From: a virus
Length of the DNA stretch: 64,000 nt
Virus record (IMG/VR): IMGVR_UViG_3300048838_001106
Coordinates: 62,001-126,000 of that record
Reading direction: 5' to 3' (one strand)
Position 1 is the stretch's first letter. Every line of letters starts with the position of its first letter. This document shows, piece by piece, positions 1-64,000 of the stretch. The notes below the pieces were generated by a model, which did not search any database, was not told the DNA's origin, and was given only the letters and a program-made list of their open reading frames with translations. A program made the position numbers and the translations under genes.

Positions 1-2
1 CT

Positions 3-533
3 CACGAGGCGTCGAGAACAGCGTTGTACAACACAGGAAGTAAGCATAGAGACCCGGAGATACGAGAGGCGCTATTGATGCGGCAGGCACTATGGAGAGA
101 GTACGGTGCGGGAATGCTAAAGGCGACGCTGCCTGATGACCTGCATGCAATACACATCCCCGCATTGGGGTGTTCTCTGATCCTTATGGACAACGTGTAC
201 GACGGGGAAAACCCTCTCACATACCTTCGGGCCCTGACAGTCGGCAGGCCTGTAGACAGTGGGATATGGGTAATGGCATCTCGCGATTGGCCAGTTGTGG
301 CTAAAGCGCTACAGACTTTGAACAAAATGCCTGTAGAGATGTCCCGGCTGCTAGAGCCAGAATTCCCTGGCAACTTGTCGCGCGTTCATGAGCTAATGTA
401 CCGGTACAAGCGTCACCGCATCACAGACGGCGACACGCTTATGTACCCAGGATACATCAAAGATCTGGATGCAGATCTGCTACCGCCTTATAAGCCCACA
501 AAGGCAATTTTCCGGGAGAGTGATGCTCCCTAG
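3..533 (+). CDS. Hypothetical protein, 5' end outside window
   Basis: The frame is open to the left edge, so the true start is missing; about 176 residues are visible. I recognise no family, and there is no signal peptide or membrane segment. The end (RESDAP) overlaps by 77 bases, tail to tail, the end of the opposite-strand gene at 457-1119, which is unusual in this tightly but co-directionally packed region. Both frames look coding, so I keep both. Confidence 0.6.
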   Translation, partial: HEASRTALYNTGSKHRDPEIREALLMRQALWREYGAGMLKATLPDDLHAIHIPALGCSLILMDNVYDGENPLTYLRALTVGRPVDSGIWVMASRDWPVVAKALQTLNKMPVEMSRLLEPEFPGNLSRVHELMYRYKRHRITDGDTLMYPGYIKDLDADLLPPYKPTKAIFRESDAP

Positions 534-1119
534 CGTGTCTAAGCTCCTCGATACGCTTGTTGAAGTACCTGGTTACCCAGCCCTTAAACGGCCACATCCA
601 CAAATAGGTTGGACCTGTAAACTGGCTAGTGAGCCAAGTGATGTAGGTTGCGGGCACATTACCTCCTGTGTGTCGATACTGTGCTGCAAGGCTTACGGTG
701 TAGCCTCTAAGCTCAGCCCAGGCCCTTCCTGGTGATGGGCACACAAGAAACGCGGCACACAGCAGCCACCAATGGCTGTACCAGATAGACAGCAGTGCCA
801 GCGGTGCCAGCGCATTAGGCAGCAGATACGCGATGCGCAACAGCCAATTCAAATCTTCGATGTGTTGCGCTTCGTGCATCAACACAGGCGTACTGACGCG
901 CTTAGACGGCGTGGCAATAGTTTTTCCTATTACCGTTGTGTAGCGTGTCATGTACGTGCGCTCGAATTTTAGTGGCGAGAAAGACAAGCGCCACGTCCAG
1001 ACAATCAACCAACTCAGTGCGATATGAAAGGCTGAGTCCTCTTTTTTAATCACGCGTGCACCGTACAGGGTGTGCAATTCACTGACGACAAAATCGTAAT
1101 CGTCGTAAGGAGTGTTCAT
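457..1119 (-). CDS. Membrane protein with HExxH metalloprotease-like motif
   Basis: A 220-residue protein with HEAQH at about residues 82-86, followed by hydrophobic segments near residues 91-130 and then AELRGY, where the Glu could be the third zinc ligand. HExxH plus a downstream Glu within a membrane protein is the pattern of small zinc metallopeptidases, but the family is not certain. The ATG at 1119 is preceded by AAGGA; an upstream extension in the same frame has no ribosome site. Its start codon is interlocked with that of the divergent gene at 1118. It is the only minus-strand gene in the first 34 kb, so it is probably transcribed separately. Confidence 0.62.
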   Translation of the reverse strand: MNTPYDDYDFVVSELHTLYGARVIKKEDSAFHIALSWLIVWTWRLSFSPLKFERTYMTRYTTVIGKTIATPSKRVSTPVLMHEAQHIEDLNWLLRIAYLLPNALAPLALLSIWYSHWWLLCAAFLVCPSPGRAWAELRGYTVSLAAQYRHTGGNVPATYITWLTSQFTGPTYLWMWPFKGWVTRYFNKRIEELRHAREHHSPGKLPLWAYKAVADLHPDL

Positions 1120-1336
1120 GAGTGTCCTTATGGGAAATGTACTTCGAATCCTGGCCGTTGGCGCCAGAGTACTGGCAAACACAGCGGCGGACAAGGAGAA
1201 GGTCGAGACCGTGATTGACATCGGATCTCGTATTTATGCGCATGCGCCGACGATATGTCCTTGCTGTCATGGTAAAGGAAAGGTATCACGACAGAAAGCA
1301 ATGGAAACGGAGATGGCGCTGAGGAAAGTACTATGA
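1118..1336 (+). CDS. Small protein with zinc-knuckle-like CPCCHGKGK motif
   Basis: A 72-residue protein. The ATG at 1118 follows AAGGAG with good spacing; a GTG two codons upstream lacks this. The C-terminal half has CPCCHGKGK, resembling the CxxCxGxG zinc-binding repeats of DnaJ-type domains but with only one repeat. The N-terminus (VLRILAVGARVLA) is hydrophobic and may be an amphipathic helix. It overlaps the next gene by ATGA, so the two are probably translationally coupled. Function unknown. Confidence 0.65.
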   Translation: MSVLMGNVLRILAVGARVLANTAADKEKVETVIDIGSRIYAHAPTICPCCHGKGKVSRQKAMETEMALRKVL

Positions 1337-1698
1337 AGAAGGTAGACCCGTTCAACATATCGCTGCCTGAAGACGTAGCTATCGGCATTACACCCATGCA
1401 GCCTGTGCGGCTCACATTGATGTGTATGCCATGTCGTCGTCCTCTGGAGCCAAGAAGTCAGGTGCCTCGGACAAACGTGCTGTTGATGTCGCAGTCCAGT
1501 GTTATGGAGTACGATATCATGCACGCGTGTCCTGCGTGCAATCGTCAGGTTTCGGTGCCGCACGCGTATCCATTGATAACCATGATGGATGCAGACGAAT
1601 TCGCACAGGCGACGCAGGCTGAAGACACTGACACCTCCGAAGAGATGGAACTCGTGAGCTCCATCCGAATCACCGCAGACGCCATCACTACTGAGTAA
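1333..1698 (+). CDS. Zinc-ribbon protein
   Basis: A 121-residue protein with two CxxC pairs, CMPC near residue 31 and CPAC near residue 66, the spacing expected of a zinc ribbon. The C-terminus is acidic (AEDTDTSEEMELV). It overlaps the upstream gene by 4 bases. No specific family recognised; such ribbons commonly bind nucleic acid or act as structural knuckles in phage proteins. Confidence 0.7.
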   Translation: MKKVDPFNISLPEDVAIGITPMQPVRLTLMCMPCRRPLEPRSQVPRTNVLLMSQSSVMEYDIMHACPACNRQVSVPHAYPLITMMDADEFAQATQAEDTDTSEEMELVSSIRITADAITTE

Positions 1699-1706
1699 GG
1701 GTTTTT

Positions 1707-2246
1707 ATGCTATTGTGGCTTGATCTCGAGACAACAGGACTCCATCCAGAGCGACACACGATTCTAGAGGTGGCTTGCATTCTAACCGACGACGACTTGA
1801 ACGAGAAGTCGCGCTGGGAGTCGATCGTGCGGCCTGGCGTGTCGGATGTCAGGCGTCTTATGGCGTTGACATCTGACGACTTCGTTATCGACATGCACAC
1901 CAAAAACGGTTTGCTAGACGAGATCAATGCAGGGCTGGGCGTGTCTATGGACGTAGCTGAGCAGGCCATCCTCAAATTAGTTGAGGGTATACCCAAGAAG
2001 GAGCTGTACCTTGCAGGAAACTCTGTTCACTTCGATATGCGATTTCTGCAGGAGCACATGCCATCACTGGCGAAGAAGCTAAGCTACCGCATGTTCGACG
2101 TGCGTGTATTGATGATGGTTGAAGACATGTGGTTGCCGGCCTTCACTGACAAAGGTGACCACGACGTAGTTCATCGCGCACTGGACGACATCGAGTGGTC
2201 ATTGGAGATGGCTCGACAGTATCGAGATCACTTCTCTAGCAAGTGA
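1707..2246 (+). CDS. orn: Oligoribonuclease (DEDDh 3'-5' exonuclease)
   Basis: A 179-residue protein, the usual length of oligoribonuclease, which degrades 2-5 nt RNA to mononucleotides in the cytoplasm. Exo I is WLDLETTGL (residues 4-12, D6 and E8). Exo II is AGNSVHFDMRFL (about residues 106-117, Asp113). Exo III is HRALDDIEWS (about 151-160, His151 and Asp155), giving the DEDDh set. In a phage it would recycle host and phage RNA fragments to nucleotides. The gene is followed by a strong terminator at 2276-2308, so it ends a transcription unit with the zinc-ribbon genes. Confidence 0.95.
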   Translation: MLLWLDLETTGLHPERHTILEVACILTDDDLNEKSRWESIVRPGVSDVRRLMALTSDDFVIDMHTKNGLLDEINAGLGVSMDVAEQAILKLVEGIPKKELYLAGNSVHFDMRFLQEHMPSLAKKLSYRMFDVRVLMMVEDMWLPAFTDKGDHDVVHRALDDIEWSLEMARQYRDHFSSK

Positions 2247-2275
2247 CTGTCACAAAGAACTTTGTTCAGAGACAC

Positions 2276-2308
2276 GAAAAACGCGGCAATTGCCGCGTTT
2301 TTTTTTTG
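2276..2308 (+). terminator. Rho-independent terminator after orn
   Basis: A perfect 22-bp palindrome (2279-2300, GC-rich core CGCGGCAATTGCCGCG) runs into a tract of ten Ts. The next gene's ribosome site lies immediately after the T tract. Confidence 0.9.
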
Positions 2309-2319
2309 GAGAAATAGTG

Positions 2320-3561
2320 ATGAGAAGACCAAGTTATCGCGAGATCAGAAAGGCATTCATGTCCGCTGCGAGGGAGATGTTTGCGGTAAAGAAAGCGAGT
2401 GACGACGTTGACGTTTCATTGTTGCTGGAGGGCATACGGCGCAAGGGCATTAACCTTGATGCACTTCCGGACCACCCTTATGACAGGTACTACACGGCGT
2501 TGGGTGTGGAGCACACTGTGGACGCCACGGCGGCAGAGCATCCCGACGTTGTCGACACTGTAATTGGGATGAAATCAGACCACCCATCTATGGTGCAGTT
2601 GCTGACCACAGCATACGTCGCTAACGGGAAGAACACCTTCAAGCTCACACCAGACCTGTACAAGATGTTCATGCGCACTGACCTGCACAACATCTCGACG
2701 TCATTTATACCTCCGGCTCCGTTCGAGTGTTTTTACCTGGACACGACAGGCTGCGGTCTGTGGTTTGCGCGGTCGATAGACGGCGCGCCGGTGGAGGCCA
2801 ACGGCCTGTTTGTGCTGAGTGCTGTGCGCGGTGACAGCACTTACCTGCGTGTCATGTTGTGGTCAAAAGAGTCGGCGTTGCTTACTACAAAAGCCTGTGC
2901 AGACGATTTGGGGGAGGAGATGATGGCACAGGTTCAAGAACACATGGCTCGCTTAGACAGGACGAAGAGCGAGGAATTGTGGCAGGACGCGCATCTGATT
3001 AGTGGCATGGAATACACGAACACGGATGACACTATTGCGGTAGTCGACATGCTCGACAAGGCATACCACCACACATACAACGCCATTATGCGCTCTACAT
3101 CACCGAAAGGCAGCGCTTCCGGGTACTATGCTGTGCTACAGTCAAGCGCTGTCAGGGACACGATGTCTCTGGTGTTCAACGTGTTATTGTTCCTTGGAAC
3201 AGACCCAGAGATGCTTCCCGACGAGCACGCTGCGGAGCGAAAAAAGCTTCTGAAGATGTACAAGGCAGGCAGACTCGGCGGTGCGGAGATTACACCGGGC
3301 GCACGCAAAGCTCATCAGCGCCTGATGGAGATATCATCAACGAATGTGCGGCTGCTAACGGTGCCGAGGACTACAAAAACCGCAGGAAGGGCGGCATCTG
3401 AAGACTCCTCAGGTGTGAAGTTGCACTGGGTTAGAGGGCACTGGAGGCGTCAGCCGTACGGACCGAGAGACAGCCCTGAGTACAAGATGCTCTGGATCAG
3501 GCCTCACCAGAAGGGCGACAAGGCTCATGGTGAAGTCGCATCTAAGGTGTATTCATGGTAA
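2320..3561 (+). CDS. Hypothetical protein with C-terminal HWVRGHWRRQPYG motif
   Basis: A 413-residue protein. The start chosen is the ATG at 2320 after TTGGAGAAATAGTG; the frame extends upstream to a TTG inside the terminator, which is unlikely. The C-terminal 45 residues contain HWVRGHWRRQPYGP and then WIRPHQKGDKAHG. A motif of this type (HxVRGHWRxQPxGP ... WIxPHxxG) occurs in many phage and plasmid hypothetical proteins; I know no function for it. The rest is not recognised. It is the first gene after the orn terminator. Confidence 0.85.
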   Translation: MRRPSYREIRKAFMSAAREMFAVKKASDDVDVSLLLEGIRRKGINLDALPDHPYDRYYTALGVEHTVDATAAEHPDVVDTVIGMKSDHPSMVQLLTTAYVANGKNTFKLTPDLYKMFMRTDLHNISTSFIPPAPFECFYLDTTGCGLWFARSIDGAPVEANGLFVLSAVRGDSTYLRVMLWSKESALLTTKACADDLGEEMMAQVQEHMARLDRTKSEELWQDAHLISGMEYTNTDDTIAVVDMLDKAYHHTYNAIMRSTSPKGSASGYYAVLQSSAVRDTMSLVFNVLLFLGTDPEMLPDEHAAERKKLLKMYKAGRLGGAEITPGARKAHQRLMEISSTNVRLLTVPRTTKTAGRAASEDSSGVKLHWVRGHWRRQPYGPRDSPEYKMLWIRPHQKGDKAHGEVASKVYSW

Positions 3562-3571
3562 AAGGAAGTAC

Positions 3572-3850
3572 ATGGTAACAATGATTCAAGCACATTACAT
3601 GGTCATTGCGGTCGAGGGCGCACACCATGAGTTAGTAGACGCACTCAAAGAGGTGTACCACGACGACGTATTTGCAGAGGTAATGGACAGGCAGGCAGCA
3701 GTCGACTACCAGGAAGCCAAACTTCGAATGGTGCCAAGCCCCGTTGTAATACAACTGAAAAGCCTTGAAGGCAAAACAGACACGCTGATGGAGCTCGTCC
3801 AAACGTGTGTGCTAGCCTCGAAGGATGACGGGGGCCGCAACGTACACTGA
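3572..3850 (+). CDS. Small hypothetical protein
   Basis: A 92-residue protein starting at the ATG at 3572 behind AAAAGGAAG; the longer frame from 3527 overlaps the previous gene without a ribosome site. No motif recognised. The C-terminus is GGRNVH. It is followed by a 157-base structured gap (see 3850-3987). Confidence 0.7.
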   Translation: MVTMIQAHYMVIAVEGAHHELVDALKEVYHDDVFAEVMDRQAAVDYQEAKLRMVPSPVVIQLKSLEGKTDTLMELVQTCVLASKDDGGRNVH

Positions 3851-3924
3851 ACATTGACGCCGAGGCGCACAATGTTGTACAACGACAGCGCAGCGCAACG
3901 CTGCTCCCAAGGGCTCACGCCCTT
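3850..3924 (+). other. Three consecutive short stem-loops in intergenic gap
   Basis: Between 3850 and 3924 there are three inverted repeats: AACATT/AATGTT (3850-3855 with 3871-3876) enclosing CGCC/GGCG; GCAGCG/CGCTGC (3890-3895 with 3899-3904, 3-base loop); and AAGGGC/GCCCTT (3909-3914 with 3919-3924, TCAC loop). None is followed by a T tract, so they do not look like terminators. Confidence 0.5.
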
Positions 3925-3931
3925 CACATAC

Positions 3932-3987
3932 GCCGCACAAACAAGAGAGGCAGCTTCTAACGAGGCTGTCTTTCTTGTTTGTGCGGC
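3932..3987 (+). promoter_or_regulatory. 26-bp RNA-type hairpin upstream of gene at 4008
   Basis: Arms 3932-3957 and 3962-3987 are fully paired around a 4-base loop (TAAC). The only departures from Watson-Crick pairing are three G-U wobbles, which points to selection on RNA rather than a plain DNA inverted repeat. It ends about 10 bases before the ribosome site of the next gene and has no T tract, so an RNase III-type processing site, mRNA stabiliser or translational control element is more likely than a terminator. Confidence 0.65.
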
Positions 3988-4007
3988 TGCAACACAGGAG
4001 ACACCTA

Positions 4008-4412
4008 ATGGACCCGTTTCGCCTAGAACAAGAATGTCTAGGCACGATTCTCGTCACTACGCACGCACAGGAGCGGTTTGCAGAAGCATTGGAAGCTGCG
4101 GGAGTAGAGCTCCCCAAAGGCAAGAAGCCTACAGACGACGTCAAGGCCAAGTACGAAAAGGCCGTTCGATCCCACATGAAAATCTTTTTACATGGTGCGA
4201 AAGAGTACGAACGAAAGAATCGTGTACAACAACTGGCAGCGCACGGCGCGGATGCTCGCTACTTCATTCTTCGAAAGCGCGGTGTCATATTCGTGCTGTG
4301 CAAACCTGGCCCGTCTCACGCTGATTACTACAGCGAAGAGCTCGACCTGATTATGGTCACGGCCTATCAAAAGGAAAAGTCTGAGATAGACTTTGTGTAC
4401 AAAAAGCTATGA
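4008..4412 (+). CDS. Hypothetical protein
   Basis: A 134-residue protein starting at the ATG at 4008 behind CAGGAGA. It is rich in Lys and Glu (residues 30-70) with a C-terminal beta-rich half (ARYFILRKRGVIFVLCK). No family recognised. The leader carries the large hairpin at 3932-3987. It overlaps the next gene by ATGA. Confidence 0.75.
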   Translation: MDPFRLEQECLGTILVTTHAQERFAEALEAAGVELPKGKKPTDDVKAKYEKAVRSHMKIFLHGAKEYERKNRVQQLAAHGADARYFILRKRGVIFVLCKPGPSHADYYSEELDLIMVTAYQKEKSEIDFVYKKL

Positions 4413-5077
4413 CTAAGAAAGACTTAATAGACTTCGTTCCTGCGAGTGACTACATGCAGCCAGACATCCACGATGACCTGGCTTCCGGTGTGTCTTTGTC
4501 GGACACGCTGTCATGGGTGCCGGCACCTGTTGTCGAGCCGGAAGAGGACCAGGAGACGTTCCTGGAGTATGTCGAAAAGTGGCAGCGGCGAATCAACACT
4601 ATCAACAGCGCGATGGATGTCATTGGCATGTTTGGATTCACAGGCGCAGGTGCGCGATGGCTGCAGAAAGAGGGCTGGCTGTTTCCAAAAATGAGTGCAG
4701 CGCAGACCTACATGCTGTCGACACATCACTCGGTTATGCGCGGAGGGCCTGGCAGCTTTCAGCGTTGGGTTGCAGCACGCGACGGTGCTACGCCGCAAGA
4801 CAGAGTAGCGTCCAGAGACTGGAGGTGCTCCGTCAACATGGCCGCGCTATGGTACCTGTCGAAAGACCCGAGGACAGTGATGAAGATGAACGCGTTCACA
4901 CGTGCAGAGATCGTCAGGGGGCCGTGTCAGGAGAAAGACCTGCTGGACCTTGCCGACCAGAGAATTGCAGAGCTGTATGGTCTCGAAGACGCCGACTGGC
5001 TGTTGGACAGCTATGCGATGCTGTCTAGCGTGGCGCCTCTTGAGGAGCTGGTAAAACACAGCAGGCTCCCAGACTAG
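4409..5077 (+). CDS. Hypothetical protein
   Basis: A 222-residue protein, acidic at the N-terminus (VVEPEEDQETFLEYVEKW) and helical beyond. No motif recognised. The start overlaps the upstream stop by 4 bases, indicating translational coupling with 4008-4412. Confidence 0.8.
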   Translation: MTKKDLIDFVPASDYMQPDIHDDLASGVSLSDTLSWVPAPVVEPEEDQETFLEYVEKWQRRINTINSAMDVIGMFGFTGAGARWLQKEGWLFPKMSAAQTYMLSTHHSVMRGGPGSFQRWVAARDGATPQDRVASRDWRCSVNMAALWYLSKDPRTVMKMNAFTRAEIVRGPCQEKDLLDLADQRIAELYGLEDADWLLDSYAMLSSVAPLEELVKHSRLPD

Positions 5078-5090
5078 ACAGGAGACACAC

Positions 5091-5495
5091 ATGTCCATGT
5101 ATTCGGTAAGCCAGCAGATAGACAGTTATGAGAAAATTCTGGGGCGCGCACAGAAGTGGATACGAAGAGATAAGCAGATGCGGGCGAACATGTTCAGGTC
5201 ATCAAGGCTTGTGGCTATGTGCGTGGTGGTGAGTCTTGGGTCACACATAAGCATTCTGGATACTGGTCAGTTCTGGTTTTTCTACGGATCTGCAGCCAGG
5301 TTCCCTGTGAAGACAAGCGCACCTACGGTGAAACGCTTGAGCTCTGGGTCCGTCAGGATCACTGTGTCAGTCCATCTGCCTCACGAGATGTACTCATTTC
5401 TTATCGGAGATGAGGCGGCGCGCCAAAAATTCAAGCTATGGAATCCATATCTTGGCGTTGCTTTCGACCTGCATAGCGTCGCCAGCACGTTCTGA
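5091..5495 (+). CDS. Hypothetical protein
   Basis: A 134-residue protein starting at the ATG at 5091 behind CAGGAGA. An N-terminal helix is followed by alternating beta-type segments (LVAMCVVVSLGSH, SVRITVSVHLP). This helix-then-strands plan resembles the small proteins at 8632-12427, but sequence similarity is too weak to prove relationship. Confidence 0.72.
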   Translation: MSMYSVSQQIDSYEKILGRAQKWIRRDKQMRANMFRSSRLVAMCVVVSLGSHISILDTGQFWFFYGSAARFPVKTSAPTVKRLSSGSVRITVSVHLPHEMYSFLIGDEAARQKFKLWNPYLGVAFDLHSVASTF

Positions 5496-5523
5496 TTCAT
5501 CAACCTTAAAAAATGGAGGGCTC

Positions 5524-6024
5524 ATGCGTACTCGCATACCTGTCGATACGGAGTTTGCGTATCGCAGCGAAGAAGAGGACGAGCCTAATGAACAGTGGTG
5601 TCGTGTGTTGAGAGGCGGTTCGATACACGTCGTGTCTGGAATCGTACAAGACTCGTGGGCAACGCTTGCGCTGTCAAAGCACGTCACAGCAGTGCCCCAG
5701 GTGGAGATCCACGTCTACCAAAACTCGTCGCTAGATCCTGGCAGAAAGGTATCAAGGATGAAGGTGCTGCAGGGACTGACTCTTTTGTCCTCGCTGACTG
5801 TGACGCGCCTGGAAAACTACAATGGTACTGCAACCACCGCGGCTAAACTCGACGGAATCCTTGCCATGTCGTGGCTAGCGAACCGTGAGTATGCGTACCT
5901 AAACACAGACATAGCCAAGTTAGATGCGCAGGTGCGTCTCAAAGTGCCGTCTCTCGACGAGGTGTTTGTATTGCCTTACCTGACCGTAACCACACTAGAG
6001 AGGACTGCGTGGACACGAGCATAG
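5524..6024 (+). CDS. Hypothetical protein, beta-rich
   Basis: A 166-residue protein. The ATG at 5524 follows GGAGGG; the frame is open 38 codons upstream but overlaps the previous gene. Repeated strand-like stretches (SIHVVSGIVQD, VEIHVYQN) recall the beta-rich proteins at 16283-17692. No family recognised. Confidence 0.75.
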   Translation: MRTRIPVDTEFAYRSEEEDEPNEQWCRVLRGGSIHVVSGIVQDSWATLALSKHVTAVPQVEIHVYQNSSLDPGRKVSRMKVLQGLTLLSSLTVTRLENYNGTATTAAKLDGILAMSWLANREYAYLNTDIAKLDAQVRLKVPSLDEVFVLPYLTVTTLERTAWTRA

Positions 6025-6443
6025 CGATGATCCTGCAGGCCAGGCACACCACAAAGTGGCGCACGCACTCAGCTATTCTGCATCAGCATAGGCAGGGTAT
6101 TGGCGTGCTTAACGCGTACAAGCTCGTGCTTCGACAAGAATACATAGCTTGTGGGCCTACTAACGGCGCAGGCGCACATGCTAAGGTGCACAACCATCTA
6201 CATTTGATAGCCCGGTCTCCAATGCCGTTAGATGCAACGTATCCAGCGTGGATCATTCGCATCGTTGGGTGGACGGCAAATGTCTACGAACACAGAGGGC
6301 AGGATGTGTTCGACGTGTACGCGTCCTGTATCTTATCGATTGCAAACAAGCCACAAGTGATCGGGTCAAAGCACGATATCATCGGGGTCAGCTGCCGCAA
6401 CATACCGTTTCAGATCGGATATCCTAAAACAATTTGGAGTTAA
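6009..6443 (+). CDS. Hypothetical protein
   Basis: A 144-residue protein starting at GTG 6009 behind AGAGAGGA; it overlaps the end of the previous gene by 16 bases. An internal ATG at 6027 is possible but has no ribosome site. His-rich centre (AKVHNHLHLIA). No function assigned. Confidence 0.7.
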   Translation: MDTSIAMILQARHTTKWRTHSAILHQHRQGIGVLNAYKLVLRQEYIACGPTNGAGAHAKVHNHLHLIARSPMPLDATYPAWIIRIVGWTANVYEHRGQDVFDVYASCILSIANKPQVIGSKHDIIGVSCRNIPFQIGYPKTIWS

Positions 6444-6447
6444 CAAC

Positions 6448-7416
6448 ATGAAAAGCTTGGACATTAGATACACAGACGAGAAGCAGGTGGCGCACACTAT
6501 TCACGCGCGTGTGCCCGACGCTGTCAAAGACGGCAAGGTGGGCGCTGTAGTTATTCACTTTGCTGACGATGGCGCCAAGAAGCTGTTCGACTGCAGCGCC
6601 ATCAACATGTCTACCAGCAACTACCTGGTGCTGCCTTTTGTCAACAATTCACTCGAGTTCACAGACAAGGCGATGCGCGTGTTCGGCGTAAACAGCACGC
6701 ATCCGCTGGTTGTTGAGTACTGTGCGAAGCAAAAATCTGTCAAAAATGCAGTGCCATTCAGTGAAATGCTCCGGATCTTAAACGCACGGAAGGCGTCCAG
6801 TCTGGCTAAGAAAAAGACGCATAACCAGAGAAGGCACTCAGTCAGTCTTCGAGTTCTGAATTTCCTGACAGCGCAACGTGGTCAGTGGGGCTACGTGACT
6901 GAAGACGAAGGCAGGATTGTAGTGCTGAGAGTCGCATACGATGCGAATACTGCTAAAAATCTTGGCATGTATCAGGCGTGGACCGAGAAGCACCAGGCGC
7001 CCAAAGCGACGCGACAGCTTGACTTGCCCATAAGTGGCGCCGTGGCACAAGGCGGAAAAAGCACACAGAATGCGTCGTTACGCTCAGCTATTGAGACCGA
7101 CGTTGCCTCCGCCGACTACATTGACGAAGGCGCACAGGCCTTGACTGAGATACTGCGAGACCTGCAGTGTCTGGAGAACATCTTTGACCGCCTCGGTCAA
7201 GACACCCTGACTATCAAACATCAAACACCGCCAGCACATTATGCCGTGCGGGACTTGATCTGCGACGGCGGTATAGTAGGGCCATATCTGCGCAGTATTT
7301 GGACCAGAACAGGAGGCGGCGAAGTGGCCAGGTATGAGGTGGAGGTGCTGAGGAAGTACATCGAGTATCGCATCGCTGTCTATGACGCCATGAAGCACCT
7401 ACTATCCAGGGGATGA
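6448..7416 (+). CDS. Hypothetical protein
   Basis: A 322-residue protein with a ribosome site TTTGGAG eight bases before the ATG. A basic stretch near the centre (ARKASSLAKKKTHNQRRHS, about residues 113-131) could contact nucleic acid. No family recognised. It overlaps the next gene by ATGA. Confidence 0.8.
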   Translation: MKSLDIRYTDEKQVAHTIHARVPDAVKDGKVGAVVIHFADDGAKKLFDCSAINMSTSNYLVLPFVNNSLEFTDKAMRVFGVNSTHPLVVEYCAKQKSVKNAVPFSEMLRILNARKASSLAKKKTHNQRRHSVSLRVLNFLTAQRGQWGYVTEDEGRIVVLRVAYDANTAKNLGMYQAWTEKHQAPKATRQLDLPISGAVAQGGKSTQNASLRSAIETDVASADYIDEGAQALTEILRDLQCLENIFDRLGQDTLTIKHQTPPAHYAVRDLICDGGIVGPYLRSIWTRTGGGEVARYEVEVLRKYIEYRIAVYDAMKHLLSRG

Positions 7417-7817
7417 GCATGTACATTGAAGCCAGTCCGCTGAACACAGTGATTTACGGTGGGACAGCGCAGCCTGTTGATATGGATGCTGTGCTTCGCC
7501 GTGGGCAACAGTTGTGGTGGGTACTCAAGGTCGGAGGTGCTCCCATCACCATAGGCTCTCGAATACGGCACACGCAATACGTTCGCACATCTCTTAAGGA
7601 AATCAGCCAGAGCACAGAAACTCTGACCGAGCCTGGACGTTACGTGATTGGGGTAGGGAGTCTGGAGTCAGGCAGGCGCCTGGCACTCCGTGTCGCAAGG
7701 GACGGACGCATTACGTGGGTGGACTACGCAGAGACGGGTCTGCAGGGTGCACAACTTGAAAAAACGTTAGAGGCGCTACGTGCGCTTGAACATCACAGTG
7801 AGAATACAAATGAGTAA
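7413..7817 (+). CDS. Hypothetical protein
   Basis: A 134-residue protein coupled to the upstream gene by an ATGA overlap. It is beta-rich with a C-terminal helix (QLEKTLEALRALEHHSE), a plan similar to the small proteins at 8632-12427. Function unknown. Confidence 0.75.
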   Translation: MSMYIEASPLNTVIYGGTAQPVDMDAVLRRGQQLWWVLKVGGAPITIGSRIRHTQYVRTSLKEISQSTETLTEPGRYVIGVGSLESGRRLALRVARDGRITWVDYAETGLQGAQLEKTLEALRALEHHSENTNE

Positions 7818-8565
7818 GAAAAAAGCTTGCGCCAAATGCCCTTTTCGCCAGGAAAATTTCGACAAGCTGTCCGGTTCAGACTTGCTGCAGTACACAGAAG
7901 CAGCACGTCTGGAAGAGGCTGTCACGTGCTGTTCTAAGTCCGTGACAGGCGACGCAGCGTGGCGCCAAAAGCTGATTGATGTAGGGCAGGCAGACCACTG
8001 TGCAGGTTATCTTGCCAGTCTGCATTTGGACCAGAAAGTGCCACGCAACAAGAAGCTGAAAGCCGCAATGTGGCGTGTGCACACAAAGGGAATTGTTCGA
8101 TTCAATGAGGTACAAGAGAAGGTAGACTCATACTACGAAGTTACTGATGAGTCTCAAGACAGCGTCGAAGATGGCGACACCTCTCTGGGCACCGAAGAGT
8201 GTTCGCAGGCGCAGGCGACGGCGCCTGAGCTGACAAGTCACATGCATGCTTTTCTGGAGCGCATCAAGCAGCACATCAGCACTGAGTGCGCAGATCTAAT
8301 CGAGATCAGCACACAGAACGCTGATGCACTGCTCGCAGACTATGCTGCCCGTGGATGGCAAGATGACCACGAAGAAGGTCTGCATCTTGGTGTGCTATGC
8401 AAGCCAACTACACAGACCAGTCGGTTGCTGTCTATGGGGCTCGCGCAATCGATAGACGTCATGCTAAAGCATCTATCGTCAGACCCGGAGAATCCTGAGA
8501 TTCTTGAGATGCTTATCAGCTATCTTGTGCTGTACAAGATAGCGCTGGCGTTGCGCGGCGCGTGA
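7810..8565 (+). CDS. Cys-rich CPFR-motif protein (DUF6283-like N-terminus)
   Basis: A 251-residue protein starting at the ATG at 7810. The N-terminal 80 residues carry CAKCPFR (residues 7-13), a CC pair near residue 40 and HCAGYLAS near residue 63. The CxxCPFR ... C ... CAG arrangement is that of the DUF6283 family of small phage proteins, presumed metal-binding. The C-terminal two thirds are helical and not recognised. It is followed by a weak hairpin and T tract. Confidence 0.78.
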   Translation: MSKKKACAKCPFRQENFDKLSGSDLLQYTEAARLEEAVTCCSKSVTGDAAWRQKLIDVGQADHCAGYLASLHLDQKVPRNKKLKAAMWRVHTKGIVRFNEVQEKVDSYYEVTDESQDSVEDGDTSLGTEECSQAQATAPELTSHMHAFLERIKQHISTECADLIEISTQNADALLADYAARGWQDDHEEGLHLGVLCKPTTQTSRLLSMGLAQSIDVMLKHLSSDPENPEILEMLISYLVLYKIALALRGA

Positions 8566-8589
8566 CAAGCACGCACACTACATTCGCAC

Positions 8590-8613
8590 GGGCGCTTCAG
8601 CCCATTTTTTTTT
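8590..8613 (+). terminator. Terminator before the small-paralogue array
   Basis: A short GGGC/GCCC stem (8590-8593 with 8600-8603) is followed by A and nine Ts. The stem is weak but the T tract is long, and it lies between two gene blocks. Confidence 0.6.
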
Positions 8614-8631
8614 ACCACCAAGGGAGGACTG

Positions 8632-8970
8632 ATGTACCCAAGATCTAGCATGGGAGCCTTGCTCGCGGCTACTGACACCATGAGATTTTTCGACAGGGAG
8701 ATCTCCGCAGCACTGCGCACAGATCCAGCATTTGAAGCCGCTCTATTGGCACTAGGCTGCTCAAGCTACATTGCGACATATGATCTCATTCAAATTGTGT
8801 TTACCCCCGGCGACCATCCCATATTGCATTTGATGTACGCAGACTTAGGCCAAGACGTCACGCCTTCGGTGTATTACGTACCAATCGAGGGAGAGGAGGC
8901 TGCGAAACTGATAAGGCGTCTGGACCGCGCGTGGGCTGAACGCCACGGCATTAGTGGGACGCCGGAATGA
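8632..8970 (+). CDS. Small array protein 1
   Basis: A 112-residue protein starting behind AAGGGAGG. It opens an array of about eleven overlapping + strand genes for proteins of 99-138 residues with a common plan: an N-terminal helix, several strands, then a C-terminal helix rich in Arg. Here the end is EEAAKLIRRLDRAWAERHG. No function recognised. Confidence 0.75.
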   Translation: MYPRSSMGALLAATDTMRFFDREISAALRTDPAFEAALLALGCSSYIATYDLIQIVFTPGDHPILHLMYADLGQDVTPSVYYVPIEGEEAAKLIRRLDRAWAERHGISGTPE

Positions 8971-9317
8971 TACGCAATATTTGTATCGACATAGCAGAGC
9001 AGCAAAGGCGTGACGCTCGGATGCGCGACCTGGTAAAGCACTTCGTCACCATAGACAGAGTTCTGTATGGCGACGCGGACGCTGGATACGACATATTCTG
9101 CGACGAAATGCCGCACGATGAGTGGTGGGTGGACAGTTTCGAATCAGCGATGAGCGTTGACGACAAGAACCCGTGTGTGCTCTTTGCAACATTCTGCCTG
9201 AAGGGGATGTACGAAGACGACGACGAGGAACACTGGGTGCACATCAGCGGCGCACTCGCTGCTAGATTGCTTCGACAACTTACGTCGGCAATGAACAGGT
9301 CAGGAGGATCAGAATGA
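8967..9317 (+). CDS. Small array protein 2
   Basis: A 116-residue acidic protein (EDDDEEHWVHI), coupled to its neighbour by an ATGA overlap. The C-terminal helix GALAARLLRQLTSAMNRSG matches the Arg-rich tail of the other array members. Confidence 0.75.
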   Translation: MIRNICIDIAEQQRRDARMRDLVKHFVTIDRVLYGDADAGYDIFCDEMPHDEWWVDSFESAMSVDDKNPCVLFATFCLKGMYEDDDEEHWVHISGALAARLLRQLTSAMNRSGGSE

Positions 9318-9655
9318 ACACAATCTCAAGCATGAAGACGCTGGTGGACACTAACACCCGTCTGGTCTTGCGGGAGATGGAAGTTTACTTCCTACTCACC
9401 ATGGCGCGCTACGTGTCCGCCGTGACTCCGTGGTACCACGTTGCTGAAGTCCTAAACGTTCAAATAGAAAACCTGATCGTGCAAAACGGTGATTTCGTTG
9501 TTCGATTCTTCGTGAACACTCGCGACATGGAAGGGCGAAGTGGCAGCACGCTCAATGTCAGCATCCACCCACACATGCCAGAATACAGAACCATGCACTT
9601 GCACATACAAAGGAGCGTGTATGCGGCCACTGCTGCCATGGAAGTTGGTCCTTGA
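9314..9655 (+). CDS. Small array protein 3
   Basis: A 113-residue protein starting with an ATGA overlap behind AGGAGG. Central strands (FVVRFFVNTRD) are followed by MHLHIQRSVYAATAAM, an aligned but diverged version of the C-terminal helix of the array. Confidence 0.73.
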   Translation: MNTISSMKTLVDTNTRLVLREMEVYFLLTMARYVSAVTPWYHVAEVLNVQIENLIVQNGDFVVRFFVNTRDMEGRSGSTLNVSIHPHMPEYRTMHLHIQRSVYAATAAMEVGP

Positions 9656-10037
9656 CACGATGGAGTTCGTTCCAAAAGTGCAACAGTACGTCGAAGCAGT
9701 GTTGGTAAGGTCCAGTCTGCTAGACAGTGACTTACTGCTTGAACTAGTAGCTGCGGCCACGTCTGCAGGGCCATTTCTGGACGTTCGCTACGCGGCGCGC
9801 AAGGCGAGCTTCGATGATCCTCTACGGATAACCATCACGTGGCACCGAAACAGGTCAAGTATGCCACAGCTGTACTCCATCATAGAGAGCACTCCTAGTC
9901 ACATCAAAGACGATGGCTCGCCCAAAAATGAGCAGTTACTTAGGCGTGTATGGCTGCGAATTAACGCAGGCATGCCGTCTGATATCTACGAGGACATCGC
10001 ATGTCGGACTTCCTGTACCCAACAGTCCAAGGGCTGA
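9621..10037 (+). CDS. Small array protein 4
   Basis: A 138-residue protein. The ATG at 9621 follows AAAGGAG, so the gene overlaps its predecessor by 35 bases; the longer frame from 9540 has no ribosome site. The conserved helix EQLLRRVWLRINAG appears near residue 112, with an extra tail after it. Confidence 0.7.
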   Translation: MRPLLPWKLVLDTMEFVPKVQQYVEAVLVRSSLLDSDLLLELVAAATSAGPFLDVRYAARKASFDDPLRITITWHRNRSSMPQLYSIIESTPSHIKDDGSPKNEQLLRRVWLRINAGMPSDIYEDIACRTSCTQQSKG

Positions 10038-10378
10038 ACTACCTGCAGCGCGCAAGCATTGGCTACTATCAGGTCGACCGGCTTTCCGAGGGATTCTCTT
10101 TGCATAGAGGTGCGATGCTTCGAAGCGAGGCGCAAAGTTCCCTACATCATACCGCGGGCAAGCTCAAGCAGTTGCGCGCGCTACCGAGACTTACCAGAGA
10201 CACGATGGATATCGTCATCGCCTACACTGTGCACCTAGAATGGAGTCAGGACACCGCCAATGGCCGTGCCGAGGTCCGCGACGAAGTGCAGTTCCTATTC
10301 AGGCTCTACGTGTCTCGAGAACTTCATAAAAAGGAAATCGGTGTATTCGATCAAAGCAACCAAGGTGGAGATTCTTAG
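10001..10378 (+). CDS. Small array protein 5
   Basis: A 125-residue protein starting behind GAGGA within the end of the previous gene. It has the array's plan: an N-terminal helix, then strands (MDIVIAYTVHLEW, VQFLFRLYVSRE). The C-terminal helix is short. Confidence 0.7.
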   Translation: MSDFLYPTVQGLNYLQRASIGYYQVDRLSEGFSLHRGAMLRSEAQSSLHHTAGKLKQLRALPRLTRDTMDIVIAYTVHLEWSQDTANGRAEVRDEVQFLFRLYVSRELHKKEIGVFDQSNQGGDS

Positions 10379-10712
10379 CGATGTTGCCCGTTGGTATGAG
10401 CTAGAGGACATACTCAGAGAAATATCCATCGAATACCGTGCCATCCTGCAGGCCCATGCGCATCAGCGTGTGAATCACATGCGCGTGCTGCTGCCAGATC
10501 CGGAGGATATTTGCTTTGTGCGCCTGGGGTTCTCCCGTGTTGAGAATTACCCAGTGCTGCACATCTCTTATGCCTATGGGTACGACGGCAAAGCATCAGG
10601 CAAACGAAGACATATTAGCGGAGAACTAGCAGAAACAAGTGCGTTAGACCCTGTCTTGTGGGACAGGATCTGGCGTGCAATATACCGGAGGTATTGTGTA
10701 CAAAGTGGCTGA
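10341..10712 (+). CDS. Small array protein 6
   Basis: A 123-residue protein from a GTG at 10341 that follows AAAAAGGAAATCG; upstream in-frame codons overlap the previous gene and read as low-complexity sequence. The C-terminus LDPVLWDRIWRAIYRRY is a clear member of the array's Arg/aromatic helix. Confidence 0.68.
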   Translation: MYSIKATKVEILSDVARWYELEDILREISIEYRAILQAHAHQRVNHMRVLLPDPEDICFVRLGFSRVENYPVLHISYAYGYDGKASGKRRHISGELAETSALDPVLWDRIWRAIYRRYCVQSG

Positions 10713-11028
10713 GAATTGGGCGTGGTACAAAGATGTTCTTCGATCCGATGAGCACAAAGACGCGTACTACGTAGAGATAACCCAGGCTATCAAACTATTC
10801 AACGTACTGTGCGCGGTAAATCTTGTAGACCAAGTGGGGAGGCATTGTCCCGTGTATCTCGGTCACGCGTATATCGACAGTGACGCCACGGAGATCCTAA
10901 TCACAATTCAGCGCGCGGGGTCCCCTGTTACATCAAGCTTCTGGCTAAAGCATGAAAAGCCAGAGGTGTTTCATCGACTCATGCGCATGATAGCTTCGCG
11001 CCTTCATGCAGGGGGGGGGTTACTTTAG
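10696..11028 (+). CDS. Small array protein 7
   Basis: About 110 residues. I place the start at GTG 10696 because GGAGG lies just before it (a rather short 4-base gap); GTG 10675 and GTG 10705 are alternatives. The C-terminal helix is KPEVFHRLMRMIASRLHAGG. Confidence 0.65.
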   Translation: MYKVAENWAWYKDVLRSDEHKDAYYVEITQAIKLFNVLCAVNLVDQVGRHCPVYLGHAYIDSDATEILITIQRAGSPVTSSFWLKHEKPEVFHRLMRMIASRLHAGGGLL

Positions 11029-11409
11029 ATGCACAAGATATTATCTTACCCTTTGTGGCACGAAAGGCTGGCAGCGGACCCTGCCAGGTCGTCACTGATA
11101 CGCACGACAGAGCAGTTCACTGAACGGAATCAAGGACTCATAGCGGAGAGATTCAGCGTCAAGCGCATAGTTGACAACAAGTACAGGGACATCCCAGTCA
11201 ACTACAATGGCCCTGACCACATAGTGTTCTACCGCGCTCACGCACGCAGATTTACGATCTGCGTGTCGGGTGCATCGCGTATGTACAATCTGACCGATGA
11301 CCCCGACCTGTTTCACAAATTCTGGAGACTGGCACAACGAAACTTCATCCTTCATGGTGTGCGCCAGCTCTACTCACCTCACCTGTTACGCGGGAATGCT
11401 CATGTATAA
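11029..11409 (+). CDS. Small array protein 8
   Basis: A 126-residue protein starting directly after the previous stop, with a run of G (11010-11017) as ribosome site. The C-terminal helix DPDLFHKFWRLAQRNFILHG is very like that of array proteins 6 and 7. Confidence 0.74.
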   Translation: MHKILSYPLWHERLAADPARSSLIRTTEQFTERNQGLIAERFSVKRIVDNKYRDIPVNYNGPDHIVFYRAHARRFTICVSGASRMYNLTDDPDLFHKFWRLAQRNFILHGVRQLYSPHLLRGNAHV

Positions 11410-11701
11410 GGTTGTAGCACCGTGGGAGCTACTAGCTGTCACACCTATCGAGGAGATTCAAGATATTTTGAACGCATATAACGAAGCGGATGGTGCTCTC
11501 AGGGAGCGTCTGGCAGATGGCTGGATGGTGTCTCACGAAGAGGCGCGATTCGAGGTAATATGGAATGCAGGGTTCGATGGCCGAATCATTGTTTTCACAA
11601 TGCGGCACCAAACACCAATGAGCAAGATGGGATTCTTTGCAGACAGGGTGTGGCGATTTATTCAGCGAGAGATCAATAGAAGGGGCGTATGTACAAACTA
11701 A
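11402..11701 (+). CDS. Small array protein 9
   Basis: A 99-residue protein; ATG 11402 overlaps the previous gene by 8 bases, with CGGGA before it. It begins MYKVVAPWELL, very like the next gene's MYKLISWEEL, and ends in FFADRVWRFIQREINRRG. These two adjacent genes are the most obvious tandem duplicates of the array. Confidence 0.72.
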   Translation: MYKVVAPWELLAVTPIEEIQDILNAYNEADGALRERLADGWMVSHEEARFEVIWNAGFDGRIIVFTMRHQTPMSKMGFFADRVWRFIQREINRRGVCTN

Positions 11702-12042
11702 TATCGTGGGAAGAGCTGTCAAGGAAGGATGAGCTGGATAGGCTGCTGACTCAGCTGGGTAGAAACCTCCTTGTGCGTGATCTGCTGGCCAGCAGCCAGC
11801 TGATACTCGTAGACATGGCACTAAAAGGGCGAGACTTTTCACCCATAAAATATTGCCATGTGAACGTGAGGAATCCAGCTGACGCCTATTGGGCCACCAG
11901 AGCCGTGGAGATCACAGTCAGCAACGGCTGGCTAGAGACAATCGAGCTCCGCGTCGACCATGCCTTGAGTAAACGATACCAGCGCGCGGTGTCTAGGCGC
12001 GTGGCTATTGATTCCGGGGATTTAGATGTACCCGATGCTTAG
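11689..12042 (+). CDS. Small array protein 10
   Basis: A 117-residue protein starting inside the end of the preceding gene. The N-terminus MYKLISWEEL matches array protein 9; the tail SKRYQRAVSRRVAID is the Arg-rich helix in diverged form. Confidence 0.73.
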   Translation: MYKLISWEELSRKDELDRLLTQLGRNLLVRDLLASSQLILVDMALKGRDFSPIKYCHVNVRNPADAYWATRAVEITVSNGWLETIELRVDHALSKRYQRAVSRRVAIDSGDLDVPDA

Positions 12043-12427
12043 CATCAAGGATGTTTTTGAGGCGTGGTTTTACAGGAGGGGAGATTTCGATTCGTCCTTC
12101 GTGTTCGGCGTTGGCGGTGAGTTTGCCTTGCACATGCATGGCTGGATAGAGCAGAGGCATCGCGCAAGTATCGAGGCAGACTTTCCTCGGTGCCCAATAA
12201 TCCGGGACAGGACAATTCACAAGGTTGAGATTGTAACTGCACCAGGCAGTCCTCGTGTTGTCATAAACTCAGTGTTTGTAGTCGCGCTATCTGCCCGCCG
12301 AGACACGGTAACGCACAGCAGTCAAAAGATGGTCCTCATGGGTGGAACAGACGAGGTCATACTCCGATTCGAAAGATTGCTTAGCAAACGCGTGGAGGAG
12401 AGAAGGTGCGTCCTATTAAAACAGTAG
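12026..12427 (+). CDS. Small array protein 11
   Basis: A 133-residue protein. Strand-rich core (RVVINSVFVVALSARR) and C-terminal helix DEVILRFERLLSKRVEERR. Overlaps both neighbours by 17-22 bases. The last clear member of the array. Confidence 0.72.
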   Translation: MYPMLSIKDVFEAWFYRRGDFDSSFVFGVGGEFALHMHGWIEQRHRASIEADFPRCPIIRDRTIHKVEIVTAPGSPRVVINSVFVVALSARRDTVTHSSQKMVLMGGTDEVILRFERLLSKRVEERRCVLLKQ

Positions 12428-12963
12428 AGGAATTGAGAGAAGAGGTCGGAACATACCTTGGAGACTTTCTAAGGACAGACATAGGTGCCGCAGAAAGACT
12501 TCACCTGTATGACGCAGCAAACACGCAGGCAATAGCTTTGATGGAGCTGACGGTGAAACACGCTGCGTATTTCGATGGTGTAGCGTGGGAGCAAGCAATT
12601 AGGCGCCGCGTCGAATCTCACAAGTACCATACCAGCGCACAGAGGCACTGGAGGCATGCAAATCTACGCGTTGACGACGAGGGGTGCTGGGAGCTTGTAG
12701 TATCTGAGAGGTGGACAACGTGCATCGCTCCAGAGTACCAGCGCAGCAATTTCGCGGACCTACTGTCACAGGGGGAGGGTGTAATGGTCACCCATCGATA
12801 CACGGAGAACACTGCTGTGTTCGCGTCCTTCGAGCTCCTGTGGAACACCATTCACTTTTTTGCGGAGAACTCACATGCTTCCATTCCCGCTGAACGATAT
12901 GTCAAAGCAGGACTATCTCATCTACATGCCGTACGTGACGGAAATAGTGTGCGACCTGAATGA
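12406..12963 (+). CDS. Hypothetical protein, possibly array-related
   Basis: A 185-residue protein from GTG 12406 behind GGAGGAGAGAAG. The N-terminal helix and central strands are like the array's, but it is longer and the C-terminal Arg helix is not evident. Function unknown. Confidence 0.72.
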   Translation: MRPIKTVEELREEVGTYLGDFLRTDIGAAERLHLYDAANTQAIALMELTVKHAAYFDGVAWEQAIRRRVESHKYHTSAQRHWRHANLRVDDEGCWELVVSERWTTCIAPEYQRSNFADLLSQGEGVMVTHRYTENTAVFASFELLWNTIHFFAENSHASIPAERYVKAGLSHLHAVRDGNSVRPE

Positions 12964-13507
12964 CGTCGCCAGCATGCTGTTCGGCAACGGCACTCAGTTG
13001 TGCCTACACTCGGTGTCTCAAGCTCACTGCCCGCAGTTTTTGCCGAAGCAGGAGCCTCCACTGACGCAACGCGAGCGTTGCTTAGAACGATGTGTCTCAA
13101 CGCTGGCGGTGCTGTACAGAGGCGTGCACCCAGGCTGGGCATACCCGAGGTTAGCACCTGCTCAGATAAACCAGTATCTCAGGCTGTACGACAGGCTGGA
13201 GAATGCGTACATCACGATGTCAGGGTTGGAGAACCTGCGAGCCCAGCCATGGCTCTACCGAATACGAATGCTGGGAGCAGCCAACCCTGACAAGCAACGC
13301 ATCGTGGTATCGGAAGCGGCGACTATCAAAATAGAGCCGTGGCCGCTTATGCAGACAGGGCTCGTCCTGACATTGCCAAGGATAGTGCGTCCCAGCACAC
13401 AATCGTTCGAGGTCGGAGGGACGATGCTACGACAGGTCCTGGACAATGGGTACAAGCAGTACCGCCGAGACGTGGCTACGCACGGCAATCATTGGGTAGA
13501 CAACTAG
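12875..13507 (+). CDS. Hypothetical protein
   Basis: A 210-residue protein starting at the ATG at 12875 behind CGGAGA, overlapping the previous gene by 89 bases. Cys near the centre (RERCLERCVSTLA). No family recognised. It is the last long gene before the gene-poor block. Confidence 0.7.
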   Translation: MLPFPLNDMSKQDYLIYMPYVTEIVCDLNDVASMLFGNGTQLCLHSVSQAHCPQFLPKQEPPLTQRERCLERCVSTLAVLYRGVHPGWAYPRLAPAQINQYLRLYDRLENAYITMSGLENLRAQPWLYRIRMLGAANPDKQRIVVSEAATIKIEPWPLMQTGLVLTLPRIVRPSTQSFEVGGTMLRQVLDNGYKQYRRDVATHGNHWVDN

Positions 13508-13544
13508 GGGCGGCCGGCGCTCGTTTCAAGGGGAGGTGTAGCCC

Positions 13545-13664
13545 GTGAGAATCCTGTTGCTGGAGGCGCGGAGTAATGCACGTGGTTTTACGTCGGCGAA
13601 CGGACGATTAGGAACTGTGCGGAGACACCGAATCGTGCCAGCGCTCAAGGTGAGAATAGTGTGA
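13545..13664 (+). CDS. Possible 39-residue basic peptide
   Basis: GTG 13545 lies eight bases after GGGGAGG and opens 39 codons, giving a basic peptide (NGRLGTVRRHRIVPALK). The ribosome site is the only support; it may be chance. Confidence 0.3.
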   Translation: MRILLLEARSNARGFTSANGRLGTVRRHRIVPALKVRIV

Positions 13665-13712
13665 CGAATAATTTTCGTATTGGTCAGCTGACCAATAATA
13701 CTATAAGTATGC

Positions 13713-13742
13713 TTGTATAATTTTGCTTATATTACAATGTAG
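13713..13742 (+). repeat. 30-bp element, copy A
   Basis: Begins TTGTATAATTTTGC and ends TTACAATGTAG; lies inside the left arm of the inverted repeat. Contains TATAAT. Confidence 0.85.
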
Positions 13743-14161
13743 TACGAAAATTCGAAGTCATTGAAATATAACGATTCATGTGTTTTTGAGTGCAGTATTG
13801 GCAGGTAAGCCGAAATACACATAGGGGTAGTAGTAGAGCGGAGAAGAGAGAAAATAGGGGTAGAGGAGGAGGAGTAATAGAAAGAAGAATATTCAATAAA
13901 TGTCATTTATTACATGTCAATTCTTCTTTACGTCTTCGAATTTTTCTTAGGTTAAAGAACCCCATCCTATCAAAACCCACCCTACATAAGATTTACATAC
14001 CTGAATTGATTTTGATTGTAAATACTGATCAGATGTATAGTGGTGTTGTTTTCAAAGTTCATTCTTCTCTCTATACGTGCCTATGTGTTTTTGGGCTCGG
14101 CGTGTTTTTGGGCTAAAAAAGTACGTGAATCGTTATATTTCAATGACTTCGAATTTTCGTA

Positions 14162-14191
14162 CTACATTGTAATATAAGCAAAATTATACAA
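14162..14191 (-). repeat. 30-bp element, copy A' (reverse)
   Basis: Reverse-complement copy of element A, carried by the right arm of the inverted repeat. Confidence 0.85.
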
Positions 14192-14456
14192 GCATACTTA
14201 TAGTATTATTGGTCAGCTGACCAAGATGCAAGTTTTTTCATAGCAAATCGGTGTGTTCGACACCGATTGCACTGTGAAATTTTCTCAAAAAAAGAGCCAA
14301 CAAAGTGTATTCCAGGGTGTATTCAAGGCTGTTTTGAGTCGAAAATGGCCTGTACGGAGCGTTAAACGGTGCTCCAGCGGTGCATCTGAAAGTGCTTGTA
14401 CGGCGCTAAACGACGCACTACGTGCAGGTAGACCATGGGCATAAGGTATTATTTTT

Positions 14457-14502
14457 GCTTTACAGAAGGGGGGTCCGGGGGCCGCACACCCCCTGAGAAA
14501 GC
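14457..14502 (+). other. G-rich hairpin in the gene-poor block
   Basis: GCTTT (14457-14461) pairs with AAAGC (14498-14502), CAG with CTG, and GGGGT with ACCCC around a GC-rich loop. There is no T tract after it, so it is not a simple terminator. Confidence 0.45.
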
Positions 14503-14720
14503 AAAGAAAGACAACGACTTGCGATGCATTGGCTATGAGGACTGGCAGGCAATGCCTGGCGCTGAAGGCGGTGGTTTCGGTGAAATGTCGGTGTGCCGCT
14601 AAGTGCGCGTGTTTTGTGATTTAGTACAACACAACGGCGATGCGTTAAGCGATGGCCTGATTTGTCCGTCATGTGTCGGCGTATTTTGCCTGTTTTTCCA
14701 CAAGACGACATTGAAATCTT

Positions 14721-14767
14721 TTGTATAATTTTGCTTATATTACAATGTAGGTCGAAATTTCAGATGT
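14721..14767 (+). repeat. 30-bp element, copy B, with 17-bp extension
   Basis: The first 30 bases are identical to copy A. The full 47 bases match copy C with two differences; the shared extension reads GTCGAAATTTCAGATGT. Confidence 0.88.
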
Positions 14768-15006
14768 TGTTGTTTTCATTGTGGAAAAAAAATCACGTCG
14801 CTTCGTTGTATAAGCCTTTTTATAGTGACAGCACCAAAAACAGCCTCAAAAACAGGCGAGAAAATGGCGCCTTTTTGTACGGCGGTTTTAGCCCGAAACA
14901 GGCGGTTTTTGGTCGATTTGACCTGTTTTGACCGGCGACTCGTGGTCAGCAGTTTACAACTGTCGTCGGATTTGTGCCGCCATCGCTGGTGCGCTCGAGA
15001 GTTTAC

Positions 15007-15053
15007 TTATACAATTTTGCTTATATTACAATGTAGGTCGAAATTTCAGATGT
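15007..15053 (+). repeat. 30-bp element, copy C, with 17-bp extension
   Basis: Matches copy B over 47 bases with two differences, both within the first six bases. Lies about 150 bases before the next gene. Confidence 0.88.
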
Positions 15054-15139
15054 AGTTGAAACCTAACATGTATTATTTTTGGACGCCCTATTTAGTGGCA
15101 ATTTCGTGCCTTCAGACGCCGAGTTTGCCCCTGTATAGT

Positions 15140-15149
15140 GGTACAAGGA
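15140..15149 (+). promoter_or_regulatory. Weak promoter-like site upstream of 15204
   Basis: GGTACAAGGA resembles the GGTATAAGAA core of the promoters at 31120-33208 (8 of 10), and is followed by a stem CGCAC/GTGCG (15165-15169 with 15177-15181), the same order as at those promoters. The upstream box is not recognisable, so this is tentative. Confidence 0.35.
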
Positions 15150-15203
15150 AGTGACCATTATAAACGCACACATAAAGTGCGCTTTCTAACCGGAGAAATC
15201 AGC

Positions 15204-15611
15204 ATGAGCAACGCTAGCAAAGCAGTTACGATGGAAGTCATCATTCCAATCCGTAATTCAGAGGACAACCTGGTCAATGACGCGCCCGACCTCGATGGCG
15301 ACCTGCCGCTTATGGATGGGTCGTTGTGGCGCGTTCGAATCCGCATCGAAGACGGTGCTGTCCTAAATTGGCCTATTGGCATGACTGCAAAGCTGCACGC
15401 CAAGGTAGTAGACTCCGGCGTGTACAGTCTGCTTGACAAAGACGATGAGGTGCTGAGCACTATCGACCGAGATTATGTTCCACAATGTTTGCAGATCAAC
15501 GATTATGGGTATGGCGATTACGTGTACCTGACCGTCGGCACTGATGGCGTCATCGACCGGTGGCCTTCCGTGGAGGAGATTCTTGAAGACTTCGAAGAGT
15601 GCAGCGACTAA
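15204..15611 (+). CDS. Conserved phage hypothetical protein
   Basis: A 135-residue protein from the ATG at 15204 behind CGGAGAAATC. The pattern of an acidic segment DLDGDLPLMDG, then WRVRIRIEDGAVLNWP and later YGDYVYLTVGTDGVIDRWP is one I have seen in conserved phage proteins of unknown function. It is the first gene after the gene-poor block, so it may head a transcription unit. Confidence 0.85.
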   Translation: MSNASKAVTMEVIIPIRNSEDNLVNDAPDLDGDLPLMDGSLWRVRIRIEDGAVLNWPIGMTAKLHAKVVDSGVYSLLDKDDEVLSTIDRDYVPQCLQINDYGYGDYVYLTVGTDGVIDRWPSVEEILEDFEECSD

Positions 15612-16290
15612 ATCTCTTGACAGGCATGTTGAGTATCTACGGCACGAGGCAGCGTTGTACGCGGCTATGCGTCGCTTGGGCCAGACAGACAGGGAGCCTG
15701 ACGACACTTTCAGATTGAACAACGAGCTGCGCCGCGTGTTTGCGTATCCATTGGGCCTGGTTGATGTGCCTCCTGCCAGCCGCCACACCCACTTACCAAG
15801 CGAGCCACTTTGCGGGTATATCATCGAGCTCAAGAACGGACTTACTGAGCATTTCGAGTCCAGGTATTCCCTGGATGAAAAGATACACCAGGAGTATACA
15901 GTCAGCAGACGACTGCCATGTGCGACGGAGAACGAACAGTGGCGAACCACTGACACATTCGAAGCAGACAATCATTACGTCCCGCGATACATGGCTTCTC
16001 GACTCTGGGCAAAGGGAGGAGGTGTTGGTAGGTCGCGCGTACTTGCTGTTGTCAACTACGCTTTTATCAGCATGGCAGGCACTATCGTCATACACTGTGA
16101 CGCATCGCCAGCAGAGATATCCGCGCGAAAAAGCATTCGGTTGATGCTGCTCGGTGGACACACGTATTACACCACCGGCACTGAGTACGCTGCAGGACAG
16201 ATTGAGCCGCATGCAACTATCGCGCACGCAACGCGGCTCAACGTGATGGCTCCTTCAGTACAACGAAACATCAAGGACGAAGATGATTAA
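15583..16290 (+). CDS. Hypothetical protein, family 2 member
   Basis: About 235 residues. I take TTG 15583 as start because GGAGGAG lies five bases before it; ATG 15544 is an alternative with a larger overlap. The C-terminal half is beta-rich (AGTIVIHCDASPAE), as in the following genes. No function recognised. Confidence 0.68.
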   Translation: MKTSKSAATKSLDRHVEYLRHEAALYAAMRRLGQTDREPDDTFRLNNELRRVFAYPLGLVDVPPASRHTHLPSEPLCGYIIELKNGLTEHFESRYSLDEKIHQEYTVSRRLPCATENEQWRTTDTFEADNHYVPRYMASRLWAKGGGVGRSRVLAVVNYAFISMAGTIVIHCDASPAEISARKSIRLMLLGGHTYYTTGTEYAAGQIEPHATIAHATRLNVMAPSVQRNIKDEDD

Positions 16291-16735
16291 GCATGCTATC
16301 TACGTCAATAAGGACCGATATCGCGCGTCGTACAAAGACGCATGGATCTACAAACCAGGGTGGATTCGTTTTACTGGCTTTGCTCCAGTCCCTGTTGAAG
16401 AATTGATACCCGGCGGCCATAGACTATTTGGCGTGTACAACTCGTACTATGCCGACCTGTTCGACAAATCAGCAATTGAGTCGCAGCACCACGCCAGGAC
16501 CAGTACTCTGGCGCCGCACATGCTGGTAACCCAGGTTATATTGGCAGGCACGCAAAACAAACTAACACATGTAGAGGTCGTAGCAAGGTGCGATATTCCT
16601 AAGTTTGACGAGGACATCTATTCTATGACTGTTCATTGCGACGTTTATTACGAAGACAGGATAAAGCCAGGCGGCGCCTCCAGGTGGAACTTCAGCCTGT
16701 TTGGTGACGTCATTGACAAGCTGTCGTCGTGGTAG
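16283..16735 (+). CDS. Hypothetical protein, family 2 member
   Basis: A 150-residue protein. WIRFTGFAPVPVEEL (about residues 27-41) aligns with WVLFTGYVPASVEQL of the next gene, and VEVVARCDIPKFD aligns with IDVLAMCRYPRWFD there, so the two are diverged tandem duplicates. Function unknown. Confidence 0.8.
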   Translation: MIKHAIYVNKDRYRASYKDAWIYKPGWIRFTGFAPVPVEELIPGGHRLFGVYNSYYADLFDKSAIESQHHARTSTLAPHMLVTQVILAGTQNKLTHVEVVARCDIPKFDEDIYSMTVHCDVYYEDRIKPGGASRWNFSLFGDVIDKLSSW

Positions 16736-17175
16736 CCGCTGCGGGCAAGTCTGAGGCACAAACGCACCGCTTGCGCGTCGTGTCATCTTTGCCGACGACA
16801 ACAAAGTGCGTAGCCGTTCGAACACACTGGGTACTGTTTACTGGCTATGTTCCTGCGTCCGTTGAGCAACTGAAAGGAACAAGCGTCGACATCCCTAACG
16901 GCATATTCAGAATCACCAAGCAAGGGCCTGAAATGCTTGTCATGAACATGTCAGTAGCCTGGGCAAGAGTCAGAAGCAGCCACATAGAAGGACGAGCAGC
17001 AATAGATGTGCTAGCTATGTGTCGCTACCCAAGATGGTTTGATCCGTACCACACAGTGGTAGACACCTCTGTGACTTACAGCACAAACGACTATATCCAT
17101 GACTGGTTTACGGCCAGGCTTTACGGCGAACTAGTCAGCCCAAGAGCTATGTCGTGGAGTAGCGCAGCCACATAA
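16729..17175 (+). CDS. Hypothetical protein, family 2 member
   Basis: A 148-residue paralogue of the preceding gene. The start is GTG 16729, overlapping the upstream stop by 7 bases with no strong ribosome site, so translation probably depends on the upstream gene. Confidence 0.75.
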   Translation: MVAAAGKSEAQTHRLRVVSSLPTTTKCVAVRTHWVLFTGYVPASVEQLKGTSVDIPNGIFRITKQGPEMLVMNMSVAWARVRSSHIEGRAAIDVLAMCRYPRWFDPYHTVVDTSVTYSTNDYIHDWFTARLYGELVSPRAMSWSSAAT

Positions 17176-17189
17176 AAAAAGGAGTTTCA

Positions 17190-17258
17190 ATGACAAACGC
17201 AATGTCTCGAAACCTGTCTACGACACACCACTACGCAAAGCATGGTAAACCCACATGA
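17190..17258 (+). CDS. 22-codon coupling leader peptide
   Basis: ATG 17190 follows a strong ribosome site (AAAAGGAGTTTCA). The frame runs 22 codons (MTNAMSRNLSTTHHYAKHG...) and its stop overlaps the start of the 17255 gene as ATGA. The 17255 gene itself has no good ribosome site, so this short frame may exist to bring ribosomes to it. It is too short for any functional call. Confidence 0.5.
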   Translation: MTNAMSRNLSTTHHYAKHGKPT

Positions 17259-17692
17259 AAACATACTCCGTGCCTACCTGGGCAAGAGCAGACGTTCAGC
17301 CAGATAAGGACAAAGAGAAGCTGGTAGTGCTGCACACACGCTGTGTTATGCCGGGGGCACCCCGCATCAATCTCCTGGAAATCAACAACGCGTATATTCG
17401 TACAAAAGGCACGGTATGGGCTGAGAGCCACGGCGAACTCCCGCTCCGTGTATTGCATTGTGTTTCGGTGCCAGACGCCAATGGCCAGGACGTGTTTCTG
17501 TACGTCAAGGTACAGATCGCAGACGCCCTCGAACATGCAATAGTGCAAGGGCACGTCGGCATTGACGTAGCCTGTTTGTTTAACTTCCCCAAGGCGCACG
17601 CCCCCTTACCCATCAAACTGGTAGCCAGGGACGCATGGTTCCGTCGATTCGCGCGACACGTAGAGGCGAAAGACTGCGCTCCTCTACTTTAG
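17255..17692 (+). CDS. Hypothetical protein, family 2 member
   Basis: A 145-residue protein. GHVGIDVACLFNFPK aligns with RAAIDVLAMCRYPRW of the 16729 gene, marking a third tandem copy. Translation is probably coupled to the 22-codon leader. Confidence 0.78.
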   Translation: MKTYSVPTWARADVQPDKDKEKLVVLHTRCVMPGAPRINLLEINNAYIRTKGTVWAESHGELPLRVLHCVSVPDANGQDVFLYVKVQIADALEHAIVQGHVGIDVACLFNFPKAHAPLPIKLVARDAWFRRFARHVEAKDCAPLL

Positions 17693-17707
17693 CAACAGGA
17701 CTACAAC

Positions 17708-18139
17708 ATGACACCCGATAACAAGCGACTCACCGCAGAGTCTTTCCAGGACGCTCTCTTCGAGACATTCAAGGCTGCGGGTTACGAGCCAAAGAAGTAC
17801 GTGCGCAAAGAGCGACGTCCCATTACACGGCTCAAAGAGAGGCCGCCGTTGTGGATTATCGAAGAGCTGGGCCTCATCCTTGAGATATCCCATGACAGAT
17901 ATCACACGCCTCTCCCAGTAGTGCGTGTCTCAAGGAAGGACACGGACATAGCGATGGTCTGCACCCCTATTCAGAGCCTTGAAGAAGCAGACAATATGGT
18001 CAAGGTCTGCATCCTTGAACATGTGGCAGACAAGCAAAGAGAGTACGAAGCGGCGCTGCGCCAGGGCGTAGATGCCATTACGAAACTGAAACAGCGCGGA
18101 GGAGCAACAGATGAGCGAAAGACAATACCTGGTGCCTAA
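17708..18139 (+). CDS. Hypothetical protein
   Basis: A 143-residue basic protein with a helical C-terminus (ADKQREYEAALRQGVDAI). Start behind CAGGA. No family recognised. Confidence 0.75.
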   Translation: MTPDNKRLTAESFQDALFETFKAAGYEPKKYVRKERRPITRLKERPPLWIIEELGLILEISHDRYHTPLPVVRVSRKDTDIAMVCTPIQSLEEADNMVKVCILEHVADKQREYEAALRQGVDAITKLKQRGGATDERKTIPGA

Positions 18140-18593
18140 AGTGTGGGAGAACATGCTAGGCATCGCTGCACACTATCAACACATGTGCACGGCAAAGACA
18201 CTTGAGGAGTTCCTTGACGATTATTACCGCGCACGACACATGTTGGCTGCGGCTAAGTTGAACTTCAAGCGCCTGCTAAACAATGACCTCGACAGGTATC
18301 CTGGCAACTACTTTCACTACACACGCAAGGACACAGACGCGTTCATCAACGCCTGCTATCAAGTGCTGCAAGACACCGCAAAGAAGTGGAAACCGGCACC
18401 GCCTGAAGTTGAATACCTGACGTGCCCAGCCTGTGGCGATGATTGCTTCTCCAGACACGGTCACGGAAGTGTCTCGGAAATTGTACAAGTCACCACAGAC
18501 AAGCGCCTTGAGTACCTGGAGTCTGAGGTGTCGCTGAGTACCTGGTACACATGCTCCTGCGGCGAAGAGATGCCTCAAGAGTGGCTGTCGTGA
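18111..18593 (+). CDS. Zinc-ribbon protein
   Basis: A 160-residue protein: helical N-terminal 100 residues, then CPACGDDCF and TCSCGEEMP, two CxC/CxxC knuckles typical of a zinc ribbon. Overlaps the upstream gene by 29 bases; AGGAG lies before its ATG. Confidence 0.78.
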   Translation: MSERQYLVPKVWENMLGIAAHYQHMCTAKTLEEFLDDYYRARHMLAAAKLNFKRLLNNDLDRYPGNYFHYTRKDTDAFINACYQVLQDTAKKWKPAPPEVEYLTCPACGDDCFSRHGHGSVSEIVQVTTDKRLEYLESEVSLSTWYTCSCGEEMPQEWLS

Positions 18594-19213
18594 GTAATAC
18601 AACACACCGCGCTAAGCCTATTCGTGTGAATCAGCTGTTTAGCCGCTTCGCCAACAGTGCTATTTCGCTGGCGTCGCTGCATCGAGCAGTAATGCCGGAA
18701 GAGAAACCTTACAGCACGGTTTTCGCTGACGGGCTTGGCTTCGCCACGGTATTACCCGTCGTTTTTGTATCGCGTACCGTTCTACTGCCTGAGGACATCG
18801 AAGCAGTTAACGTTTCTGAGGCGACGTACTGCAGACAATACAATGCACGGCCAGCACAGGCACGTGGCGCGGCTAGAGTAACCGGCGCACTGATGATACA
18901 CAGCGACTTGTTTATCCACGCACTGTGCCGCGTCCCTCTTCGGCCTGCTATTACAAACCTTTCTGTCGTGGTGCCACCCCAGACAGCGGCGACTAAGTTC
19001 AAAACACACTTAGATGACGACACCTTGTTTGGAATTCCTGCATTGGTGGAATCCATGCGCTTAAGTGTAGTTTTGCAGCTAAAAGGAGCGGGGCGGCAGC
19101 ACACGCGCGTCGTCTGTGCTGGGCACACACATCTGCGTCCAATGACGTCAGCGTCTCACCAGCATCTGTGGAATTCCTGTGTTATAAGACCACATCTCGG
19201 TGTAACATCGTAG
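18590..19213 (+). CDS. Hypothetical protein, beta-rich
   Basis: A 207-residue protein from GTG 18590, overlapping the previous stop as GTGA. The layout of strands (FATVLPVVFVSRTVLLPEDI) with a short helical end recalls family 2. It ends a transcription unit: a strong terminator follows. Confidence 0.72.
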   Translation: MSNTTHRAKPIRVNQLFSRFANSAISLASLHRAVMPEEKPYSTVFADGLGFATVLPVVFVSRTVLLPEDIEAVNVSEATYCRQYNARPAQARGAARVTGALMIHSDLFIHALCRVPLRPAITNLSVVVPPQTAATKFKTHLDDDTLFGIPALVESMRLSVVLQLKGAGRQHTRVVCAGHTHLRPMTSASHQHLWNSCVIRPHLGVTS

Positions 19214-19277
19214 CCTTGACGCGCCCATCATGGTTGATACCGGCGCCGAGTGCTTGACGCAGTATCTGAGCACTCTG

Positions 19278-19316
19278 AGCCCTGCATGGACCACCCATGC
19301 AGGGCTCGTCATTTTT
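19278..19316 (+). terminator. Rho-independent terminator
   Basis: A perfect 12-bp stem (19278-19289 with 19295-19306, AGCCCTGCATGG) with a 5-base loop, followed by CGTCATTTTT. Confidence 0.85.
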
Positions 19317-19340
19317 AACATCTGAAATCTGGAGAGGAGC

Positions 19341-19991
19341 ATGGCAGGAGTTGAGAGACTTCATGCGCTGCCAGAATACCCTGGCGTAGCGCGAGATCCG
19401 TACAAAACAACGCGCCCTGGCGTGCAGGGCATCACCTCTGTTTGGTGTCGAGTAGCCGACCCGCCCATATGGGAGCCTCTTGGGCAAGGCATGGAGTACT
19501 TCGGATACCCAGAAAGAGACAGTCAACTCATCCGCGGCAAGTACTATCGAGGCAGCGCCACCGACACGCCGGAATACAATGGACTGTACTTTCCTGTGAT
19601 GTTTGCACGGCAGGTGCGTGAAGGGACACTGCATTTGCAACGATACGTTGCCGCAGCACATGTTTATGCGTCGGACAGATACGTTAGGTCTGTTTTTACG
19701 TACGCAACACTGTCACCGCTGATTAGACGCCGTAATACTAACCACACGTACCACAACATTTTTCTGTACGCGCATGTGCATTTTTACATGCCAGAAGCGC
19801 TGGTAAAGTCTTACACCAACATGCTTGAAATAGCGACGCGACGCGGCGTCAGCAACGAAAATTTCTTGAGAGATTTCTACCTACAGCGACTTACATTGGA
19901 GGTGACGCTGACCAACGAAGACAGGACCAATCCTGTCAAAGTAACGTTTAAGAGCAAGAACAAAAACGTCATTTCACCGACGCATATCTGA
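19341..19991 (+). CDS. Hypothetical protein
   Basis: A 216-residue protein starting behind GGAGAGGAGC. Tyr-rich strands in the second half (YHNIFLYAHVHFYMPEALV) fit the beta-rich style of family 2. No function recognised. Confidence 0.8.
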   Translation: MAGVERLHALPEYPGVARDPYKTTRPGVQGITSVWCRVADPPIWEPLGQGMEYFGYPERDSQLIRGKYYRGSATDTPEYNGLYFPVMFARQVREGTLHLQRYVAAAHVYASDRYVRSVFTYATLSPLIRRRNTNHTYHNIFLYAHVHFYMPEALVKSYTNMLEIATRRGVSNENFLRDFYLQRLTLEVTLTNEDRTNPVKVTFKSKNKNVISPTHI

Positions 19992-20008
19992 ACAAGGAGA
20001 CGAACCAA

Positions 20009-20296
20009 ATGGCAAGTAACAATCTGGTATCTATTCGAAAGATTCGAGAGTCGAATGTCCGTGCTGACTATTCATCCTATGCAGGACGTGGCTCCTTCGG
20101 CGACAGATGGCCGGCGTTCCATTGCGAAGACCCAACGCAGTTTTTCGCCGATGTACTCGAAGAAGAGTGCCTCGAACAAGAAGAGCTTCTGGCCCTGATG
20201 CGGAAGTGTTCCTGGGATTTCCCAATGCTTTACTGGCGCATCAAGCTCGAAGATCCACAAGACATCGTAACGGACGAAGAAGAAGATGAAGAGTGA
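20009..20296 (+). CDS. Small acidic protein
   Basis: A 95-residue protein with a strongly acidic tail (TDEEEDEE), reminiscent of small phage inhibitors or DNA mimics, but without a recognisable family. Starts behind AAGGAGACGAA. Confidence 0.8.
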   Translation: MASNNLVSIRKIRESNVRADYSSYAGRGSFGDRWPAFHCEDPTQFFADVLEEECLEQEELLALMRKCSWDFPMLYWRIKLEDPQDIVTDEEEDEE

Positions 20297-20876
20297 GGTA
20301 GTTCACATACCACACTACTCAAACGGGTCAGATGACTATTTCTTTGTAGCGCGTCCAGAGATATCCACCTTGGACTTCTCACTGCTGCTTGACCGCGCAC
20401 TTGCTGCGCGGCTGCCAGACACAGAAAAGCGTTTGATGACAGACACTGTGATAAGCAGGACAATCAGGCGTGTAGACCGATGCGTCACCACGGCTCTTAT
20501 CAGCTACAACATCTGGGTAGACGACGAGTCGACCGCGTTTCTTGAAGAATACAAAGGAGCACTGGTCGTCGAAGATTGCTATGGTGCGGTGGCATTACAC
20601 GTTCGACCGGTCTACACGGTATGGAACCCAACTCGTCGACGCATGAATGTCTTTGCGTGGATGGAACTGTGCCCAACAGAAGACAACGCAAGCGCGTATT
20701 CCAACTATTTGTCCATGCATTCCACAGTGCACAACCTCAGACCTAGCTTTGTGTCATGGTATGTGCGCTGCCTACTCCTAAAAACAAGAGTGACAAACCC
20801 GGCTAGCGGTGCGTATCAGATTCTGATACTCCACAACGCGCACCTGGTTAAGCCATTCACAGCGAAGCCCGCGTAG
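20286..20876 (+). CDS. Hypothetical protein
   Basis: A 196-residue protein beginning within the acidic tail of the previous gene (11-base overlap). Alternating strands (ALHVRPVYTVWNP) as in family 2. Unknown function. Confidence 0.78.
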   Translation: MKSEVVHIPHYSNGSDDYFFVARPEISTLDFSLLLDRALAARLPDTEKRLMTDTVISRTIRRVDRCVTTALISYNIWVDDESTAFLEEYKGALVVEDCYGAVALHVRPVYTVWNPTRRRMNVFAWMELCPTEDNASAYSNYLSMHSTVHNLRPSFVSWYVRCLLLKTRVTNPASGAYQILILHNAHLVKPFTAKPA

Positions 20877-20951
20877 CACGTGTCTTTTTAGGCCAGAATG
20901 CAACGCATTGTGGTAGAAGATAGCGACCCAACACAAACAGGAGGATTTAAG

Positions 20952-21800
20952 ATGCCAGTTCTAAAAGACGGCAACCGGGTGTATTTCTACTTCCCATACA
21001 ATGATGAGCTCAAGAATGCGCTCAAAGACTATGGAGCAAAGTGGGACAAGGAAGCCAAGGGGTGGTGGACCACCGAGCGAAACAAGAACTATGAGAAGAT
21101 GTGCGAGGCGTACCAGCAACACGCAGGCTGGACAGAGAATGTTGTAACGTTCGACTTTGAGTACGGCTTGCTGACTGCTGACGGGCGAAACAATGTGACC
21201 GACGTCATCAAAGAGCTGGGCGCTCAGTGGTGTAACAGACACCGCGCGTGGATTGTACCTGAAGCGCACGAGAACCTGGAGAAGATACGAAGTATCTTAG
21301 TCGAGGCCAAAGAGCAGGACGTCGTCAGGAATGAGCAAAACCGCGCTAAGAATACAGAGCTCGACAGACGCAAAAAAGAAGTAGGGCCACTGAGCTGGAG
21401 CGGCAAAATCCCGAACCACATTGTAGCAGCGCTAAAAGAAAGCGACGGCATGTTCGACGGCAGACAATGGTTCATGCCGGACATGGCCAGCAGAGAACAC
21501 GCCGAAAGACAGCTCTGGGACTGGGACCAGGAGAAGCGAGACGAGAAAGCGGAGAAATGGGCTGACTGCCACAAGATCACCGTCTGGACTCAGTGGAAGA
21601 ACGAGTGCAAGTACACAGTCGGAATGGTCGTGACTGTTAGGGACATCGACAAACTACCTGGGTGTGTCACGGGCGACAAAGTACGCGTTGTACACATCGA
21701 CAGACAGTTCACGCGTGACGGCATGTCATTCGGCGCACCGAACGGCATGGACGACGCATGGCTACACACCGTTTACCTTAGAAAGGAGCAGGACACATGA
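20952..21800 (+). CDS. Repeat protein with DUF5710-like modules
   Basis: A 282-residue protein; ATG 20952 follows CAGGAGG (the frame is open from 20898 but without a site). Residues 10-40 (PYNDELKNALKDYGAKWD, then KGWWTT) fit the DUF5710-type module in which a GAxWD turn precedes an aromatic strand. Two weaker copies follow: ELGAQWCNRHRAWIVP and SDGMFDGRQWFMP. Such modules accompany phage and plasmid DNA-metabolism proteins; function here is unknown. The C-terminus has a small beta domain (GDKVRVVHIDRQF). Confidence 0.85.
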   Translation: MPVLKDGNRVYFYFPYNDELKNALKDYGAKWDKEAKGWWTTERNKNYEKMCEAYQQHAGWTENVVTFDFEYGLLTADGRNNVTDVIKELGAQWCNRHRAWIVPEAHENLEKIRSILVEAKEQDVVRNEQNRAKNTELDRRKKEVGPLSWSGKIPNHIVAALKESDGMFDGRQWFMPDMASREHAERQLWDWDQEKRDEKAEKWADCHKITVWTQWKNECKYTVGMVVTVRDIDKLPGCVTGDKVRVVHIDRQFTRDGMSFGAPNGMDDAWLHTVYLRKEQDT

Positions 21801-22330
21801 TCCTCAAGATTACACGCCAGCAGGCGATTAAGTTGTACGCAACATACCTGGCAGATTGCCTCGCAGAAGATGTTGCAGCTGGTTACAAGGAAAACCTTGT
21901 GGACATCTTCATTCACGGCACTGACAGGGTTAATCAGTACCCTGCAGGAGAACTTCAGCGTCTCATCAACGAGAGCCTGGATGAGATGGGCGATGAGATT
22001 GCCGAGTTGTTTCCGTCGCAGCACAGACGCGATGTAACAAGCGTGCAAGTTGTTGACGGCGTTCTACTTGACCGAAAACGCGTTGAAGATTTCATCATGA
22101 CACACGAGGCCGAGAAGGTCGGGTACGTAGCCTACATTCGAAGTCTTAGAGAAGGTAAAGTGCTTTTCCCCGACTCAGTCATGGAAGATACGCTGCTGGG
22201 CAGACTCAAGGCTTTGTGCGAAGACGAAGAAGTTGACTACAAGTCAGCTGCACTCTTCCAAGAAGAAGGCATCAAAGACCCAGAAACCCGCGTCAGCAAT
22301 ACACCATCCATCGCGCTGAAAGCTACATAA
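21797..22330 (+). CDS. Hypothetical protein
   Basis: A 177-residue helical acidic protein coupled by ATGA to the DUF5710-like gene. No motif recognised. Confidence 0.82.
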   Translation: MILKITRQQAIKLYATYLADCLAEDVAAGYKENLVDIFIHGTDRVNQYPAGELQRLINESLDEMGDEIAELFPSQHRRDVTSVQVVDGVLLDRKRVEDFIMTHEAEKVGYVAYIRSLREGKVLFPDSVMEDTLLGRLKALCEDEEVDYKSAALFQEEGIKDPETRVSNTPSIALKAT

Positions 22331-22340
22331 AGGAGACCAC

Positions 22341-22934
22341 ATGCCGGCATCGCATAAAGAAGTCGAACAACACTTCATGGCACACAGAGACGAAGCCCTA
22401 ACAGGCGAGTACGACACCGACGTGAGGTACATCAACCAGACAGAGCTATGGTGGCTTGAGTTGTTCACTGCTACAGATTACCGGCTTCGTCTGACACACC
22501 TCGGAGGTGGCTGCGGTGTAGGCTACATGCTTGTGTGGCGCAACAACACACCTGAAAGCGAGCACTACTTTGAATTGGAGTTCGCCAACAATCAGTGTGA
22601 GCTGTTCCGTGTTGTAAAAGACAAAGATACCACGCACGACACGCAGGTCGATTACAAAGACATGAAGGAATTCTTGGGCAGTGAGAACTCCAAGTACCTC
22701 ACCGACTTCTTTTCCAGGAAACCTCGACTGTCAGCACACGACCTGGCTTTTGACATCCAAAAACAAATCGTGCTCAGACAGGCGTTGTATGGCGCTGACA
22801 CAGACGTAACCGAGCTCACCAATGCGCTCAACGAGAAGATGTCTTTGTGGTCAGCTATCCAGAAAGACGTCTTTCAGACAATGACAAACACATATCGATT
22901 CAGGATTACGCGCCAATGCGAAAACCAAACATGA
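22341..22934 (+). CDS. Hypothetical protein
   Basis: A 197-residue protein. A Gly/Cys turn HLGGGCGVGYML lies near the centre of the first half. Starts behind AAAGGAGACC. No family recognised. Confidence 0.82.
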   Translation: MPASHKEVEQHFMAHRDEALTGEYDTDVRYINQTELWWLELFTATDYRLRLTHLGGGCGVGYMLVWRNNTPESEHYFELEFANNQCELFRVVKDKDTTHDTQVDYKDMKEFLGSENSKYLTDFFSRKPRLSAHDLAFDIQKQIVLRQALYGADTDVTELTNALNEKMSLWSAIQKDVFQTMTNTYRFRITRQCENQT

Positions 22935-23461
22935 CACTTGTGGATGAAACGTTCGATAAAGACGTCTCGTTACATGAGATGACGATCGAGCAGGACAGCG
23001 GCGTCTATAGATGCATTTCGTTTAAGAACCCTAGCTCAATCAATTATCACTTTCGCCTGACCACATGGCCGGGCCATCTGGCTATCTCAGGCGACATGGG
23101 CGATTTCATGTTCTGCAGGCTGCAGGACATGTTTGAGTTTTTTCGAGGACCACTGTCCGTGGGATACTGGAAAGAGAAGTGCGTGGCCGGCGAAACCGAA
23201 GAATTTGACGCGCACAGCTGGGGCGACTTTTTGTCGGACTTGCTAGACCAGGAGTACATCACAAAGGAGCAGAAAGAAGAGCTTTCCGGTCTGGAGCCAG
23301 ACAACCCATACAGCCTGGTCGAAGCGCTTGACCAGGCGGGCGTGGCAGATGCCTGGGAGTATGGCGGAGCACTCGACGCCTACACACATCAGTTTTTGTG
23401 GTGCCTCAGAGCAATCCAGTGGGGCATCGCGAAGTACGACGCCAGCAAGGAGCTGTCATGA
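22931..23461 (+). CDS. Conserved phage protein with PGHLAISGDMG motif
   Basis: A 176-residue protein. ATG 22931 overlaps the preceding stop as ATGA; longer in-frame starts exist. Residues about 45-75 contain WPGHLAISGDMGDFMF and DMFEFFR, the signature of a widespread phage protein family (PGHLxxxGDMGxxxF ... DMFxFF) with no known function. The C-terminal half is acidic. Confidence 0.85.
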   Translation: MTLVDETFDKDVSLHEMTIEQDSGVYRCISFKNPSSINYHFRLTTWPGHLAISGDMGDFMFCRLQDMFEFFRGPLSVGYWKEKCVAGETEEFDAHSWGDFLSDLLDQEYITKEQKEELSGLEPDNPYSLVEALDQAGVADAWEYGGALDAYTHQFLWCLRAIQWGIAKYDASKELS

Positions 23462-23658
23462 GTACTAAAATCGAAGACAGAGAACTCACACAATCAGACG
23501 TGGGCGCGACAGTGTTGTACGTCGCGTCAGGTGTTGTCGAGTTTGGAAAAATATCTTCCTGGAACGACCAGTATGTCTTCGTGAAATACGGGGAGGGTGA
23601 CACAGCAGCCGCAACAAAACCATGCGACCTGCGCTGGGAAAGGACTGACGAAGACTAA
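23458..23658 (+). CDS. Small conserved phage protein
   Basis: A 66-residue protein. DVGATVLYVASG, then YVFVKYG and DLRWE, resemble a small beta-barrel protein common in phages, of unknown function. Coupled to its neighbour by ATGA. Confidence 0.8.
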   Translation: MSTKIEDRELTQSDVGATVLYVASGVVEFGKISSWNDQYVFVKYGEGDTAAATKPCDLRWERTDED

Positions 23659-23661
23659 CGC

Positions 23662-23679
23662 ACGGCGACGCTACGCCGT
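23662..23679 (+). promoter_or_regulatory. Short hairpin before gene 23698
   Basis: ACGGCG/CGCCGT with a 6-base loop (ACGCTA), nine bases before the ribosome site AAAGGAG. No T tract. Confidence 0.45.
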
Positions 23680-23697
23680 ACAATCAAAGGAGCTGTT

Positions 23698-24207
23698 ATG
23701 CAGTTCATTTACGCAGACTTACTGTTCTCCGCCGGTAGCATAATGTTTGGGGCGGCTGTTTTGTGGCTCTTCATGTCACAAATGGTTCGACGCAGAGCGT
23801 TTAATCAGGCAGAACTCACCTTACGAATCTGTCTACACGACGGGTACGCTGGGACGTACTACGACATGCACATCACCGACGTGTGGGACGTCAAGAACAA
23901 CAATCTGAAAGTAGACGGGCTCACTAAGAGACTTGGAATCGTATTCAAAGACGCCACGATAATAGACGCCGACTTGTTTTACAAAAACGTCAAACCCGCT
24001 CCTCGCATGTATAAGACAGTTTCTCTCAGACACATCAAGACCGAGCTAGCGTTCAGAGAGATGCAACAACAAGAGCGCGACGATATGAAGTTTTCTGAGG
24101 AAGAGCTCAGACAGGAACAGATAGCTCAGGCCAGGAGAGAAGCCGCAAAACGCCTCGAAGACGCCGAGCAGGAGCGTCTTTATGCCGAAGCTATGGGAGA
24201 GTGTTGA
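23698..24207 (+). CDS. Single-pass membrane protein with coiled coil
   Basis: A 169-residue protein: one transmembrane helix near residues 8-28 (LLFSAGSIMFGAAVLWLF), a basic stop (RRRAF), a central globular part, and a charged C-terminal coiled coil (EEELRQEQIAQARREAAKRL). The topology would put most of the protein in the cytoplasm or periplasm depending on orientation; role unknown. Confidence 0.8.
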   Translation: MQFIYADLLFSAGSIMFGAAVLWLFMSQMVRRRAFNQAELTLRICLHDGYAGTYYDMHITDVWDVKNNNLKVDGLTKRLGIVFKDATIIDADLFYKNVKPAPRMYKTVSLRHIKTELAFREMQQQERDDMKFSEEELRQEQIAQARREAAKRLEDAEQERLYAEAMGEC

Positions 24208-24208
24208 C

Positions 24209-24496
24209 ATGACGCGCATGTTCGTGTCTGTGTGTATGACAGGCCGCGTACGAACTAGAGACGGAAGATATTATCAGCTGATTGTACATCCGTATTTTGG
24301 CTGTCCAGAACTGTACAGAGACAGAGCGTGGACAAGACGCGTAGACGAAGAAGAGTGGCACGACGACAAGGCGGTGATGGAAGCCGTCGATTGGTGGCTT
24401 AGTAAATACTGGGCACCTACACAGCAAGACAGAAACGAAGTGCCGGTTCTTTTAGAGGTGCCGGGCGACACTGAGCAACTACAACCAAGTAACTGA
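24209..24496 (+). CDS. Hypothetical protein
   Basis: A 95-residue protein starting behind GGGAGAG, one base after the previous gene. Trp-rich helix (VMEAVDWWLSKYW). No family recognised. Confidence 0.75.
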   Translation: MTRMFVSVCMTGRVRTRDGRYYQLIVHPYFGCPELYRDRAWTRRVDEEEWHDDKAVMEAVDWWLSKYWAPTQQDRNEVPVLLEVPGDTEQLQPSN

Positions 24497-24505
24497 AGAG
24501 GTGAC

Positions 24506-24703
24506 ATGAAAGCATCGAACATTGTCTCAAAAATCACTGAGTGTGCTGACCTCGAAGAAGCAGGGCCGTACATCGCCGCCGCGCTGGTGTACGGCGTAAA
24601 CAATATGGATGGCGGGGATTTCCTGGACCTCACGTCGAAGCTCGCTGACGAGCTCACGTTTCATTTCGATGTGCCAGACATGGCAGAGGTTCTCGATGAG
24701 TAG
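24506..24703 (+). CDS. Small hypothetical protein
   Basis: A 65-residue acidic helical protein, start behind AGAGGTGAC. No motif. Confidence 0.75.
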   Translation: MKASNIVSKITECADLEEAGPYIAAALVYGVNNMDGGDFLDLTSKLADELTFHFDVPDMAEVLDE

Positions 24704-25013
24704 CAACGAGTTAGACGCCACGTCAGGCGCAAAGTTTGACACCGGAAAACTCCGGCCTTCTTTGCTGCCCTGGGGGTCTGTCATGGAAATCGTCAAAGTC
24801 CTGGAATTCGGCGCTAAAAAGTACGATGTTGATAACTGGCAACGTGTGCCTCAGGCCAGGACACGATATTTTGACGCCGCTATGCGCCACCTCATTGCGT
24901 GGCGCGAGGGTGAGAGCACCGACGCAGAATCAGGACTGCACCACCTTGCACATGCTGGGTGTTGCGTCGTGTTTTTGCTGTGGTTTGAGTTGACCTTAGC
25001 GGAAAACACATGA
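24696..25013 (+). CDS. dATP/dGTP pyrophosphohydrolase-like (DUF5664, MazG-related)
   Basis: A 105-residue protein. SGAKFDTGKLRPSLLPWG (about residues 9-26), then VLEFGAKKYDVDNW, RYFDAAMRHLIAW, and GLHHLAHAGCCVVFLLW reproduce the conserved order of the DUF5664 / dATP-dGTP diphosphohydrolase N-terminal family found in many phages. These all-alpha, MazG-related proteins are thought to hydrolyse (d)NTPs to (d)NMP and pyrophosphate and so shape the nucleotide pool. Overlaps both neighbours by 4-8 bases. Confidence 0.88.
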   Translation: MSSNELDATSGAKFDTGKLRPSLLPWGSVMEIVKVLEFGAKKYDVDNWQRVPQARTRYFDAAMRHLIAWREGESTDAESGLHHLAHAGCCVVFLLWFELTLAENT

Positions 25014-25717
25014 AGTTCATTTGCATGTCAGATACCCACATGGAACATGAACACGCCGCGCGATATCCAGCAGATTGTCTGTTACATGCAGGAGATCTCA
25101 CGGAGTACGGTACCCGCGCTGAAGTAGACGAGGTGGAAAGATGGCTTAAGGATCTTCCGTATGCGCGCAAAGTAGTCATTGCGGGCAATCATGATTTGTG
25201 TTGTGACCCAAACCCGCAGAACCTCGTTCGACTGATTCCTGATTCCCACCTAGATGGGTACATGCCTGAGGGTAATTACAGGATCAAACATTGCACCTAT
25301 CTCAATCAGCAGGTGACGCAGGTTGGCGAGTACAAAATTTGGGGGGAACCAAGGCAACCTGAATTTTGGAAATGGGCTTTCAATGTCCGACGCCCCCAGA
25401 TGAAATGGCAGGTATGGTCTAAAGTCCCAAAAGACATAGATATCATGATCACGCACGGCCCTCCCTATAAGGCGGGGGATAGAACCCCAACTGAAAATGC
25501 AGGGTGCCCTGCGCAGTTAGAAATGATATCGGATCACCCAACCTTGAAACTTGTAGTGTGCGGGCATATCCATTCTGGGTATGGTGTATACAACCTGGTC
25601 AAAAGGAATGGTCAGCGATGTCTTGTAGTTAACGCGGCCCTGCTGCAAAACGATTTCTCCCTTCGAGAGCCTATCCTCATTGAGGCTAAGGGTGATGACT
25701 TTCAGAGGGTGTTCTAA
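25010..25717 (+). CDS. Calcineurin-like metallophosphoesterase
   Basis: A 235-residue protein with all metal-binding motifs: SDTH (Asp8, His10), HAGD (Asp29), GNHD (Asn60, His61), ITHGPP, and CGHIHSG near residue 185. This subgroup resembles the MPPED-type phosphoesterases. The substrate is unknown; cyclic nucleotides or nucleic acid ends are possible. It overlaps the DUF5664 gene by ATGA and is the last gene before the tRNA. Confidence 0.95.
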   Translation: MKFICMSDTHMEHEHAARYPADCLLHAGDLTEYGTRAEVDEVERWLKDLPYARKVVIAGNHDLCCDPNPQNLVRLIPDSHLDGYMPEGNYRIKHCTYLNQQVTQVGEYKIWGEPRQPEFWKWAFNVRRPQMKWQVWSKVPKDIDIMITHGPPYKAGDRTPTENAGCPAQLEMISDHPTLKLVVCGHIHSGYGVYNLVKRNGQRCLVVNAALLQNDFSLREPILIEAKGDDFQRVF

Positions 25718-25725
25718 GTTAGAGG

Positions 25726-25754
25726 TTTACAGAAATCTGGTTGCCGACGATACT
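25726..25754 (+). promoter_or_regulatory. Sigma70-like promoter for the tRNA
   Basis: TTTACA (25726-25731), 17-base spacer, GATACT (25749-25754); predicted start is just before the tRNA at 25765. Confidence 0.5.
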
Positions 25755-25764
25755 TCACACGTCA

Positions 25765-25838
25765 GCGCCCATAGCTCAGTTGGTCAGAGCTGCCGGCTCA
25801 TAACCGGTTGGTCCCAGGTTCGAACCCTGGTGGGCGCA
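25765..25838 (+). tRNA. tRNA with CAU anticodon (Met or Ile2)
   Basis: A full cloverleaf of 74 bases: 7-bp acceptor (GCGCCCA/TGGGCGC), D arm, anticodon stem GCCGG/CCGGT with loop CTCATAA (anticodon CAT at 25799-25801), T arm CCAGG-TTCGAAC-CCTGG, discriminator A. CCA is not encoded. CAU may mean elongator Met or lysidine-modified Ile2; sequence alone does not settle it. A tract of T (25839-25848) follows directly. Confidence 0.95.
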
Positions 25839-25866
25839 TTTTTTTTTTCATTTTAGAGGGAAGTAC

Positions 25867-26184
25867 ATGAACGTCATTGAGTACCGATGTTCTGGGTGTG
25901 ACGCCAAGTACGCATCGTTTGCTGGCATGCCTGATGTATGTATTGTTTGCCGCGCTCCGGACATCGCAGTACACACGCGCCAGTTGACAGATTTCTCGTA
26001 TTACATGGGCGACTATGAGGGCAGATTTTACGTCGTACAAGCGGTAGGCACGCACCTCATGTTGATACCACACCACTTTGGACTCCTGAAACACATCGAG
26101 TGTGCAGGGGCGTGCGACATCATAGACCTGGAGATGTGGCCGGGCACTATCGGGTATGACGCATACGCATCAGGAGCACCATGA
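25867..26184 (+). CDS. Small zinc-ribbon protein
   Basis: A 105-residue protein with an N-terminal ribbon, CSGC (residues 8-11) and CIVC (about 25-28), in rubredoxin-like spacing, and two further Cys near residue 79-83. Starts behind AGAGGGAAGTAC. Function unknown. Confidence 0.8.
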   Translation: MNVIEYRCSGCDAKYASFAGMPDVCIVCRAPDIAVHTRQLTDFSYYMGDYEGRFYVVQAVGTHLMLIPHHFGLLKHIECAGACDIIDLEMWPGTIGYDAYASGAP

Positions 26185-26987
26185 GAACACTGCGAAGCAT
26201 TTGCATGGCCCTTCTCAAAGAAGACTTAAGGAAGTTCAATGCACAGAAAGCTGTAGCCAAGGAAGGCATGAAACAAGCGCAGAGAACATGCGATAGCGCG
26301 CTAAAGTGGAAGCACTATCCAGATTTCTGGGGGAGCCATGACAATCTTCGCACAGTTCACCTGGCGATAGCATGGTTTCGCGGGCGAACACCGATTGAAG
26401 CGGAGCGAAACCACTCGAAACACCACGAAGACTACAACACGAGAAAAATGCAACGAGCAGCGCTGCACCTCGTTGGGTACACACTGGAGAGGGCAAGAAA
26501 AATGCATGAAATCGAATTGAAAGCAAAGATACGAGCAGAAAAGAATCACACCATGATTTCCGTACCGATTGTAATGAAATCAAGACCTTATGTATGCGAA
26601 AACGACGACACACGTTACTACCACGTAAACACCGAAGCACCCGATGTGGCGGCCTTCCTCCAAGGACACGATGAAGATGTGGTACAAGCATTTGTACGCG
26701 TCATCATGCCCGACGATCTCGAATCCCTCATCAATTTCGACCCTGAGTCGTTCTACAACGTGCCTCCAGGAATATACATCTGGCGCGGCTCGGCTGTCAT
26801 AGACGAGGACGGCATCGAGTGCATGGTCGACTCTTTCACGCCACAGCCTGCATTTGAAACAACATTTCACGAGGTGATGGACGGCGGCATTGGAAACCCA
26901 AAAGCCGTGGCCAGACTCGTGCTTAATCACAAGGAAGACAACGATGCAACCGAAGACAATAATGATCTTGAGCGGGGGGACGTTTAG
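26181..26987 (+). CDS. Hypothetical protein
   Basis: A 268-residue protein, coupled to the upstream gene by ATGA. Basic helical N-terminal half (RKFNAQKAVAKEGMKQAQR) and an acidic C-terminus. No motif recognised. The last 44 bases overlap the next gene. Confidence 0.8.
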   Translation: MRTLRSICMALLKEDLRKFNAQKAVAKEGMKQAQRTCDSALKWKHYPDFWGSHDNLRTVHLAIAWFRGRTPIEAERNHSKHHEDYNTRKMQRAALHLVGYTLERARKMHEIELKAKIRAEKNHTMISVPIVMKSRPYVCENDDTRYYHVNTEAPDVAAFLQGHDEDVVQAFVRVIMPDDLESLINFDPESFYNVPPGIYIWRGSAVIDEDGIECMVDSFTPQPAFETTFHEVMDGGIGNPKAVARLVLNHKEDNDATEDNNDLERGDV

Positions 26988-28176
26988 TCCAATCAAAGCA
27001 CATCTGTCACTCGCAGCCCCCGCCTTCGGCAACACAGCTACTACGCTGAGTTCCCTGTTCTACCAACACAAAGCACTGGAAATGGCTGTAGAGACCTACT
27101 GGACTCAAATGGCCTATCCGGGCACAACCCCCATTCTGCGCACAAACAAAGACGTTGAGAATCTTGTCGACAAGTGGATTGCAGACCCAAATGTCAAAGT
27201 CATCATCATGAACGCAGCGCTGTGCGACTTCGACGCGACGGTGGTCGGGGTACCAGACGACGTCAAGCGTCTAGACAGCAGTAAGAAGTACCTTGTTGAG
27301 CTGACGCCGGCCCCAAAGATTTTGAGTAAGATTCGAAAGACGAGGAAAGACATCTTTCTGGTGGGGTTTAAGACGACAGCAGGGGCAACACCTGAAGAGC
27401 AGTTCAACAAAGGCTTGAAGCTCATGAAAGAGACGTCGTGCAATCTGGTCTTTGCAAATGACGTTGTCACACGACGCAACTTTGTTATCACTCCTGAGGA
27501 AGTGCGATACGCAGAAGGAGTAGGCGATGAAGCCAGGGATAACGCGCTCAAAGAGCTCGTAGACATGATTCTTCTTCGAACCAACCTGTCATTCACACGA
27601 TCGACAGTTATTGCAGGAGACCCTGTACCCTGGAACTCTCCCGATGTCCCAGAGTCGCTACGCACAGTGGTAGACCATATGATAGCCAGGAACGCGTACA
27701 AACCGGGCCCAACAGGTGCCACGGTAGGGCACTTCGCATGTAAGGTTGGCCCAACCACGTTCCTGACGTCACGACGAAAGACGAACTTCAACCAACTCCA
27801 CGACATTGGCCTGGTCAGAATCGAGACAGACGGCCCAGACACTGTGATTGCCTACGGCAGCAAACCAAGCGTTGGAGGACAGTCGCAGCGTATTATCTTT
27901 GAAGAGCATGACGGGCTGGACTGCATTGTCCACGCACACGTGCCGCTTCGCGAAGACCATCCTGATGACATTCCTGTGGTGTCGCAGCGCGCATACGAGT
28001 GTGGGTCACACGAGTGCGGGCAGAATACATCAAACGGGCTTAAGCAGTTTGGCAACCTCAAAGCTGTCATGCTCGACAAGCACGGCCCTAACGTTGTTTT
28101 TCATCGCGACACAGACCCACAAGAAGTCATTGATTTTATTGAGCGAAACTTTGATCTGACCAAGAAGACCGCATGA
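26944..28176 (+). CDS. CoaB-like (DFP) domain fused to class II aldolase-like domain
   Basis: A 410-residue protein from ATG 26944 behind AAGGAAG. Residues 1-215 look like the flavoprotein-family DFP/CoaB domain (phosphopantothenate-cysteine ligase): ILSGGTFSPIKAHLSLAAPA, then IIMNAALCDFDA (89-98), PAPKILSKIR (122-131), FLVGFK, and LVFANDV (168-174). Residues about 250-410 look like a class II aldolase/adducin domain: CIVHAHVP with His330 and His332, and VMLDKHGPNVVF with His380. Known CoaB acts in coenzyme A synthesis; class II aldolases cleave or isomerise phosphorylated sugars. The fused activity is unknown and both assignments are from motifs only. Confidence 0.82.
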   Translation: MQPKTIMILSGGTFSPIKAHLSLAAPAFGNTATTLSSLFYQHKALEMAVETYWTQMAYPGTTPILRTNKDVENLVDKWIADPNVKVIIMNAALCDFDATVVGVPDDVKRLDSSKKYLVELTPAPKILSKIRKTRKDIFLVGFKTTAGATPEEQFNKGLKLMKETSCNLVFANDVVTRRNFVITPEEVRYAEGVGDEARDNALKELVDMILLRTNLSFTRSTVIAGDPVPWNSPDVPESLRTVVDHMIARNAYKPGPTGATVGHFACKVGPTTFLTSRRKTNFNQLHDIGLVRIETDGPDTVIAYGSKPSVGGQSQRIIFEEHDGLDCIVHAHVPLREDHPDDIPVVSQRAYECGSHECGQNTSNGLKQFGNLKAVMLDKHGPNVVFHRDTDPQEVIDFIERNFDLTKKTA

Positions 28177-28469
28177 ACACAGACATCACAACGAGAAATG
28201 TTACCGAAGCTGCCAGGGCCTTCATCAAGGAGTCAGAGCAGGCTGTCTCAAGCCCAAATTGTCTGAGCGACAACTCGAGACTAAGAGTCCTTCTTGCACA
28301 GGCAAATGAGATTTTAGACGTGCTGCTCACAGACAGGGAATCTGTGATTGGACACATGAAGTACATCTCAACTGTTCTCACGGAGCTACATGACAAAGCT
28401 GAAGGTGTCCAGGACACTCTGGAGACGTACATGAAACAAAACAATGTCAAGCAGGGGGGTCAGCGATGA
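28173..28469 (+). CDS. Small helical protein
   Basis: A 98-residue helical protein, ATGA-coupled to the CoaB-like gene. No motif recognised. Confidence 0.8.
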   Translation: MNTDITTRNVTEAARAFIKESEQAVSSPNCLSDNSRLRVLLAQANEILDVLLTDRESVIGHMKYISTVLTELHDKAEGVQDTLETYMKQNNVKQGGQR

Positions 28470-28672
28470 TAGAAGAGAAGAAAGAATACAGCCTGAAGTG
28501 CGACAAGTGCGGCAAGCGGTGGCCTACGACACGTTTCCACGGCCCATGGCTGGAGTCACGGGACGAGCTCATAACCAAGGCGCGAGACGACGGCTGGGAT
28601 GCCAGCTATGTAGATGACGCAGCGCTGTGCGAAGAGCATGCGGTAAACGAGGCAGAACATGGACCAACGTGA
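28466..28672 (+). CDS. Small CxxC protein
   Basis: A 68-residue protein with CDKCGKRW (residues 12-19) and CEEH (about 55-58), which could form a CxxC...CxxH zinc site. ATGA-coupled. Confidence 0.78.
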   Translation: MIEEKKEYSLKCDKCGKRWPTTRFHGPWLESRDELITKARDDGWDASYVDDAALCEEHAVNEAEHGPT

Positions 28673-28853
28673 CGCAAAGAAGTACGCGCTCGGCATCGCA
28701 GTAACACAGTTAGACGCCTATCTGCTGGGAGATGACACGTCCTTCAGTGAGAAAGACAAGAAGAAAGTGCACAGCGAAGTTCGAAAGATTCGAGACAGGC
28801 TTCGGGACCGGCTCGACGTTCTAAATACAGAGTACAAAAAGGCGCACACATGA
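28659..28853 (+). CDS. Small helical protein
   Basis: A 64-residue, strongly charged helical protein (KKVHSEVRKIRDRLRDRLD). No family recognised. Confidence 0.75.
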   Translation: MDQRDAKKYALGIAVTQLDAYLLGDDTSFSEKDKKKVHSEVRKIRDRLRDRLDVLNTEYKKAHT

Positions 28854-29110
28854 AATGGCGTATCACAGTAGACCACGTCGAATACAAGACAGACGACCTC
28901 GCAGTTTCCTGCACCTATGATGACAAGTTAAACGGCACTCTCACTCCGTTTCGTATGTATGACGACGATGACACGCTATACTACGAAGGAGAAGGAGACT
29001 TTTACAACAACAACGTGACCGGATTCGAGCCTCTAGATGACTACGGCATGCCCAATGCTGGGTGTACACGCATCGACTGGTTCGAAAACGGCAAATGGAA
29101 CATCCTATGA
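28850..29110 (+). CDS. Small acidic protein
   Basis: An 86-residue acidic protein (MYDDDDTLYYEGEGDFYNNN), coupled by ATGA on both sides. Unknown function. Confidence 0.78.
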   Translation: MKWRITVDHVEYKTDDLAVSCTYDDKLNGTLTPFRMYDDDDTLYYEGEGDFYNNNVTGFEPLDDYGMPNAGCTRIDWFENGKWNIL

Positions 29111-29433
29111 AATACACAACCTTACTTCTACTCGCCCTTGCCACCGCCTGCACACCGTCTCCAGACTACGAGCACATCGCAGAGGCGCGGTCCATCGAAC
29201 GCAATACCAGTCTTCTGGTCTCGATCGAGATGATGAACAGATCTGGACAGGATGTCATGCTGCTGTGCCTCATTGAGGACGAGGCGGACATGAAAAAACA
29301 GAGCGACGGGCGGTATAGCGCTGATTTGGTGTGTCGCCACCCGAAATTCACTATCCGGGTGTCGGTGAAAGACGCCAAGCTTAACAAAGATGGGCTTAGC
29401 GAGCTGGATGTAGTAGCAGTGAAGCTCATCTGA
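29107..29433 (+). CDS. Lipoprotein
   Basis: A 108-residue protein. The N-terminus MKYTTLLLLALATACTPSP is a signal peptide with lipobox LATA-C (Cys about residue 16). It would be lipidated and held in the inner or outer membrane of a Gram-negative host. Roles of phage lipoproteins include outer spanins and superinfection exclusion; neither can be chosen here because it lies away from the lysis genes. A strong terminator follows. Confidence 0.85.
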   Translation: MKYTTLLLLALATACTPSPDYEHIAEARSIERNTSLLVSIEMMNRSGQDVMLLCLIEDEADMKKQSDGRYSADLVCRHPKFTIRVSVKDAKLNKDGLSELDVVAVKLI

Positions 29434-29451
29434 CCCCCCAGCGAGAAAAGT

Positions 29452-29473
29452 AGCGCGCTTCGCGCGCTTTTTT
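29452..29473 (+). terminator. Rho-independent terminator
   Basis: AGCGCGC/GCGCGCT stem with TTC loop and six Ts. Confidence 0.9.
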
Positions 29474-29539
29474 AGCACGATATTGCAAAGTAAACCGAGC
29501 GTGTGCTAAGCAAACGCAAACACAACACGAGGTTTTTCG

Positions 29540-30055
29540 ATGAGTCCAGAAGGATACGCGTCGTGGTGCTTAAACACCATCCGAAGAGACATCTCTGAAG
29601 ACCGAATTCCACTGTACATTAACTTTTCTGGCCGCACTGAACTAGGTGAAGTCCAGGAACACATTGTTCGAGGCATGCGCGGCGCTGAAAAGCACGACGA
29701 CAGTAAGCTCAAGGAAGAATTGGGGGATGTGGCGTTCCTGTTGTACGCCAAATGCGCGCTGACACGCGCAAATCTCGCCCATGACTGGGACACATCTGGA
29801 AAAATACAGAAAAGACCCGGAATCTCGCGCATCATAAACACACTTTGCCTTCTTAACGAGGCTGACCAGTGCGCTGAGCGCCTCTCAGAGGCATTTCGTC
29901 GCGATTCACGTCCCGAAGTGTACGTAGAGTACCTCGATCGCCTATGCACCTGTCTAGGTTGGAGCATGCCAGACGTTGTTTTCCTGAATCGCGTCAAAAT
30001 CGTGCAGCGAATCTCCAATGGGACACTAATTAACAAGGAAAACAGGACAACATGA
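29540..30055 (+). CDS. MazG-like nucleotide pyrophosphohydrolase
   Basis: A 171-residue protein. ELGEVQEHIVRGMRGAEKHD (about residues 34-53) followed by LKEELGDVAFLLYAK carries the MazG ExxE...EExxD metal-binding pattern. LGWSMPDVVFLNRVKIVQR fits the C-terminal helix of the family. It would cleave NTPs or dNTPs to NMP and PPi. A second member of the broader family (24696-25013) lies 5 kb upstream. First gene after the terminator at 29473. Confidence 0.8.
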   Translation: MSPEGYASWCLNTIRRDISEDRIPLYINFSGRTELGEVQEHIVRGMRGAEKHDDSKLKEELGDVAFLLYAKCALTRANLAHDWDTSGKIQKRPGISRIINTLCLLNEADQCAERLSEAFRRDSRPEVYVEYLDRLCTCLGWSMPDVVFLNRVKIVQRISNGTLINKENRTT

Positions 30056-30360
30056 CTCAAGACGACTACTGGGACATCACAACTACACAGGCTGCGGGCA
30101 TTCCATTGTGGAAAGTCGGCAAACGAACAACAATCAAAACAACTCACCACAAAGAGGACACCGAAATCATGGCAAACCCAGACAAAGTCTACTTTTTGGC
30201 AAAAAAAGACGAGCTCAGACAGTTTCGTGAACAATGTGAGCACGTCGCGAAGTCAATGCACGCGCACAGCTCTTTTCATCTGCACAAAGATGTCTTGAAC
30301 GACTATGAACGCCTTCTGTTGGAAGAAGAGGAGCGCCGTGACACAAGATCCGAGACTTGA
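30052..30360 (+). CDS. Hypothetical protein
   Basis: A 102-residue protein, ATGA-coupled to the MazG-like gene. An internal start (ATG 30169) would give a 63-residue helical protein; I keep the longer form. No motif recognised. Confidence 0.65.
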   Translation: MTQDDYWDITTTQAAGIPLWKVGKRTTIKTTHHKEDTEIMANPDKVYFLAKKDELRQFREQCEHVAKSMHAHSSFHLHKDVLNDYERLLLEEEERRDTRSET

Positions 30361-30868
30361 AGACCTCCGACGGCAGCTAAAAGCCGGATTATTCACGCGA
30401 GACATTGCAAAACTATGGAGGTGCTCACAAGCGACTGTCAATTACTGGATTCGCAAAGATCCAGAGCTTGTTCGGCTCAGGGACCGCACGTTTCCGGCGA
30501 GAAAACGCACCACACGCAAAGTAAGCGACTTTATGTTGCAGAAATACATAGAAGATGGCTGGACACACAAGCGCATAGCTGCGTTTACAGGCATGCACCT
30601 GTCCACGATACAGCGACGCATGAAAAAGGCACCACACCTTGAAATCTTGTACGAAGAAACCGCGCATCTTCGAATAAACCGAGCAAAACTTCGAAAAAGC
30701 GCGAGAGAACAGCATGTACCAGAAATTGCCAGGCTCACGTGTCAAGGCTACACCTTAAAAGACATTGCGAAGATGCGTGGCCTCACCAAAAGCAAAGTAA
30801 CTCACATAAAAAGAGAATTCAGAGAATTGTTTCTGCATTACATGGAGACATTCAATGGCCAGACATGA
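30338..30868 (+). CDS. Triple helix-turn-helix DNA-binding protein
   Basis: A 176-residue basic protein from GTG 30338 behind GAGGAGCGCC. Three repeats of about 50-60 residues each hold a resolvase/homeo-like HTH: FTRDIAKLWRCSQATVNYW, THKRIAAFTGMHLSTIQRR, and TLKDIAKMRGLTKSKVTHIK. Three HTH units in tandem with nothing else suggest a sequence-specific regulator or a terminator/packaging DNA-binding protein. It immediately precedes the block of genes with their own promoters. Confidence 0.82.
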   Translation: MTQDPRLEDLRRQLKAGLFTRDIAKLWRCSQATVNYWIRKDPELVRLRDRTFPARKRTTRKVSDFMLQKYIEDGWTHKRIAAFTGMHLSTIQRRMKKAPHLEILYEETAHLRINRAKLRKSAREQHVPEIARLTCQGYTLKDIAKMRGLTKSKVTHIKREFRELFLHYMETFNGQT

Positions 30869-31106
30869 TTGGACACAGGAACACCTGTTCGGCGCATACA
30901 TCATGAAAACAATGGAGATACTTTCTCTGAGCGAAGAACAGAACAACTCTGAAGAAGCTGACAAGATCCGAGAAGACATGGAAAATCTCTGGAATGACAT
31001 GGAACCAGAAACGGTAACTAAACTGCGCCCGGTATTGGGGCAACTAGGAGCGTTCTCTATTGTCCAGGACACTGTGCTTCATTACACAACCTTGTTTCAC
31101 AAATGA
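30855..31106 (+). CDS. Small acidic protein
   Basis: An 83-residue helical acidic protein overlapping the triple-HTH gene by 14 bases. No family recognised; the pairing could be functional. Confidence 0.7.
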   Translation: MARHDWTQEHLFGAYIMKTMEILSLSEEQNNSEEADKIREDMENLWNDMEPETVTKLRPVLGQLGAFSIVQDTVLHYTTLFHK

Positions 31107-31154
31107 ATGACACAAAACGGGTATAAGAACTTGTAATGAACAATGGAGTTCATT
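31098..31154 (+). promoter_or_regulatory. Promoter P1 with 5' stem-loop
   Basis: CACAAAT (31098-31104), 17-base spacer, TATAAG within GGTATAAGAA (31120-31129), then a 7-bp stem AATGAAC/GTTCATT (31135-31141 with 31148-31154). It drives the P-loop kinase gene. Confidence 0.72.
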
Positions 31155-31170
31155 TGAGCAAGGAGACAAC

Positions 31171-31695
31171 ATGTTTGTCATTCTTATGCAAGGACTTCCA
31201 GGCTCGGGTAAGTCCACAACCGTCGAGGGCCTTCGCCAGGCCCTTGAACAAAGTGACTACAAAGTAGTCGTCGTCTCCGCAGACGACTACTTTGTAGACG
31301 CATCTGGCGTCTACAACTTCGATCCGTCGAAGATCGTAGACGCCCACGCCCAGTGCCAGCTGAAATTTCAGGTGGCACTGGATAGTGATGAAGTAGAGTG
31401 CATCATCGTCGACAACACCAACACTCAGTGTTGGGAAGCGAAGCCATACGTGGAGATGGCTTCGCGAGTCGACTGCGCCGTCATCGTCGTTGAGGTCCAC
31501 ACAGACCTCGACGACGAGGCGCTCGCCGCGCGTAACACGCACGGCGTACCCGTGGGAGCCATTGCAGCCATGCGAGCACGCATGGAGCCCCTCTGCAGAG
31601 ACGATGCTCCCAGCATCGTCATGGGAGGAACGGTGGTCTCTAGACCCATCGCTACTTCCCGTATCCTGGCAAGCAAGGCTCCCTGGGAGTCTTGA
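31171..31695 (+). CDS. P-loop kinase, N4BP2-like
   Basis: A 174-residue protein. Walker A GLPGSGKST (residues 8-16), SADDYFVD near 36, IVDNTNTQCWEAKPYVEMA (about 80-98) and a late VPVGAIAAMRARM match the AAA/polynucleotide-kinase-like group typified by the kinase domain of N4BP2. Substrates may be 5' ends of nucleic acid or small molecules. Monocistronic between promoter P1 and a terminator. Confidence 0.88.
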   Translation: MFVILMQGLPGSGKSTTVEGLRQALEQSDYKVVVVSADDYFVDASGVYNFDPSKIVDAHAQCQLKFQVALDSDEVECIIVDNTNTQCWEAKPYVEMASRVDCAVIVVEVHTDLDDEALAARNTHGVPVGAIAAMRARMEPLCRDDAPSIVMGGTVVSRPIATSRILASKAPWES

Positions 31696-31722
31696 ATTGC
31701 CACCCCACGCACAGAGAGCCGC

Positions 31723-31764
31723 GCCGCGCATACCTTTCCTCCAGGGTGTGCGCGGCTTTTTTTT
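31723..31764 (+). terminator. Rho-independent terminator
   Basis: GCCGCGCA/TGCGCGGC stem (31723-31730 with 31749-31756) and eight Ts. Confidence 0.88.
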
Positions 31765-31786
31765 CGCATGGAGTAGGGAGATAGTT

Positions 31787-32161
31787 ATGGAATACTCAGA
31801 AAAAACCCACGCCCTCGGTGAGGAGCTGGACAGAATCAGCGAGCCTTACCACAAGGTAAAAGCTCGGCTTGCAGCGCACACCGAGGCCATGGAGCAAAAA
31901 GCGGAAGGGGACATCTTTCATGTTCCGAGCTTTGAAGACATTCTTCTCGCCGCCCGTCTTGAAAGGCGCTACGCAGCGTTACACACGGACTACACCGCGG
32001 CTCTCGAAGCCTACCGCGAAAGCAAGTGGGCCGAAGAGAGGGCGAATCCGGACTACGATCCGGTGGCAGAGTTCTTTGACGGGCTCGAGCTAGACCACCC
32101 TGACACGCAAATCTACTCCTACCGAGTTGGCGGGGAGGATGGGTGGCAGAGGGTTAAGTAG
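31787..32161 (+). CDS. Helical hypothetical protein
   Basis: A 124-residue charged protein, probably coiled coil (RLERRYAALHTDYTAALEAY). Start at ATG 31787 behind AGGGAG. It lies between two terminators with no visible promoter of its own. Confidence 0.75.
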   Translation: MEYSEKTHALGEELDRISEPYHKVKARLAAHTEAMEQKAEGDIFHVPSFEDILLAARLERRYAALHTDYTAALEAYRESKWAEERANPDYDPVAEFFDGLELDHPDTQIYSYRVGGEDGWQRVK

Positions 32162-32206
32162 ATCAGTCGCAAAGCGCTCGAAGGTCTTTAAGGTTCAGCA
32201 CTTTCC

Positions 32207-32232
32207 AGGGACAATTCCGTCCCTCTTTTTTA
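32207..32232 (+). terminator. Rho-independent terminator
   Basis: AGGGAC/GTCCCT with AATTCC loop, then C and seven Ts. Confidence 0.88.
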
Positions 32233-32235
32233 GGT

Positions 32236-32299
32236 CACAAATCGGGGGCATGGAACGGGTATAAGAACATGATCAATCGACACAATTAAGTGTCTGATC
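32236..32299 (+). promoter_or_regulatory. Promoter P2 with 5' stem-loop
   Basis: CACAAAT (32236-32242), 17-base spacer, TATAAG in GGTATAAGAA (32258-32267). The leader has a two-part stem: GATC/GATC and GACAC/GTGTC (32271-32299). Confidence 0.72.
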
Positions 32300-32313
32300 T
32301 ATAAGGAGTTCTT

Positions 32314-32559
32314 ATGTCGAAATTCAATCCTGCAGATTATGAGACGGTTGTGTCCCCTGAGGGGCTTGAGCTAGAGATGGCTCAAGTCGCGATGCGCAGG
32401 GAGGAGGAGCGAAAGCTCTGGCGCCCCCCGCATCCCGACGACTTAGCCGAGATGGAGGAAGAGCGGGAGGAGGAGGCGTACCAGCGCCGTCTACAAATGG
32501 AGGACGAGGCGCTCGAGCGCCACCTAGACCGGCAGCTCTGGAAAGAGCAGCTGGATTAG
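32314..32559 (+). CDS. Small highly charged helical protein
   Basis: An 81-residue protein, mostly Glu/Arg (EMEEEREEEAYQRRLQMEDE), likely one long helix or coiled coil. ATG behind AAGGAG. Own promoter P2. Function unknown. Confidence 0.8.
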   Translation: MSKFNPADYETVVSPEGLELEMAQVAMRREEERKLWRPPHPDDLAEMEEEREEEAYQRRLQMEDEALERHLDRQLWKEQLD

Positions 32560-32583
32560 CTCCTCGGGTTTCCTTCTACACCA

Positions 32584-32604
32584 GCGCTCCTGCGCCTTCT
32601 TTTT
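32584..32604 (+). terminator. Weak terminator
   Basis: GCGC/GCGC stem with TCCT loop followed by CTTCTTTTT. Confidence 0.5.
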
Positions 32605-32608
32605 AGCT

Positions 32609-32640
32609 CACAAATTCCACACCCAATACTGGTGCAAGAA
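32609..32640 (+). promoter_or_regulatory. Degenerate copy of the promoter motif (P3')
   Basis: CACAAAT (32609-32615), exactly 17 bases, then TGCAAG in GGTGCAAGAA (32631-32640). The upstream box and spacing are perfect but the second box has two changes. It lies 37 bases upstream of P3 and may be a decayed or alternative promoter. Confidence 0.4.
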
Positions 32641-32646
32641 GCTGCG

Positions 32647-32708
32647 CAGAAATCGAAGACAAGAGCTGGTATAAGTTTGTGCAGACCATTGAAATAGATC
32701 GATGTCTG
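32647..32708 (+). promoter_or_regulatory. Promoter P3 with 5' stem-loop
   Basis: CAGAAAT (32647-32653), 16-base spacer, TGGTATAAG (32667-32675) giving an extended -10 form. The leader pairs CAGACCAT with ATGTCTG (32682-32708) with one bulge. Confidence 0.65.
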
Positions 32709-32724
32709 ATAATCGGAGCACGAT

Positions 32725-33171
32725 ATGAGTGACGTAAAGAAAGGGTTTAACATCACGGTCGGTGTAGTACTGGCACTGATCTTTGCATTTGTGATTCTCC
32801 CAACAGGAGCCTGTGTGGGGTGCATGGTTCTTGGAGCCGGCTCTGCTGGGGTTGCCGAAGCCAACAGGCAGGTTGAGCAAGAGAAGCTCGGTCCAGAAAT
32901 CGAATTCAGCGGACTGGACTTTAAGGTGATTCCAAAAGGGCAGACAATTAGTGACGTGGCCTACAAGTTCACTGTCGTCAACAATCGCGACACAGAACTT
33001 ACCAAGTCATTCGGTGTCAAATTCCTGGACGCTGAGGGATTTCCCGTCGTTGAAGACACGCTCCTATTTGAGACTATTCCAGCGAGGTCTAGGCGCGTTG
33101 TTACAGGAGCACGCCTGGTGAAAAACCACCTGGCTGAAGCGGCACAGAGCATGAACGTAGAGGAAAAGTAG
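32725..33171 (+). CDS. Membrane-anchored protein
   Basis: A 148-residue protein with one transmembrane segment at residues 9-40 (TVGVVLALIFAFVILPTG) containing a CVGC motif at its outer end, then an extracytoplasmic-looking beta domain (VAYKFTVVNNRDTELTKSF) of the FxxL/LEA-like type. Monocistronic behind P3. It could act in the envelope, for example in exclusion. Confidence 0.78.
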   Translation: MSDVKKGFNITVGVVLALIFAFVILPTGACVGCMVLGAGSAGVAEANRQVEQEKLGPEIEFSGLDFKVIPKGQTISDVAYKFTVVNNRDTELTKSFGVKFLDAEGFPVVEDTLLFETIPARSRRVVTGARLVKNHLAEAAQSMNVEEK

Positions 33172-33176
33172 CACCA

Positions 33177-33232
33177 CAGAAAACCAACACGGCGATCTGG
33201 TATAAGAAGTTGTAATGAACAATGAAGTTCAT
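33177..33232 (+). promoter_or_regulatory. Promoter P4 with 5' stem-loop
   Basis: CAGAAAA (33177-33183), 17-base spacer, TGGTATAAG with GGTATAAGAA at 33199-33208. The leader repeats the P1 leader almost exactly (ATGAAC/GTTCAT, 33215-33232). Confidence 0.7.
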
Positions 33233-33251
33233 ACACACCAATGGAGTTCTT

Positions 33252-33575
33252 ATGAAGATCACTGTGTTCAGACGAAAGCCTTCAACTAAGGCAGAGATGA
33301 TCTCGGCTATCGTCGTTATGGCGATAGCAGGTATTGTAATCTACATCGACGCCCAGGCCGAGAAGGCCGCTTGGGCGTCCCTGCCCAAAAGGCCGGAGCC
33401 CCGTGCTTCGGCTAAAAACACGGCCGACTCGCTCGAGGGTTATGCCCTCGAATTAGAGGAGTGGCTGTGCCGACGAGGCAGGCACGCTCCGGACAATGTC
33501 CGAGCTCACGCGCTCCGCGAGGCGGAGCAGGCACGCCACACGGCGTTCCAGGTAAGGTACATGAGAGCGTCGTGA
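33252..33575 (+). CDS. Single-pass membrane protein
   Basis: A 107-residue protein from ATG 33252 behind TGGAGTTCTT. A transmembrane helix at about 14-31 (MISAIVVMAIAGIVIYI) follows a basic N-terminus, so the charged C-terminal part is probably outside. No family recognised. Confidence 0.75.
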   Translation: MKITVFRRKPSTKAEMISAIVVMAIAGIVIYIDAQAEKAAWASLPKRPEPRASAKNTADSLEGYALELEEWLCRRGRHAPDNVRAHALREAEQARHTAFQVRYMRAS

Positions 33576-33604
33576 GTTGAAACGCCGTGTGGCTAGACTA
33601 GCTC

Positions 33605-33633
33605 AGGAGGTAATTCCACCTCCTCTTTTTTTT
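33605..33633 (+). terminator. Rho-independent terminator
   Basis: AGGAGGT/ACCTCCT with AATTCC loop, then C and eight Ts. The loop is identical to that of the terminator at 32207. Confidence 0.9.
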
Positions 33634-33703
33634 AGATGCCGTCAGATTGCGCGACCCTGATCTCGCAGGTATAACTGCAAAATACGATGTATTAGAGGAA
33701 GAC

Positions 33704-34534
33704 ATGTACAATCTTGGTTTTGCAACCGTTATGAAGACAGCAGGGCTATCTAAGACGGCTGTCACCCTGGATCAACTACGAAAGGCGACCAGTGCTCTGC
33801 AGAAAAACACGACTGTTGTCCGCAGAAGTCTCATGCCCGATGATATTTCTGGGGGATACTCGGGCGTAATTAGGCCCAGGAACCACCTCCCAGAAACCTT
33901 TGGATTGGGACCAAATACGCTGGGAAAAACCAAAGACAAAGACCTAGAAAGTAAGTTACGACAGATATATGGGGATATGTTGGACTGGTATCCCGAGGAA
34001 GATGTGGATCAGGCGCTCCAGGACGCTCTTGCAAGAACCAAGGCCGTGCACCAGCCATTTATGGCAGGCGGTAGGTCTACTATTTATCAGGGAGGAAGCC
34101 CTGCTATATGGATGAAGCACCTTGTCGACAGTGGCGATTTTCCATCCCCTCAAGCGCAAGGATTCCAGAACATGCTTAAATCCGGACCAGGACAGGAGGC
34201 ATTTAATCGGTCTACCCTGCTACATGAAGGGTCCGAAATCGGTAAGCAATTTGGTAAAAGGCTGTTTGAATCTCATTTGTCTACAAGGCCCATGCTCCAG
34301 GATATGAATATCGCAGCTACACTGCGCGGCCCAGGTAGCGAAGCTGCAGGAGCCATCAAAGACCTGCGTGCACCAGAAGTGGCGTCGTTGAACAAGTACG
34401 TTCCGGGCCTGGAGCGTCTAAATCTCGGAGAAAATCGAATTTCTCGCCACGCCCAGAAGCGCATCCAGCAATCTTACGAGCGCAGCCTCGACAGAGAAGG
34501 CGTGAAGGGTATTCCCGGTATTAACGCGCCTTGA
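33704..34534 (+). CDS. Tagged protein 1 (YNLGFATVMKTAGLSKTA)
   Basis: A 276-residue protein; ATG 33704 follows AGAGGAAG, and choosing it places the shared tag YNLGFATVMKTAGLSKTA exactly at the N-terminus. The middle has TLLHEGSEIGKQ, an HExxE-like sequence that might bind metal, but no peptidase family is clear. It is on the + strand and converges with the six tagged genes on the - strand, leaving only 7 bases between stops. Confidence 0.8.
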   Translation: MYNLGFATVMKTAGLSKTAVTLDQLRKATSALQKNTTVVRRSLMPDDISGGYSGVIRPRNHLPETFGLGPNTLGKTKDKDLESKLRQIYGDMLDWYPEEDVDQALQDALARTKAVHQPFMAGGRSTIYQGGSPAIWMKHLVDSGDFPSPQAQGFQNMLKSGPGQEAFNRSTLLHEGSEIGKQFGKRLFESHLSTRPMLQDMNIAATLRGPGSEAAGAIKDLRAPEVASLNKYVPGLERLNLGENRISRHAQKRIQQSYERSLDREGVKGIPGINAP

Positions 34535-34541
34535 CCTGCTT

Positions 34542-35195
34542 TCACATCACCTTCAAGTACTTCGGCGCGATAATCCCAGTAGGCGTGTGAATCGACGCAT
34601 GCGGTACATTTGCCGCGTAGTACCCTTCGTTGTCAGGGTCCTCATAATGCTTCCACAATTCCTCTGGTGTCCGAGCTTGCAGCTCTCGAAGCTCAGCGTC
34701 CTCTAAGAACCGACGCCGCGTGTCTCCGCGACCATCCGGGGTCAGCTCAATCCCGAAGGCACGCGTCTCGGGCTCATCACGCATAAGTGCATCCATGTCG
34801 ACCTGGATTTTTGCGTAATCGTTCTGGCGAAGCGGATGCGCGTCTGCCAGTTGAACCGTGTCCGGAATATCAGAGAACATGACATTCGGGCCTTCAAAGA
34901 CGTCCTTCTCGTAGCCGGCTTGCGTACCCTGAATCGCGGACAGCAAGCGCCCTGTGCGCGTGCCTTTTGCCAGGGCCACGGCCTTCAGCAGCTCAGGGTT
35001 GGCAACCAGCCCTTTGTTCCCCGCAAGGCCGTGCGTCATAATCGAGTCTACCGAGGCAGGCGGCGCGTAGTGATAGACAGGAGCAAGGGGTTGAGGTGTT
35101 GGAGGTGTGACAACAGCAGGCGCAGGCGCAGGAACAACAGCGTCGAGCTCAGCAGTTTTGAGGACCAGGTTGTAGCCTACAGCATAGCTATTCAT
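34542..35195 (-). CDS. Tagged protein 2, ADP-ribosyltransferase-like
   Basis: A 217-residue protein. N-terminal tag SYAVGYNLVLKTAEL, a Pro/Ala linker (residues 22-38), then PVYHYAPPASVDSIMTHGL and a late segment HASIHTPTGIIAPKYLKVM. The YHxxxxxxxxSIxxxGL start is typical of the ART fold (DarT, KptA and related enzymes that use NAD). The catalytic residues cannot be fixed by eye. It is the last gene of the operon and overlaps 35192 by 4 bases. Confidence 0.75.
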   Translation of the reverse strand: MNSYAVGYNLVLKTAELDAVVPAPAPAVVTPPTPQPLAPVYHYAPPASVDSIMTHGLAGNKGLVANPELLKAVALAKGTRTGRLLSAIQGTQAGYEKDVFEGPNVMFSDIPDTVQLADAHPLRQNDYAKIQVDMDALMRDEPETRAFGIELTPDGRGDTRRRFLEDAELRELQARTPEELWKHYEDPDNEGYYAANVPHASIHTPTGIIAPKYLKVM

Positions 35196-36100
35196 CGTTC
35201 AAAGTACCCCAGACCAAGTCTGTCGCGGAGAGCCTGGCCTTCTTCTGCAGTGATATAGAAGCGTCCACCGGGCTGTACTGCGTCTTTGAACTGCGTGCGA
35301 ATCAAGCGGCGCGCTTCGTTCGCCTCGTCACTTATGTTCGGATCATGTTGCATATTTTTAATGTTGTCAAAATACGCGATGCCCGGCCTTTTCACCGTGC
35401 CTATATCGTCTACCATTGGAGAGGCCCAGCTGTTCCCAACCCCTTTTTGCCATGCACGGTCAATCGCCACCTCCGCATTCCATAAGAGGTCTGGGTCGCG
35501 TGCTATGCGATCAGACGTCTCTCGCTCTATTACATGGTTAGGCGACAGTGGCGTATCGAAAGGTAAGGTGGTCTCGGCATGAAAAGGCCGCGTTCGTCCT
35601 CCGAACCCGTCATAACTACTTTGGGTGGGTGCTCCTGTCCAAAGATCCATGTTTTGAAGTTTCCACTTATCTGTGTCGGCTTTTGAGGCGTCCACGTGGG
35701 TGGGGACGTATTCAGGATTTGCGCTGGTAAAGCGTGTTATTTGATGGCCTCGAGGACCACCAACCACATCTTGAACTCTGAGCCCAACCGGCACTTCCTC
35801 ACCCAACACACCTGGAATGACTTGCTTCGAAGGGAGTATTGGGAACGCATGACGCCAGCCTTTGCCTGCCAAAGCACCCAAGGCAGCTGTAGCCGCGCCG
35901 CCTACAACAGGCTTCGTCCAGTCGGGTTTTCGGTCGTTGACGAGCGTGTCTATTCCGAAACTTCCAGCGCCTATCGCACCGCCAGCAGCCCCAAGCCCGA
36001 TCGCATTCCGCGTAGCAGGGTGTAAGTCGTGCCACTTACTGAGGTCGAGCTTCGCAATCTTCATCAAGTGGGCGTACCCAGATTCGTAGTGTCTATTCAT
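35192..36100 (-). CDS. Tagged protein 3
   Basis: A 302-residue protein. Tag: HYESGYAHLMKIAKLDLSKW. Next comes a Gly/Ala-rich stretch that could cross or enter a membrane (IGLGAAGGAIGAGSFGI and VVGGAATAALGALAG). The C-terminal half is globular, ending RFYITAEEGQALRDRLGLG; the domain is not recognised. Confidence 0.78.
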   Translation of the reverse strand: MNRHYESGYAHLMKIAKLDLSKWHDLHPATRNAIGLGAAGGAIGAGSFGIDTLVNDRKPDWTKPVVGGAATAALGALAGKGWRHAFPILPSKQVIPGVLGEEVPVGLRVQDVVGGPRGHQITRFTSANPEYVPTHVDASKADTDKWKLQNMDLWTGAPTQSSYDGFGGRTRPFHAETTLPFDTPLSPNHVIERETSDRIARDPDLLWNAEVAIDRAWQKGVGNSWASPMVDDIGTVKRPGIAYFDNIKNMQHDPNISDEANEARRLIRTQFKDAVQPGGRFYITAEEGQALRDRLGLGYFER

Positions 36101-36104
36101 AATC

Positions 36105-37532
36105 TCAAAACTCCGGCTTCTTGCCTTTCGATTTGGAAAAGTCTTCCATCAATTCCAGGCCGCCATCTTTTGTTGGCCGCCAGCGTTTGGTCAAAGTAGG
36201 TCTTAGAGCACCTTCGGTGACTACTTTTTCGTAGTAGGGGGAGGTGTCAACGTGGGTGGGGTCTAACATCTTCGACGAGGCAATTTCCTCAGGAGACAGG
36301 TATCGAGAGTCCCTGGCTACGTGCGCGTGCCAGGGACTTTGCTCTTTAGGGGGGACTTTCGCAGGGTCAAACTCGAACACAGACGCTCTATTATGTGTGC
36401 CTTCGGCGTATTGCCGGGCCACGTCTGGATGCCCTGTCACCCACGTAGGATCTTTAGGCTCTACAACCTGGTACGGACTCTGAGCTCTGTATGCACGAGA
36501 TGCCGGGTCGAACATACTGTGTGACTTAAAAATCTCACCCGTCGAATAATTCAACGTTTGAATATCTGGATCTATGGGAGAGACGGGTGTAGCTCTCGTG
36601 TTCATGATGTATTTTCTCAGGCGAGAGCGCGCAGAATCCGCTTCGAGTTTCGCCTCCCTTGCAGCAGCAAATATCGCGGCCATATCTTCTCGAGGCATTC
36701 TCTGAGGATTTCTTACAGCGTTGTGCACCGTGTCGAGCACAGGATTGAGCGCCGAAGAGGACGTCCGAGACTCACTAACCCGGAGTTTGTCCGAGAGAGT
36801 TGCCAGCGCCTCAGCTGGAAACGCGGATAGTACATCTCCGGAATCTTGCAAATAAGAATCTACCAGGAAGGAGATGTCTTGTGCCTTCTCTTCTGGGGAC
36901 ATGACGCGCTCTAGGGTCCGCACAACATCGTGCGGCGACGCATCGTCTGGCAACGCCCTCAGATCGCGCTGAGCGTCAGGGTGCGCAAAACTAAACAACC
37001 TGGCTTGCTGAAGATTAGCAGGATCTGAGGATTGCCTAATCCACGAGGCTGGAACAGGGATGTTCTCAGCCCCAAGAATGCCAACAGCCTCTTCTGGCTT
37101 GAGAGGCCGATCGTGTAGCAGCTTATTGACACTGTATTGGATATTAGGGTTCAGGGCCTCGCCAGCAGACGCGTGAAGATGGTCTTCCCGAAGCGGGTTC
37201 CGCGGCAAGAAAGACTTCAAATACTTCTCAGGCTCATAAGTTTTAGACAATATGATCTGTTCAATGTCTTCAGACACGGGCAATCTTCGGGCAGTGTCAG
37301 CTAAAGGCGAGAACCGCGAATCTTGCGAACTTGTCCATTCGCGAATCGCAGATGGAACGCCTTCCCAGTCGCCCGTGCGTCTCCCCCACTGCAATCTCTC
37401 TGCAGACACAGGTGCATTGGGGTGCTCGATGTCCAGGAGCTTCTTCAAGAGCCTTGTGTTGATTGCCGTCTTTTCCAGGCCGGCCACTTTGACCACCGAA
37501 TTGTATCCATCGATATAACTTGACCGCATCAA
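36105..37532 (-). CDS. Tagged protein 4, possible ART-like C-terminus
   Basis: A 475-residue protein. Tag: SSYIDGYNSVVKVAGLEKTA. A long helical middle is followed near residue 375 by TWVTGHPDVARQYAEG and RASVFEFDP, a pattern seen in ART-like and other toxin-type domains (xTxxxxVAxxYA ... VxxxD). The assignment is weak. Overlaps the upstream gene by 4 bases. Confidence 0.75.
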   Translation of the reverse strand: MMRSSYIDGYNSVVKVAGLEKTAINTRLLKKLLDIEHPNAPVSAERLQWGRRTGDWEGVPSAIREWTSSQDSRFSPLADTARRLPVSEDIEQIILSKTYEPEKYLKSFLPRNPLREDHLHASAGEALNPNIQYSVNKLLHDRPLKPEEAVGILGAENIPVPASWIRQSSDPANLQQARLFSFAHPDAQRDLRALPDDASPHDVVRTLERVMSPEEKAQDISFLVDSYLQDSGDVLSAFPAEALATLSDKLRVSESRTSSSALNPVLDTVHNAVRNPQRMPREDMAAIFAAAREAKLEADSARSRLRKYIMNTRATPVSPIDPDIQTLNYSTGEIFKSHSMFDPASRAYRAQSPYQVVEPKDPTWVTGHPDVARQYAEGTHNRASVFEFDPAKVPPKEQSPWHAHVARDSRYLSPEEIASSKMLDPTHVDTSPYYEKVVTEGALRPTLTKRWRPTKDGGLELMEDFSKSKGKKPEF

Positions 37533-38626
37533 GTCCTCCTGGAAGGCCGCTGCACGGCGGTGGCAACCGCAGGCAGTGCCTCGGTGTGCGCGGCATACGG
37601 CGCTGGCACTGTTTCAGCGCGCGGACCTTGTCTGTGCACTTTCTTTACTGGTATCTCTCCTCGATGCATGTAAGCACGCATGTCCGATGCTGAGCTGGAC
37701 AGCCTTGTGAGCGGGGTGGGGCCGCCCCACTGTGCGCGCTGCAAGTTCGGGAAGTAGCCAGATTTTGGATTAGCCGCGCCCTCCTCTACGTGGATACCAT
37801 GACCCGTTTGCGGAGAATACACGCCATCCGACGGGCGCGTCGGTATGAAGTCCACAACCTTTGATCTTCCGTCCGCTGTTACAGCAATGTTGTTGCCGTG
37901 ACTAGACCGCTGCCATGTGTCAGCGAAGTCCTCGCTGCGAAATCCTGGGTGCGCCCGGTCTAGAGACCTACGAAGCGCCGCCTCGTCATAGTGCGTGTTG
38001 CCGCCTGTCTGTGCGTGAGGCACGTACTCCGTGTAGTGAGTTCGATACTCCTTGCCGGTGACTGGACTGGTGACCGTCTTTGCGCCGTACAGCTCTGTAA
38101 GAGGATTGTCCTCCTTGGCGAAGCGGCGTTGCGATGCCTGCATGATTTGTTCTTTTCGCCTCACGCCCTTAGGAGAGTAGATGGCCGAGTCCGGGTTGTA
38201 CGTCTTGCGTGCGACCAGTTGACCTTTGTGAGCCACTAGATCTGCGATGCCTTCACCGCCAGTTCCCAGGTGACCGACGTATTCCCTGGGAGAGTAGCCT
38301 CGCTGCTGCATGGTAGCTAGAAGCTGGTTCGCCTTGTCAGGAGAGGCACCTGCCTGGATGCGGTCAGGAGCAAGGCGAGTCTTTTTTAGAGGCGTTTGTG
38401 GTGCGGTGGCGCCAGGAAACGCCGCAGCAGTCTCCGCGTACGCTGAAGGCTGTGTTTCGGCTACGGTCGAAGCGTACCTAGTCGGCGCTGCTTTGTTGAC
38501 ATAAGATGGCTCCGTGCTCTTTAACAGAGACCGCAATATCTTTGTCTCTCGCCTGGCCGCTTCTTTTTCGAGCAGCCCTGCAGCAGCGTATACAGCGTCC
38601 ATGCCGTCGAAGTAGTTTCTGGTCAT
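37529..38626 (-). CDS. Tagged protein 5, protein-kinase-like
   Basis: A 365-residue protein. Tag (diverged): RNYFDGMDAVYAAAGLLEKE. Residues about 117-262 follow the order of a protein kinase fold: Gly loop HLGTGGEGIADLV (119-131), candidate ATP-binding Lys in VARK (Lys141), hinge-like YTEYVPHA (198-205), catalytic-loop-like HGNN (243-246), and VVDF (257-260) as the metal-binding DFG equivalent. The Asp of HRD is not seen, so it may be atypical or inactive. The C-terminus is Pro/Arg-rich. Confidence 0.75.
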   Translation of the reverse strand: MTRNYFDGMDAVYAAAGLLEKEAARRETKILRSLLKSTEPSYVNKAAPTRYASTVAETQPSAYAETAAAFPGATAPQTPLKKTRLAPDRIQAGASPDKANQLLATMQQRGYSPREYVGHLGTGGEGIADLVAHKGQLVARKTYNPDSAIYSPKGVRRKEQIMQASQRRFAKEDNPLTELYGAKTVTSPVTGKEYRTHYTEYVPHAQTGGNTHYDEAALRRSLDRAHPGFRSEDFADTWQRSSHGNNIAVTADGRSKVVDFIPTRPSDGVYSPQTGHGIHVEEGAANPKSGYFPNLQRAQWGGPTPLTRLSSSASDMRAYMHRGEIPVKKVHRQGPRAETVPAPYAAHTEALPAVATAVQRPSRRT

Positions 38627-39166
38627 TTACTTGGTCCGGGAGTACAAATAGGTAGCAGCTGCACCAGGAGCACCGACGTAGAGGGCCGCGTCAGACACGG
38701 ACACGCCTTTTCTGGCCGTGTCTTTTAAGTCACGGAGCATCTTAGATCCCTTCGCCCCAACACTTTTTGCTGGCAGCCTGGCGACCTTCATTATGGTGTT
38801 GTAGCCATCACTGTAGCTGCTTTCTTTGCTGAAATGGTCGTGCAGTTTGTTTACGCCGTAAACTGTGGCGCCTATACCACCCAAGATTCCTGCGCCGGCG
38901 AGTCTTCGCCCCTTCATGGTCATCTTCCTGTTAGCGATGGCCTTGTGCCCGGCGTCTTCCATCGGAATGCCCTCGTCCACCATTTTCCTGATGGCCCTGG
39001 ACGAGTCCTTGTCGCGCTTGGTGTCAACTGTCATGTTGAGGTACTTTAAGCCAGCCGCATTTGCTGCCGTGCCCCCAATGGCCGCCGCCGCACCAGGAGG
39101 CAAAGCAGATTCTTCTTGGTACGTGGCATATGCTGGCGCAGGGCCGTAGCCCAATTTTGTTGTCAT
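38627..39166 (-). CDS. Tagged protein 6, tag internal
   Basis: A 179-residue protein. The same tag SSYSDGYNTIMKVARLPAKS occurs not at the start but at residues 115-134, after a hydrophobic Gly-rich segment (RRLAGAGILGGIGATVYGV). A second small Ala-rich segment ends the protein (ALYVGAPGAAATYLY). It may be a membrane protein, a fusion of two short proteins, or evidence that the tag is a docking rather than a leader sequence. Confidence 0.72.
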   Translation of the reverse strand: MTTKLGYGPAPAYATYQEESALPPGAAAAIGGTAANAAGLKYLNMTVDTKRDKDSSRAIRKMVDEGIPMEDAGHKAIANRKMTMKGRRLAGAGILGGIGATVYGVNKLHDHFSKESSYSDGYNTIMKVARLPAKSVGAKGSKMLRDLKDTARKGVSVSDAALYVGAPGAAATYLYSRTK

Positions 39167-39183
39167 CGTGGTTCTCGCCGTGG

Positions 39184-39675
39184 TTAGATCTCGTCAGCTG
39201 CCTGTAATCCTGCCCAGATACCGTGACGCGCCGCGCCTTCACCCGCTACACCACCTAGCAGACCTGCTATTACGTTAGGGCTTAGCGGGATTTTGACATT
39301 TCGAATTTTAATTTCGTCTGGAAGATTCCCACGCAGAGCATGTCTGGCGATGGCCGACACCACTTGATCGGTGCCTTCTCCGGCGACTTCGCCGCCGATT
39401 GCAGCCCCAAGTTGGTACTTCAAGTCCAGATCTCTGGTGCCGTACATAGCCCCCAGTCCAGGCGCCATGCGCGCACCAACGTTAAACGGGGACAGCTTTC
39501 TGCCAGTTAGGGCGTGCGCTGCTTCTAGAGGGAACTGCGCATAGAAGCCAGCGGACCGGCCAGCCACAGCGTCTTCGGTAGCTTTGTCCAAATCAGGGCC
39601 GAAAGGCCAGGCGGCTGTTTTTGTTGGGAGGCCCGCGTGCGCCAGCACCAGATTGAACCCTGTATGATACGTCAC
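39184..39675 (-). CDS. Tagged protein 7
   Basis: A 163-residue protein from GTG 39675 with GGAG upstream. Tag: YHTGFNLVLAHAGLPTKTAA. The rest is Gly/Ala-rich with hydrophobic turns (IAGLLGGVAGEGAARHG), possibly membrane-interacting. It is the first gene of the minus-strand operon; a 128-base gap separates it from the divergent gene 39804. Confidence 0.75.
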   Translation of the reverse strand: MTYHTGFNLVLAHAGLPTKTAAWPFGPDLDKATEDAVAGRSAGFYAQFPLEAAHALTGRKLSPFNVGARMAPGLGAMYGTRDLDLKYQLGAAIGGEVAGEGTDQVVSAIARHALRGNLPDEIKIRNVKIPLSPNVIAGLLGGVAGEGAARHGIWAGLQAADEI

Positions 39676-39803
39676 GCCCTTGCTCCGTAGCTGCGGTAAA
39701 ACATCGCCAGCTTACTTGCGTGGGCCTCGTGCGTCAACGCGTCTGCACATCAATAGAAAACAACCTCATACTGTGGCACAAGAAAGCTCACACGGAGAAT
39801 CAT

Positions 39804-40526
39804 ATGACGATCGAGGACAATTTAAGAAAAATGTTTGAGACAGTAAACGCGAAGGAGGGACTCAAGCCGGGTCAATGGATGGAAGAACCCGACTATCTTG
39901 TGTTTGAGGCGCACGGATTTACGTGCGCTATTGTTCGTAGAAGCGGCACAGGGCATCTCTGCGGCTACGTGGTGCTGGACCACGACCACCCATGGGTACG
40001 GGAGCAAGATCCTTATGTCAATGTGCACGGCGGACTGACGTGTTTGAAGGAAATGTATTGGAGCGATGGCAAAACAGTGGCGGGGTTCGACTGCGCACAC
40101 TCAGGGGATGTGCTGCCGTCAATGTCTAATGGCGGATGGCTGTCGTCTCCTTATGGTGAGTCATACAAAGACATTACGTATGTGCAACGTCATACAACGT
40201 GTCTGGCGCAACAAGCAAGAGACGCCGTACCAGCGCTCTTCTCTATAGAGTCCTCGGACATAGCCGTCGTCAAAGAAATCACACAGCGCATCGTGAACAC
40301 AACACAGACAGATGAAGACAATACAGCACACATCAACACACTGCGTGGAGTGACTAACAGAGTCACCGAGGTCACCGGAGGACGCACAGCGGAGAACATG
40401 GTGTTGCGCCAAACGCTAGGGATGCTGGAATGCGCCATCGAAGGACTTGACGCAGACGAGGCAGTCGACGCACCTCATTCAGTAGTAGAGTATCTTCAAA
40501 CGTTCCTGGACGAGATCATGAGTTAG
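39804..40526 (+). CDS. Conserved phage protein (CGYVxLDHDHPW / VHGGLT / GFDCAHSGD)
   Basis: A 240-residue protein; ATG 39804 follows CGGAGAATCAT. CGYVVLDHDHPW, VNVHGGLTCL and GFDCAHSGDVLP are the hallmark motifs of a conserved phage protein family of unknown function with several invariant His and Asp, suggesting a metal site. The C-terminal helical part is specific to this phage. Confidence 0.85.
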   Translation: MTIEDNLRKMFETVNAKEGLKPGQWMEEPDYLVFEAHGFTCAIVRRSGTGHLCGYVVLDHDHPWVREQDPYVNVHGGLTCLKEMYWSDGKTVAGFDCAHSGDVLPSMSNGGWLSSPYGESYKDITYVQRHTTCLAQQARDAVPALFSIESSDIAVVKEITQRIVNTTQTDEDNTAHINTLRGVTNRVTEVTGGRTAENMVLRQTLGMLECAIEGLDADEAVDAPHSVVEYLQTFLDEIMS

Positions 40527-40616
40527 CTTGCTGAGTTTTTTAGCGCACAGCGCATTATTTTGACTTTCGTGGTAAAAGATTTCCCGTTAATGAACTAGAT
40601 TTATTGTGAGGGTATT

Positions 40617-40925
40617 ATGTGGATTATGCAGATAGGCATCTTTGTGCTTGGTGCCGCCGCAGGCGCGCTAATCGTACTGCGACACACGATGCGGATGGAA
40701 AGAGAAACAGCAGCTGCCGTGGAGAGGTTGTCAGCCATCGCCAGAGGAGCAATTCGAAGAGCAGACTTTTATGGGAGAAGCTGGGGGCGCATGGCCAGGA
40801 AACTACCTCCCGACGAGTGTATGGCCGAGATGATGACGTACTATGATGACGCGCCACCGGACGTCAGGGCTGAAATAGACAACGTGCTGTGCAACGCGTG
40901 GCCGAGCCGAGAAAAACCGAATTGA
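40617..40925 (+). CDS. Small single-pass membrane protein
   Basis: A 102-residue protein with an N-terminal transmembrane helix (IGIFVLGAAAGALIVL, residues 6-21) and a helical soluble part. It overlaps the RlpA-like gene, so they may act together at the envelope. A GGTAAAAGAT sequence at 40571 resembles the P1-P4 core but lacks the upstream box. Confidence 0.75.
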   Translation: MWIMQIGIFVLGAAAGALIVLRHTMRMERETAAAVERLSAIARGAIRRADFYGRSWGRMARKLPPDECMAEMMTYYDDAPPDVRAEIDNVLCNAWPSREKPN

Positions 40926-41377
40926 TAGAGAAAATATTAGTCATAGTGCTGGCCATGAATGTTCAATGGGGGTCAGTCGATGTGCCGGCGTTACCAGAAA
41001 TGACAGTTCAACACACCGGACTAGCCTCATGGTACGGCAGCGGAGTGAAAAACGACTACGGGCTGCACGGAAGTATAACTGCAACCGGTGAGCCGTTTGA
41101 TCCGTCAAAAAAAACGTGCGCTATGCGGGCGGCTCCATTGCGTAGAGCCGTGTTGGTAAGGCTGACACGCACGGGACACAAGACATGGTGCCTTGTTAAT
41201 GACCGTGGACCTTACGGGGCCTTAGACGATGAGGGCCTGTGGATTACCAAATTTTCTAGAGAGGACCCTGGAGAGTGGCGCGGCGTTATCGATCTCAGTC
41301 GGGCAACTGCCGTGGCTTTAGGGTTTGACTTTCAAAGAGGACTCGAGCAAGTCGAGATTCTATACACGACACACTGA
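40922..41377 (+). CDS. RlpA-like double-psi beta-barrel protein, secreted
   Basis: About 151 residues. TTG 40922 overlaps the previous stop as TTGA and would yield a signal peptide (MIEKILVIVLAMNVQWGS); GTG 40889 is an alternative. The mature part has GLASWYGSG, ITATGEPFD, CAMR, LVNDRGPYG and IDLSRATAVALGF, the full RlpA pattern including the conserved Asp of NDRGPY. Bacterial RlpA cleaves peptidoglycan lacking stem peptides. A phage copy could help lysis or wall remodelling. Confidence 0.88.
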   Translation: MIEKILVIVLAMNVQWGSVDVPALPEMTVQHTGLASWYGSGVKNDYGLHGSITATGEPFDPSKKTCAMRAAPLRRAVLVRLTRTGHKTWCLVNDRGPYGALDDEGLWITKFSREDPGEWRGVIDLSRATAVALGFDFQRGLEQVEILYTTH

Positions 41378-41396
41378 AACGGCCATGGAGGCTTTA

Positions 41397-41627
41397 ATGG
41401 ACAGACCTGACCCCGTCGATATCTTCGTTAAGACTTTGCGAGACGCGCGTCTTCTAAAGAAGATGACACAGAGAGAAGTGGCCGATCGAATCGGAGTCAC
41501 CACGCAAACTTTCTCTAACTGGGAAACAGAGTCATCTGTGCCACGATTCGATAACGCGTTGAAATGGGCTGCCCTTATGGGATATGACGTACGTCTGACT
41601 ACCAGGAAGCAGCATGACGAACATTGA
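41397..41627 (+). CDS. XRE-family HTH regulator
   Basis: A 76-residue protein from ATG 41397 behind GGAGG. Residues about 18-70 form a Cro/CI-type HTH: KKMTQREVADRIGVTTQTFS and NWETESSVPRFDNALKWAAL. It is a single small DNA-binding domain, suited to local repression. Confidence 0.9.
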   Translation: MDRPDPVDIFVKTLRDARLLKKMTQREVADRIGVTTQTFSNWETESSVPRFDNALKWAALMGYDVRLTTRKQHDEH

Positions 41628-41832
41628 CGAGTTGATCAGAGGCAACCGCGTCGCCTATTCACAGTGGGTGGAAACCAGGAGAAGTCATGCTAACGCTGAC
41701 AAGGAAAGAAGGGCAGTGTATTATCCTGCATGCCCCGATGGAGACCGTAATAATCACATTGAAAAGCACCAGGAGAGGACAGGCACGCCTGGGTGTGCTG
41801 GCGCCGAAATACGTCGACATTCATCGCGATGA
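41614..41832 (+). CDS. Possible small protein overlapping csrA-like gene
   Basis: ATG 41614 follows AGGAAGCAGC and opens 72 codons, but two thirds of it overlaps the csrA-like gene in another frame and the sequence there reads as a shadow. Its first 25 codons may serve only to couple translation. Confidence 0.25.
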   Translation: MTNIDELIRGNRVAYSQWVETRRSHANADKERRAVYYPACPDGDRNNHIEKHQERTGTPGCAGAEIRRHSSR

Positions 41833-42004
41833 CACTGACGAGTTCCTCCCGCCCAACAGAATCTACACGTCAATTGAGCACTGCCCGAGGTGCGGTGGCA
41901 CGCACAGGTCAGTCGAGATAACAGTCCTGAAGCAGAGCTCCTCCAGCGCTGCGCGTCAATTCTTCACCTCGTGTCCTGAAACCGGACACCCTGTCATCCT
42001 ATGA
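41687..42004 (+). CDS. CsrA-like RNA-binding protein with zinc-ribbon extension
   Basis: A 105-residue protein from ATG 41687 behind AGGAGAAG. MLTLTRKEGQCIILHAP (1-17), ITLKSTRRGQARLGVLAPK and VDIHR reproduce CsrA (MLILTRxxGE ... VRxGIxAP ... VxVHR), a dimeric regulator that binds GGA motifs in mRNA leaders. Residues 60-105 add CPRCGGTHR and a later Cys, a zinc ribbon not found in bacterial CsrA. It could reprogramme host carbon metabolism or phage translation. Confidence 0.85.
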   Translation: MLTLTRKEGQCIILHAPMETVIITLKSTRRGQARLGVLAPKYVDIHRDDTDEFLPPNRIYTSIEHCPRCGGTHRSVEITVLKQSSSSAARQFFTSCPETGHPVIL

Positions 42005-42276
42005 TTGAACACGACACGTCATTTATGGCGCTTTTTCGAGGAAGAGATGCCATCAGGTTTGAGCTTCTACTTCTGGAACGTGTAGAGAGAGGAGAAGTTA
42101 TCGACGCTGTTTTTCGCGGTTGGGTACGCGTGGACGCAGCCCATTCTAAGCTTGAAATAACACGCAAAGGCAGAGAGCACCTGGCAAAGCTCGCTGATAG
42201 AGACGTCGTTGTTGTAACATCAAATAACACGGAGATATCCAATGAAACATCGGTACACCTGGTGCCCGAATTGTAA
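42001..42276 (+). CDS. Hypothetical protein
   Basis: A 91-residue protein, ATGA-coupled to the csrA-like gene. Winged-helix-like order (FELLLLERVERGEVIDAVF, then LEITRKGREHLAKL) suggests a small DNA-binding domain; low certainty. Confidence 0.75.
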   Translation: MIEHDTSFMALFRGRDAIRFELLLLERVERGEVIDAVFRGWVRVDAAHSKLEITRKGREHLAKLADRDVVVVTSNNTEISNETSVHLVPEL

Positions 42277-42451
42277 GAACTTGACCGCCTATTATGGGAT
42301 TGAGATTTCGTCGCAAAAAGTCGTCTGCTTCGCATGCGACTTGATACTTGACGAGCAGCCCCCGCTGGTAGTTTCTCCAAAAGAAGATGCCGCGCTCATG
42401 AAGAACGCGGCAGAGAAACTTAAGGAAGAGTTGGAGGAGTACGAGTTTTAA
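42242..42451 (+). CDS. Zinc-ribbon protein
   Basis: A 69-residue protein: CPNC (residues 8-11) and CFAC (about 29-32) make a zinc ribbon; acidic helical C-terminus. Start behind CGGAGATATCC. Confidence 0.78.
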   Translation: MKHRYTWCPNCKNLTAYYGIEISSQKVVCFACDLILDEQPPLVVSPKEDAALMKNAAEKLKEELEEYEF

Positions 42452-43173
42452 TTGTAGCTAGGCGGTACGGCACGCACATTCGTAGTCGTCTGTGTAAGGC
42501 CCGTAGCTTCTTCGAATAGAACTTCAGCAAGAACCACAAAGGAGAACACAGGCCCTGCCTCTTCAAGGTATACTCCGACGGCAGTCGCCAACTGAGCTTC
42601 CGTAAGTGCAACGGCTTCTCCTGTGTCGGCCGCGTCTCCAAAGACGAGCAGCGTCTTCAAAGCACCGTCGTCATTGACAGCCAACACGTGTGCATAGCGG
42701 TCACTGGCGGTTGCCAGGCTTCCAACCATGGCGGCACCATCTTTGTCTAGCTGTGCGGTGAGCGTAGAGCTCACGGCAGCTTCTACTTCAAAGTAGGCGC
42801 CGTCCACGTAGATTTCACCGGCTGCGATGTCGACACGGCGCGTGGCCACGGTAGATGCTGCGGTGGGGTTTTCGATAGCAAGACCCGAAGCGACGCGGTT
42901 TGCGGCCCAGCGAGTAACATCAGCGGTAGCGACCTGAGCCTCTACAGAAGCCGTGTATCGGTCCACAGCAGTGTTTACCGTAAACAGAGGGTTGCCATCA
43001 CTGTCAGTGCGAGCACGAAGCTCGTTGAGCTGCTTTTCAAGGCGCATCAAGGTGATGGACTCGATTGTGAATTGCTTGGTCTCGCCAGCTGGGAGACGCC
43101 CTTGGAACTGGCTCCACGGCTCGTGAATACCAGAGTCTGTGGTACCGAGATTTGTAATTGTCAGAAGAGGCAT
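42448..43173 (-). CDS. Hypothetical, possibly structural protein
   Basis: A 241-residue Ala/Thr-rich protein with low Lys and Cys, a composition like the virion proteins further right. The start MPLLTITNLGT is behind CGGAGC. It stands alone on the - strand between + strand genes, overlapping the stop of 42451 by 4 bases. GGTATAACG on the same strand at 43223-43215 weakly recalls the P1-P4 core. Confidence 0.75.
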   Translation of the reverse strand: MPLLTITNLGTTDSGIHEPWSQFQGRLPAGETKQFTIESITLMRLEKQLNELRARTDSDGNPLFTVNTAVDRYTASVEAQVATADVTRWAANRVASGLAIENPTAASTVATRRVDIAAGEIYVDGAYFEVEAAVSSTLTAQLDKDGAAMVGSLATASDRYAHVLAVNDDGALKTLLVFGDAADTGEAVALTEAQLATAVGVYLEEAGPVFSFVVLAEVLFEEATGLTQTTTNVRAVPPSYN

Positions 43174-43250
43174 ATATGAGCTCCGAGTTTGGTCGAACAA
43201 GAGTTGTAATGTAACGTTATACCTAGCAGCCCCTGGTTAGGCAAGTCCAG

Positions 43251-43484
43251 ATGACAGATGAAGAAGTGCAGTTCTTAATTAGCGTTGGGTTCACAGAAGT
43301 GGGCCGGACAAACTGTTATGTGTGCGATTCATTACAAACCGGTCGCGTGGTTTACATGGAATACGATCGCCGACACAAACGCTGGACACTGACCGAGATA
43401 GACGAGGCGCGCAATGTCGTTACGCGCACAGAGCGAAGCAACAATGCAGTTGCTCTGTGGCAAGACTTACTGTTTAATCCGTGA
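43251..43484 (+). CDS. Small hypothetical protein
   Basis: A 77-residue protein with a beta-hairpin-like centre (VVYMEYDRRHKRWTLTEID). Poor ribosome site. No family recognised. Confidence 0.65.
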   Translation: MTDEEVQFLISVGFTEVGRTNCYVCDSLQTGRVVYMEYDRRHKRWTLTEIDEARNVVTRTERSNNAVALWQDLLFNP

Positions 43485-43530
43485 CAACTTTTTCCGCCGT
43501 GCGCGGCATAAACTAACCAAAGGGATAGCC

Positions 43531-44817
43531 ATGCTATCATCACCCGCCGAGGTGTTGAACGAACAACAACTCGATGTATTACTGGAATTGGACAAGTTCG
43601 CTAAAGCAGACAGCCCGCATAGGGTCTTCGGCCTATTTGGGTACGCAGGCACTGGAAAATCCACAGTGCTTAGCTTCTTTGGACAGGCAGCGTCTGCCAG
43701 GAAACACAGCATAGTGTTCGCAGCGCCCACTCACAAAGCCGTGTCTGTGCTGCAGCACATGGCTGACCCCGAAGTCATAGCGCCTCAGCACAACAACTTT
43801 CAGACAGTGGCTAAGCTGCTGAACATGAAAGCAGTAGTAGATGAAGAAGGGCACCGTCAATTCAGGCCGGTTGTCGATCGATGGACCGACGCAAGGATAT
43901 CTAAGTACGACATGGTCATCATTGACGAGTGCTCGATGATCAACAAAGACGTGTACCAGTGGCTCATGGAAGCCCAGGAGGCATTAGGGTTTCGTATCAT
44001 CTTCGTAGGAGACCCGCTGCAACTCCCGCCAGTCCGAGAAGAAAACCTAAACAACGGGCGCTCGCTGGCGTTTGATGTCGAAAAGCAGGTTACGCTGACG
44101 CAGGTAGAGAGGTTTTCTGGTGACATCGCAAAAGTCGTGTCTCAGGTGCGGCGATGCATTGGGGAGGGCGTGGCGCCAGTGTTCAAGAACAGCGAGACCA
44201 CGATTCGCCATGGCGGGTCATCGTCCTTCCTGCACGCATACCTTGAATATGCGGATACCGGACAGATCATCGCATACCGAAACGAGATGGTTGTTAATGC
44301 CAACAACTGGGTTAGGAAGAAGATATTCGGAGAAAACGCGCCCGCGTTTGTACCTGGAGAGCGTATCGTGGCGGCGGACACCACGCTGCACTGGCATGTG
44401 CACCAGGAGTTCAAGGTGAGTGACGCCGAGCGCGTCAAGCACGACAAGACAGGATTGATGTGTTGGCGTCTGAAGTTCGAAGGCAGCTTCATGGAGGTCT
44501 ACACTATGGACAAGGAGCAGAAACCAGCACTGAAAGCCCGGCTAGATGCCATAAAGGCAGACATCAACACCATCAAGACCAACAATCCAAAAGCGTCGGT
44601 AGCCGCTAAGTGGGATGAGTTCTACACACTGAAGGACCTGTATCCAGAGTTCAGACCTGGCTACGCGCAGACTATTCACGCTTCACAGGGGTCTACGTAC
44701 AAACAGGTCTTTGTGATGGAAAGAGACATTTCCAGGATTAAACGCGACAAGGACTTCTATGGGAAAATGCTGTACGTTGCGTATTCAAGAGCATCTCAAA
44801 TGGTCCACGTTTTGTGA
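43531..44817 (+). CDS. SF1 DNA helicase, Dda/RecD2-like
   Basis: A 428-residue protein from ATG 43531 behind AAAGGGATAG. Motif I GYAGTGKST (37-45), Ia APTHKAV, II IIDECSM, III VGDPLQLPPV, and late motifs TIHASQGSTY and YVAYSRAS identify an SF1B helicase. T4 Dda, of similar length, unwinds 5'-3' and acts in replication start and recombination. It is the only clear replication protein in this window. Confidence 0.95.
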   Translation: MLSSPAEVLNEQQLDVLLELDKFAKADSPHRVFGLFGYAGTGKSTVLSFFGQAASARKHSIVFAAPTHKAVSVLQHMADPEVIAPQHNNFQTVAKLLNMKAVVDEEGHRQFRPVVDRWTDARISKYDMVIIDECSMINKDVYQWLMEAQEALGFRIIFVGDPLQLPPVREENLNNGRSLAFDVEKQVTLTQVERFSGDIAKVVSQVRRCIGEGVAPVFKNSETTIRHGGSSSFLHAYLEYADTGQIIAYRNEMVVNANNWVRKKIFGENAPAFVPGERIVAADTTLHWHVHQEFKVSDAERVKHDKTGLMCWRLKFEGSFMEVYTMDKEQKPALKARLDAIKADINTIKTNNPKASVAAKWDEFYTLKDLYPEFRPGYAQTIHASQGSTYKQVFVMERDISRIKRDKDFYGKMLYVAYSRASQMVHVL

Positions 44818-44829
44818 GGAGCAGCGCGA

Positions 44830-46161
44830 ATGGGTGATGACTACACAGTGAACACAGAGAACCTCCGCCTGGTAAAAATTGAAGCCGTCTACACGTCTTA
44901 CGCTATTGCGCACCAGAATGACGTGCTGGAAGATGTGATTCCTGATGAATCCTTTTCTGAGCCGAGCTTTAGGTATGAAGAAGTTAATGCCATGGAACTG
45001 CCCATATCCGCAGATCAGGTTGTGTACAGTGACAGCGTGCGTTCCGATCTGAAGTACATCAGCGAACGAGCCGCAACGCAAGGCGTGCCGGAATTCTGCG
45101 ATGATGTGAAGGAAGACATTGTATCTGCTCTCCGACTCGAGGCATTCTACATGCACAGCAAGAGATTTAACCAAGAGCTACTGCTAGAGCAAGGAGGCAC
45201 AGTGAATACACGACCGACACTGAAACGAGGAGATGCGGGCACGGCGGTGCAGGACCTGCAGACATACCTAAACCAGATTGCGCAACACACAGGTGCTCGC
45301 GTTGACGGCGCGCCTCTTCGAAAGGATGGTTCATTCGGACCGGCCACAGAGAAAGCGGTGCTGTCGTTTCAAACGGGCCAGGATCTATACGCGGACGGGG
45401 TTGTTGGGCCTGTCACATGGGGCAAAATGGATGAGGTCTGGAGCAGGCACATCAACCCGGTAGCTCAGCCGGCCAAGGACAAGCCTGAGCCGACTCAAAC
45501 TGTCGTGCAGTGGCAGACCACGTATAAAGAGGGGTACAACAGGTTCACCCTTCGAACAGACGTGGCTCGAATCTTCCAAGACAAGATTCTAGACCCGATG
45601 AAGAGCGTTGGCGCACTCATGACCTCTTCAGGGTCAAAGAGGGCGCTCACTGCGAAGGTAGGGTCCAACAGGAGTGCCACCAGCTTTCACTATCTCCTGA
45701 CGGCATTTGATCTTTATGTCTACTCGGCGATGGTCGACCCGCACACTGACCCATTTGTGGTTACCGTTGACCCAAATAATCCACGGTATTGGGTAGTATG
45801 GGCACGCGTGGGAGCCACGGGATCTGGCAGACACAGGACCCTGGACGCGGTGACGTACGAGAAGTCCGGCGACGCAGATTACCCGCAAAAGATTGTGAAG
45901 ACAGCAGGGTACTTCCTGAACTTCACAGAACTTTGCGCAGAAGCAGGGTTTAAGCCGATTCCGTGGCGACCTGCATTTATGGACCCAAAAACCAAGTCGA
46001 ATGGTGCTGCAGAGTGGTGGCACTTCCAATACGAGGCCGATTTGGTTCGGGGGGTTACCACATACGGGTCGCAGTTGTTGCGTGTATACACACAGAAACA
46101 GCTGAAGGACACCCCGCCGTGGAAATACCGAGACCTGAAATTTGGCACGCAGTGGAGATGA
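44830..46161 (+). CDS. Endolysin: peptidoglycan-binding + M15 peptidase
   Basis: A 443-residue protein. Residues about 125-205 form a PG_binding_1 domain (LKRGDAGTAVQDLQTYLNQ ... GSFGPATEKAVLSFQ ... ADGVVGPVTWGKM). The C-terminal part has SATSFHYLLTAFDLY and AAEWWHFQYE, matching the SxHxxGxAxD and ExWH zinc-ligand motifs of M15 / VanY-type DD- or LD-peptidases. The N-terminal 120 residues are unassigned and unusually long for an endolysin, so it may be virion-associated. Confidence 0.85.
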   Translation: MGDDYTVNTENLRLVKIEAVYTSYAIAHQNDVLEDVIPDESFSEPSFRYEEVNAMELPISADQVVYSDSVRSDLKYISERAATQGVPEFCDDVKEDIVSALRLEAFYMHSKRFNQELLLEQGGTVNTRPTLKRGDAGTAVQDLQTYLNQIAQHTGARVDGAPLRKDGSFGPATEKAVLSFQTGQDLYADGVVGPVTWGKMDEVWSRHINPVAQPAKDKPEPTQTVVQWQTTYKEGYNRFTLRTDVARIFQDKILDPMKSVGALMTSSGSKRALTAKVGSNRSATSFHYLLTAFDLYVYSAMVDPHTDPFVVTVDPNNPRYWVVWARVGATGSGRHRTLDAVTYEKSGDADYPQKIVKTAGYFLNFTELCAEAGFKPIPWRPAFMDPKTKSNGAAEWWHFQYEADLVRGVTTYGSQLLRVYTQKQLKDTPPWKYRDLKFGTQWR

Positions 46162-46167
46162 TATTTG

Positions 46168-46190
46168 TGCGCACCGTGCGCATTTTTCTT
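46168..46190 (+). terminator. Terminator after endolysin
   Basis: TGCGCA/TGCGCA stem with CCG loop and TTTTTCTT. Confidence 0.75.
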
Positions 46191-46221
46191 ATTTGAATGT
46201 GCCTGTAGTTGTGGCATGGTC

Positions 46222-46246
46222 AATCACCTAATTAGCGGAGGTGATT
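46222..46246 (+). promoter_or_regulatory. Hairpin sequestering the ribosome site of 46247
   Basis: AATCACCT (46222-46229) pairs perfectly with AGGTGATT (46239-46246), burying most of the strong site GGAGGTGATT just before GTG 46247. The hairpin could throttle translation. Confidence 0.55.
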
Positions 46247-46546
46247 GTGGCTACGGACATAACAGAACAACAAAACAATACGGGAGGAGACAAAGAAGAG
46301 GAGTGCACGGTCCTTTCAAAAGAGGAACTCCTTGCGCACATGGAAGCCGCGGAGAACGCACCGGAAATGAAAGTGCTGAAGGAAATCACCAAGGAGTACC
46401 TGGAGAGACGAGAGAAGGAAGCCAGGATTGATCGTATCATGACGTTGTATGCCAACGGCATGCCAATGACAGTTGATGACTGGAACACAGTAAGGGCCTC
46501 AGTCGGCTTGTCTGCGTTACCACCACTTGAAGCGTCCAAGACGTAA
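46247..46546 (+). CDS. Small acidic hypothetical protein
   Basis: A 99-residue protein from GTG 46247; GTG 46241 overlaps the ribosome site. Charged helices (LKEITKEYLERREKEARID). Its leader can hide the ribosome site in a hairpin. Confidence 0.75.
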   Translation: MATDITEQQNNTGGDKEEECTVLSKEELLAHMEAAENAPEMKVLKEITKEYLERREKEARIDRIMTLYANGMPMTVDDWNTVRASVGLSALPPLEASKT

Positions 46547-46559
46547 AAAGGAGAAGACA

Positions 46560-46952
46560 ATGAGTGAAGAAACAACGGAAACAACGGAAACAACACCCAA
46601 CGATGGCGCATCTGAAGCAGTTGCTGAGACGTCTGAGACAAAAACACGAGCGAAGCGAGGAGCTAACACAGAGCTCAAGTTTGCCGTGACTGTGAGCGCC
46701 AATGGCACGGACTACATCATGGTTCCTCCTCAGGCTGACCACGAATCGATGACCGAAGTGCGTGCGGCACTAAAGGAATACGCTGAGTCGAACGGTAACG
46801 CGGCTCAGGAGTTTTACAACAGTATTGTGGATTTGTTGCCGCACGAAAACAGTGAAGAGATGTCTCTTCACTTCGCCGTGGTACGGTATTTGGGGCGGTA
46901 CGTGGTCAAGACAGAAACTATTCGAACAACTACACTCGCCGAAGTCAAATGA
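46560..46952 (+). CDS. Hypothetical protein with Thr/Glu-rich N-terminus
   Basis: A 130-residue protein behind AAAAAGGAGAAG. The first 40 residues are low complexity (EETTETTETTPNDG), followed by a compact domain (LKFAVTVSANGTDYIMV). No family recognised. Convergent with 46945 (8-base overlap). Confidence 0.75.
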   Translation: MSEETTETTETTPNDGASEAVAETSETKTRAKRGANTELKFAVTVSANGTDYIMVPPQADHESMTEVRAALKEYAESNGNAAQEFYNSIVDLLPHENSEEMSLHFAVVRYLGRYVVKTETIRTTTLAEVK

Positions 46953-47457
46953 CCTGACTGTTCTCGGCCAACGAGTGCACAGTGTCTTTCATTTCGTTTA
47001 GCGTGTCCTTGTACAGGTCACGCTCTTTTTTTACCTCTTGCAGCTCTGCGGTCAAGATCTTGTTGTGCTCTTGCAGCATTTCAATCTCTAACTGCAGGCT
47101 AGCATTGTGAGTTGTCAGTCTCTCTATTTCACGATCTTGAAACGCGTCGTGACCGGCGAGTCTTGAGTTCTCCACTTGAAGACTTGCTATGGATGCGTGC
47201 ATGCGAGCCATGGTCTCTTCTAATGAGGACACGCGCGCCGCAAAAAGAGATGACATGGCTATGCGCTCGCTACTCTCTGTCTGCACGGTCAAAAGAGTCG
47301 AAGAGTGCGTGTTGGCATCTCTTGTCTTCTTCCAGTCAGACACACGCTGAAACACCACAACCAACAAGGCCGTAACGCCGGAGACTATACTGGAGAGTAC
47401 GACGGGGTTGTTAGTAAGTTCATCCATTGGCGCATAACTCTTTACTGCAGTGTACAT
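46945..47457 (-). CDS. Membrane protein with long coiled coil (lysis-associated?)
   Basis: A 170-residue protein from ATG 47457 behind AAGGAGCCC. One transmembrane helix near residues 20-38 (VVLSSIVSGVTALLVVVF), then a continuous coiled coil of about 120 residues. The topology and place, 10 bases after the holin-like gene, suit an inner-membrane spanin or holin partner. Confidence 0.75.
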   Translation of the reverse strand: MYTAVKSYAPMDELTNNPVVLSSIVSGVTALLVVVFQRVSDWKKTRDANTHSSTLLTVQTESSERIAMSSLFAARVSSLEETMARMHASIASLQVENSRLAGHDAFQDREIERLTTHNASLQLEIEMLQEHNKILTAELQEVKKERDLYKDTLNEMKDTVHSLAENSQVI

Positions 47458-47467
47458 TTTGGGCTCC

Positions 47468-47827
47468 TTAGAGTTCCAGTGTGTCGTCACCAGAGGTGTC
47501 TGGGGAGCGTACGCGTTTAACGTTTGTCTCCCACACCGCGTAGATGTTCGTACTGAGAGACCCCATCAGTATACCCGCCATGATACGTATCCCAAGGTCG
47601 AACTCAACGGGTGTAATGCTCGGTCCGATAAGCGGTGATGTACACGCGCCCAAAAACGGAGGTAGCAAAGGCAGAGACCGGTAGTACCACGAAGCCTTGT
47701 CCACAGCGGTATTTTTTAGCGCGGACTTGATAGCGGTCATAACGCCGTTTATGGCCCCAGCTATGATTCCAAATGCCACGATTGCGGGTATCCAGGCATC
47801 CAGACTTGTAATGGTTTCAGCCGGCAT
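47468..47827 (-). CDS. Holin-like membrane protein
   Basis: A 119-residue protein with two to three transmembrane segments (AWIPAIVAFGIIAGAINGVM; LLPPFLGACTSPLIG; GIRIMAGILMGSLST) and a charged C-terminus, fitting a holin. Start behind AAAGGTGATTT. Paired with the coiled-coil gene downstream; the endolysin lies about 1.3 kb away on the other strand. Confidence 0.72.
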   Translation of the reverse strand: MPAETITSLDAWIPAIVAFGIIAGAINGVMTAIKSALKNTAVDKASWYYRSLPLLPPFLGACTSPLIGPSITPVEFDLGIRIMAGILMGSLSTNIYAVWETNVKRVRSPDTSGDDTLEL

Positions 47828-47850
47828 AAATCACCTTTGCATGTGCTGTC

Positions 47851-47878
47851 ATTGTATCTCAAAACACATACTTATCAA
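47851..47878 (-). promoter_or_regulatory. Sigma70-like promoter for holin-like gene
   Basis: On the - strand: TTGATA (47878-47873), 16-base spacer, TACAAT (47856-47851), 24 bases before the start codon. Each box is one base from consensus. Confidence 0.6.
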
Positions 47879-48000
47879 CGCTTGAAATCACTAAGGTTAG
47901 AATGCGCCGCTATACGCGCACAAAATTATTAAAGCACTGCTACTCAACACGCACGCGAGCAATATGGGTAGCTCTAGCTTCGCTGCGTATTCTCAAATTG

Positions 48001-50910
48001 TCACATCAAAGCCAGGGGCGCGTAGCTCAAGTAATCCAGATATGAAATAATGCCAGACGCAGCAGTAGTGCGCCAAACGCTATGCGATATGTTGTAGGCA
48101 GTGCCGGTAGGGGAGTTGTGAGTTATCGTTGCGGAGCCGATCAGTGCCCGAGTGCCAGCGTTCCACACAGTCAACGTCGCTGTGCTTCCAGCCCACGATA
48201 TGTTGATTGTGTACATTGTACCAACTGATATGGCTATTGACGATGAAACCACGCGAGTTCCAGAGGATGCACTCACAAGGTAGACAGTGCCAGAGGACCC
48301 GTATTCAGCCCAAATTCCGTTCAACGGCAATCCAGCGGCGGTGGTTAGGAAAATACCAGTACAGCACACGACAGACGTGGCCGACGGCCAGCGCAGAGTT
48401 GCATTTACTTCGCCAGAGTCCATGACGGCAGCTCGGCCGGCCGTTTTGATCTGCCCGCCAGAGTTAGCAGATGCAACGGCCGCTATTGCAATCACGCCCG
48501 CCGTACCAGTGAAGGCGCTGGTTTGAATGGCCTGTGTGCCAGCGGCGAAAGTGTTGAACCACCAACCAGTGTGAGCCGTGGCCTCGGTAGTGGGTAGCAG
48601 GCCAAAGAAGTCGTTGGAGATTTCGCGGTGCCTTAGAACGAGTTTGCTGGACTCAGTGACGACCTTGATCCCCTGGCTGCCAGTGATGATGTTTTCAAGG
48701 GTTCCAATTCCAGGGATAGTACCATCCACGCTTGATACAAACGCAGAACTGTACACAGCACGAAGAAGAGAGAATACAGTGTCTCCAGCATTGAACAAGG
48801 TATTGTAATCCGTCCAGTCTGCGGCTGCTCGGGAGAAGAATATCTCGGAACCCACCTTGTATTGATCCTGGAATGTCAGATCCGTGCCCGCGTCCAATTC
48901 AAGAACTCCAGCAGGAACAACCCTTAACTTGACCGTGGTCCCTGTAGTGGTAATTGCCTTGTCGCCAGCTCCAGTGAAATTGATCTGCCCAGCAACAACA
49001 CCAATGTCTATCGGGAAGTCGTTGCTGTCGACAGACATCCCCTGCATAAACTCGGCGGAGTTCGTGTTATTAACGATGAAAGTGTCGACGTTCGCAGAGA
49101 ACGACCCAAGTCCGGTAGCTCCAGCCAACAACGACACGCGGGCGATCCCTGCACTGTTTCTGAAAACCCACCCTGTGTTGTGGGCCATGTTGATAGATGT
49201 AGTGGCGCTAGATGTTACGGGAGTCGCGCCCTGATTGTCCACAGCGTTATCAAGCGTCACAATAGACGCAACGTAGCCAGGGGTAAGCCCCACCGAAAAG
49301 GTCTCTCCACCCCCACCACCAGCCGCTTCGGTAAGAGTGATTCCGGTTCCGGCAATCAGCTTTCCATTTAGGTAGCCCGCAGATGAATCGTCAGATGACA
49401 CTTTTACAACCTGGTCTGTATTAACAACGGTGGTTGCTACGGTGAGAGTTTCATTGCCGCCTGGAGACCCCTCAGTCAGTGTGATGCCCGATCCAGCTAC
49501 CAGCTTTCCAAGAAGATAACCCGAGGTAGTATCGTCTGAAGTCACTTTCACAACCTGGTCTGTGTTGGTAACAGTCGAAGCAATGGAAAGCCGCTCCACG
49601 TTCCCACCACCAGGTACGACTTCCTTTGTTACTGTGATTCCTGCCCCCGCTATCACCTTGCTTTCCAGGTACTGAGCCGTGTCATCCGCCGCCGATGTCC
49701 TGACAAGCTGGTCTGTGTTCACGACAGTACATGCCACAGTTAATTTCTCATTCAGGCCATCATCTGTTTCAGTGACCGATATACCTGTTCCCGCTACGAC
49801 CTTTGAAAAAAGATAACCCGGAGTCGTGTCATTTGAAGTGACTTTCGCCAGTTCATCTGTCCCCACACCTAGCGCTGCAATGATAAGTGTTTCATCTAGG
49901 CCATCATCGTTTTCTGTCAATGATACTCCAGCCCCCGCAACCAGTTTTCCAAGCAGATAACCCGAGGTCGTATCATTTGAAGTCACTTTCACAACCTGGT
50001 CCGTGTTCGTAACGGTGGTTGCTACGGTGAGAGTTTCATTGCCGCCAGGAGATCCCTCGGTGAGCGTAATACCAGATCCCGCAACCAGCTTGCCCAGTAG
50101 GTATCCTGACGTAGTGTCATCTGATGTCACCTTAACCACTTGATCTGTGTTCACAATAGTTGAGGCAATAGTGAGCTTTTCGTTTAGTCCGTCATCGGTC
50201 TCTGTAACAGTGATGCCCGTACCAGCAACGACCTTGGAAAGAAGATACCCAGGTGTGGTGTCGTTCGACGTAACTTTTGTAAGCTCATCCGTACCGATAC
50301 CGAGAGCTGCAATGGTAAGTGTCTCCGCTGCCCCATCGTTATTCTCGGTCAAGGACACACCTGCGCCAGCTACCAGTTTTCCAAGCAGGTAGCCAGACGT
50401 TGTATCGTTTGAAGTTACCTTAACATTCTGGTCTGTATTAACAACGGTGGTTGCCACGGTGAGAGTTTCATTGCCGCCTGGAGACCCCTCGGTGAGCGTA
50501 ATACCAGATCCGGCAACCAGCTTTCCAAGAAGATAACCCGAGGTCGTATCGTCTGACGTGACCTTAACCACTTGATCTGTGTTCGTCACGGTGCATGTGA
50601 TAGTCAGGTCTTCATCAGCTCCTTCATTCACCGTTGAAATGGAGATTCCAGTTCCGGCTGCGATCTTACCTTCCAGATATCCAGGTGTCGTATCATTCAG
50701 AGACACCTTTACCAGCTCGTCAGAATCCGCTGGTGCCACGTAAACGTCGTACCAGTTACCTGTGCCGATAATTTTCTCAAGCTGGCTTCTGATGGCGTTT
50801 AAGTCATCCTCAAGCGAAGCCGCTGCTGACTCAAGCGTCACGCCAGATGCGAGAGTGTCATCATAGGTAGTGGACTTGTTGATCTGTGTGCTCTGTTTGA
50901 TTTTCTTCAT
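48001..50910 (-). CDS. Tail fibre/spike with ten 48-residue repeats
   Basis: A 969-residue protein. After an N-terminal helical part (residues 1-60), ten tandem repeats of about 48 residues follow, each of the form TDQVVKVTSDDTTSGYLLGK + LVAGSGITLTE + GGNETLTVATTV. The C-terminal 350 residues are a Gly/Ser/Thr-rich domain, probably the receptor-binding part. The repeats resemble the shaft repeats of beta-helical or triple-spiral fibres. Last gene of the fibre cluster. Confidence 0.88.
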   Translation of the reverse strand: MKKIKQSTQINKSTTYDDTLASGVTLESAAASLEDDLNAIRSQLEKIIGTGNWYDVYVAPADSDELVKVSLNDTTPGYLEGKIAAGTGISISTVNEGADEDLTITCTVTNTDQVVKVTSDDTTSGYLLGKLVAGSGITLTEGSPGGNETLTVATTVVNTDQNVKVTSNDTTSGYLLGKLVAGAGVSLTENNDGAAETLTIAALGIGTDELTKVTSNDTTPGYLLSKVVAGTGITVTETDDGLNEKLTIASTIVNTDQVVKVTSDDTTSGYLLGKLVAGSGITLTEGSPGGNETLTVATTVTNTDQVVKVTSNDTTSGYLLGKLVAGAGVSLTENDDGLDETLIIAALGVGTDELAKVTSNDTTPGYLFSKVVAGTGISVTETDDGLNEKLTVACTVVNTDQLVRTSAADDTAQYLESKVIAGAGITVTKEVVPGGGNVERLSIASTVTNTDQVVKVTSDDTTSGYLLGKLVAGSGITLTEGSPGGNETLTVATTVVNTDQVVKVSSDDSSAGYLNGKLIAGTGITLTEAAGGGGGETFSVGLTPGYVASIVTLDNAVDNQGATPVTSSATTSINMAHNTGWVFRNSAGIARVSLLAGATGLGSFSANVDTFIVNNTNSAEFMQGMSVDSNDFPIDIGVVAGQINFTGAGDKAITTTGTTVKLRVVPAGVLELDAGTDLTFQDQYKVGSEIFFSRAAADWTDYNTLFNAGDTVFSLLRAVYSSAFVSSVDGTIPGIGTLENIITGSQGIKVVTESSKLVLRHREISNDFFGLLPTTEATAHTGWWFNTFAAGTQAIQTSAFTGTAGVIAIAAVASANSGGQIKTAGRAAVMDSGEVNATLRWPSATSVVCCTGIFLTTAAGLPLNGIWAEYGSSGTVYLVSASSGTRVVSSSIAISVGTMYTINISWAGSTATLTVWNAGTRALIGSATITHNSPTGTAYNISHSVWRTTAASGIISYLDYLSYAPLALM
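49285..50721 (-). repeat. Ten tandem 144-bp coding repeats
   Basis: Each unit encodes one 48-residue fibre repeat. Units 2, 5 and 9 are near-identical in protein, as are 3/6 and 4/7, so the array has a three-unit super-period that points to block duplication. Confidence 0.85.
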
Positions 50911-52547
50911 TAAAAAAGGTCCGGGTAAGTACGTCTAATCCAAGTGCGCATTTCAGCCTCTTCCTCGTCAGTGATGGTTGCGGGAACAGCCCACATTCCA
51001 TAGAAAAACCCATTCGGAGGAACACCGAAGCCGAGATATTTTCGACCGATGCCAAAAGTGCTTGTGCCTGTTGGGAAACCTGTATTCGCTCGCAATACAC
51101 GGCGCTTGGGCGTAAGTGTCCCCCAGAATGTAACCCCGTCAGCATCTGTGGACAAAGTAAGTAGTGATGCCTCTGCACTTGCATCCTGTGTATCAACAAG
51201 GGACAAATAAGATCCAGCATACGTCTGGAAGTGCGAACCCTGATGACCAAATAAACCAACGCCCGTTCCAGCTAGGTTGTCGTGACCCCAGATACGCACA
51301 TCGGCGCTGAGCGTAATGAATCGAATCAAAACAAACAGTGTAAAGTGGCCACCCGCAAGGGTTGAGAGTCCTGCTCTGACATATTCATCGTTTGACCCGT
51401 CAAGCTGAATGGCGGGATAGCCTATGCCAGCTGCATTTGCACGATAAATTCCTCGCGCCGTACCTGTCGAAGAGAGTGTCATGCCGTTGACTGGCTCTGG
51501 AATAACATCGACAGGATCGCCATCTGCGACTGTTGTGACATAACTTGATTGCCAGTCGTTGACCACAAATGCTGGCATAGGCCCTGGGTCAAGAGTTTCG
51601 AGCTTTGATAGAAGATCGTCAACAATGGCAGTCCGTTCTGGCGTCGTCAAAAGCTTATCAATTTTGATAAGGTCAGAGACCCAGCCATTCATAGAACTAA
51701 GACTATTGTATGACCCGATACTAAGAGAGGCGACCGACGATGTTGTACCTGTTTTCGGCGTTGTGCCAACATCTACGCCGTTGAGTGAAACTATAAGATC
51801 AGTTCCAGTGTAACGCGCGTGCAAAACCTGTGGAGCAATGCTCATGCGAGAGGAAGCTCTTGCATAGACGCCATCAAAACCAAATGCAACACCATGAGGC
51901 GACGCACTTTCGGCTGCAACTAAAAGCCACCCAGCGCTACCGTTCCAGATCCCTGAGACTACGGCGTTCATTTGAGTATCTGTACGAATCTTGACAAGCG
52001 CAAAAATTTCAAAAGGGCCAATGATATCTGCTGCAACGGAGGACGGAGCTGTAAAAGTTACATTCCTAAATCTCACAGCTTCGCGTCCCCTTATATCAGA
52101 AAGAAGCAACGAAGCGGATGGAGACCGCTCAGCCACTAAATTGTTTTCTGTGTTCGAGCGCCAAGATGTTAGTTGGTCGCCTGAAACTATTTCAGAAAAA
52201 CGAGTTCCTGTTTTATTACCTGGGCGGAACCAGAACGCAACGTCATCAAGGTGATCCATGACAGGAGAAAGCTCAATTTCATTACCACCGTCTGAGTCGC
52301 GGAAAACGGTGCCATCCCAATACGCCAAAGCAATACCAACTACTTCATAATATCCAGGAGTAAGAGAAACCTGACTTGCTTCAATCAAAGAAGTAACTGT
52401 AGCAAACGCAATGACACCGCCACCTCCACCCGTTACCGGAGTCCGTCCTACTGCAACCCATTTCACGCCATCCCATCGGTACTTGTAGGCGTATTCGTGG
52501 ACAAACTCTTCATCTAAGACTGGTGCGTTTGGAAAGTTAATTGGCAT
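50910..52547 (-). CDS. Tail fibre with two LamG/concanavalin-like domains
   Basis: A 545-residue protein. N-terminal module (1-100) with WDGVKWVAVG and SLTPGYYEVVG, shared with gene 53728. Two repeated jelly-roll-like domains follow (about 110-320 and 340-540), each with a FEIFALVKIRT / FTLFVLIRFIT strand and a late GIGRKYLG / SIGSYNSL segment. These are typical carbohydrate-binding modules in phage fibres. Confidence 0.85.
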   Translation of the reverse strand: MPINFPNAPVLDEEFVHEYAYKYRWDGVKWVAVGRTPVTGGGGGVIAFATVTSLIEASQVSLTPGYYEVVGIALAYWDGTVFRDSDGGNEIELSPVMDHLDDVAFWFRPGNKTGTRFSEIVSGDQLTSWRSNTENNLVAERSPSASLLLSDIRGREAVRFRNVTFTAPSSVAADIIGPFEIFALVKIRTDTQMNAVVSGIWNGSAGWLLVAAESASPHGVAFGFDGVYARASSRMSIAPQVLHARYTGTDLIVSLNGVDVGTTPKTGTTSSVASLSIGSYNSLSSMNGWVSDLIKIDKLLTTPERTAIVDDLLSKLETLDPGPMPAFVVNDWQSSYVTTVADGDPVDVIPEPVNGMTLSSTGTARGIYRANAAGIGYPAIQLDGSNDEYVRAGLSTLAGGHFTLFVLIRFITLSADVRIWGHDNLAGTGVGLFGHQGSHFQTYAGSYLSLVDTQDASAEASLLTLSTDADGVTFWGTLTPKRRVLRANTGFPTGTSTFGIGRKYLGFGVPPNGFFYGMWAVPATITDEEEAEMRTWIRRTYPDLF

Positions 52548-52572
52548 ATCAGGTCGGCGCTCCGGCTGGCTA
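52548..52572 (-). repeat. Duplicated intergenic sequence, copy 1
   Basis: AGGTCGGCGCTCCGGCTGGC recurs at 54043-54062 in the same position relative to a homologous start codon. Confidence 0.85.
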
Positions 52573-53718
52573 AGTTCGTGGCAGTGGATAACTCAAAAAC
52601 GGAAACGGTACGTCTGCTGGAAACAGAAAACCAATATACCTTGTCCACTTAACGTATTTCTTTTCAGGCACCGGCCCGTCAAAAAAACGCATGTAATGTT
52701 GGCGTCGTGGCCTAGAATCACCTGACCCCATCTCTAAGCAAAGTCCCGGTTTGAGCCAACCCTTAGCGTATCCGGGCGACGCGACTGCGATTTTTCTTGA
52801 TAGCGTCTTATTGTCACCATCCCGCGGAGACGTTCCGTGCTCCGGCACTGCGTTAAGCTCGTCGTTGAACGTGTAATTTTTAATCAGACCGAGCGCAAAC
52901 GCCTTGTCGATGACACCTGACGCGTTGCGTCCGTGGATAACCACATTAACTTCAGCATTCGTTCCACCAAAAGTTTGTCGCTCAATCCACAGCACGCCCT
53001 CGGGATAGGTATCACCGACGTTTACAGGGTCGATCTGGTGAATATCCCCGCACATATACAGGAACCTGGCCTCGGGCACGTCGCTGCCGCCGAACCAGAA
53101 CATTGCAGTGTTTTCCTCTGAATCGAGGACAAGCATCAAATCCAAACCTTCCGTGTTCTGGCCCAAAAAAGCGCCTTCAAAATCAGCACAGCCGTTCAGA
53201 AATCCAACCTGATTCGAGTATGGGTTGATTCCGCCCGATGTCACCATATCAGAAAAGTCGCCACCACCGAGCGCACCTGTCGAATCCCAACCACCTGCAA
53301 ACGTTTTTGTGGTTGCCTCCATGTTTGGGAAAATTACAGGAACCCAGTTTTGAGTCCTGAACCCGTCTGAGCTGTCTATCGTGTACGTTGTGTTTGGAAG
53401 CAGGTAGTCGCCAGCACCCGGATAGGCTGAAGAGCTGCCATATCCACCAATGAGTAGCACAAATTCAAAACCTTCTGGCGATGCGCCGATCATTCTCCTT
53501 ACACGAATGGCGAATGTTCGGTTGCCACCACCGCCAGTGAATGTGGCAATATCTGACACTTGCCAGTCAGCTCCAACGCGCGCGCGAAGCCTGTTGCGAA
53601 AGTCGGCAATCATAGGCCGCATTCGATTTTCTGGCGTTGTTGGATAACTGACGCCGTCCCCGTAATTCCGAATCAAGTAAGCGCCGTCCACTACTAAATC
53701 TGCGTACGCAATACCCAT
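52570..53718 (-). CDS. Virion/fibre-associated protein
   Basis: A 382-residue Gly-rich protein with beta-type segments throughout (GNRTFAIRVRRMIG; FEFVLLIGGYGSSS). Sits between fibre modules. No family recognised. Confidence 0.8.
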   Translation of the reverse strand: MGIAYADLVVDGAYLIRNYGDGVSYPTTPENRMRPMIADFRNRLRARVGADWQVSDIATFTGGGGNRTFAIRVRRMIGASPEGFEFVLLIGGYGSSSAYPGAGDYLLPNTTYTIDSSDGFRTQNWVPVIFPNMEATTKTFAGGWDSTGALGGGDFSDMVTSGGINPYSNQVGFLNGCADFEGAFLGQNTEGLDLMLVLDSEENTAMFWFGGSDVPEARFLYMCGDIHQIDPVNVGDTYPEGVLWIERQTFGGTNAEVNVVIHGRNASGVIDKAFALGLIKNYTFNDELNAVPEHGTSPRDGDNKTLSRKIAVASPGYAKGWLKPGLCLEMGSGDSRPRRQHYMRFFDGPVPEKKYVKWTRYIGFLFPADVPFPFLSYPLPRT

Positions 53719-53727
53719 ATTAGCACC

Positions 53728-54039
53728 TCAAATATCCTCTACCGTTGGATAGTAGGTTAGTATCTGTTGATGTGTTGCGGTTGCTTTGGTTGGGTATTGG
53801 AACGATACGCCGTCCCAATATACCATGATCCACTCGCCAACAACCTCGTAATAGCCCGGCGCAAGATCAACTTCTGAGGCGGAGATCAGTGCGCTGACCG
53901 ACGTATATTTAATTGGCACACCTATAGGCTGACCAGGCTGACCCGCACCAACCCACTTCACTCCATCCCAAAAATAGCGTCTGCCATTCAGGGTATAGGG
54001 TGTGCCAATTTCTGGCGATGTTGGAAAATTGATTGGCAT
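53728..54039 (-). CDS. Small fibre module protein, paralogue of 50910 N-terminus
   Basis: A 103-residue protein. MPINFPTSPEIG, WDGVKWVGAG and DLAPGYYEVVGEW match the N-terminal module of the 545-residue fibre gene, here standing alone. It may be an attachment adapter or a remnant left after duplication. Confidence 0.8.
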   Translation of the reverse strand: MPINFPTSPEIGTPYTLNGRRYFWDGVKWVGAGQPGQPIGVPIKYTSVSALISASEVDLAPGYYEVVGEWIMVYWDGVSFQYPTKATATHQQILTYYPTVEDI

Positions 54040-54065
54040 ATTAGGTCGGCGCTCCGGCTGGCTGG
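54040..54065 (-). repeat. Duplicated intergenic sequence, copy 2
   Basis: Same sequence as 52548-52572, upstream of the paralogous module. In this copy it also codes for the end of the 54041 gene. Confidence 0.85.
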
Positions 54066-54919
54066 AAGTCGTCCTCAACCCCCATGACGGCTTGTGTGCT
54101 CGTGGTGTGAGATGAGGCGAAATGCTGCATTTTCCGCACGCCACCGACAAACTGGCACGTTCCGGGGACCGCCGTTGGCTGGCGCGTGAAGATATATTTC
54201 ATCATTCCAACTTTTCGACTTGTTGCGGTCGTAACACACGCCACTATTGGCTCAGGCTGATCGCGCCCGCCAATTAAATTCCCGTTGACGTGCCCGCCAG
54301 CAACGGACGCGTATGTGCTAATATTCATACCGAGCTGCACCCAATCTGTCGCCTGAACGCCAGTAGCTGCAACCCGGATTCGGGAGTCTGTGGATGTTGA
54401 CGCACCTGGGAACCATGCATTTCCCCCACCTGCCGTATCAGGCGGCCCAGCCAGAAAGCCTTGCCCTGTAAGGCCGACGGAAGGATCGGTCGAAAACGCA
54501 GGATTGTGAATGTATCCGGCATGTATCCCTTGCGGGTAGCCGACGATCGACGATGCATAATTCGCTGTGAAAATCGTGAACGCGTCGCGCCATTCGTGGA
54601 ACTGCCAGTAGGCCGTATTGAACGGAATTGCGTCAGTCGCACCAGACGCCATTGCGCTGATTCCGGTGCCCGAGCCGTCGGTAATTGTGCCGCTAGGATC
54701 AATTCGCATTGTGACGTTGTTTGTTGAGCGCACGAACAGATATTGTGACGTGGTGTCGCCAAGAAGCTGGCGCACAACAAAGCCGGTGTCAGACGTCTGG
54801 AATTGAACTTCCCAATGAGTCGACGTGTCGAATTTATTACGTAGCGCCACAAACGCGTCGGCGGCCACGCCGCCAGTGACGAGGTATTTGTGGCTTTTGG
54901 TTGGTTGCATTGATGCCAT
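54041..54919 (-). CDS. Virion protein, fibre cluster
   Basis: A 292-residue protein rich in Gly, Thr, Ala with a repeated strand character (TDWVQLGMNISTYASV). Likely a fibre tip or appendage. Ribosome site AGGAG. No family recognised. Confidence 0.78.
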   Translation of the reverse strand: MASMQPTKSHKYLVTGGVAADAFVALRNKFDTSTHWEVQFQTSDTGFVVRQLLGDTTSQYLFVRSTNNVTMRIDPSGTITDGSGTGISAMASGATDAIPFNTAYWQFHEWRDAFTIFTANYASSIVGYPQGIHAGYIHNPAFSTDPSVGLTGQGFLAGPPDTAGGGNAWFPGASTSTDSRIRVAATGVQATDWVQLGMNISTYASVAGGHVNGNLIGGRDQPEPIVACVTTATSRKVGMMKYIFTRQPTAVPGTCQFVGGVRKMQHFASSHTTSTQAVMGVEDDFQPAGAPT

Positions 54920-54929
54920 ATTCTTCTCC

Positions 54930-56261
54930 TCAGCTCAGTTCAAAATCGCTGTACATATCAGGCGCTAGTGTTGTGTCTTCTTCAGGGGCAAAATCAGTAA
55001 AGTCAAAACCCGCTGACAGACTTGAATACATGCCGACAGACAATTCAACACACTCCACAGCATCACTAACGATAAAAAAATCAAGAGTGACCTCATCACC
55101 CGATTCAAGATCTCCAAGCACTGTCAATGTTGTTCCGGCCAATTCCCAATCTGTTTTGTCGATTCGAACACCGTTCACATACACTGCAACATAACCAGTG
55201 TAAGGTGTGTCGCTAAGATCAAAAGTCTTAGGGCCACCCGCATAAACAGCATTGTCTTCGACAGGAACAAGGTTGACTCCATCAGTAACCTGAATTGCAA
55301 TGACCCATTGAGCCGAATCACCATCGTCATACCAGATGAACGTATTGCCTGATTCATCATCGAACCAAAGCTGGCCGGGTTCAGGGTCAAGAGGTGGTGT
55401 TCCAGCGATAGGGACAAGAGCCTGTGCCTCAAGGGACTCAAGCCACTCAACCTCGGTACCAATGAAGCCATTTGCAACCGCAACTTCGTACGCTGAGTCA
55501 CCGTCTGCACCAGCGGGGCCAGTAGCACCCGTAGCACCAGTAGCCCCCGTAGCCCCAGTAGCACCAGTAGCCCCCGTAGCACCCACCAATGAGTCGAGCC
55601 AGTCCAGCTCAGTACCGACAAAGCCATTTGCAACCGCAACTTCGTACGCTGAGTCTCCGTCTGCACCAGCAGCCCCCGTAGCCCCCGTAGCCCCGGTAGC
55701 ACCCGTAGCCCCAGTGGCACCCACCAATGAGTTGAGCCAATCCAGCTCAGTACCGACAAAGCCATTTGCAACCGCAACTTCGTACGCTGAGTCTCCGTCT
55801 GCACCAGCGGGGCCAGTACCCCCGCCTCCTCCAGATGACAATAAGGCCCAGCCAGACCCATCAAACACTAGCACAGACGAGCCGTAGTCAGTGCTTATGC
55901 TGAGCGTGCTCTGTCCATCTATCAGGTTAGACCCACCGGACACGGTTATGTTGTGTGTTTCTCCCGCCCCTCCGACATCTTTTACTACAACATACTGGCC
56001 TTCAACAGCGTCGTCAGGAAGTACTACGCTAGAGGCAGCAGCGATTGTGGCCGTATCTACGAACACAAACACGTCTGTTAGGCCGACGGTGTAAGGCGTC
56101 TCAGCAACAACAGTGCTTTGCACGAGGTCCCCGATTTTCAGGGATTCGATGCCTCTGTACAGCTCACGCGCTACTAGCGTCCAGTTTCTGCGGTCAGGAA
56201 TTCCACGGCTGCTTAGAGCGGCGGAGATGTTCATTCCGATGGTCTTGTAATCGAGTGGCAT
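54930..56261 (-). CDS. Collagen-like tail fibre
   Basis: A 443-residue protein from ATG 56261 behind GAGAAGGTG; an in-frame extension to 56348 has no site. The middle holds GATGAT-type collagen repeats in three blocks, separated by three copies of DGDSAYEVAVANGFVGTEL, a module frequently found in phage collagen-like fibres. The C-terminus is a beta domain (YTGYVAVYVNGVRIDKTDW). It is the first gene of the fibre operon. Confidence 0.88.
   Translation of the reverse strand: MPLDYKTIGMNISAALSSRGIPDRRNWTLVARELYRGIESLKIGDLVQSTVVAETPYTVGLTDVFVFVDTATIAAASSVVLPDDAVEGQYVVVKDVGGAGETHNITVSGGSNLIDGQSTLSISTDYGSSVLVFDGSGWALLSSGGGGGTGPAGADGDSAYEVAVANGFVGTELDWLNSLVGATGATGATGATGATGAAGADGDSAYEVAVANGFVGTELDWLDSLVGATGATGATGATGATGATGATGPAGADGDSAYEVAVANGFIGTEVEWLESLEAQALVPIAGTPPLDPEPGQLWFDDESGNTFIWYDDGDSAQWVIAIQVTDGVNLVPVEDNAVYAGGPKTFDLSDTPYTGYVAVYVNGVRIDKTDWELAGTTLTVLGDLESGDEVTLDFFIVSDAVECVELSVGMYSSLSAGFDFTDFAPEEDTTLAPDMYSDFELS
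55467..55830 (-). repeat. Collagen-like coding repeats
   Basis: A 33-base stretch encoding DSAYEVAVANG is identical at 55467-55499, 55623-55655 and 55761-55793; between these are GNN-rich triplet repeats. Confidence 0.88.
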
Positions 56262-56348
56262 GTCTAACACCTTCTCTCGTAGTATACGCGACAATAGCGT
56301 CGTGCGATACATTGACGCGACATACTGTTGTGGCGTAATGTCTACCAC

Positions 56349-56783
56349 ATGAGTGACATCACGCAGATATTAAAACTGGCAAATCTTCTTTCAGGCTACA
56401 CGAAAAGCCCACTGTCAGGAGGCGCATCGACACCTCCTCCAGCAGCAGGGTCTATGAAAACAGTGGAGCCTATCAAACCGGTAGCTCCTCTAGTGGCACC
56501 TAAGAGCGCACCGGCTATGCCAACGTCGCCATTGCCGCCACCAGCCAGTTCAAGCAGCGCGCCAATGACTACACCTAAGATGCCTCAACTAAAAACTACA
56601 ACTGGACCGTCTCCTGCGGCAACTAAGTCAGCTGGTCTGGGGCCTCCACCAAAACTGTCACTAGATTTCCCATCCAGGAATACCGTGGCGCCACCGAAAC
56701 CACCCAAGGCGTTCAAGCCAGACACGAACAAGATTAAACCAGTTAGTCCATTCCGTAAGGGAACATCGTCTGGGTCTACCTGA
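56349..56783 (+). CDS. Proline-rich hypothetical protein
   Basis: A 144-residue protein. The N-terminus SDITQILKLANLLSGYTKSP is helical; the rest is Pro/Ser/Lys-rich and probably disordered (SPLPPPASSSSAPMTTP). The helical start LKLANLLSGYTK vaguely recalls the tag of genes 33704-39675 but does not match it. No good ribosome site. Confidence 0.65.
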   Translation: MSDITQILKLANLLSGYTKSPLSGGASTPPPAAGSMKTVEPIKPVAPLVAPKSAPAMPTSPLPPPASSSSAPMTTPKMPQLKTTTGPSPAATKSAGLGPPPKLSLDFPSRNTVAPPKPPKAFKPDTNKIKPVSPFRKGTSSGST

Positions 56784-56806
56784 TTGAAAATAGAAAAAGA
56801 GCTGAC

Positions 56807-57115
56807 ATGAAATCAACACTTAACAGGCGCTCCGTAGCAAGAGCTATCGCATCTAAGCAGGGCATGTCTATTAACGCAGCCGAGGATGTTATTGATGCAC
56901 TCATTGAAGAACTGTCCAGACACCTTTGCAGCGGAGGACGCGTGTCGTTCCGGGGCTTGGGAGCTTTTTCGGTGTACGATCGAAAGACCGACAAATCGTA
57001 CATCGACATTGCCACTGGCGAGAAAAAAACAGCGCCTCCTAGATCCTATATCAAATTCACCGTCAGCAAGAAATTGCAAGACCGCGTACGGAGACACCGA
57101 CATGAACATCCCTAA
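56807..57115 (+). CDS. HU/IHF-family DNA-binding protein
   Basis: A 102-residue protein. GMSINAAEDVIDALIEELSR (helices), GGRVSFRGLGAFSVYDR, and IKFTVSKKLQDRV follow the HU/IHF fold, which bends DNA as a dimer. The arm between the strands (GEKKTAPPRS) has the conserved Pro region. It may package or architecturally organise phage DNA. Confidence 0.93.
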   Translation: MKSTLNRRSVARAIASKQGMSINAAEDVIDALIEELSRHLCSGGRVSFRGLGAFSVYDRKTDKSYIDIATGEKKTAPPRSYIKFTVSKKLQDRVRRHRHEHP

Positions 57116-57317
57116 AGATCAAGAAGACAAGCTCAAGGCGTTTGAAGAACTTGTGAAGAAAGCGCAGCAGTGCGTGGTGGGAGCAGTGTATTCCAAGTAT
57201 GACCAGTCTTCGATCAATTACGACGAAGCTAGAGTAGCCTTTCTAAAGGCAAGCACAGAGTTTCTTCGTGTGTGTGTTCCGGCGGACACAGATTACAACA
57301 ATCAAGCTATACAATAA
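57102..57317 (+). CDS. Small helical protein
   Basis: A 71-residue protein overlapping the HU-like gene by 14 bases. Helical, charged. No family recognised. Confidence 0.7.
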   Translation: MNIPKDQEDKLKAFEELVKKAQQCVVGAVYSKYDQSSINYDEARVAFLKASTEFLRVCVPADTDYNNQAIQ

Positions 57318-57342
57318 CTGAGCTCCGCAAGTGGTATAAGAA
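57311..57342 (+). promoter_or_regulatory. Promoter P5 (P1-P4 type)
   Basis: TGGTATAAG with GGTATAAGAA at 57333-57342 in extended -10 form; the upstream box ACAATAA (57311-57317) is a poor match, 17 bases away. Confidence 0.5.
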
Positions 57343-57348
57343 TATGGT

Positions 57349-57485
57349 AGAGCAATCACGCACTGCCATTTTCAGCCAGAGGCGCACATGTTTGCAGCAA
57401 CAACAACTTGGATCGAAATCGAGCCGCCGCCAGAAGCGTAGGTTCAACAAAGACAAGAAAAAAGCGTTTACGGCGTAAACGCTTT
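57349..57485 (+). ncRNA. Candidate small RNA (about 140 nt)
   Basis: Between promoter P5 and a strong terminator there is no long gene. The only frame with a ribosome site (AGAGG) is a 17-codon one at ATG 57389, MFAATTTWIEIEPPPEA. Either a small RNA or a short peptide could be the product. Confidence 0.4.
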
Positions 57486-57487
57486 TT
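57461..57487. terminator. Bidirectional terminator
   Basis: AAAGCGTTTAC/GTAAACGCTTT stem (57461-57471 with 57475-57485), GGC loop, T tract on the + strand and A tract (T on -) before it, so it can end the gene at 57491 as well. Confidence 0.88.
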
Positions 57488-57490
57488 TCT

Positions 57491-57820
57491 TTAGCTCGCG
57501 TCATCGAACGGGTTTGCCATAACTTCTGGTGTCTTAGAGAACGGCGTCCATGCCCTGCCTCGCGCGCCTGTGAGCGATATGTAAGCGCCTCGATTCTCTG
57601 GATTAGGGTCCATGAACCCTAGATCGTACTTCTTCCCGCCTGGGCGTGCCACTTCCACAATCTGAAGGTCGGCGGTCATGATACCGAGCTCACTACACGC
57701 GCGAGAGATAGCATCGTCGATTACTTTGTTGTCGGCGTGCGTTGCGCCTGAATTGATAAGCAATTTTTGAAGAAGTTTGTTGAAGGGAATGAGAGGGATT
57801 ACTGTTTCTGCGCGACTCAT
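57491..57820 (-). CDS. Hypothetical tail-cluster protein
   Basis: A 109-residue protein from ATG 57820 behind AAAGGAGATCG. No motif. It overlaps the next gene by 4 bases and is the last gene of the tail operon. Confidence 0.78.
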   Translation of the reverse strand: MSRAETVIPLIPFNKLLQKLLINSGATHADNKVIDDAISRACSELGIMTADLQIVEVARPGGKKYDLGFMDPNPENRGAYISLTGARGRAWTPFSKTPEVMANPFDDAS

Positions 57821-58206
57821 GCGATCTCCTTTGAAGGTACCTGCGGTACGGATGTGTTTGTGTAAGACCATTTCGTGTGATGCTCTGCTGAGACTGCTTT
57901 GAACATATTTCCATTAGGGGAACTGGCATGCTCCAGAGTCCCGTGATTTGTGGCAGATGACAAGGCACTTGCTATGGTGTGCAGATCCCAGCCCTTAGGC
58001 CATTTGGTCACACCACGAGGCAGCGCGTATCTGGAGTTAGGGTCAGCTGCTGCCATATCAACTCTTTCCGCGTCTATCTGACACAGCAACAAGAAGTCAC
58101 CAACAGTGTCGATGTGGACCCACGTCCTACATTGAGACAGGTGTGCTACCGCTGCCCAGGCTTTTTCTTCGTGGAGTTCCCCAATAAGTCTGAATTTTTT
58201 TCCCAT
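57817..58206 (-). CDS. Hypothetical protein
   Basis: A 129-residue protein. WPKGWDLHTIASALSSATNH near the centre; no family recognised. Weak ribosome site. Confidence 0.75.
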   Translation of the reverse strand: MGKKFRLIGELHEEKAWAAVAHLSQCRTWVHIDTVGDFLLLCQIDAERVDMAAADPNSRYALPRGVTKWPKGWDLHTIASALSSATNHGTLEHASSPNGNMFKAVSAEHHTKWSYTNTSVPQVPSKEIA

Positions 58207-58261
58207 ACCATCACACTCTGTTTTCTAGTCTGATGGCAGAATCTAACCTGCCTGGCGGACA

Positions 58262-60025
58262 TTAGCAAGGGTCGTTAGCAGGTCCATCTATGCCTAGCGC
58301 TCTTACAGACACATCACTTTCAGAATTGTTCTGTTCAATGTCTATTCCAGAGTCTCCAGTAAGAGCCGCTGTCGATGACACTCGATTTATGGACTCGATG
58401 ACAGAGAACCCACTGGAATCTGCAGGTCCTAGCAGCAGTTCGAGCGCGGCCCGAAACGATGACACGCCAGCCGCTGTCTCACTGCCGGCCACAAAAATCA
58501 ACGCAGCTACTGACTCATCGCCGCGATCAAACGGAGGTCTGTTCTCAACCGACTTGTTTAGCAAAAGGTCTCCTACAGTGCGCATCATGTATGGCACGCC
58601 TCCCTGACCTGCAAACACGGTAGCATAAGCACCTATGTCAGAGGTAAGAAGGCCTGCTAGCATTGACTCCAGGCTGCCAAGCAGATCCAACAGCTCGTCT
58701 AACTGGTCTCTGATGGCGCGTATGGCATTCTCAGTGCTTTCCAGCAGTGACGCTGCTTCATTTCTGTAGCCAGCGTACGTTGAAGACACGGCGTCTATCA
58801 CAGCTTGAATCTTGGCTATCAAATCCTGGACACCTGGCGCGAAAGACAGTGGATTGTTAATGGCAATCCAGTCGGGTACTCGACCCTCAACAAATTTTTT
58901 GTAGGGAGCTTGTTGGCGCAGATTCACGCGAACCTGATTGCTCAGAGTGGCGAATGTCGGCGGGAACACCGCCGTGTCGCTACCCATTGTAATTTCTACA
59001 CTGAAGCCGACACTGAAATAGTAGTCGTCTGATGGGTCAAATCCGTGCACGATGATGCTGTGCAGAGGCGTGGATGCGCTGACAGCACCCGCTATTGGGA
59101 TTCTAGCCACGCCACCGGGCACGTCTATGCGCTTCACTTCGCGAAGCGACAGGTCATCCGAATTTTTGATCCGCACAGACCTGCTCACAAAGATGTGTGT
59201 CGACACAATTCGATACGAAACAGGCCCAGATGCGGAGAAACTCAGATCAAACTTTACTACTGGAGTGGGGTCCCAAAACAGACGAACGGCGTATTCTCCT
59301 GGCGGAGAAGGCCGCTGCATTATCAGCGTGCGAACCGTGGCGCCTTGAGGCACTGGTATGCCTGCCAGACTAAGCACCTCCTCATCGCCGATCGAACGTG
59401 CTCTTGGTACTGCAATGGGTCTTGCCTTGACGTTTTGAGGCACGGGCATGCGATACTGGTCCATCGGGGTTGGAAACGACACACCAAAAAATCTTGACAG
59501 GTTCAGCACGTCTCTTAGAACAGACAGGTAGTTAGGAGCTCCTATCAGAAGGATGCCCCCGGCCACGTAGGCGTCATTTGAGAACATAGGTCTAGAGTAG
59601 TCCCCTGCGTCAAACAGCGACTCTACGAATTTTCTGTACAGACCATAGTTGCCCCCATCCCCAAGAAGGTCTGGCAGGCCTGTCTTGTCCAACAGCAGCC
59701 CGTAGGCTGCGTCCCCGAAACCGCGAGCTGGAATAACGGGTGCTGCAGACTTGCGCTCGAATGGCGGTATTGGCGGCACGACCAACACATGCCCCATAGC
59801 TGGCTGCAGGAAATCTTGTAGCGACGCAGATACCGCGTCGATCGCCGCCTGGATTGCTAGCGATTTCACGTCAAACTCGGTGCGAAATGTGCTCACTATC
59901 CGCATCAACGAGGTGCTTGTCGTAGACAGGTTCTCCAGCGTTCCCATCAGGTCTGTAAGTACCTTTAGGGTGCCGGACGCCTCTTCAAATATAGGTAGCT
60001 CGTATTGTGCCTTGTCCCATCTCAC
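58262..60025 (-). CDS. Large tail/baseplate protein
   Basis: A 587-residue protein with helical ends (coiled coil near residues 400-450) and a central beta-rich domain of fibronectin-like style (SVRIKNSDDLSLREVKRIDV). Located next to the spike; probably a baseplate wedge or hub-associated protein. No family recognised. Confidence 0.8.
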   Translation of the reverse strand: MRWDKAQYELPIFEEASGTLKVLTDLMGTLENLSTTSTSLMRIVSTFRTEFDVKSLAIQAAIDAVSASLQDFLQPAMGHVLVVPPIPPFERKSAAPVIPARGFGDAAYGLLLDKTGLPDLLGDGGNYGLYRKFVESLFDAGDYSRPMFSNDAYVAGGILLIGAPNYLSVLRDVLNLSRFFGVSFPTPMDQYRMPVPQNVKARPIAVPRARSIGDEEVLSLAGIPVPQGATVRTLIMQRPSPPGEYAVRLFWDPTPVVKFDLSFSASGPVSYRIVSTHIFVSRSVRIKNSDDLSLREVKRIDVPGGVARIPIAGAVSASTPLHSIIVHGFDPSDDYYFSVGFSVEITMGSDTAVFPPTFATLSNQVRVNLRQQAPYKKFVEGRVPDWIAINNPLSFAPGVQDLIAKIQAVIDAVSSTYAGYRNEAASLLESTENAIRAIRDQLDELLDLLGSLESMLAGLLTSDIGAYATVFAGQGGVPYMMRTVGDLLLNKSVENRPPFDRGDESVAALIFVAGSETAAGVSSFRAALELLLGPADSSGFSVIESINRVSSTAALTGDSGIDIEQNNSESDVSVRALGIDGPANDPC

Positions 60026-60026
60026 G

Positions 60027-61490
60027 TCAACCTCCGATCTTCACGAACGTAGACTTTGCCGCAGAAAGTGATCCTCGACTCAGAGCGTATGGCGGCAGAA
60101 ATGGTGGAGCAGTAGGTATGATTCCAAGACCTGGATGAAAATGAACGTGGGTGTCTATCATCGCTCCAAATATGTCCATGAATATACTAAGTGTTTCGAA
60201 CAGCACAGCACTGAATGGGCCAACACCGGACACCCCACCGAGTTTAACGTTGCCAGCTACTGTAGAGTTGAGTTCAATCTTCCCTAATACCGACGAGATA
60301 GCTATGTCTCCTGTCAGGGTATCTACCGTGAAACCACTATGACGCACTTGTGCGTCTACTCCAGGCTCCCCAATCTTAAAGGCGACATCTCCGTTTCCTA
60401 CGGTAAACAGCAATGCCGGGTCTGCTGATGTGACATCCCCGGTAGCTGTTACCAAGGTGTTTCTGAAAGATGACAGCAACAAGTCGTGCGCGGCCGCCAG
60501 ACCAATGTCGTTGCTAGATCGAACACGGTGACTACCACTCGTGTCGTGGTCAACATTTTTGCCTGTTATGACAGTGCGGCTGCCGCCTACCACGTCGGTC
60601 TTGTCTTGCTCTGTACTTTCGTATCTGCTGCCTCCAGTAGCGTCCCAGGAGTCTCCTTCCACGGCAGACGTCCTTTGAGCCATCTCAGTGTCTACACGGC
60701 CATCGGGGTCAACATGGATGCGATATAGGTTTCGGCCACTCCCATCCGTCACGCGGAAGTCCACGAGCTCACCATCGTCTCCAAGTTCGCACCTAATGCG
60801 AAAATTTTCCTGGTCTGGGTTGGACTCTACATCACAGTCTGCGCCCGCCCGCAGTATGATAGATGTTTTGCCGTCTGACGTTTTGAAGTCTAATGACCCT
60901 GCCCCTGTGTAGATGCTAAGATTCTGCCCAATAAGACGCAGCATGTTCTTAGCCTGGGTTGCTATTATCTGCGCAAGGTCGGCAGCTTTCATAACAACGC
61001 TTCCGCCTTCCAGGACACCTAGCACATTTCCTAGATCCCCCATTTTCAGCCAGTCGCCGCTGACCACGTCTTTTGGCTTGTCGCCGCGCAGGTCGTTGTC
61101 ACCTCTTCCAGTGTAAGCAGTGTCATTGCCACCCACTGCTGCTACAGGAGTAACCGCTATTGGAGCGCGACTCTTTGCCTGGTTTTTTTGTGAACCAGGC
61201 TGCGCGTCAGGAGTGATTGGCAACAACATAGGAGTGCCGAGCTCGTACATCACGGTGTATTTGTCCCCGCGCTTTGGTACCAAAATCTCCCCAGAGTTGT
61301 TCGGCCACGGCACACCTGCCAGGAATTTGCCCTTCTCTGTAAAGACGTCGCAGCAGTACGTGTCTGGGTACACCTCATGGATGTACGCCTTTTCCCATCG
61401 CTGACGTGAAGAAGCGAATGCCGCGCCTTTCATGGCTGCCAGAGCGGCATTCGAGGCAGGATTTGGATTTGGATTGTAAGGATTAAACAT
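60027..61490 (-). CDS. Baseplate spike protein, gpV/gp5-like
   Basis: A 487-residue protein from ATG 61490 behind CAGGAGG. Residues 30-90 (YIHEVYPDTYCCDVFTEKGK, then VPKRGDKYTVMYELGTPML) fit the OB-fold of phage spike proteins. The later part is rich in short beta repeats (GKTSIILRAGADCDVES; GNVKLGGVSGVG) like the beta-helical needle, and HVHFHPGLG lies near the end. It pierces the outer membrane in contractile tails. Confidence 0.82.
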   Translation of the reverse strand: MFNPYNPNPNPASNAALAAMKGAAFASSRQRWEKAYIHEVYPDTYCCDVFTEKGKFLAGVPWPNNSGEILVPKRGDKYTVMYELGTPMLLPITPDAQPGSQKNQAKSRAPIAVTPVAAVGGNDTAYTGRGDNDLRGDKPKDVVSGDWLKMGDLGNVLGVLEGGSVVMKAADLAQIIATQAKNMLRLIGQNLSIYTGAGSLDFKTSDGKTSIILRAGADCDVESNPDQENFRIRCELGDDGELVDFRVTDGSGRNLYRIHVDPDGRVDTEMAQRTSAVEGDSWDATGGSRYESTEQDKTDVVGGSRTVITGKNVDHDTSGSHRVRSSNDIGLAAAHDLLLSSFRNTLVTATGDVTSADPALLFTVGNGDVAFKIGEPGVDAQVRHSGFTVDTLTGDIAISSVLGKIELNSTVAGNVKLGGVSGVGPFSAVLFETLSIFMDIFGAMIDTHVHFHPGLGIIPTAPPFLPPYALSRGSLSAAKSTFVKIGG

Positions 61491-61548
61491 ACGCGCCTCC
61501 TGAGGCTGATTTCCGCACAATAGCGCGAAAAGCCGCCGAGGGCTACGC

Positions 61549-62310
61549 TTACTTCGTCTTCAGTAGGTCCAGATCCAGCTGGATGTTACTGTTCGGCACG
61601 CCACCGGCTTCCATTGCGGCAGCCATCACAGACGAGTCGTTGTGAGCAACAGTGGTCTTGAGCTCTGCGCCGAATATTGGCTTGAGACGGTCAGCCATAC
61701 CAGACACGTTTTCCATGATCATGTTCTGTCCTGCGCCAAACGACGTATTCCACGAGTTCAGCATGCACAGTTCGATGTAGAACGCGCCGACGGTATCTTG
61801 CGCCACGCTGCGGAAAATGACTGCTAGACCAAACGGGATATAGAACAATTCTGAGTCAAGGTTCAGCCACGCTTTTTCGTCGTTGGTTCCGCCATACGAG
61901 GCCGGGGAATCTCCGAACTTGGAAAAGTCGATATTGGCCTGCTTTGCGTTGGTGTACAGAACACGAAGCAGGTTTCGACCGTTAACCCACAGACGCCCGA
62001 TGTTGAAGCTAACCTGCCCCTTGCCTGTCAGGAAGAAAGTTCTTCCCGAACCAACAGCCTGCATGGGCTGCAGTGGCTTTGAGCAGGACACACCCATCTG
62101 CGCTACCATACCCACAGGGAGCATCACATCAGCGAACGACGATCCTGCCGCGTTACCCGTCGGCAGGCGGGCTGGCCCAGCAAGCACCATCGTGTTGTTT
62201 GGGTGTGCGGCAGTGAACGAGGCATCGTCCATGAGACGCTCAACGTATTGCTCTTGAAAACTCCACGAGCTGATGTCTCGCGCAGTGGTTACGGGTCTGT
62301 TGTTTGCCAT
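61549..62310 (-). CDS. Tail structural protein (tube-like?)
   Basis: A 253-residue protein. Located between spike and sheath, with long strands (GKGQVSFNIGRLWVNGRNLL; DTVGAFYIELCMLNSW). Size and place are consistent with a tail tube or baseplate component, but no family motif is certain. Confidence 0.72.
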   Translation of the reverse strand: MANNRPVTTARDISSWSFQEQYVERLMDDASFTAAHPNNTMVLAGPARLPTGNAAGSSFADVMLPVGMVAQMGVSCSKPLQPMQAVGSGRTFFLTGKGQVSFNIGRLWVNGRNLLRVLYTNAKQANIDFSKFGDSPASYGGTNDEKAWLNLDSELFYIPFGLAVIFRSVAQDTVGAFYIELCMLNSWNTSFGAGQNMIMENVSGMADRLKPIFGAELKTTVAHNDSSVMAAAMEAGGVPNSNIQLDLDLLKTK

Positions 62311-62351
62311 GTTATGTCCTCGCAGATGCGTGTATTCTTATCAGTTTCGTG

Positions 62352-63197
62352 TCAACCCTGCGCGTAGTCAAACCCTGCGCGTGCTCCCAGCCCGCCGCCT
62401 GCTATTCCACCTGCAGCGCTTCCGATGATTGAGCCGAGTCCTGAGCCTGTAGCGGCACCCAGTCCTGTGTTGGCGTAGTTCTTTCCGAACAAGCGTTCTT
62501 TTAGCGTAGGGTCTCGCATCAGATCGTAAGCCAGCCCAGCTCCGCCGCCGGCAAGACCTCCGAGGCCACCTCCAAGCACACCTCCCGCGAGGCCGCCTCC
62601 AAGCGCACCTCCAAAGCCACCTGCCCCTGCAGCTACTCCTGCCAGCACACGGTTTCCAGGGTCTGCCAGCGCTGCGCCGCCTCCTGCAGCCAGCAGCGGG
62701 CTCAGGCCGCCCGCGATGCCGACGATGTTTCTGTCTTCCATTGCAAGCTTTTCGAGAAATGGGCGCCGAACCGACGCCTGTTTCTTTCCTGCATAGGCGC
62801 CCTGCGCCATGTTATGTCCTGCACTTCCTCCCATGTATCCGCCAGCGACAGATCCCAGCGCTGCACCACCCATGGCCCCAAGACCTGCACCAGCAGCTGC
62901 GGCACTATAGTCCTTTTCCCCGTCCCACCACTCATCCCACGTGGGGTCACGAAGAGCATCATAGGCCAGGCCGATGCCGCCGCCTAACAAGCCGCCTCCA
63001 ACACCGCCAATGGCTGCGCCGCCGTACTGCCCTGCACCAGCCATGGCGCCAGAGGTTAGGCCAGATCCAACGCGGGTTCCGGACGGTGCCAACATTGCTG
63101 ACATAGGTGCGGCGCCCCACGGCCCAAGAGCGCCGCCTGCGAGGCCTACCAGTGTACTATCTTCAATAGCAATTTTTTCAAGAAATGGACGACGCAT
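62352..63197 (-). CDS. Gly/Ala-rich, internally duplicated membrane protein
   Basis: A 281-residue protein made of two homologous halves: each starts RRPFLEK(I/L)A(I/M)ED, runs through Gly-zipper repeats (GGGLLGGGIGLAYDALRDPT / GGGLGGLAGGGAGLAYDLMR) and ends in a GH/GFxxAQG segment. Such Gly zippers form membrane pores. It lies in the tail cluster, so it may be an ejected channel protein. Confidence 0.8.
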   Translation of the reverse strand: MRRPFLEKIAIEDSTLVGLAGGALGPWGAAPMSAMLAPSGTRVGSGLTSGAMAGAGQYGGAAIGGVGGGLLGGGIGLAYDALRDPTWDEWWDGEKDYSAAAAGAGLGAMGGAALGSVAGGYMGGSAGHNMAQGAYAGKKQASVRRPFLEKLAMEDRNIVGIAGGLSPLLAAGGGAALADPGNRVLAGVAAGAGGFGGALGGGLAGGVLGGGLGGLAGGGAGLAYDLMRDPTLKERLFGKNYANTGLGAATGSGLGSIIGSAAGGIAGGGLGARAGFDYAQG

Positions 63198-63209
63198 GTT
63201 TCGTTTCCT

Positions 63210-64000
63210 TTAAGCTACAAGGCGCATTGTTACGCGATTAAGTGGAGCAGGAAGAGTGAGGTCCATCATCACCTCTACATGGTCTCTCTGCCCTTCCAAT
63301 ACTTTTATGCTGGCCACACGACCTGCGATCAGCGGTGCGCCGATGCGCGGCATATCCATGCGTTGCAACTGACGAGACCCTCCGTCCAGCGCTTCTTTCA
63401 TCAACCCGATTGTCGAGTCAGTCACGTTGTATCGGCCGATGAAATCGTCAACAATGTCTTTGTAGAAGCGGCTGACATAGTCAAAGTTTTTGACCATGCT
63501 GAATTCGCCCGACTCTAGCGTTGAAACGTCAGTGGTGAGCTGGTGCACACAGTATGGCAGTGTGTTTGGCGTGTTCTGTGCGAACAGATAAATTCCAGAG
63601 TTGGACAGCGTTGTCAGCTGCGCCTCACTGAAGTAGCGAGAGGAGTGTCTGATCTCCGAAATGCCAGCAATGCCAAGATTCGTAAAGCCTTGTTGTGGCG
63701 GCAAGCCCGCTGTCATCGCGCCGACAACAACAGCCATGTAGTAGCCGGGCAGGAAAGACTGCGTGCCGGTAGCGTTGTTCTGCACGCCAGACACCTTTAC
63801 CTGGTCAGGCCACACAGCCAGTACTCTGCTCGAGCTGATAGACTCAGCGATGCTAATGAGCTCAGACACCTGTCCTGGCTTGTCAAGCGTTCGAATAACG
63901 CGATAAGAGATGCCATCCTCGGACCCATAGTCGTCCTGCACAACGTCAGCGCCTACAGCCAGACGCACCTGGTTGTTCGACAACACCGCTGCGATAGGAT
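63210..64000 (-). CDS. Tail sheath protein, C-terminal part (cut by window edge)
   Basis: At least 263 residues; the frame is open past the right edge. FLPGYYMAVVVGAMTAGLPP then NLGIAGISE is the PxxYxAxxxxGxxA...G core of contractile sheath proteins, and SGIYLFAQN ... CVHQLTTD fits the next conserved part. VEVMMDLTLPAPLNRVTMRL is the C-terminal strand that interlocks neighbouring subunits. Its presence makes the phage a myovirus. Confidence 0.8.
   Translation of the reverse strand, partial: PIAAVLSNNQVRLAVGADVVQDDYGSEDGISYRVIRTLDKPGQVSELISIAESISSSRVLAVWPDQVKVSGVQNNATGTQSFLPGYYMAVVVGAMTAGLPPQQGFTNLGIAGISEIRHSSRYFSEAQLTTLSNSGIYLFAQNTPNTLPYCVHQLTTDVSTLESGEFSMVKNFDYVSRFYKDIVDDFIGRYNVTDSTIGLMKEALDGGSRQLQRMDMPRIGAPLIAGRVASIKVLEGQRDHVEVMMDLTLPAPLNRVTMRLVA

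What the first reader, a model, noticed from the sequence alone, without database searches (positions are those of the whole stretch)
13680..14224. 99-bp perfect inverted repeat with palindromic ends in a gene-poor block
Perfect identity of two 99-base arms 347 bases apart cannot be old neutral sequence; it is either recent or maintained by recombination or function. Outer ends are the palindrome TTGGTCAGCTGACCAA. No transposase and no clear target duplication were seen. Options: replication origin or resolution site, a non-autonomous mobile element, or a large RNA or cruciform structure.
Basis: seen in the sequence. Interest (0 to 1): 0.72.

Follow-up and report, generated by a model that had tools for sequence, protein, structure and literature searches.

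The report
Inverted-repeat control region in a phage
A newly seen bacterial virus carries, in its longest and most AT-rich stretch without genes, a perfect 99-letter mirror-image repeat built around a short motif that occurs four times there and nowhere else in its genome; this looks like a place where DNA copying or gene reading starts, not like a jumping element or an assembly mistake.

Summary
Two perfect 99-base arms (13680-13778 / 14126-14224) lie 347 bases apart; they are the only inverted repeat of this size in the 156-kb phage record. All four copies lie in one non-coding gap of about 1.6 kb that holds the genome's most AT-rich windows and its most purine-biased 60-base window. Third-codon GC skew of the surrounding one-directional genes changes sign at this gap. 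The phage belongs to an unnamed family with a fused beta-beta' RNA polymerase (named relative: Salmonella phage Arash, where that enzyme is in the virion). No homologous DNA was found; a mobile element or invertible switch is not supported (single copy, no target duplication, no recombinase found). Best reading: a cis-acting initiation region, replication origin and/or early-promoter array, in which one repeated site was duplicated head-to-head and kept identical. Function is inferred, not shown. In passing: Arash has five evenly spaced, co-oriented cassettes with inverted arms.

The parts
13680..13778 (+). left arm of the perfect 99-base inverted repeat
14126..14224 (-). right arm of the perfect 99-base inverted repeat
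13678..13697 (.). 20-base perfect palindrome TATTGGTCAGCTGACCAATA at the left outer end
14209..14224 (.). 16-base palindrome TTGGTCAGCTGACCAA at the right outer end
13713..13764 (+). motif copy 1 (in left arm), reading into the loop
14140..14191 (-). motif copy 2 (in right arm), reading into the loop, convergent with copy 1
14721..14772 (+). motif copy 3, outside the inverted repeat
15007..15058 (+). motif copy 4, outside the inverted repeat
13829..13888 (+). 88% purine, G-rich tract in the loop; most purine-asymmetric 60-base window of the record
13808..13852 (+). left side of the imperfect inner stem (pairs with about 14058-14097)
14058..14097 (-). right side of the imperfect inner stem
14246..14268 (.). 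9-base-pair hairpin AATCGGTGT-GTTCG-ACACCGATT just outside the right arm
   Evidence: sequence
14693..14703 (+). TTTTTCCACAA, DnaA-box-like, left of motif copy 3
   Evidence: only two such 11-mers in the record
14779..14789 (-). inverted partner TTGTGGAAAAA, right of motif copy 3
15140..15147 (+). GGTACAAG, variant of the intergenic GGTATAAG promoter-like motif
12860..13507 (+). flanking gene, 215 aa, no relatives found
15204..15611 (+). first gene downstream, 135 aa (ATG with GGAGAA ribosome-binding site); weak LtfC-like match

Best explanation
The 13.68-15.06 kb gap is a cis-acting initiation region of this phage, most likely a replication origin that doubles as a transcription start region. 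A phage-coded protein (an initiator, or the family's own RNA polymerase) recognises the asymmetric site AATTTTGCTTATATTACAATGTAG...CGAAAnTTC, present in four copies. Two copies face each other inside the perfect inverted repeat; two follow in tandem on the + strand. Initiation at copy 1 would run into the genome's most AT-rich and purine-biased stretch, where the helix opens easily and a G-rich transcript could stay hybridised as a primer, as at T4 oriF/oriG (promoter plus unwinding element). The 99-base arms arose by head-to-head duplication of one site with its palindromic border, and are kept identical by template switching or conversion between the arms. Shown: anatomy, copy number, uniqueness, base composition, skew change, no homologues found. 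Inferred: protein recognition, start of replication or transcription, homogenisation.
For: Four motif copies all in this gap and none elsewhere in 156 kb. 400-base GC minimum 0.328 against a mean of 0.528, sd 0.031; the six most AT-rich 100-base windows of the record are all here, and the most purine-biased 60-base window is in the loop. Largest non-coding gap, almost without coding signal. Third-codon GC skew of the surrounding + strand genes is +0.065 left and -0.067 right, with the best change point exactly at this gap (permutation p 0.0008). An inverted pair of TTTTTCCACAA flanks copy 3. The phage has its own DNA polymerase, primase and helicase. Literature: repeats plus AT-rich DNA in non-coding regions are known origin anatomy (PMC7145576); promoter plus unwinding element at T4 origins (PMC4412123).
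Against: No coverage, transcript or binding data. The skew change has the sign opposite to a bidirectional origin with a G-rich leading strand, and the corrected skew has other turning points (record 100 and 137 kb), so it may mark a gene-module border. No initiator gene identified. Flanking genes are orphans, so no relative can confirm the position. Relatives share another repeated-hairpin gap beside DNA polymerase and terminase that could be the origin or packaging site. The octamer TATATTAC is not enriched in relatives. The motif differs from the more general GGTATAAG intergenic motif.
Confidence: 0.4

Rival explanations
1. Early transcription control region only: the motif is an early promoter of the phage's virion RNA polymerase; copies 3 and 4 drive the rightward gene block and the two arm copies fire convergently into the loop.
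For: The phage encodes fused beta-beta'N (1610 aa), beta'C (975 aa) and a sigma-like protein; in relative Arash their homologues are in the virion, RNAP beta being the protein with most spectra (PMC10585845). The core contains TATATTAC, the octamer listed as the phiKZ promoter (PMC7058600), and Arash has TATATTAC in five copies of a repeated cassette. Early promoters differ between phages but hold about 10 AT-rich conserved bases (PMC7598289).
Against: Only one locus in the genome has the motif, whereas jumbo-phage early promoters precede many operons; conservation extends well beyond a -10 element; TATATTAC is absent or at control level in 30 relatives; another motif, GGTATAAG, precedes several genes; two Arash cassettes do not face a plausible gene.
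Confidence: 0.25
2. Inverted duplication without function, or a non-autonomous mobile element (MITE-like) that inserted once.
For: Sharp outer borders at a palindrome and long terminal inverted repeats resemble an element end; base composition differs from the rest of the genome.
Against: No target duplication, no second copy in the record, none in phages, plasmids or relatives by blastn; the palindrome's one IMG/VR hit lies in an unrelated phage and is chance-like. The internal motif also occurs outside the arms, so the unit is the motif, not the element.
Confidence: 0.15
3. A long structured RNA or double-stranded RNA: transcription through the segment gives a hairpin of about 99 perfect plus 40-80 imperfect pairs.
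For: The inner 347 bases fold better than shuffles on both strands (z -3.0 and -2.5) and continue the stem; four relatives have shorter intergenic inverted repeats in their accessory arcs and none was found inside genes.
Against: No Rfam match; no homologues, hence no covariation test; the inner fold is partly explained by purine-rich and pyrimidine-rich halves; perfect pairing with no compensating changes is uninformative.
Confidence: 0.12
4. Recombinational switch: the 347-base loop inverts between the arms.
For: Perfect arms of 99 bases can recombine by general recombination (established knowledge); palindromic ends resemble recombinase sites (inference).
Against: No tyrosine or serine recombinase detected; both arms carry the same inward motif, so inversion would not switch flanking genes; no coding sequence in the loop.
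Confidence: 0.04
5. Assembly artefact.
For: The record is a metagenome assembly and its ends lie in a 42-base tandem array.
Against: Both arms have different unique flanks; the arms are shorter than a common read; diverged copies of the motif outside the arms show that the sequence belongs to this genome.
Confidence: 0.04

Closest known systems
Phage T4 origins oriF/oriG (promoter plus DNA unwinding element, R-loop primed)
   Same: Promoter-like site followed by AT-rich DNA whose transcript would be G-rich, in a phage with its own replication proteins
   Different: No long inverted repeat or four-copy motif is described for T4 oriF/oriG in the source read; here neither the promoter nor the R-loop is shown
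Iteron-type origins, e.g. the PLE satellite origin bound by RepA (PMC7145576)
   Same: Non-coding region with repeated sites
   Different: Here repeats are about 24-52 bases, four copies in mixed orientation, and no initiator is identified; PLE iterons are about 30 bases with binding shown
phiKZ-type early promoters (TATATTAC) of virion RNA polymerase
   Same: Octamer present in the invariant core of all four copies; the phage family has a virion RNA polymerase
   Different: One locus only, longer conserved block, octamer not enriched in the family
Five dispersed intergenic cassettes with inverted arms of Salmonella phage Arash
   Same: AT-rich intergenic cassette with inverted arms and TATATTAC in a distant relative
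   Different: Unrelated sequence, arms about 33 bases, five copies spread evenly round the genome

Membership tests
R-loop/promoter-type phage replication origin | AT-rich easily unwound segment in a non-coding region | tested here: met
R-loop/promoter-type phage replication origin | Active promoter directly upstream of the unwinding element | not testable with these tools
   motif copy 1 lies there, but promoter activity needs RNA data
R-loop/promoter-type phage replication origin | Replication starts there (coverage peak, skew switch) | tested here: inconclusive
   third-codon GC skew changes at the gap but with sign opposite to the usual; no reads available
Iteron origin | Several copies of one site clustered at one locus only | tested here: met
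   four copies, none elsewhere
Iteron origin | Cognate initiator encoded nearby | tested here: inconclusive
   no replication initiator recognised among neighbouring proteins in Pfam or PHROGs, but nearly all neighbours are orphans
phiKZ-type virion RNA polymerase early promoter | Conserved AT-rich -10 element upstream of many early operons | tested here: not met
   motif at a single locus
phiKZ-type virion RNA polymerase early promoter | Phage encodes a virion multisubunit RNA polymerase | tested here: met
   homologues by sequence; virion location known only in relative Arash
MITE / non-autonomous transposon | Target site duplication | tested here: not met
   flanks
MITE / non-autonomous transposon | Multiple copies or a related autonomous element | tested here: not met
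Invertible DNA segment | Site-specific recombinase in the genome | tested here: not met
   PF00589 and PF00239 not found

The most novel reading that the evidence does not exclude
Phages with a fused, virion-type RNA polymerase use lineage-specific intergenic cassettes with inverted arms, fast-changing in sequence but alike in build, as combined start sites for polymerase loading and genome replication; this phage has one giant cassette with four sites nearby, Arash has five evenly spaced ones.
Probability: 0.1. Interest if true: 0.7.

Novelty: new variant of a known kind. Interest (0 to 1): 0.4.

Why it matters
Origins and early promoters of phages with virion multisubunit RNA polymerases outside the phiKZ and AR9 groups are unmapped as far as I know. 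If this region is such a start site, it gives a short, testable target sequence for the family's polymerase or initiator, and an example of a perfect inverted repeat preserved in a phage genome.

Tried and rejected
Family-wide TATATTAC promoter: rejected, 30 relatives show no excess over the reversed control. Mobile element: no copies. IMG/VR 16-mer and GTDB 17-mer hits are single and chance-like. The palindrome's only IMG/VR hit is in an unrelated 175-kb phage. Rfam gave nothing. Synteny of the flanks: no relatives of either flanking gene. sigma-70 promoter scan: no more sites than shuffles.

Full report
What is there. The window is bases 62001-126000 of a 156,269-base IMG/VR phage record. 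The two arms 13680-13778 and 14126-14224 are exact reverse complements; the record has no other inverted repeat of comparable size. The arms start with the palindrome TTGGTCAGCTGACCAA (20 bases long on the left). Identity is abrupt at the outer side; on the inner side it is followed by a weak, gapped continuation for about 70 bases (score reached by 0.6% of shuffles), and the inner 347 bases fold somewhat better than shuffles on both strands.

A motif inside the arms recurs at 14721 and 15007 on the + strand. Aligned, the three distinct copies share 24 contiguous invariant bases, AATTTTGCTTATATTACAATGTAG, then CGAAAnTTC, with looser similarity further on. No other place in the record matches this motif beyond shuffle level. 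The unit is therefore the motif; the inverted repeat is two copies head to head with borders.

Setting. The four copies sit in the gap between 13507 and 15204, inside a block of small + strand genes. The gap holds the lowest GC of the record (0.328 in 400 bases; mean 0.528, sd 0.031), all six of the most AT-rich 100-base windows, and the most purine-biased 60-base window (13829-13888). The loop is not coding. Within the one-directional block, GC skew at third codon positions is +0.065 to the left and -0.067 to the right, and the best change point lies exactly at this gap (permutation p 0.0008 for a change point of this strength). The sign is opposite to what a bidirectional origin with a G-rich leading strand would give, and other turning points exist, so this may equally mark a border between gene modules.

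The phage. It encodes a DNA polymerase, primase and Dda-like helicase, a terminase and a 1610-aa protein with RNA polymerase beta and N-terminal beta' domains and a GNAT-like insertion, a 975-aa protein with a C-terminal beta' domain and a 632-aa protein with a weak sigma region 3 match. Named relatives by the polymerase are Salmonella phage Arash and Vibrio phages D69, D148 and D181 (35-37% identity); 132 IMG/VR stretches encode relatives, 80 kept, the nearest 65% identical. In Arash the polymerase and sigma homologues are in the virion, the beta subunit with the most spectra of all proteins (PMC10585845). The core genes are conserved, but the whole block round the finding has no homologue in the ten relatives compared. 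Position and sequence of the finding thus cannot be tested by synteny.

Interpretation. Clustered asymmetric sites, extreme AT content, purine bias and a large non-coding gap are the anatomy of an initiation region. I favour an origin with promoter-like sites, comparable in logic to T4 oriF/oriG, where a transcript from a promoter stays paired in an unwinding element (PMC4412123), or to iteron origins such as that of the PLE satellite (PMC7145576). A pure promoter array for the virion polymerase is the main rival: the invariant core holds TATATTAC, listed for phiKZ (PMC7058600), and a distant relative, Arash, has this octamer in a repeated intergenic cassette. However, 30 relatives show no excess of it, the motif occurs at a single locus, and a different motif, GGTATAAG, is intergenic in 7 of 7 cases and in 5 of them lies 15-50 bases before a gene.

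Why the arms are identical. Perfect arms with abrupt ends and a decayed inner stem suggest recent duplication or homogenisation by template switching or conversion between arms. This is inference from one genome.

What it is not, as far as tested. There is no target duplication, no second copy, no meaningful blastn match in phages, plasmids or 34 relatives, no tyrosine or serine recombinase and no Rfam match. Four relatives have shorter intergenic inverted repeats of unrelated sequence in their accessory arcs (26-42-base arms, one more with 24; none inside called genes), which suggests, weakly, that such elements recur in the family.

Limits. No reads, transcripts or cultured host are available; all function is inferred. 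The gene calls are from a simple codon-score caller written here, which leaves out some overlapping small ORFs. Several statistics were chosen after looking at the region and should be read as descriptive.

Noticed in passing
L020-L023 (Salmonella phage Arash OQ632216.1; about 26.7, 66.4, 100.2, 138.5, 173.3 kb): Five near-identical, co-oriented intergenic cassettes of about 105-160 bases bounded by inverted arms of about 33 bases (CAAACGTTGTAACC...CCCACCTCAAGA), spaced 33.8-39.7 kb round the 180.8-kb map if taken as circular; chance of five random sites being this even is about 2e-5. The words promoter and intergenic do not occur in the Arash paper.
   Followed up: partly
record 17218-17823 (L012); G001 60806-61329 (L143); G004 101283-102235 (L200): The gap between the DNA polymerase operon and the terminase gene carries 3-4 copies of a short perfect hairpin whose sequence differs in each phage (CAGCGCTACGCTG; GGCGATGTTTCGTCGCC; GTCTCCrCTACGGAGAC). 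A candidate packaging site, origin or RNA processing site.
   Followed up: partly
window 31120, 32258, 32668, 33199, 57333 and record 20316, 155863: GGTATAAG occurs 7 times, always between genes in these calls and in 5 cases 15-50 bases before a gene start; a candidate phage promoter motif.
   Followed up: partly
L019:10411-15243 (record 150411-155243): Fused beta-beta' RNA polymerase of 1610 aa with a GNAT acetyltransferase-like domain inserted in the beta part (residues about 631-711).
   Followed up: no
window 30305-30868: 187-aa protein with three helix-turn-helix stretches (HTH_23, sigma region 4-like).
   Followed up: no
record 15-113 and 156024-156269: Both contig ends lie in the same 42-base tandem array, so the record is probably near complete and broken in a repeat.
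   Followed up: no
G007 13399-13586 (L176), G009 165108-165293 (L193), G008 23122-23228 (L159), G006 100507-100702 (L171): Shorter intergenic inverted repeats (26-42-base arms, loops 55-144) in accessory arcs of relatives; the arm differences in G007 are wobble-compatible in RNA.
   Followed up: partly

Follow-up and report, generated by a model that had tools for sequence, protein, structure and literature searches.

A CoaB-like and class II aldolase-like fusion protein of huge phages with a gene context that points to coenzyme A

What might be done by a viral protein that joins a CoaB-like domain to a class II aldolase-like domain, and in which pathway? One gene of this kind lies in the window, by which we mean the whole stretch of 64,000 nucleotides analysed here, part of a virus record of 156,269 bases (Table 1). 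A preliminary description made from the letters alone proposed a phage-encoded pair of these domains that no described enzyme is known to combine, with nucleotide or sugar modification as a possible role. A literature search found no description of a CoaB-aldolase domain pair, its coverage being incomplete and absence therefore unproven; searches on CPR or phage coenzyme A (CoA) genes gave general CoA or unrelated papers among those listed, none of which named the fusion.

Matches elsewhere in the window include a Dda-like helicase, an endolysin and tail-fibre-like proteins. Near the fusion gene lie a dATP/dGTP diphosphohydrolase domain (24609-25013, +), a calcineurin-like phosphoesterase (25010-25717, +) and an AAA_33 kinase-like gene (31171-31695, +). 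The sole tRNA gene of the window, tRNA-Met (CAT) at 25765-25838 (+), is 1.1 kb upstream.

Table 1. Features of the fusion gene and of its protein, with coordinates in the window
Feature	Coordinates	Strand	Basis or remark
CoaB-like / class II aldolase-like fusion gene	26944..28176	+	complete ORF, ATG start, 410 aa; full-length relatives found
Probable ribosome-binding site AAGGAAG	26931..26937	+	6 bases ahead of the fusion-gene ATG
Upstream ORF, 268 aa	26181..26987	+	overlaps fusion-gene start; no Pfam match
Downstream ORF, 98 aa	28173..28469	+	start within ATGA overlap with fusion stop; no Pfam match
CoaB-fold domain, residues 2-216	26947..27591	+	Pfam DFP, structural match, PHROG 35624
H20, L21 and A25 in signature HLALAAPA/FG, replacing CoaB R207 and N211	27001..27018	+	74-sequence alignment, hhalign
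D95, equivalent of the CoaB cation-binding Asp	27226..27228	+	74/74, hhalign-aligned
R109, at the place of the first Lys of the CoaB K-X-K-K loop	27268..27270	+	Arg 73/74, Lys 1
Class II aldolase-fold domain, residues 231-407	27634..28164	+	Pfam Aldolase_II, FucA structures Z 13-14
G311, at the position of the aldolase catalytic Glu/Asp	27874..27876	+	Gly 74/74
H330-x-H332, two metal ligands by homology	27931..27939	+	74/74
C353-G-S-H-E-C358 motif	28000..28017	+	C353 and C358 74/74; H356 72/74
H380, third metal ligand by homology	28081..28083	+	74/74

Folds and active-site residues

Both halves belong to the folds first named for them. Residues 2-177 match Pfam DFP (PF04127) with 48.7 bits against a cut-off of 22 (E 1e-12), residues 6-189 match the PHROG 35624 profile (E 1.4e-44), and the motifs named for both halves in the preliminary description are present. 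An AlphaFold2 model of the protein, built from 74 sequences, has a pLDDT of 95.7 and a pTM of 0.91. Model residues 2-214 match the CoaB structures 2gk4 (Z 22.1, rmsd 2.6 over 193 residues) and 1u7z (Z 19.2). Similarly, residues 248-334 match Pfam Aldolase_II (PF00596) with 31.1 bits (cut-off 22.2, E 2.7e-7), and the modelled fold of residues 231-404 resembles that of L-fuculose-1-phosphate aldolase (1dzx, Z 14.1, rmsd 3.2 over 156 residues). The flavoprotein decarboxylase domain (PF02441) has no match in the fusion protein and none in 34 virus records.

Residue counts given below come from the 74-sequence alignment, which represents 76 clusters and leaves out L014 (from another tool) and L066 (a long open frame). 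L011 and L012 were rejected as relatives, being chance matches (a helicase-like ORF by eye). CoaB residues were placed by hhalign to CoaB (97.4%, E 1.5e-11). The GGT loop and the N-D motif are retained. Of the K-X-K-K triphosphate loop, the first position alone is basic throughout. The column of CoaB N211, an Asn of the cysteine-coupling half reaction, holds Ala, Thr, Met or Ser and never Asn (0/74). The column of R207 (M. smegmatis numbering) holds Leu, Phe, Met or Ile, with Arg in 0 of the 74. R207 of M. smegmatis CoaB is described as critical for the step from the acyl-CMP intermediate to the cysteine product (PMC7794376). New relative to CoaB are H20, found in every sequence (74/74), and FK(T)T at residues 142-145 (Lys143 in 73/74, Thr144 in 66/74). 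Judged from the alignment, the predicted metal/nucleotide (activation) side of the CoaB half is kept and the cysteine-coupling Arg and Asn are gone. The CoaB-like site proposed at the outset is supported at D95 and R109, with its Lys loop reduced.

Residues of the aldolase half were placed by HMMER alignments to 2irp and 1k0w, which are weak (E 0.04-0.17) with the KPS and HxH blocks plain. G311 aligns with the E of KPSAET (2irp) and the D of KPSSD (1k0w), the position of the catalytic acid (E73 in FucA). R278, Q315 and H263 are also invariant, and the C353-G-S-H-E-C358 motif is a possible extra metal or redox site. The label of class II aldolase-like therefore holds for the fold and the three-His site but not for the catalytic acid.

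Taken together, the protein is not a CoaB or an aldolase of the standard kind: both folds are present, and the residues tested for membership differ. Because catalytic or coupling residues are lost in both halves, the textbook reaction should be assumed for neither.

Distribution and movement of the gene

Scanning IMG/VR with a profile of 12 rows returned 122 relatives, and among the best 80 of the 122 some lie on contigs longer than 500 kb. A search of 50,697 phage records found the full fusion in one annotated record, LR756511 (595 kb), and the aldolase half in none of the others. The CoaB half alone is present in 40 further phage records, chiefly of Pseudomonas Otagovirus and Caulobacter phages (two, of Methanothermobacter psiM100, at E 8e-4 only), and on 4 Variovorax plasmids. 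No aldolase gene was seen beside the stand-alone phage genes in the adjacent genes examined. These stand-alone phage and plasmid proteins carry H20, D95, R109, K125, FKTT, N172-D173 and N179 in 6 of 6 rows, in a residue table that does not use L131 and uses L212 solely at columns after its clipped part. A tree test of their derivation by loss of the aldolase half gave a p-AU of 0.40. In the Otagovirus phiPsa374, a DUF4326 gene (L017, 4684-4992, +) lies immediately upstream of the stand-alone gene.

The description as phage-encoded is borne out by the virus record and its viral relatives, but the gene is not confined to phages: 13 fusion loci lie in genome assemblies. Two are from Paceibacterota, three from Saccharimonadia/Saccharibacteria, four from Alphaproteobacteria, and one each from an untyped bacterium, Armatimonadetes, Actinomycetes and Saprospiraceae. 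Some of the 13 may be phage contigs; by eye, housekeeping genes surround the fusion in, for example, L022, L030 and L032. Within bacterial classes the gene is rare. In the class of G001, 3 of 244 genomes carry it (two already known, the third being G160). In the class of G003 and in that of G009, a full-length fusion was found in 1 of 285 genomes, the query itself in each case, with a match to the CoaB half alone in 2 and 4 others, respectively. When 76 proteins are placed in a tree, its 13 cellular rows require six label changes among viral rows, and the starred branches force at least two, which indicates repeated transfer of the gene between viruses and cells.

Among the first 12 loci, no conserved viral neighbourhood was found except between L004 and L009 and in a few pairs. 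The best recurring neighbours over 76 loci are a 145-aa family (10 loci) and an ADP-ribosylglycohydrolase-like family (9 loci). The former (L078, 9760-10197, and nine other loci) occurs in viruses and Alphaproteobacteria assemblies and has no Pfam or NCBIfam match; the latter, named by eye, is in the fusion flanks of L004, L009, L034, L035, L071, L078, L090, L093 and L104.

Coenzyme A genes near the fusion and across genomes

The gene context of the fusion points to coenzyme A, a link that is new here. In G160, a genome of the Saccharimonadia class, the fusion (L109, 8407-9591) lies directly against a canonical CoaB gene, which in turn overlaps CoaC; HD-CoaD-CoaE follows 6 kb on, and TrmB-type, HD, CoaD and CoaE genes all lie within about 9 kb. 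This fusion has a decayed CoaB half, and Pfam detects the aldolase half alone. PF04127 exceeds its cut-off in 1 of 244 genomes of the class, namely G160. In genome G009 (L031), where the fusion is the sole CoaB-family match and a search for CoaC found none, a CoaD-CoaE protein is encoded 2.2 kb away. Phage L059 has a CoaD-CoaE gene of 389 aa on the same strand as the fusion and ending 39 bp upstream of it; an HD-type gene also precedes the fusion.

A TrmB-type gene accompanies 7 of 7 CPR-type fusion loci, a count made partly circular by a profile built from fusion loci, as well as 6 of 8 CoaD loci and 4 of 23 CoaB loci; with this profile no such gene turned up at 12 other loci or at 63 viral loci. 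CoaD loci and other loci differ in this respect (6/8 versus 0/12, p 0.0007), with control loci that include L244-L246, from genomes with CoaB-family matches, L244 itself bearing a weak CoaD-HD gene. An Amidohydro_2 gene adjoins the TrmB-type gene and the fusion in L023 and is present at 8 of 23 CoaB loci, in a search whose seeds were themselves CoaB loci in 3 of 4 cases.

Several further arrangements were seen. Rows of Amidohydro_2, CoaB and CoaC occur in L207, L213, L215, L222, L223 and L112, and L222 and L215 have an extra degenerate CoaB-aldolase stretch after CoaC or fused with it. Huge phages encode COASY-like CoaD-CoaE fusions in L059 (6792-7958, +, 389 aa) and L124 (1486-2616, +, 376 aa), both with an HD-type gene just upstream (labelled by eye; the L059 protein has no Pfam match), and a 371-aa CoaD with an HD-type domain in L135 (1123-2238, +). 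A CoaD-CoaE scan of viral contigs returned the query contig alone.

Across virus genomes the link to CoA is weak. CoaD exceeds its cut-off in 8 of 34 fusion-bearing virus records, picked from known ones and not de-duplicated, versus 1 of 20 Thg1-bait control records longer than 100 kb, whose fusion status was unscreened (p 0.13); at E<=1e-20 the counts are 8/34 versus 4/20 (p 1.0). There was no clear genome-wide enrichment of CoaD relative to this control at either threshold. Of 63 viral loci, 1 has CoaD or CoaE within its flanks. The fusion-bearing G001-G005 have no CoaC and no CoaD over cut-off, and neither CoaC nor CoaD was found in the window's own record, which may be a fragment.

In the class of G009, the co-occurrence of CoaD with CoaB-family genes is threshold-dependent (8/18 versus 1/40 at E<=1e-20, p 0.0002; 2/18 versus 1/40 at the curated cut-off, p 0.22). 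A search for PanC found it in none of 26 small CPR-type genomes but in all 4 of the larger ones. Its absence fits an alternative phosphopantothenate route and equally fits vitamin uptake.

Proposed function, alternatives and known systems

Since the fusion lies among coenzyme A genes in bacteria, it probably acts in making or handling that cofactor. The reading we favour, to which we give slightly less than an even chance, makes the protein a two-domain enzyme of pantetheine-type (coenzyme A) metabolism, whose single gene is mobile and is carried by huge phages. The N-terminal half would bind a nucleoside triphosphate and a metal ion at D95 and R109 and, as in CoaB, could activate the carboxylate of a phosphopantoyl-type substrate to an acyl-nucleotide. 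It would then hand the acyl group to an acceptor other than cysteine, since the two residues that recruit cysteine (Arg and Asn) have been lost and the invariant H20 and the FKTT motif are new; the best guess is another small amine, for example beta-alanine. The C-terminal half may hold a divalent metal on its three His; its chemistry would dispense with the usual aldolase Glu and would build or reshape the carbon skeleton of that substrate. We infer the substrates, the acceptor and the benefit for the phage from the observed fold, residues, distribution and neighbourhoods. The decayed CoaB half beside a canonical CoaB in G160, together with the phage N-terminal halves that lack an aldolase half, suggests that the halves can work apart.

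A wider form of this proposal would have CPR-type bacteria and huge phages share a previously unrecognised CoA module. The fusion of a CoaB-derived ligase with an aldolase-fold enzyme would make or rebuild phosphopantothenate or a CoA analogue without PanB and PanC, in cells under a TrmB-type regulator of its own, and phages would use the fusion, in some cases along with a one-piece CoaD-CoaE, to gain control of the host CoA pool. As a whole this scheme is unlikely.

Three alternatives bear on the favoured reading. The substrate of both halves might be a small molecule unrelated to the CoA pathway, such as a nucleotide, a sugar phosphate or a signal. Such a role would accord with the lack of a conserved neighbour among viral loci, with the ADP-ribosylglycohydrolase-like genes (by eye) that flank 9 of 76 loci, and with the absence of other CoA genes from some fusion-bearing genomes; given that CoA genes adjoin the fusion in G160, L031 and L059, we consider it rather unlikely. 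The cellular neighbours likewise tell against the nucleotide or sugar modification suggested at first.

A replacement of the bifunctional CoaBC is suggested by G009 and phage G560, which have the fusion and CoaD-CoaE with no CoaC match, and by the lack of any other CoaB match in G009. The N-terminal half would make phosphopantothenoylcysteine and the C-terminal half would decarboxylate it without flavin, feeding CoaD-CoaE. This is quite improbable, as 74 of 74 sequences lack the Arg and Asn needed for the cysteine step and the G160 fusion adjoins complete CoaB and CoaC genes; moreover, we know of no flavin-free route for this decarboxylation. The loss of textbook catalytic residues from both halves would also suit a binding or regulatory protein with no enzymatic activity, a sponge or sensor for a nucleotide or CoA precursor, as would the occurrence of the N-terminal half without its partner in most of 41 matching phage records and on plasmids. 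The new invariant polar residues, the three-His site and the CGSHxC motif, conserved in nearly all 74 sequences, seem to go beyond the needs of a sponge, and none of the PADLOC models matches the fusion, leaving such a role quite improbable as well. A reading as a defence system was rejected on the same PADLOC result.

Under the CoA-metabolism reading, a conserved unnamed protein on at least 122 viral contigs gains its first functional lead. If the CoA link is true, it reveals both a way in which phages steer a cofactor pool of the host and a missing or alternative route to CoA in bacteria regarded as dependent on other organisms for cofactors. The clusters of TrmB-type, CoaB, CoaC, Amidohydro_2, HD and CoaD-CoaE genes offer a ready list of partners.

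Compared with CoaB, the N-terminal half has the same Rossmann-type fold, metal Asp, GGT loop and N-D motif, but R207 and N211 are replaced by Leu and Ala and the K-X-K-K loop is down to a single Arg. At 46.9 bits, the fusion is also far below the CoaBC equivalog cut-off of 219.7. The PHROG 35624 genes of Otagovirus and Bertelyvirus phages share the signature residues of the N-terminal half and form one clade with it (100/99), but they lack the aldolase half, and none is present in the adjacent genes examined. The C-terminal half shares with the class II aldolase/adducin family (FucA, AraD, MtnB, OtnC) the fold and the His-x-His ... His metal site, and differs by Gly for Glu/Asp, a GH for a GN loop and the added CGSHxC motif.

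A second architecture joins the same domains. In the class of G009, CoaB-family matches exceed the cut-off in 17 of 285 genomes, that of G009 itself being the fusion. G647 encodes a 690-aa protein with CoaB, class II aldolase and NUDIX domains, and G827 and G799 encode similar proteins of 679 and 663 aa (domains by eye). Proteins of this kind, possibly trifunctional CoA-related enzymes, are encoded at L204 (1222-3294, +), L212 and L224, in genomes of about 1 Mb. The proteins of G647, G827 and G799 share with the phage fusion the order of the halves and a PCGS/T motif, and the phage profile aligns to the G647 protein collinearly along both halves (359 columns, E 1.4e-17). Unlike the fusion, G647 and G827 retain the CoaB Arg, Asn and Lys, all three retain the aldolase acid (KPSID) where the fusion has Gly, and a NUDIX domain follows. 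With four divergent CoaB-aldolase rows left aside, the tree places G647 and G827, by their CoaB halves, among ordinary CoaB and gives the phage halves a clade to themselves; with the CoaB halves in different clades, no common origin is claimed. That CoaB is repeatedly paired with an aldolase-fold domain, whether fused or adjacent, is nonetheless evidence for a shared pathway.

What the first reader, a model, noticed from the sequence alone, without database searches (positions are those of the whole stretch)
31098..33232. Bipartite phage promoter family with a stem-loop right after it
Four sites (P1-P4) share CA(C/G)AAA(T/A)-N16/17-TATAAG inside GGTATAAG(A/T)(A/T), each followed 4-7 bases later by a different-sequence but similarly placed stem-loop and then a ribosome site. 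A fifth degenerate copy (32609-32640) keeps the exact 17-base spacing. The -35-like box is not the sigma70 consensus, so an altered host RNA polymerase or phage sigma-like factor may read it. Compensating sequences in the stems imply selection on the structure, e.g. mRNA stability.
Basis: seen in the sequence. Interest (0 to 1): 0.75.

Follow-up and report, generated by a model that had tools for sequence, protein, structure and literature searches.

The report
Phage-RNA-polymerase promoters with leader hairpins
A large bacterial virus carries nine copies of a two-part promoter, most of them starting an RNA that opens with a hairpin; the same promoter recurs across a neglected group of phages that encode their own RNA polymerase plus a sigma-like factor, so it is probably the address that this viral polymerase reads.

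Summary
GGTATAAG occurs 5 times in the window against 0.76 expected, always on the + strand. Consensus: CA(C/G)AAA-N16-18-(G/T)G(G/T)TATAAG-N4-TG; the downstream TG is invariant (9/9). The phage encodes a split multisubunit RNA polymerase and a sigma70-family protein. Relatives sharing this polymerase (Salmonella phage Arash, Vibrio phage D69, IMG/VR contigs) mostly carry the motif, often 12-30 copies on one strand, opposite to structural and RNAP genes; several contigs show no clear enrichment. In Arash 22 of 27 sites lie 15-75 nt before an annotated start (7% expected). Phage YerA41, with a distant RNAP, shows no enrichment. Leaders fold better than shuffles here (z -3.8) and in several, not all, relatives; two orthologous pairs show compensatory stem changes. 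In Arash, RNAP and the sigma orthologue were found in virions (PMC10585845). Best reading: promoters of a phage-encoded sigma-RNAP holoenzyme, probably virion-carried, making mRNAs many of which begin with a protective 5' hairpin. Start sites, polymerase assignment, timing and mRNA stability remain inferred.

The parts
31098..31133 (+). Promoter P1: CACAAAT 31098-31104, GGTATAAG 31120-31127, TG 31132-31133; upstream box overlaps the end of ORF 30855-31106
31135..31154 (+). P1 leader hairpin (7-bp stem, 6-nt loop)
   Evidence: predicted fold
31171..31695 (+). 174-aa P-loop kinase-like protein (AAA_33) downstream of P1
31723..31756 (+). terminator-like hairpin with T run
32207..32224 (+). terminator-like hairpin just before P2
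32236..32271 (+). Promoter P2: CACAAAT 32236-32242, GGTATAAG 32258-32265, TG 32270-32271
32271..32299 (+). P2 leader hairpin (two-part stem)
   Evidence: predicted fold
32314..32559 (+). 81-aa acidic protein downstream of P2
32609..32644 (+). Degenerate promoter copy: CACAAAT, GGTGCAAG 32631-32638, TG 32643-32644; 60 nt or less before P3
   Evidence: score 19.4, best non-member
32647..32681 (+). Promoter P3: CAGAAAT 32647-32653, GGTATAAG 32668-32675, TG 32680-32681
32682..32708 (+). P3 leader hairpin
   Evidence: predicted fold
32725..33171 (+). 148-aa protein with hydrophobic N-terminal segment, downstream of P3
33177..33212 (+). Promoter P4: CAGAAAA 33177-33183, GGTATAAG 33199-33206, TG 33211-33212
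33212..33234 (+). P4 leader hairpin (same core stem as P1)
   Evidence: predicted fold; repeat D3
33252..33575 (+). small protein with hydrophobic segment downstream of P4
33605..33624 (+). terminator-like hairpin with T run
57310..57346 (+). Fifth promoter in the window: TACAATA 57310-57316, GGTATAAG 57333-57340, TG 57345-57346
57346..57367 (+). leader hairpin of the fifth promoter
   Evidence: predicted fold
57388..57441 (+). 17-aa micro-ORF MFAATTTWIEIEPPPEA after the fifth promoter
   Evidence: read; partner in a relative

Best explanation
The sites are promoters of a phage-encoded transcription system. The phage encodes a beta/beta'-N fusion (genome 150411-155243), a beta'-C subunit (146983-149910) and a sigma70-family protein (44959-46857). 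The sigma protein would recognise CA(C/G)AAA and (G/T)G(G/T)TATAAG-N4-TG; transcription would start around the TG, 5-8 nt after TATAAG. In most of the nine members the transcript then begins almost at once with a short hairpin of variable sequence, ahead of the ribosome site, most likely shielding the 5' end from pyrophosphatase/RNase E-type decay. By analogy with the virion content of the relative Arash, the holoenzyme may be carried in the particle and read these promoters early, firing genes encoded on the strand opposite to the structural genes. Shown: motif, strand bias, position before genes (in Arash), clade conservation, encoded RNAP and sigma, leader-fold excess in several genomes, two compensatory pairs. 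Inferred: which polymerase reads it, start site, timing, stability function.
For: 9 full sites on +, 0 on -; 5 vs 0.76 expected in window; RNAP and sigma genes with intact NADYDGD motif; same motif, strongly one-stranded, in most records sharing this RNAP (Arash 2/31, D69 4/24, G013 3/31, G014 31/1, G017 3/30) with conserved columns not used to pick sites; 22 of 27 Arash sites 15-75 nt before annotated starts, p 1.6e-21; no enrichment in YerA41; leader folds z -3.8 (G000), -4.8 (G014), -5.0 (G015), -2.8 (D69); compensatory pairs; RNAP and sigma gp10 in Arash virions (PMC10585845).
Against: No transcript data. Several RNAP-bearing records lack clear enrichment (G005, G008, G010, G016, G018, G020). 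No sigma homologue found in G021 although it has the motif (the record may be incomplete). Leader-fold excess is absent in G006 and weak in Arash and G013. Only nine sites serve a plus strand with many more genes, so other promoters must exist. Sigma region 4 is divergent (only 1 of 10 homologues passes the Pfam region 4 model).
Confidence: 0.65

Rival explanations
1. The promoters are read by host RNA polymerase, with a host sigma factor or with the phage sigma-like protein bound to host core; the phage RNAP serves other (late) promoters.
For: TATAAG and a 16-18 nt spacer resemble bacterial promoter geometry, and P3 and P4 carry an extended TGG before TATAAG; many phages use a sigma with host RNAP (PMC7824862).
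Against: No sigma70-consensus match at the sites; the motif follows one phage-RNAP lineage across hosts as different as Salmonella and Vibrio and is not enriched in YerA41.
Confidence: 0.22
2. The hairpins are not for stability: they act as attenuators or early terminators, or as sites for an RNA-binding regulator.
For: A few leaders look like intrinsic terminators (D69 L176:2532, G021 L189:11429, G000 155865).
Against: Most G000 stems have no T run after them and stem sequences differ from site to site.
Confidence: 0.2
3. The sites are recent duplications of one cassette and their likeness has no functional meaning.
For: P1 and P4 share 34 nt at 94%; the 155276 and 155399 sites also resemble each other across the spacer.
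Against: Other sites share only the boxes and the TG, while spacers, stems and genes differ; the boxes recur in phages whose RNAP is 36-64% identical.
Confidence: 0.04

Closest known systems
Early promoters of phiKZ/AR9-type jumbo phages, read by a virion multisubunit RNAP (PMC7598289)
   Same: Phage-encoded multisubunit RNAP; a conserved AT-rich box near -10 before gene sets; RNAP in virions (shown for the relative Arash)
   Different: Here a second conserved upstream box, a downstream TG, and an encoded sigma70-family protein; those phages are reported to lack sigma (PMC7824862, PMC13282480)
Bacterial sigma70-type promoters
   Same: Two boxes, 16-18 nt spacing, TATAA core
   Different: Upstream box CAnAAA instead of TTGACA, G instead of T at the last -10 position, conserved TG just downstream
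N4 virion RNAP promoters with hairpins (from general knowledge)
   Same: Promoter associated with a hairpin
   Different: N4 hairpin is part of the promoter, upstream of the start; here it lies at or after the start and its sequence varies
5' stabilising leader hairpins, ompA type (from general knowledge)
   Same: Hairpin at or near the mRNA 5' end before the ribosome site, sequence free to vary
   Different: Stability not measured here; coupled to one promoter class

Membership tests
Host sigma70 promoter | -35 TTGACA / -10 TATAAT consensus | tested here: not met
   scan of 29500-34500 lists no match at P1-P4
phiKZ/AR9-type early promoter | phage-encoded multisubunit RNAP | tested here: met
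phiKZ/AR9-type early promoter | single conserved motif near -10, no sigma homologue | tested here: not met
   second box conserved; sigma70-family protein encoded
phiKZ/AR9-type early promoter | early transcription by a virion RNAP | not testable with these tools
   virion RNAP and sigma reported for Arash only (PMC10585845)
N4 virion RNAP promoter | hairpin upstream of the start as recognition element | tested here: not met
   G000 upstream 34 nt no more foldable than shuffles, z +0.5
sigma70 family (the phage protein) | regions 2 to 4 of sigma70 | tested here: met
   profile aligns with RpoS over regions 2-4, E 3e-12; region 3 in 10 of 10; region 4 divergent
5' stabilising leader hairpin | stable stem at the transcript 5' end | tested here: inconclusive
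   fold excess in G000 and some relatives, but start sites are inferred
5' stabilising leader hairpin | longer mRNA half-life when intact | not testable with these tools
   needs decay measurements

The most novel reading that the evidence does not exclude
A lineage of phages injects a complete phage-made holoenzyme, multisubunit RNAP core plus a sigma70-family factor (here fused to a roughly 390-residue N-terminal extension), that reads its own two-box promoter class and gives many transcripts a 5' hairpin: a multisubunit-RNAP phage system that uses sigma, unlike phiKZ and AR9.
Probability: 0.45. Interest if true: 0.8.

Novelty: new variant of a known kind. Interest (0 to 1): 0.62.

Why it matters
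Reviews describe phages with multisubunit RNAPs as lacking sigma and having single-box early promoters. A clade with an isolated member (Arash) in which RNAP, sigma and a clear two-box promoter go together makes sigma use by a viral multisubunit RNAP directly testable, gives a promoter map for a group whose genomes are mostly unannotated, and offers a natural collection of promoter-linked 5' hairpins for studying mRNA protection.

Tried and rejected
sigma70 promoter scan: no match at the sites. Known RNA family in 29500-34500: none. Upstream hairpin as part of the promoter (N4 type): not in G000. Late promoter motif before minus-strand genes: upstream sequences inspected by eye, nothing obvious, no formal search. 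Second sigma of Arash (gp196) in this record: no match, which the tool warns is not conclusive. Sigma homologue in G021: none found by tblastn; that 118-kb record may be incomplete. Literature: the Arash paper has no occurrence of 'promoter'; searches for the motif and for phage promoter-hairpin pairs found nothing relevant. A leader-fold test over 75 mixed sites gave only a small mean shift (mean z -0.55); I then tested genome by genome, where the excess is concentrated in some genomes, so the per-genome values are a second look at overlapping data.

Full report
CHECK OF THE OBSERVATION. The window is bases 62001-126000 of a 156,269-base IMG/VR virus record, G000. The four sites are present as described. 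GGTATAAG occurs 5 times in the window, all on the + strand; 100 dinucleotide shuffles average 0.76 and none reaches 5. In the record GKTATAAG-N4-TG occurs exactly 9 times on + and never on -: T of TATAAG at genome 20318, 93122 (P1), 94260 (P2), 94670 (P3), 95201 (P4), 119335 (window 57335), 155276, 155399, 155865. The upstream box is CA(C/G)AAA(T/A) in most, with CAAAAAA, TACAATA and CCGAAAC in one site each; spacer 16-18. TG at 4 nt after TATAAG is invariant. The matrix was trained on the nine, so their own scores are not independent evidence; the strand bias, the gap and the relatives are.

THE PHAGE HAS ITS OWN RNA POLYMERASE AND A SIGMA. A 1610-aa protein (genome 150411-155243, minus) carries beta domains followed by the beta' N-terminal half, and a 975-aa protein (146983-149910) the beta' C-terminal part. 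The catalytic NADYDGD motif is intact. A GNAT-like insert at residues about 601-710 is absent from the three relatives aligned. A 632-aa protein (44959-46857) ends in a sigma70-family domain: a profile of it and nine homologues matches RpoS at E 3e-12 over regions 2-4, all ten carry sigma region 3, and a predicted model, of low global confidence (pTM 0.42), matches sigma factors best in the PDB.

THE MOTIF FOLLOWS THIS POLYMERASE LINEAGE. The RNAP has relatives in Salmonella phage Arash, Vibrio phages D69/D148/D181 and many IMG/VR contigs. In whole-record counts GKTATAAG is strongly one-stranded in most of them: Arash 2/31, D69 4/24, G013 3/31, G014 31/1, G017 3/30, G009 2/18, G015 14/0, G021 12/1, G004 8/0, G012 5/0; reversed-pattern controls are mostly 0-6 per strand, though 10/6 in D69. 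It is not universal: G008, G010 and G020 have one site each, and G005, G016 and G018 do not clearly exceed the control. In loci around the RNAP gene, columns not used for picking sites are conserved: TTCAATAA-like sequence about 17 nt upstream and T/TG then A a few bases downstream. Of the ten genomes read in full or in large part (G000, G001, G006, G009, G013, G014, G015, G021, Arash, D69), a sigma homologue is found in all but G021; G021 is a 118-kb record that may be incomplete. In Arash 22 of 27 promoter-strand sites lie 15-75 nt before an annotated gene or tRNA start, against 6.9% of positions (binomial 1.6e-21). Yersinia phage YerA41, whose RNAP is only distantly related, has 4/4 with control 11/13. 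A site next to and divergent from the RNAP gene is shared by G000 and its closest relative G001; further contigs have a motif just upstream of RNAP.

STRAND AND GENES. In G000 the RNAP, sigma and most structural genes are on minus and all nine sites on plus; in Arash the structural genes and RNAP are mostly on plus and the sites on minus. Downstream genes in the window are small: a P-loop kinase-like protein, an acidic 81-aa protein and two small proteins with hydrophobic segments. Terminator-like hairpins lie between some of them, giving promoter-leader-gene-terminator units.

LEADERS. If TATAAG is -12 to -7, the start falls at about the TG and the stems begin within a few bases of it. In G000 the 34 nt from the TG fold better than shuffles (z -3.8), and so in G014 (-4.8), G015 (-5.0), D69 (-2.8), G021 (-2.75) and, on three sites only, G001 (-2.8); G009 is weaker (-2.0), Arash (-1.6) and G013 (-1.2) weak, G006 (+0.6) shows nothing. 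An earlier pooled test on 75 sites gave a mean z of only -0.55. These tests include every promoter-strand GKTATAAG, some of which are coding chance matches. Stem sequences vary from site to site; in G000 the 155399 and 155865 leaders fold further from the start than the others. Two orthologous leaders show compensatory changes: Arash versus G013, A-U to C-G within a 10-bp stem, and contigs L046 versus L066, A-U to G-C. Two pairs are suggestive, not a covariation test. P1 and P4 share one stem sequence.

MECHANISM. The simplest reading is that the phage sigma directs the phage core to these boxes. In Arash the RNAP subunits gp206 and gp216 and the sigma gp10 (homologous to the G000 sigma) were detected in virions by mass spectrometry; the authors offer early transcription or carry-over as explanations (PMC10585845). 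That makes an injected holoenzyme and early timing plausible for the group, but for G000 this is analogy. The hairpins most likely protect 5' ends; attenuation in a few cases cannot be excluded.

COMPARISON. phiKZ and AR9 early promoters are single AT-rich motifs near -10 (PMC7598289), and such phages are described as lacking sigma (PMC7824862; PMC13282480). The present set has two boxes and a sigma. It is therefore filed as a new variant of phage-RNAP promoters, not as a member of the phiKZ/AR9 kind. It fails the sigma70 and N4 tests.

LIMITS. No transcript data; host unknown; record completeness unknown; the fold search rests on a modest model; absence of a sigma in G021 and of the second Arash sigma in G000 is not proof of absence. 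The literature searched is open-access PubMed Central only, so earlier descriptions elsewhere cannot be excluded.

Noticed in passing
L010:4959-6857 (-), genome 44959-46857: The sigma-like protein has a roughly 390-residue N-terminal extension absent from Arash gp10 and D69 (229-234 aa); part of it is related to window 36105-37532 (phmmer 1e-22) and looks to me ADP-ribosyltransferase-like, which was not tested.
   Followed up: partly
L013:4411-9243 (-), residues about 601-710: A GNAT acetyltransferase-like domain is inserted in the beta part of the RNA polymerase of this phage and is missing from the three relatives aligned.
   Followed up: no
window 57388-57441; G001 L192 downstream of 3659: Micro-ORFs of 17 and 31 aa that follow the promoter in both phages share W(I/L)EIEPP.
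   Followed up: no
window 33647-39675: Several ORFs, mostly minus strand, begin with a shared motif like Y..G(Y/F)..V(L/M)K.AGL.KTA, perhaps a packaging or processing tag.
   Followed up: no
G009 and G014 loci (L145-L154, L136-L144): The upstream 34 nt fold far better than shuffles (z -8.4 and -4.7): terminator-like hairpins with T runs overlap the promoter spacer and upstream box, like fused terminator-promoter units.
   Followed up: partly
window about 13700-15100 (genome 75700-77100): AT-rich repeats with TATAAG on both strands and near-identical inverted segments around 75702-77025.
   Followed up: no
L013:10020-10269, genome about 156020-156269: Tandem repeat coding for a proline/threonine-rich protein runs to the end of the record.
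   Followed up: no
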